From positions 1-10,741 of the forward strand of contig CAMWRC010000021.1 of the NCBI GenBank assembly GCA_947176565.1: a stretch of DNA of 10,741 nt. The letters run 5' to 3'. Every line of letters starts with the position of its first letter. Position 1 is the stretch's first letter. The translations under genes were made by a program, and so were the position numbers. Below the pieces are notes generated by a model. That model did not search any database, was not told the origin of the DNA, and saw only the letters and a list, made by a program, of their open reading frames with translations. This document shows, piece after piece, positions 1-10,741 of this stretch. The DNA comes from an uncultured Ruminococcus sp. GTDB lineage: Bacteria; Bacillota; Clostridia; Oscillospirales; Ruminococcaceae.

Positions 1-44
1 TGAGAAACCCTGATGTATCTTAATTATTTCTGGAGATGAATATT

Positions 45-1397
45 ATGAAAAAATATACAGCTAAAATTGCAGCATTCCTTACAGCAGCCACTTGCTCTGC
101 CGGTCTGACTTCATGCGGACGAGATGTTCCTACTGTTGAAAACTCCGGCGGAGAATTCAGCATTGCCGGCGGTATCGATGGAGAGAGCAGTCTCGAAAAT
201 GAACTGGAAGCTACTATTCCGGATTATCAGGAGGCAGCTGTTTCTGAGACAACTACCGCCGTTACAGAACCGGTTTCCACTGAAACTACTACTGTCAAGA
301 TTGCTATTGTAACACGTTCAAAAGAAGAACTTGACAAGTTGGCGGCTGCCACAAAAACTGCTGCAGCAAGACCGGTATCAACAAAGCCTGCGGCAACAAC
401 ACCTGCTCCTGATACAAATCAGTCCGGAAATAATAATTCCGGCGGAAACGCTTCATCTACAAAGCCGGCCAATAATTCCGGCGGAAACGGTGCGTCCACA
501 ACTATCCCAGGAGGAAACACTGCTTCTACAACTCCTTCCGGCTCAGGAACTGTAAGCGGTATTAATCTAAGCTATTACTCCGCTGAAATTGATGTCGGTA
601 AAATGAAAAGCTATCCCGTTGTCGCTGAAATTATTCCCGAAGTATGGACAAGCTCTGACCCGTCTGTTGCAACTGTTGACATCTATGGAAACATCACCGG
701 CGTGAGTGAGGGAAGCTGTATTATCCGCGTCGTTTCCGCAGATGACAGCACTCTCGGCGCAGAAGTAAAAGTAACTGTAAAAGACCCTAATTCTACAACT
801 CCTCCTGTAACTACTGCAAACCCCTCAAATCCGGAACAGAAGATTGAAGTTATCGACGGCATTACCTATGTGAACGATATTCTCATAGCCAATAAATCAT
901 ACGCCATGCCGTCATGGTACAATCCGGGCGGACTTACAAATGAAACGTATTCCGCTTTCCAGGAACTTTCCTACGCAGCTTCAGTCGACGGTCTGGATAT
1001 ATATATTTCCTCAGGATTCCGTTCATATGAAACTCAGGACGAAATCTACAACAACTATGTCTACTGGAATGGTCAGGCAGTTGCTGATACGTTCTCAGCA
1101 CGTCCGGGATATTCCGAACATCAGACCGGTCTTGCAATTGATGTTAACGATATAAGCGACAATTTCATCGGAACTCCTGAAGCTATATGGCTTGCGGAAA
1201 ACTGCACAGATTACGGATTCATTATCCGCTATCCGCAGGGCAAACAGGATATAACAGGCTACAAGTACGAACCGTGGCATATCCGCTATGTAGGAAAAGA
1301 AACCGCAAAGGCTCTTAAAGATGCCGCAGCTGCTGCCGGAGACCCGACTCTTACCCTTGAAGAATATCTCGGAATTGATTCTTATTATCATGATTAA
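45..1397 (+). CDS. Big_2-domain lipoprotein with VanY-type D-alanyl-D-alanine carboxypeptidase domain (peptidase M15B)
   Basis: Probable zinc carboxypeptidase that trims the terminal D-Ala of peptidoglycan stem peptides, anchored outside the cell by a lipid. The start is set at ATG 45 because GGAG at 32-35 lies 9 nt upstream; the ATG at 36 abuts that GGAG and is unlikely. The 450-aa product has a lipoprotein signal with lipobox LTSC (Cys24), then a Ser/Thr/Gly/Asn-rich linker (about 60-168), a bacterial Ig-like Big_2 domain (about 171-246, with the SSDPSVATVD and GSCIIRV strands), and a VanY domain (about 270-440). Metal and catalytic motifs are intact: SEHQTGLAID (His359, Asp366) and EPWH (Glu409, His412), plus SGFRS (Arg326). 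It stands alone on its strand. An L,D- rather than D,D-specificity cannot be excluded from sequence, and no van resistance genes are nearby, so a housekeeping wall role is more likely than glycopeptide resistance. Confidence 0.88.
   Translation: MKKYTAKIAAFLTAATCSAGLTSCGRDVPTVENSGGEFSIAGGIDGESSLENELEATIPDYQEAAVSETTTAVTEPVSTETTTVKIAIVTRSKEELDKLAAATKTAAARPVSTKPAATTPAPDTNQSGNNNSGGNASSTKPANNSGGNGASTTIPGGNTASTTPSGSGTVSGINLSYYSAEIDVGKMKSYPVVAEIIPEVWTSSDPSVATVDIYGNITGVSEGSCIIRVVSADDSTLGAEVKVTVKDPNSTTPPVTTANPSNPEQKIEVIDGITYVNDILIANKSYAMPSWYNPGGLTNETYSAFQELSYAASVDGLDIYISSGFRSYETQDEIYNNYVYWNGQAVADTFSARPGYSEHQTGLAIDVNDISDNFIGTPEAIWLAENCTDYGFIIRYPQGKQDITGYKYEPWHIRYVGKETAKALKDAAAAAGDPTLTLEEYLGIDSYYHD
432..509 (+). 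repeat. Two 39-bp (13-codon) imperfect tandem repeats in the lipoprotein linker
   Basis: Units 432-470 and 471-509 both begin with an identical 19-nt stretch and encode NNSGGNASSTKPA and NNSGGNGASTTIP. A shorter third relative (GGNTASTTPSG) follows. The units keep frame, so copy-number change would only alter the length of the flexible spacer between the membrane anchor and the Big_2/VanY domains. Confidence 0.75.
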
Positions 1398-1430
1398 TAT
1401 TTAAAATCAAGAAGATAAAAACAAATCAAT

Positions 1431-1470
1431 AAAAATGCTGTACAGATTGATTTCTGTACAGCAATTTTTT
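1431..1470. terminator. Bidirectional intrinsic terminator between the VanY-type gene and dapL
   Basis: A perfect 10-bp stem (1436-1445 with 1454-1463) encloses an 8-nt loop. It has a run of T on the right (1465-1470) and a run of A on the left (1431-1435), so it reads as stem plus U-tract on both strands. It lies 12 nt past the dapL stop and about 40 nt past the carboxypeptidase stop, as expected for two convergent genes sharing one terminator. Confidence 0.88.
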
Positions 1471-1475
1471 ATATT

Positions 1476-2675
1476 TTAAAATAAGCTCTTGAATCTTTCC
1501 ATAGCCTCAATTGTACGCTGTCTGTCGCCGAATGCTGTAAGCCTGAACCAGCCCTCGCCGTTTTTACCGAATCCCTCTCCCGGAGTTCCGACAACTGCTA
1601 TCTTATTCAGCATAAGGTCAAAAAATTCCCAGCTTCCCATATTATCCGGACACTTGAACCATATGTACGGCGAATTTATTCCGCCGGTGAATTTTATTCC
1701 GAGCGAACTCATAGTATCGGCGATAATACGTGCATTTTCCTGATAGTATGCGATATTCTCGTGAATCTGTTTCAGTCCCTCTTCGGTAAATACTGCCGCC
1801 GCCGCGCACTGTACCGGATAAGACACGCCGTTGAATTTGCTTCCCTGACGGCGACCCCAGAGCTGTGACAATGAAACTTCTGTACCGTCAGAAGATTTCA
1901 CAACAAGAGCATTCGGAACAACAGTATATCCGCAGCGCATACCGGTAAATCCTGCTGTCTTTGAAAGCGAACACATTTCTATTGCGACTTCCTTAGCTCC
2001 CTCGATACAGTAGATACTGCGCGGGATTCCGTCTTCTGTGATAAATGCTTCATATGCGGAATCATATATTATAACCGCATTATTCTGCTTTGCATAGTCT
2101 ATCCAGACTTTAAGCTGTTCTGCCGTGTATACCGAACCAGTAGGATTATTCGGCGAACAGAGATATATAATATCAGCATGAACGCTGAAATCCGGCATTG
2201 CTGCAAATCCGTTTTCCTCATTTGAATCGGCATAGATTATCTTGCGTCCACTCATAAGATTTGAATCAACATACACCGGATATGCAGGGTCTGTAACAAG
2301 TATAATATTGTCATTGCCGAAAATATCCACAATATTTCCGCAATCCGCCTTTGCGCCGTCATTTATGCGTATTTCTTCCGGAAGAACATCAGCTCCGAAG
2401 CTTTTATAATAGCCGGAAACTGCTTCACGCAGGAAATCATAACCTGCTCCGCTGTCCTCATATCCCTTAAATGTTTCCTTTACTCCCATTTCATCGCAGC
2501 CTTTTTTCATAGCTTCAACCACAACAGGTGCAATCGGAAGCGTAACATCGCCGATTCCCATACGGATTATATCAGCATCGGGATTTTTTTCCTTGAAAGC
2601 ATTTATTTTTTTAGCAATATTTATGAAAAGATAGTTCATTTCAAGTTTAAGAAAGTTTTCATTAATCTGTGGCAT
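1476..2675 (-). CDS. dapL: LL-diaminopimelate aminotransferase
   Basis: PLP-dependent class I/II aminotransferase that converts tetrahydrodipicolinate plus glutamate to LL-diaminopimelate in one step, bypassing the succinylase/acetylase routes. The 399-aa length fits DapL. The N-terminus (INENFLKLEMNYLFINIAKK) and the IIRMGIGDVTLP segment are typical of this family rather than of AspC or DapC. Visible PLP-fold motifs are SPNNPTG (174-180), YDSAYEAF (Asp205, Tyr208), the Schiff-base lysine in SLSKTAGFTGMR (Lys239) and the C-terminal Arg of EGWFRLTAF. The start ATG at 2675 is supported by AAGGAG (2685-2690, read on the minus strand) with a 9-nt gap. It is the second gene after dapF, 34 nt downstream, so the two form one operon making successive steps. 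The product, after epimerisation by DapF, feeds both lysine and peptidoglycan. Confidence 0.93.
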   Translation of the reverse strand: MPQINENFLKLEMNYLFINIAKKINAFKEKNPDADIIRMGIGDVTLPIAPVVVEAMKKGCDEMGVKETFKGYEDSGAGYDFLREAVSGYYKSFGADVLPEEIRINDGAKADCGNIVDIFGNDNIILVTDPAYPVYVDSNLMSGRKIIYADSNEENGFAAMPDFSVHADIIYLCSPNNPTGSVYTAEQLKVWIDYAKQNNAVIIYDSAYEAFITEDGIPRSIYCIEGAKEVAIEMCSLSKTAGFTGMRCGYTVVPNALVVKSSDGTEVSLSQLWGRRQGSKFNGVSYPVQCAAAAVFTEEGLKQIHENIAYYQENARIIADTMSSLGIKFTGGINSPYIWFKCPDNMGSWEFFDLMLNKIAVVGTPGEGFGKNGEGWFRLTAFGDRQRTIEAMERFKSLF

Positions 2676-2709
2676 AATTTTTTTCTCCTTTAATAAATAT
2701 AATTCACAA

Positions 2710-3573
2710 TTACTTCACAAGCCATTCACCCGTACATATGAAATCCGCACCGCCTGTCATCAGCACAGTTCCGTCGGATTTATATGTTATACGCAAATCC
2801 CCTCCGCGGAGATGAATGAGTATTTCCTCATCATGTCTGCAATAACCGTTAAGAACTGCTGCTACAGCAGATGCACACGCTCCTGTACCGCAGGCGAACG
2901 TCTCACCGCTTCCGCGTTCCCATACGCGCATATTAAGAGTCTGTGAATCAATAACCTCAATGAACTCCGTGTTTATGCGTTCCGGAAAGAGTCTGTGATT
3001 TTCAAATACTGGTCCGATTTTTTCGAGGTCAAGTCCTGCTATATTCTCCGTGAATACTACCGCATGAGGATTTCCCATAGATACGCACGTTACAGAAATA
3101 TCTCCTTTGAATACGCCGTCCGGAATCTGAACATCAATCGGCATATTTACAACAGGATTGCAGGAATCGCTGATTACCGGAATTTTTTCCGGTTCGAGAA
3201 TCGCTTTGCCCATATCGACATGTATCTGCTGGACTTTGTTTTCATCATCAACCGACAGGGTAAGATATTTTATGCCGGAATTGGTTTCGAGAGTGATTTC
3301 AGTCTTATCAGTCATACCGTTTTCATAAACATATTTTCCAATACAGCGCGTGGCATTTCCGCACATCTGAGCCTCTGAGCCGTCGGCATTGAAAATACGC
3401 ATACGGAAATCAGCTGTTTCAGATGGCATAATAAGCACAAGACCATCTGAACCGATACCTTTGCGGACATCGCTTACGGAAACCGAAAGCGAAACAGGGT
3501 CGCTTACAGTTTCCTCAAAACAGTTTATATAGATATAGTCATTGCCTATACCATGCATTTTTGTAAATTTCAT
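2710..3573 (-). CDS. dapF: Diaminopimelate epimerase
   Basis: PLP-independent racemase that interconverts LL- and meso-diaminopimelate in the cytoplasm, the step just after DapL. The 287-aa product begins MKFTKMHGIGNDYIYIN, the DapF signature. Both catalytic cysteines are present: Cys71 in MCGNATRC and Cys228 in FACGTGACAS. The substrate-binding segments SMGNPHAVVF and ERGSGET are also clear. An AAAGGAAG-like ribosome binding site lies just upstream of the ATG. It is first in the dapF-dapL operon, with a promoter at 3619-3647. No lysine riboswitch is seen: only about 40 nt separate the predicted transcript start from the ATG. Everything needed for activity appears intact. Confidence 0.95.
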   Translation of the reverse strand: MKFTKMHGIGNDYIYINCFEETVSDPVSLSVSVSDVRKGIGSDGLVLIMPSETADFRMRIFNADGSEAQMCGNATRCIGKYVYENGMTDKTEITLETNSGIKYLTLSVDDENKVQQIHVDMGKAILEPEKIPVISDSCNPVVNMPIDVQIPDGVFKGDISVTCVSMGNPHAVVFTENIAGLDLEKIGPVFENHRLFPERINTEFIEVIDSQTLNMRVWERGSGETFACGTGACASAVAAVLNGYCRHDEEILIHLRGGDLRITYKSDGTVLMTGGADFICTGEWLVK

Positions 3574-3618
3574 AGCATCTTCCTTTCAGAAAAATTCCAA
3601 TACTTTTCTCCGTATTTA

Positions 3619-3647
3619 ATTATATCACAACGTAATAAGAAAATCAA
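3619..3647 (-). promoter_or_regulatory. Sigma-A type promoter for dapF-dapL
   Basis: Read on the minus strand: TTGATT (-35, 3642-3647), 17-nt spacer, TATAAT (-10, 3619-3624). The -10 is perfect and the -35 matches consensus at 4 of 6. A transcript would begin near 3612, leaving about 39 nt of leader before the dapF ATG, which is too short for a riboswitch. Confidence 0.65.
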
Positions 3648-3710
3648 GTGCTTTCATATCTCTGTATGCACACCAGTTCAAAAAAATTGATTTGCTTTTC
3701 ATCAGTCTGC

Positions 3711-3739
3711 TTGACATTCAGCGATATTTTGTGTATAAT
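3711..3739 (+). promoter_or_regulatory. Perfect consensus sigma-A promoter for the phosphorelay operon
   Basis: TTGACA (3711-3716), exactly 17 nt, then TATAAT (3734-3739): 12 of 12 consensus positions with optimal spacing. Transcription should begin near 3746, about 27 nt before the TTG start at 3773. It rules out translation from the upstream ATG at 3692, which lies ahead of the -35 box. Confidence 0.85.
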
Positions 3740-3772
3740 AAATATATAAATATTTGTAAAGGTGTTGATAAC

Positions 3773-4714
3773 TTGGATTTTCTTTTGACCGACGACAACG
3801 AAATCAATATCGAAATTGGAAAAATTATGCTGGAAAAATGCGGTCTATCCGTTGATACCGCCATGAGCGGTCAGGAAGCCGTATCAAAAACCGCTGAAAA
3901 ATCATACCGCATGATTTTTATGGATATTAATATGCCCGGTATGAACGGATTTCAGGCGGCAGAAGCTATTCACCGGAATAATCCAGAAATCCCGATAATC
4001 GCGTTGTCAGCAGATGATATTTCCCACGATAATCCGGATTTTATCAGGAGCGGAATGAACGGGACTCTCCTCAAACCTCTTAAAATGGAAAATCTCCAGA
4101 ATCTGCTCTCACAATTTATCGAAACAGATTCCGCCCACTCTGCCTCAGAACCCGAAAACGAACAAATTTTCAGTGCTGATTATCTCATCGAAGTCATGGG
4201 CAGTGAAAGGTCTGTACTCCGGCTGATTTCTCAGTTCCTCAGCAATCACAGCGATGACTGCATTCAGCTCTGTGAATGTATTCAGGACGGCGATTTCATT
4301 CATGCAAGGGAAATTCTACATAATATAACAGGTATTTCCGGAAATATGTACTGTATGCAGCTATATAAAGCATCTTCAGCTCTCAGCAACGAACTGAAAC
4401 AGAATACTTCCGGAAGTCTTGAACACTTTACTGATATCTGGGATTCTACTATTTCCGAACTCAATAAACTGCGCGCTGAACTTCTTGAACGTACCAGAAA
4501 TTCCGAAAATTCCGGAAATCCCGCTGTATGGAGTAACCTGCGCGAACAGTTTCTTTCGCTCTCCGATGATTTTGATACAGCTGCTGTGGATTTGTTTACT
4601 GAAAACGCCGTTGCCTTTGAAAACAATATGAATACCGAAAAATTCAGAGAACTTCGTAAAGCTGTTCTCAACTACGATTTTCTCTGGATTTCCGAAAACA
4701 GGGGGATTATCTGA
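3773..4714 (+). CDS. Response regulator receiver-HPt phosphotransfer protein
   Basis: Cytoplasmic phosphorelay protein of 313 aa with no DNA-binding domain. The start is a TTG at 3773: it follows an AAAGGTG ribosome binding site by 8 nt, sits about 27 nt after the predicted transcript start, and places the first receiver strand at the N-terminus. Residues 1-118 are a receiver with the acidic pair Asp7/Asp8, phospho-acceptor Asp51 (FMDINMPGMNG), Ser79 and Lys101 (LLKPL). Residues about 133-245 form an HPt helical bundle with the phospho-histidine His183 in the segment REILHNITGISGN. The C-terminal 60 or so residues are helical and not recognised. It is first in a three-gene operon and overlaps the next gene by one base (TGATG), implying coupled translation. 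It could shuttle phosphate between the downstream kinase and the AraC-type regulator; that direction is inferred. Confidence 0.85.
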   Translation: MDFLLTDDNEINIEIGKIMLEKCGLSVDTAMSGQEAVSKTAEKSYRMIFMDINMPGMNGFQAAEAIHRNNPEIPIIALSADDISHDNPDFIRSGMNGTLLKPLKMENLQNLLSQFIETDSAHSASEPENEQIFSADYLIEVMGSERSVLRLISQFLSNHSDDCIQLCECIQDGDFIHAREILHNITGISGNMYCMQLYKASSALSNELKQNTSGSLEHFTDIWDSTISELNKLRAELLERTRNSENSGNPAVWSNLREQFLSLSDDFDTAAVDLFTENAVAFENNMNTEKFRELRKAVLNYDFLWISENRGII

Positions 4715-5490
4715 TGTATAATATTCTTATAGTTGAAGATGATGCAGCTCTCCGCTTTATCTATTCAAAAATGAAAACATGGTCTGACTGCGGATTTACT
4801 ATCGCCGCCGAAGCTTCAAACGGTAAAGTTGCTTTGGAACTGCTCGAAAAAAAGAAATTTGACCTCATATTTACTGATATACGTATGCCATTCATCGACG
4901 GAATAGAAATGCTGCGTAAACTCAATGAATCAGGAAATACAATACCTGTTGTATTCGCAAGCTCCTATGACGAATTTGAGTACGCCCGTCAGGGTCTTAT
5001 TCTCGGAGCTTTTGACTATCTGCTCAAACCAGTCGATAAACATAAACTCGAAGATGTTCTCCTGCGCGTGAAAAAGAAGATTGATGAAATGAATTCAATC
5101 AGCAATCTTAATCCATGTATTGAGATAGTGCTGAATAATCTGAACATCTCTCCAGATGAAAATAAATTCATTAATCAGGTAGCTCTGTACTGCTCACATA
5201 ACTGCAATGAACTTATAACTGCTGATGATATTGCCAATGCTCACGGCTACAGCAAGGACTATTTCGGCAAACTGTTCAAAAAATACTTTGGAATAACATT
5301 CCATGAATTTTACTCACATGTGAAAATTGAACAGGCTAAAGAATTTATACGTACCGGAAATTACAAGGCTTACGAGATAAGCGATATTTTAGGATATGCC
5401 TCAGTAGACTACTTTACAAAGGTTTTTAAGGATATTACCGGCACGACGCCGTCAAAATACAAGGCTGAAATCAACGGCGGAAAGAAGTGA
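4714..5490 (+). CDS. AraC-family response regulator (YesN-like)
   Basis: Two-component transcription factor of 258 aa. The N-terminal receiver (1-122) has Asp9/Asp10, phospho-acceptor Asp55 (FTDIRMPFIDG), Ser83/Ser84 and Lys105 (YLLKPVDKHKLE), the arrangement typical of YesN-type regulators. A short linker is followed by an AraC/XylS DNA-binding domain (about 155-253) with both helix-turn-helix units, including ITADDIANAHGYSKDYFGKLF and the conserved second half ISDILGYASVDYFTKVFK, then TPSKYK. The linker is shorter than in many YesN proteins. AGGGGG at 4700-4705 serves as ribosome binding site, and the start overlaps the preceding stop by one base. It is the only protein of the operon with a DNA-binding output. 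YesN-like regulators often control carbohydrate uptake and hydrolysis genes; the target here is unknown. Confidence 0.92.
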   Translation: MYNILIVEDDAALRFIYSKMKTWSDCGFTIAAEASNGKVALELLEKKKFDLIFTDIRMPFIDGIEMLRKLNESGNTIPVVFASSYDEFEYARQGLILGAFDYLLKPVDKHKLEDVLLRVKKKIDEMNSISNLNPCIEIVLNNLNISPDENKFINQVALYCSHNCNELITADDIANAHGYSKDYFGKLFKKYFGITFHEFYSHVKIEQAKEFIRTGNYKAYEISDILGYASVDYFTKVFKDITGTTPSKYKAEINGGKK

Positions 5491-5494
5491 GAAT

Positions 5495-6571
5495 ATGAAT
5501 AACTACGCTGAAATTCTGATAGTCGATGATATGCCTGACCAGATTGCTTATTCCAGTACTCTGCTTCACTCTCAGGGATACCGTGTCTTTGCAGCTTCAA
5601 GCGGAAAGGCTGCTATGAAATTTCTCGAAAAACGGATTCCGGATATGATACTTCTTGATATTCAAATGAGTGATATAAATGGTCTTGAAGTCTGCCGCAT
5701 GATTAAGGCTGAACCGAAAACACAGGATATTCCGATAATATTCCTTACTTCCGAAACAGACCCTGAAATCATTACACAGGGATTCGGACTCGGCGGCTGC
5801 GACTATGTGAAAAAACCTTTCGTCAAGGAGGAATATCTCGCACGTATCAGAACTCACTTACAGGTATCATCACAGCAGAAAGAACTGACCGCGGCAAATA
5901 ATGAACTTACACAGTTCTGCTCAGCAGTTTCCCACGACCTGAAAGCTCCGTTCAATATTATAAATATGCTGATTGAAATGCTCCGCTCTGAACTCGGCGA
6001 TAATCCGGACGAAAGCATCGCCGCTATCATGGATATGATAGTCTCAAAGGCTACCCAGACAAAAACCATGATAGAACGTCTTTTCGATTTCTCAAAAATG
6101 TGCAATGTAAATGCGGTTGTACGGCGTGTCGATATAAAACCGATTGCCCTCGAAACTTACAGCGACCTGCGTGAACTTGAACCTCCGGAACGGAATATCC
6201 AAATCATCTGCGGTGAACTTCCGCTTATTGACTGCGATGAAGTTCTTGTACGGATTATTCTGAAAAATCTGCTGTCCAATGCAATTAAATATACGTCAAA
6301 GCGTGAAAAAGCAGTTATTGAACTTTCAGGAGGTACGGAACAGCAGTACAATATCATAAAAATCAAGGACAACGGTTCGGGATTTGATATGACATACAGT
6401 AAAAAGCTGTTTCAGGTATTCCAGCGGCTTCATTCCGATGAGGAATTTGAGGGCAGCGGAGTTGGTCTTGCTCTGATAAACAGAATCATGGAACGCCACG
6501 GCGGAAAAATCAAGGCTTACGGCGAAGTTGACAAGGGCGCAGAATTTACCCTCTATTTTCCAAAAAGATAG
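5495..6571 (+). CDS. Receiver-histidine kinase (soluble response regulator/sensor kinase)
   Basis: Cytoplasmic kinase of 358 aa starting 4 nt after the preceding stop. Residues 1-122 are a receiver with Asp11/Asp12, phospho-acceptor Asp55 (LLDIQMSDING), Thr85 and Lys107 (YVKKPF). A short coiled stretch (about 124-140) leads into a HisKA dimerisation domain with His147 in FCSAVSHDLKAPF. The HATPase domain (about 240-358) has an N box (ILKNLLSNAIKYT, Asn258/Asn262), G1 (KDNGSGFD) and G2 (EGSGVGLAL). There is no transmembrane segment, PAS or GAF domain, so its kinase activity may be governed by phosphorylation of its own receiver or by a protein partner. As the only kinase in the operon it is the likely phosphate source for the receiver-HPt and AraC-type proteins. 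The HisKA-HATPase half resembles those of phytochrome-type kinases, but no photosensory domain is present. Confidence 0.9.
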   Translation: MNNYAEILIVDDMPDQIAYSSTLLHSQGYRVFAASSGKAAMKFLEKRIPDMILLDIQMSDINGLEVCRMIKAEPKTQDIPIIFLTSETDPEIITQGFGLGGCDYVKKPFVKEEYLARIRTHLQVSSQQKELTAANNELTQFCSAVSHDLKAPFNIINMLIEMLRSELGDNPDESIAAIMDMIVSKATQTKTMIERLFDFSKMCNVNAVVRRVDIKPIALETYSDLRELEPPERNIQIICGELPLIDCDEVLVRIILKNLLSNAIKYTSKREKAVIELSGGTEQQYNIIKIKDNGSGFDMTYSKKLFQVFQRLHSDEEFEGSGVGLALINRIMERHGGKIKAYGEVDKGAEFTLYFPKR

Positions 6572-6587
6572 AATAGGCATAACCCTA

Positions 6588-6627
6588 ACAGGCAGACACC
6601 TTACAGGAGGTATCTGTCTGTTTTTTT
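6588..6627 (+). terminator. Intrinsic terminator of the phosphorelay operon
   Basis: A 14-position stem (6588-6601 with 6608-6621) closes a 6-nt loop, with one G-T wobble and one C-A mismatch, and is followed by a run of seven T (6621-6627). It lies 16 nt beyond the kinase stop codon and closes the three-gene transcript. Confidence 0.85.
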
Positions 6628-6649
6628 GTCAGAAGTAAACTTCAACATA

Positions 6650-6680
6650 TATAGTAATCCTACTTGAAACCAAAACAAAT
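6650..6680 (+). repeat. Left copy of a 31-bp direct repeat flanking the sigma/dockerin locus
   Basis: This stretch matches 9586-9616 at 27 of 31 positions in the same orientation; all four differences are transitions. The copy begins 22 nt after the T-run of the preceding terminator. Unlike the right-hand copy it has no intact inverted arm downstream. It could be a decayed mobile element end, a dispersed intergenic repeat or a regulatory element; no transposase is present. Confidence 0.65.
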
Positions 6681-6717
6681 TCATTGATAAAAATTTTCTG
6701 TATTTTTTTATTTTTAC

Positions 6718-6745
6718 TGCAACAATATAACAAATCGTGCGACTA
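6718..6745 (+). promoter_or_regulatory. Candidate ECF-type, possibly autoregulated, promoter of the sigma gene
   Basis: TGCAAC (6718-6723), 16 nt, then CGACTA (6740-6745), followed by AAG. This resembles the AAC-containing -35 and CGTCTA-like -10 elements of many ECF sigma promoters, and would put the transcript start about 30 nt before the sigma ATG. No good TTGACA/TATAAT pair is seen in the same 150 nt, which is mostly A+T-rich runs. The match is by eye to a loose family pattern, so it is tentative. Confidence 0.35.
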
Positions 6746-6781
6746 AGTAGTGAAGATATATTTTCAGAAGGGAGCAAATAT

Positions 6782-7336
6782 ATGGATAACGGTGCAAGTA
6801 GCTACCGCCGTTTTCTCGAAGGGGATAAAAACGCTCTTACTGAGATAATCCGAGAATACAGAGATGGAATAGTGCTGTATATAAACAGTTTTACCAACAA
6901 TATCTGTGTTGCAGAAGAGATAGCAGAGGAGGTATTTGTAAAGCTCTATGTAAATAAGCCTAAATTTTCTGGAAAAAGTTCTTTTAAGACATGGATTTAT
7001 TCCATAGGAAAATATACAGCTGTCGATTATATCAGAAAAAATAAAAAAATTGTTTCGGCTTCTATTGATGAGTTCTATAGTCTTGCGGACAAGGAAGAAC
7101 TGGAACATAATTATATAAAGAATGAGCAAAAAATCATGCTCCATAAGACAATTCAAAAACTCAAGCCGGAATACAGTCAGGTGCTTTATCTGATATATTT
7201 TGAAGATTTTAATGCTTCACAGGCAGCAAAAATTATGGGTAAATCAAACCGTCAGGTCACTTATTTGCTTTACAGAGCAAAAAAAGCCCTTAAATCAAAG
7301 CTTGAACAGGAGAAGTTTATATATGAAGAGCTATGA
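6782..7336 (+). CDS. ECF-type RNA polymerase sigma factor
   Basis: Cytoplasmic transcription initiation factor of 184 aa, the usual ECF size, with only regions 2 and 4. Region 2 (about 15-85) includes DGIVLYINSFTNN, the AEEIAEEVFVKLY helix and FKTWIYSIGKYTAVDYIRK, which cover core binding and -10 recognition. Region 4 (about 125-178) has KLKPEYSQVLYLIYFEDF and the helix-turn-helix ASQAAKIMGKSNRQVTYLLYRAKKAL for -35 recognition. The start ATG at 6782 follows GAAGGGAG (6767-6774) by 7 nt; the GTG at 6737 has no such site and is probably upstream of or within the promoter. The 3' end overlaps the next gene by 14 nt, indicating coupled expression with the putative anti-sigma segment. The gene is visibly richer in A+T than the phosphorelay genes (G+C 16/60 at 7021-7080 against 25/60 at 5941-6000), which may reflect transfer or faster evolution. 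Confidence 0.9.
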   Translation: MDNGASSYRRFLEGDKNALTEIIREYRDGIVLYINSFTNNICVAEEIAEEVFVKLYVNKPKFSGKSSFKTWIYSIGKYTAVDYIRKNKKIVSASIDEFYSLADKEELEHNYIKNEQKIMLHKTIQKLKPEYSQVLYLIYFEDFNASQAAKIMGKSNRQVTYLLYRAKKALKSKLEQEKFIYEEL

Positions 7337-9494
7337 GGATATTGCAGAAAGAGTGTTTCAAAAAGGAGATGAGATTCTCAGAAGAAAACAGAAAAGAATT
7401 GCGCTGATAAAGAAAAATACTCTTATTATTTCGGAAATATGCGCCGCTATTATTATATGTATCGGAATTTGGAAAACCGATGATATAAGAATCTTTCCAC
7501 ATAATAATTTTCCTGATAATATCGTTACAGAATCGGAAAATAACATAGAAAATTCAATTCCTGTTTCCACTTCGGAATATAAGAAAAATGAAATTTATAC
7601 GTCCGAAACCGTTGCAGTAGCTGAAACTGACACAGAAAGAGAAAGTAATACCTCTGTATTTTCAACAGAATCAGCAGTGGAAATTACATCACAAGACATG
7701 GTTATTGAGAATAACAACAATACAGCGCAAACACAAACATCTTTGCAGACAGATTCACAGACAATTGTACAAACACCTTTGCAGACAGCTATACAGAATA
7801 ATTTACAGACATCTGTACAAACCGATTTGCAGACAATTTCAATCACAACAGAAATTCAACCACCAATAACAGTCTGCACAACAACGCAGACATATGATGA
7901 AGGGAGCTATTATATGAACAAGCTTACATCTTTTTTCACATCAGCAATTGTAATTGCAGCTTCAGCTACGCCTATCATAGGCAATGCTGAATACAATATC
8001 GACACATCAAGATACTGGTCCGGCGAAAAAGAAATATTTGCAAAAATGGACAGCGGAGAACTTGATCTCGATATCAACGGCGACGGAGTATTTGATATCT
8101 TTGACGGTTACACGATGCAACGCTATTTCGACCATTGGGTAGATCCAGATTATGTGTTTACAGATCCGGAAATGGAAGAACAGGCTTATGCAGTTATGTA
8201 TCAGGCAGTGGATCTGGAAACAAGAAACCGCATTGAAGCTATCGCCGATTATAACGGAGACGGAGAAGTGACTGGTATAGATATGAGTCACCTTACACGG
8301 TATTTTATCATAAACCGAAGGCTTGAAGCAAAATATCTTGACCCTTCTTACTATGCCACGGAATCTCCCTGCCACTCTCATAATCATATTGGATACTACT
8401 GGACTTCAGAAGAACGTTATGTATACCATTTGATTAATAATATGGAATATCTTAATGCAGGATATGACATTGTAGCTGAAATGTACGAAAACGGAACAAT
8501 TGACCTTGATATCAATGGTAATGGTCAGCTTGACGTTGGCGATGTGTATGACGTCTATGTATATGAAGACCAAAACCCACGTTTTGACGACAACGACTGT
8601 AGTGAATATATGACCGCTGAAGAAGTTAACCGCTGTAGAGAAGCGCTCTCACATTATCCGCGTTCACCCTATATTAGCACTTACAAGGCGGATTTCCTAT
8701 ATTATTTAACACATTACGTTGTAGGACATATCGAACTGAAGCCTGAATATTTCACGGAGGAATATTATCAGGAAACATACGGCAGCAATTATTATCGTGC
8801 GTACAGTGGCATTATCTCTGCCCGTATAAAGCAGGCGGCAGCGTACCTTGGGTTAAAACCTGACGAAGACGCTTGGATAAAATATGATAGAGACGATTTT
8901 TATGATTTCTTCAATGCTTACTGCAATGATGTTGAAAGCGGTCTGCGTTCCGCCCCTGATGTAAATATGGACGGAGTTGTTGACTACTATGATTACTTTG
9001 CTTCCAACATCTATTTTGAAGACTTAATGAACAACAAAACTGCCGATGAGAGTATACTTCCTGCGGATATATGGAACAATCTTGCAGAAAACTGTGACTT
9101 CAACGGAAACGGCACAAGCAAGGACATCATTGATATTCTCACGATACAGATGTATGTAGTTAAAAATGCAGAAATCGACAATTTTGACGAGATTTACAAC
9201 AACTATAAGGAAAGTCTCGGCGGAACTCCCGAAAGCAGCATTGAAGACTTAAGCTATGAGGATAATCTCAAAATCCTTTCGGAGATTGAAAAGAATGACT
9301 TTGTTTACGGCGATGCCAATGAAGACGGTGATCTTACAGTAGCTGATGCAACATTGATATTGCAGTCACTCGGAAATGCTGACAAGTACCCTCTTACGCC
9401 GCAGGGCAAATTAAATGCAGATATTTACGGAGACGGAGATGGAGTTTCAGCTTCTGACGCACTTGAAATTCAGAAAATTCTTGCAGATAAATAA
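7323..9494 (+). CDS. Putative membrane anti-sigma segment joined in frame to an EF-hand-rich dockerin type I protein
   Basis: One 723-aa frame with two parts. The start at 7323 follows AGGAG (7308-7312) and overlaps the sigma gene by 14 nt. Residues 1-32 are a charged cytoplasmic tail (MKSYEDIAERVFQKGDEIL and following), 33-50 a single membrane helix, and 51-195 a Ser/Thr/Gln-rich stretch with QT repeats (136-171). This layout and position suit an anti-sigma factor, although no named anti-sigma domain is recognised. At residue 198 begins a full signal peptide (to about 222, cleaved after GNA). The rest is Asp/Tyr-rich with EF-hand-like loops at 250, 309, 396, 546 and 592 (for example DINGDGVFDIFD, DYNGDGEVTGID, DVNMDGVVDYYD). 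It ends in a type I dockerin: first calcium loop from Asp664, second from Asp700, with the one-residue longer second loop seen in ruminococci. The dockerin predicts docking to a scaffoldin cohesin. The large middle region has no recognised enzyme domain. Whether one or two proteins are made is open. Confidence 0.75.
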   Translation: MKSYEDIAERVFQKGDEILRRKQKRIALIKKNTLIISEICAAIIICIGIWKTDDIRIFPHNNFPDNIVTESENNIENSIPVSTSEYKKNEIYTSETVAVAETDTERESNTSVFSTESAVEITSQDMVIENNNNTAQTQTSLQTDSQTIVQTPLQTAIQNNLQTSVQTDLQTISITTEIQPPITVCTTTQTYDEGSYYMNKLTSFFTSAIVIAASATPIIGNAEYNIDTSRYWSGEKEIFAKMDSGELDLDINGDGVFDIFDGYTMQRYFDHWVDPDYVFTDPEMEEQAYAVMYQAVDLETRNRIEAIADYNGDGEVTGIDMSHLTRYFIINRRLEAKYLDPSYYATESPCHSHNHIGYYWTSEERYVYHLINNMEYLNAGYDIVAEMYENGTIDLDINGNGQLDVGDVYDVYVYEDQNPRFDDNDCSEYMTAEEVNRCREALSHYPRSPYISTYKADFLYYLTHYVVGHIELKPEYFTEEYYQETYGSNYYRAYSGIISARIKQAAAYLGLKPDEDAWIKYDRDDFYDFFNAYCNDVESGLRSAPDVNMDGVVDYYDYFASNIYFEDLMNNKTADESILPADIWNNLAENCDFNGNGTSKDIIDILTIQMYVVKNAEIDNFDEIYNNYKESLGGTPESSIEDLSYEDNLKILSEIEKNDFVYGDANEDGDLTVADATLILQSLGNADKYPLTPQGKLNADIYGDGDGVSASDALEIQKILADK
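7728..7835 (+). repeat. 12-nt (4-codon) degenerate tandem repeat encoding xxQT
   Basis: About nine units of four codons encode QTQT followed by SLQT, DSQT, IVQT, PLQT, AIQN, NLQT, SVQT and DLQT. The CAG/CAA-ACA pairs keep a 12-nt period. The repeat lies between the membrane helix and the internal signal peptide, so it would act as an extended, probably wall-spanning spacer whose length can change in steps of four residues without breaking the frame. Confidence 0.75.
7899..7988 (+). other. Internal ribosome binding site, ATG and signal peptide inside the anti-sigma/dockerin frame
   Basis: GAAGGGAG (7899-7906) is followed after 7 nt by ATG at 7914, in frame with the long ORF. The same 8-nt site with the same 7-nt gap begins the sigma gene (6767-6782). 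The 25 codons from 7914 read as a classical Sec signal peptide: MNKL, a hydrophobic core (FFTSAIVIAASATPIIG) and a cleavage-type GNA-EY end. Translation from here would give a secreted dockerin protein of 526 aa (about 501 after cleavage) separate from the upstream segment. The two TAT codons just before the ATG are each one substitution away from a stop. Confidence 0.7.
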
Positions 9495-9513
9495 GAACTT
9501 TTGTTAATTAGAT

Positions 9514-9557
9514 AAAAATATCCCCTCAGAAACTCAGTTTTTGAGGGGATATTTTTT
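9514..9557. terminator. Bidirectional intrinsic terminator between the dockerin gene and the GH3 gene
   Basis: A perfect 15-bp stem (9514-9528 with 9542-9556), G+C-rich at its inner end and A/T at its base, encloses a 13-nt loop that can pair further (AAAC with GTTT). A-run on the left and T-run on the right give a U-tract on both strands. It lies 19 nt after the dockerin stop and also serves the convergent GH3 gene. Confidence 0.88.
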
Positions 9558-9584
9558 ATCCTGCTCCGATTCCTCAGAGCCTGT

Positions 9585-9629
9585 TTATAGTAATCCCACT
9601 TGAAATCAAAATAAGTATGATTACTATAA
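9585..9629. repeat. Right copy of the flanking repeat, forming an 11-bp perfect inverted repeat
   Basis: Arms 9585-9595 and 9619-9629 are exact reverse complements and flank a 23-nt loop. The left arm and most of the loop (9586-9616) are the partner of the direct repeat at 6650-6680. The right arm contains the GH3 stop codon (9624-9626). With no T-run after it, the hairpin is not itself a convincing terminator; a small palindromic insertion (MITE-like or REP-like) is the simplest guess. Confidence 0.6.
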
Positions 9630-10741
9630 TGATTTCAGAGGTCTGACTTCAAGCTGTAATGATGCCGCTGAATCAAATCCGGCATACAGAATAAAATCAT
9701 TACTTTCAATTACTCTTTTTCCGTTTTCGTCCACAACTTCAAAGGCACTTTCCGGAATTGGAATCTCAACTTCTCTGCTTTCATGTTTTTTCAGGAAAAT
9801 CCGCCTGAATCCGCATAAGCTGCGGTTCGGAACGGCATTGCGGCTATTGCTCTTGATATAAATCTGTACAACATCTTCCGTATCGAAATCACCGTCATTC
9901 GTCACGGTAACTTTGACTTTTCCGTCAGTGAATCTCATATCCGAACAGGTCATATGCGAATATGTCAAACCATATCCGAAAGGATAAAGTATATTATCCT
10001 GAGCGTACCTGTATGTACGGTTTTTCATGGAATAATCCGTGAAATCCGGCAGTTTGTCCGCTGTTTCGTAAAACGTAACCGGAAGCTTTCCCGATGGCGA
10101 AACATTACCGAAAAGTATATCCGCCAATGCCTTTCCGCCCATCTGTCCTGCATACCATGCCTGAATCAGAGCATCACAGTCCGCCTCCACATTTATGGAA
10201 CTCCCCGAAGCATTGACAATAATAACCGGCTTTCCTGTTTTCATGACAGCTTTTATAAGTTTTCTCTGCGATTTGGGAAGTCTTAAATCCGGCTTGTCTC
10301 CGGACGAAAATTCATTGCCTGTATCGCCCTCCTCACCCTCAATGGACGAATCAAGTCCGACGCAGAGTATAACAACATCTGAATATTCCGCAGCGATTTC
10401 AGCTTCTGCAAGACGGTCGTCCGCCGCGGCAAGTCCCATAATTCTGTCCTTATACAGGTGGCAGCCCTGAGAATACATCACACGTCCGCCAAATTCGTCC
10501 TGAATGCCCTCAAGAAATGTTATATATCTGTCTGCTGTGCCGTTGTAATTTCCCTCAAGAGCAGTTCTGCTGTCGGCATTTGGTCCGATTATGGCTATCG
10601 TCTGAATCTTTGTCCGGTCAAGAGGAAGTATTCCGTTATTTTTCAGCAGAACCATTGACCTTCTCGAACATTCAAGCGAAAATGCCTTATGCTCATCACA
10701 CGATATTATACTGCTGTTCAATACGTCATATTCCGTGGATT
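9624..10741 (-). CDS. Glycoside hydrolase family 3, C-terminal part (runs off the window)
   Basis: C-terminal half of a GH3 enzyme (beta-glucosidase or beta-xylosidase type) that releases terminal sugars from oligosaccharides. The frame stays open to the window edge (upstream codons read STEYDV), so the TTG at 10721 is not taken as a start. Counting from that Leu: the linker into the second domain is CSRRSMVLLKNNGILPL (18-34); the GH3 C-terminal alpha/beta sandwich spans about 40-255, with IAIIGPNAD, GLDSSIEGEEGDTGN (the loop that carries the acid/base in this family), LRLPKSQRKLI, WYAGQMGG and YPFGYGLTYS; an Fn3-like domain (about 265-360) follows. The N-terminal barrel with the nucleophile Asp lies outside the window. 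No signal peptide can be judged. The EGEEGDTGN and SGDKPDL segments resemble xylosidase-like GH3 proteins of rumen bacteria, but substrate is uncertain. The stop TAG falls inside an inverted repeat. Confidence 0.92.
   Translation of the reverse strand, partial: STEYDVLNSSIISCDEHKAFSLECSRRSMVLLKNNGILPLDRTKIQTIAIIGPNADSRTALEGNYNGTADRYITFLEGIQDEFGGRVMYSQGCHLYKDRIMGLAAADDRLAEAEIAAEYSDVVILCVGLDSSIEGEEGDTGNEFSSGDKPDLRLPKSQRKLIKAVMKTGKPVIIVNASGSSINVEADCDALIQAWYAGQMGGKALADILFGNVSPSGKLPVTFYETADKLPDFTDYSMKNRTYRYAQDNILYPFGYGLTYSHMTCSDMRFTDGKVKVTVTNDGDFDTEDVVQIYIKSNSRNAVPNRSLCGFRRIFLKKHESREVEIPIPESAFEVVDENGKRVIESNDFILYAGFDSAASLQLEVRPLKSL

Follow-up and report, generated by a model that had tools for sequence, protein, structure and literature searches.

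The locus described here raises the question of whether one continuous reading frame, lying directly behind a sigma-factor gene of an uncultured Ruminococcus sp., encodes one protein or two. An earlier sequence-only reading of the window (the whole stretch of DNA analysed, 10,741 nucleotides) had described a frame that is open from end to end and that nevertheless carries a Shine-Dalgarno sequence (SD), an ATG and a signal peptide in its middle, the ATG being directly preceded by the codons TAT TAT. Both descriptions are correct, and the frame translates to 723 aa (Table 1). The same reading offered three options: two overlapping products are made from one frame, a stop codon was lost recently, or the chain is cut after export. 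Conservation and constraint speak well for the first of them and the other two fared poorly, as set out below. We consider it likely that the frame yields two products, one an anti-sigma-like chain anchored in the membrane and the other a dockerin protein that is secreted, both kept by selection.

The operon and its sigma factor

The sigma protein scores above the Pfam cut-off with Sigma70_r2 and Sigma70_r4_2 and reaches 88.9 bits with TIGR02937 (cut-off 42.9), and it contains sigma-70 regions 2 and 4 only, the composition that defines the ECF type. The best 25 of the 96 models matching it are ECF-type, none of them SigI. An alignment of 11 operons, one of which ends at a contig end, shows the conserved motif TGCAACA-N15-CGACTAA upstream of the sigma gene. 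An exact search of 13 genomes found it 13 times, in 11 of them, once at each sigma gene and a second time in genomes G002 and G026; a backward-read control pattern gave 4 matches in the same 13 genomes, so that the two extra sites lie within chance. When one mismatch was allowed, nine sites were found in six genomes, six of them at the sigma gene, against 1 for the control. A wide regulon was not seen at this motif stringency, and since matches occur almost only at its own operon, the sigma factor seems mainly to drive its own operon, with the secreted protein most likely as the main output. Both additional copies, in L269 (G002) and L265 (G026), lie upstream of a gene that by eye resembles a lipoprotein gene, and in L265 the copy is followed by a short piece of a sigma gene.

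The fused gene adjoins and overlaps the sigma gene and encodes a membrane protein with one strong helix, as anti-sigma genes do. The 14-nt overlap recurs in 72 of 80 loci with such a single-helix frame, fused ones included. Searches of Pfam and NCBIfam gave no convincing family and no known anti-sigma domain for the N-terminus, which is basic, and profile searches for the RsgI N-terminal domain were negative in the window protein and eight relatives. Gene position and topology suggest that this N-terminus acts as an anti-sigma factor.

At the other end of the chain, the C-terminal module matches Pfam Dockerin_1 (E 6.3e-12) and has the paired calcium-binding arrangement of dockerins; its best solved relative is a Ruminococcus flavefaciens group 1 dockerin that was solved with a cohesin. 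An AlphaFold2 model built on 11 sequences (overall mean pLDDT 57.1) is usable for much of the ectodomain alone: pLDDT lies mostly at 60-93 in residues 221-590 and falls below 50 in residues 28-221. A fold search with the ectodomain returned no match at E <0.001, and its sole sensible row was the dockerin.

Table 1. Features of the operon in window coordinates
Feature	Position	Strand	Basis or remark
Promoter-like motif TGCAACA-N15-CGACTAA, presumed self-recognised (autoregulation)	6718..6746	+	upstream of sigma gene
ECF-type sigma factor, 184 aa	6782..7336	+	Pfam Sigma70_r2, Sigma70_r4_2; TIGR02937
Whole fused frame, 723 aa	7323..9494	+	start overlaps sigma gene end by 14 nt
Cytoplasmic N-terminus and membrane helix, residues 1-58, anti-sigma-like by position	7323..7496	+	hydrophobic segment; dN/dS
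Thr/Gln-rich linker, residues 59-188, presumed extracellular	7497..7886	+	dN/dS; whole-codon indels
Internal SD GAAGGGAG	7899..7906	+	predicted duplex of the 16S tail with the region upstream of the ATG, -11.6 kcal/mol; nucleotide-level conservation
Candidate nested in-frame gene, secreted dockerin protein, 526 aa including signal peptide	7914..9494	+	ATG (7914-7916, residue 198) in 49/50 frames; M198 invariant
Predicted signal peptide, residues 198-222, probable cleavage after GNA	7914..7988	+	rule-based features only
Helical ectodomain with several EF-hand/dockerin-like calcium loops	7989..9302	+	loop motifs; structure model
Type I dockerin	9303..9482	+	Pfam; 5m2o_B, E 1.5e-12

Elsewhere in the window, positions 3767-6571 upstream encode a receiver-domain protein, a receiver/AraC-type regulator and a receiver/histidine kinase hybrid (Pfam), and 9624-10721 on the minus strand, near the contig end, resembles by eye the C-terminal part of a family 3 glycoside hydrolase.

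Continuity of the frame across relatives

The sequence-only reading proposed looking in orthologous loci for a stop codon before the internal ATG. The window and ten orthologues, 36-69% identical to it, align end to end; none has a stop between the two parts, and the internal Met is invariant in all 11 sequences. A continuous frame kept in ten such orthologues, and behind three sigma-factor classes, argues against a stop codon lost recently, and orthologues with the same frame likewise rule out an assembly error joining two genes. Within the genus, a search of 100 genomes that scored up to 11 candidates in each gave matches at E 1e-25 in 36, counting that of the window. Eleven named matches in public genomes all come from metagenome assemblies; the titles read Ruminococcus sp. 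or Ruminococcus flavefaciens in eight, Alistipes in two and Clostridia bacterium in one. In the family search 6 of 297 genomes matched at 1e-20, the window's own over the full length and the others only over the C-terminal part; since three candidates were scored per genome, absence outside the genus says little. Many of the genomes are fragmented assemblies.

A wider survey took in 125 stretches behind sigma matches, among the matches listed, and 35 around matches of the fused protein. Inspection by eye removed 16 of 65 candidate frames (unrelated proteins, whether of the membrane or not, as well as a second start of L167 and the stand-alone dockerin L026), which left 49; four were added by hand (L017, L165, L176 and L186) to give 53, and dropping the near-copies L159, L164 and L169 gave 50 frames, 46 found by a rule blind to the SD and 4 by hand. 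Six more frames added by hand (L119, L142, L170, L185, L217 and L220) bring the set to 59 fused frames from one genus, or 56 without the same near-copies. The set is a sample, not a census, and two further fused frames, L221 (minus strand, 538-3135 of the reverse complement) and L238, enter no count.

By rule, the 131 classified loci of the window's sigma class comprise 60 in which the partner is a single-helix sensor of about 270-540 aa, 30 that are fused and 41 with a sensor and a separate downstream signal-peptide gene, this last rule being loose and at least two of its loci (L119 and L142) actually fused; a further 10 loci were cut or unclear. The second and third classes gave 14 and 7 fused forms, and they were reached only through matches of the fused protein, which biases them towards that form. 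Eight frames missed by the rules proved fused on inspection (L119, L142, L165, L185, L186, L217, L220 and L221), five in the window's class and three in the second. Mapped on the best sigma tree of the window's class, the fused and unfused states require five switches; the well-supported branches by themselves imply two or more. In L092, L102, L126, L202 and others, the sensor is followed within tens of bases by a separate signal-peptide gene, likely the unfused form of the same operon plan.

The frequency of such separate genes (41/131 by the loose rule) could suggest that the two genes also work separately within the fused frame, the open stretch between them being incidental and the read-through chain functionless. 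In L153 the frame is interrupted within the linker and the internal SD, ATG and signal peptide persist, which would fit this explanation; the close relative L229 is intact, the break may be a sequencing error, and L153 is the only clear broken fusion found. Earlier breaks might be represented by short, unfused partners, for example L112, L215 and L234. Against incidental openness stands the linker itself, with dN/dS of 0.34-0.58 in three close pairs and indels of whole codons, which indicates that it evolves as protein; the N-terminal part gave 0.11-0.19 in three close pairs. Openness is no test in itself because the frames were picked as open frames. Over the last 95 linker codons, however, the other two frames hold a stop in 48/49 and 49/49 cases, so an open frame does not come free. 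In agreement, the first helix and a Ser/Thr-rich linker stand in the same frame in 55/56, the exception, L017, being cut by its contig. We hence regard a functionless read-through chain as improbable.

Selection at the internal start and its loss

An SD of -9 kcal/mol or stronger precedes the internal start in 41 of the 50 non-redundant fused frames. Of 701 further in-frame ATGs, taken from this set as controls, 3 have such an SD, and of 2338 ATGs counted irrespective of frame about 1% do; synonymous redrawing of the eight upstream codons produced 6.2 strong SDs on average, with a maximum of 15 (2000 draws). The start is ATG in 49/50 frames; the exception is L186, one of the 41 with a strong SD, which has GTC and hence no usable start codon. 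Codon choice follows the same pattern: across the 56 frames, whatever their SD strength, AGG encodes the Arg at codon -4 in 36/40 cases, and AGT or AGC the Ser at codon -3 in 40/41; in the remainder of these frames the proportions are 270/1446 and 1064/2924. Peptides as different as ERS, EGS, EGG, ERN and others all spell the same SD, which implies that selection acts on the nucleotides. The in-frame SD and start codon are in this sense conserved beyond what the protein requires. Intact SDs are also present in L221 and L238 (-12.2 and -12.6 kcal/mol). The predicted openness of the mRNA at the internal start gave no clear signal (median rank 0.77, above 0.9 in 8/43). As for an internal promoter, a scan of 6560-9620, which covered the sigma-70 consensus only, found 7 sites, compared with a shuffle mean of 10.8, so that a promoter of this type is not supported.

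If only the long chain were made, the internal SD, ATG and signal peptide would be relics of an old gene fusion. A minority of frames (L217, L220 and L186 among them) did lose the internal start and yet persist as single chains, a pattern that agrees with this idea. A relic would have decayed, however, and the SD is instead kept in most frames by codons that amino-acid choice does not explain, and across three sigma classes; we find the relic explanation hard to credit. SD-like sequences can also pause ribosomes and stimulate frameshifting, and the internal SD might act in this manner on elongating ribosomes instead of initiating ones. Its distance from the ATG is that of a start site, however, and the signal peptide that follows begins with a Lys-rich segment; the stand-alone dockerin relatives L029 and L030 show the same arrangement of SD, ATG and signal peptide, and the G AAA AA(A/G) behind the ATG does not form a canonical slippery heptamer, all of which makes a pause or frameshift signal exceedingly improbable.

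Translation from the internal start, the preferred reading, would give the signal peptide a role in the short product, and the frames in which the start is lost bear on this. The internal start is intact in 43 of the 56 frames and degraded in 13. An Ala-type cleavage motif is present in 38/43 of the former and 3/13 of the latter (L019, L032 and L038), a difference with a Fisher p of 1.8e-5 when relatedness is ignored; basic residues following the Met, the extent of the uncharged stretch and hydrophobicity point in the same direction (p 3e-5, 0.003 and 0.011, relatedness again ignored). Signal peptides were judged by simple rules throughout. On rough trees the state of the start changes about 6 times, and two trees provide 3 or 4 independent pairs, of which 1.3-1.7 agree on average and 0.0-0.1 disagree, too few for significance. 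The clearest losses are L217 and L220, which lack an SD and in which acidic residues truncate the signal peptide. We read this as indicating that the signal peptide serves the short product, and that a frame which loses its internal start would become a plain membrane-anchored chain. The pattern named beforehand as counting against two products, namely orthologues that keep the frame and lack both internal SD and signal peptide, thus exists only as a minority, most clearly in L217 and L220 and also in L186 with its GTC; SD and signal peptide tend to decay together.

The remaining option, a single long chain that is exported and then cut at the internal signal peptide to release the dockerin protein, could draw on the cleavage motif, found in 41/56 frames. 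It would leave the nucleotide conservation of the SD unexplained, we found no positive evidence for it, and after a first helix that leads outwards signal peptidase would meet the segment in the wrong orientation, so that we hold it to be very unlikely. Export and cutting had been invoked in part because, in one chain, the signal peptide might form a second membrane helix and turn the dockerin back into the cytoplasm. This topology argument is weak. A hydrophobicity scan of the window's chain passes two segments, the first helix and, more weakly, the internal signal peptide, and the latter is less hydrophobic than the former in 49/49 frames on an approximate Hessa scale and in 47/49 on the Kyte-Doolittle scale; hence it need not stop in the membrane. 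The loss of the internal start together with decay of the signal peptide also suggests that the long form does not need a second helix, which would answer the concern.

Possible roles of a tethered and a free dockerin copy

From these observations a mechanism can be proposed, in which the sigma factor and the fused frame would constitute one autoregulated operon. Initiation at 7323 would yield the long chain, with a short cytoplasmic N-terminus probably holding the sigma factor, one membrane helix, the Thr-rich linker outside, and the calcium-loop ectodomain and dockerin tethered to the cell. Initiation at the internal SD and ATG (7914) would produce the same ectodomain and dockerin with their own signal peptide, and this short product would be secreted, free to join the cellulosome through a cohesin. 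We infer from the sequence features that internal initiation does take place and that the dockerin of the long form is outside the cell, where the tethered copy may sense what the free copy binds, and the pair may in this way sense the state of the cellulosome.

A bolder and quite tentative extension, based on the many paralogous sigma/ectodomain pairs, is that these operons form a genus-wide class of self-contained feedback devices. Tethered and free copies of one dockerin-bearing ectodomain would compete for the same cohesin or ligand, the sigma factor would read how full the scaffold is and adjust the secreted supply, and the class might be the missing regulatory layer of Ruminococcus cellulosomes, replacing RsgI.

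SigI/RsgI of Clostridium (Acetivibrio) thermocellum resembles the present operon in that, according to the accessible parts of the reports, a sigma factor lies beside a membrane regulator with an extracellular module and a link to the cellulosome (PMC11557425, PMC12484212). Here, in contrast, the sigma factor is of the ECF type, the RsgI N-terminal domain was not found, and the ectodomain carries a dockerin and its own nested start. RsgI receptors are described as limited to Acetivibrio-type cellulosomes (PMC11557425), and the regulation of the very large dockerin repertoire of Ruminococcus is described as not yet understood (PMC4081043). A widespread sigma-linked family with the regulator and a secreted dockerin protein in one frame would be a direct candidate for this control, and the arrangement may help to explain how fibre-degrading gut Ruminococcus control their enzyme machinery.

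In-frame internal starts are known in bacteria from the short form of CheA, PBP1b, IF2 and the dual start of lambda S, where, as here, one frame with two starts gives two related products. Unlike in these cases, the nested start described here leads into a signal peptide, so that one product would be anchored and the other secreted, and it recurs in three sigma classes. The fused frame would represent a conserved in-frame nested gene with products bound for separate locations, and automatic gene prediction would list it as a single protein.

Closer relatives are found in the genus itself. The stand-alone dockerin proteins L023-L026 and L028-L030 have a homologous ectodomain and dockerin with their own start and signal peptide, and in L029 and L030 the SD is of the same style as the internal SD of the fused frames; unlike the latter, they have no recognisable anti-sigma part upstream in frame. 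The single-helix sensors of the same sigma family share with the fused chains the kind of N-terminus, the helix and the Thr-rich linker, and differ in having an ectodomain of their own and no internal signal peptide found by rule.

Full-text literature searches, screened by title and the opening of the abstract, brought up no paper on a sigma partner and a secreted dockerin protein in one frame; subscription journals and preprints were mostly outside their coverage. The accessible parts of PMC11557425, PMC12484212, PMC2930009, PMC2721979 and PMC4081043 do not describe the architecture, and in that of PMC2721979 'sigma' occurs only in supplier names. The arrangement had been called unusual, which holds with respect to the literature found and does not hold within the genus, where the design is common.

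Two observations concern sigma genes of the same survey. On one contig, roughly 50 kb separate the L263 sigma gene from the L238 fused gene, and the 3' end of the former abuts a frame that by eye resembles a large serine recombinase, an arrangement that looks like the insertion of an integrative element where the sigma and anti-sigma genes meet. In the window's own genome, a second sigma gene of the same family (G000:C35:2518-3067) is matched in two overlapping pieces (L041 and L042), which suggests a frameshift or an assembly error.
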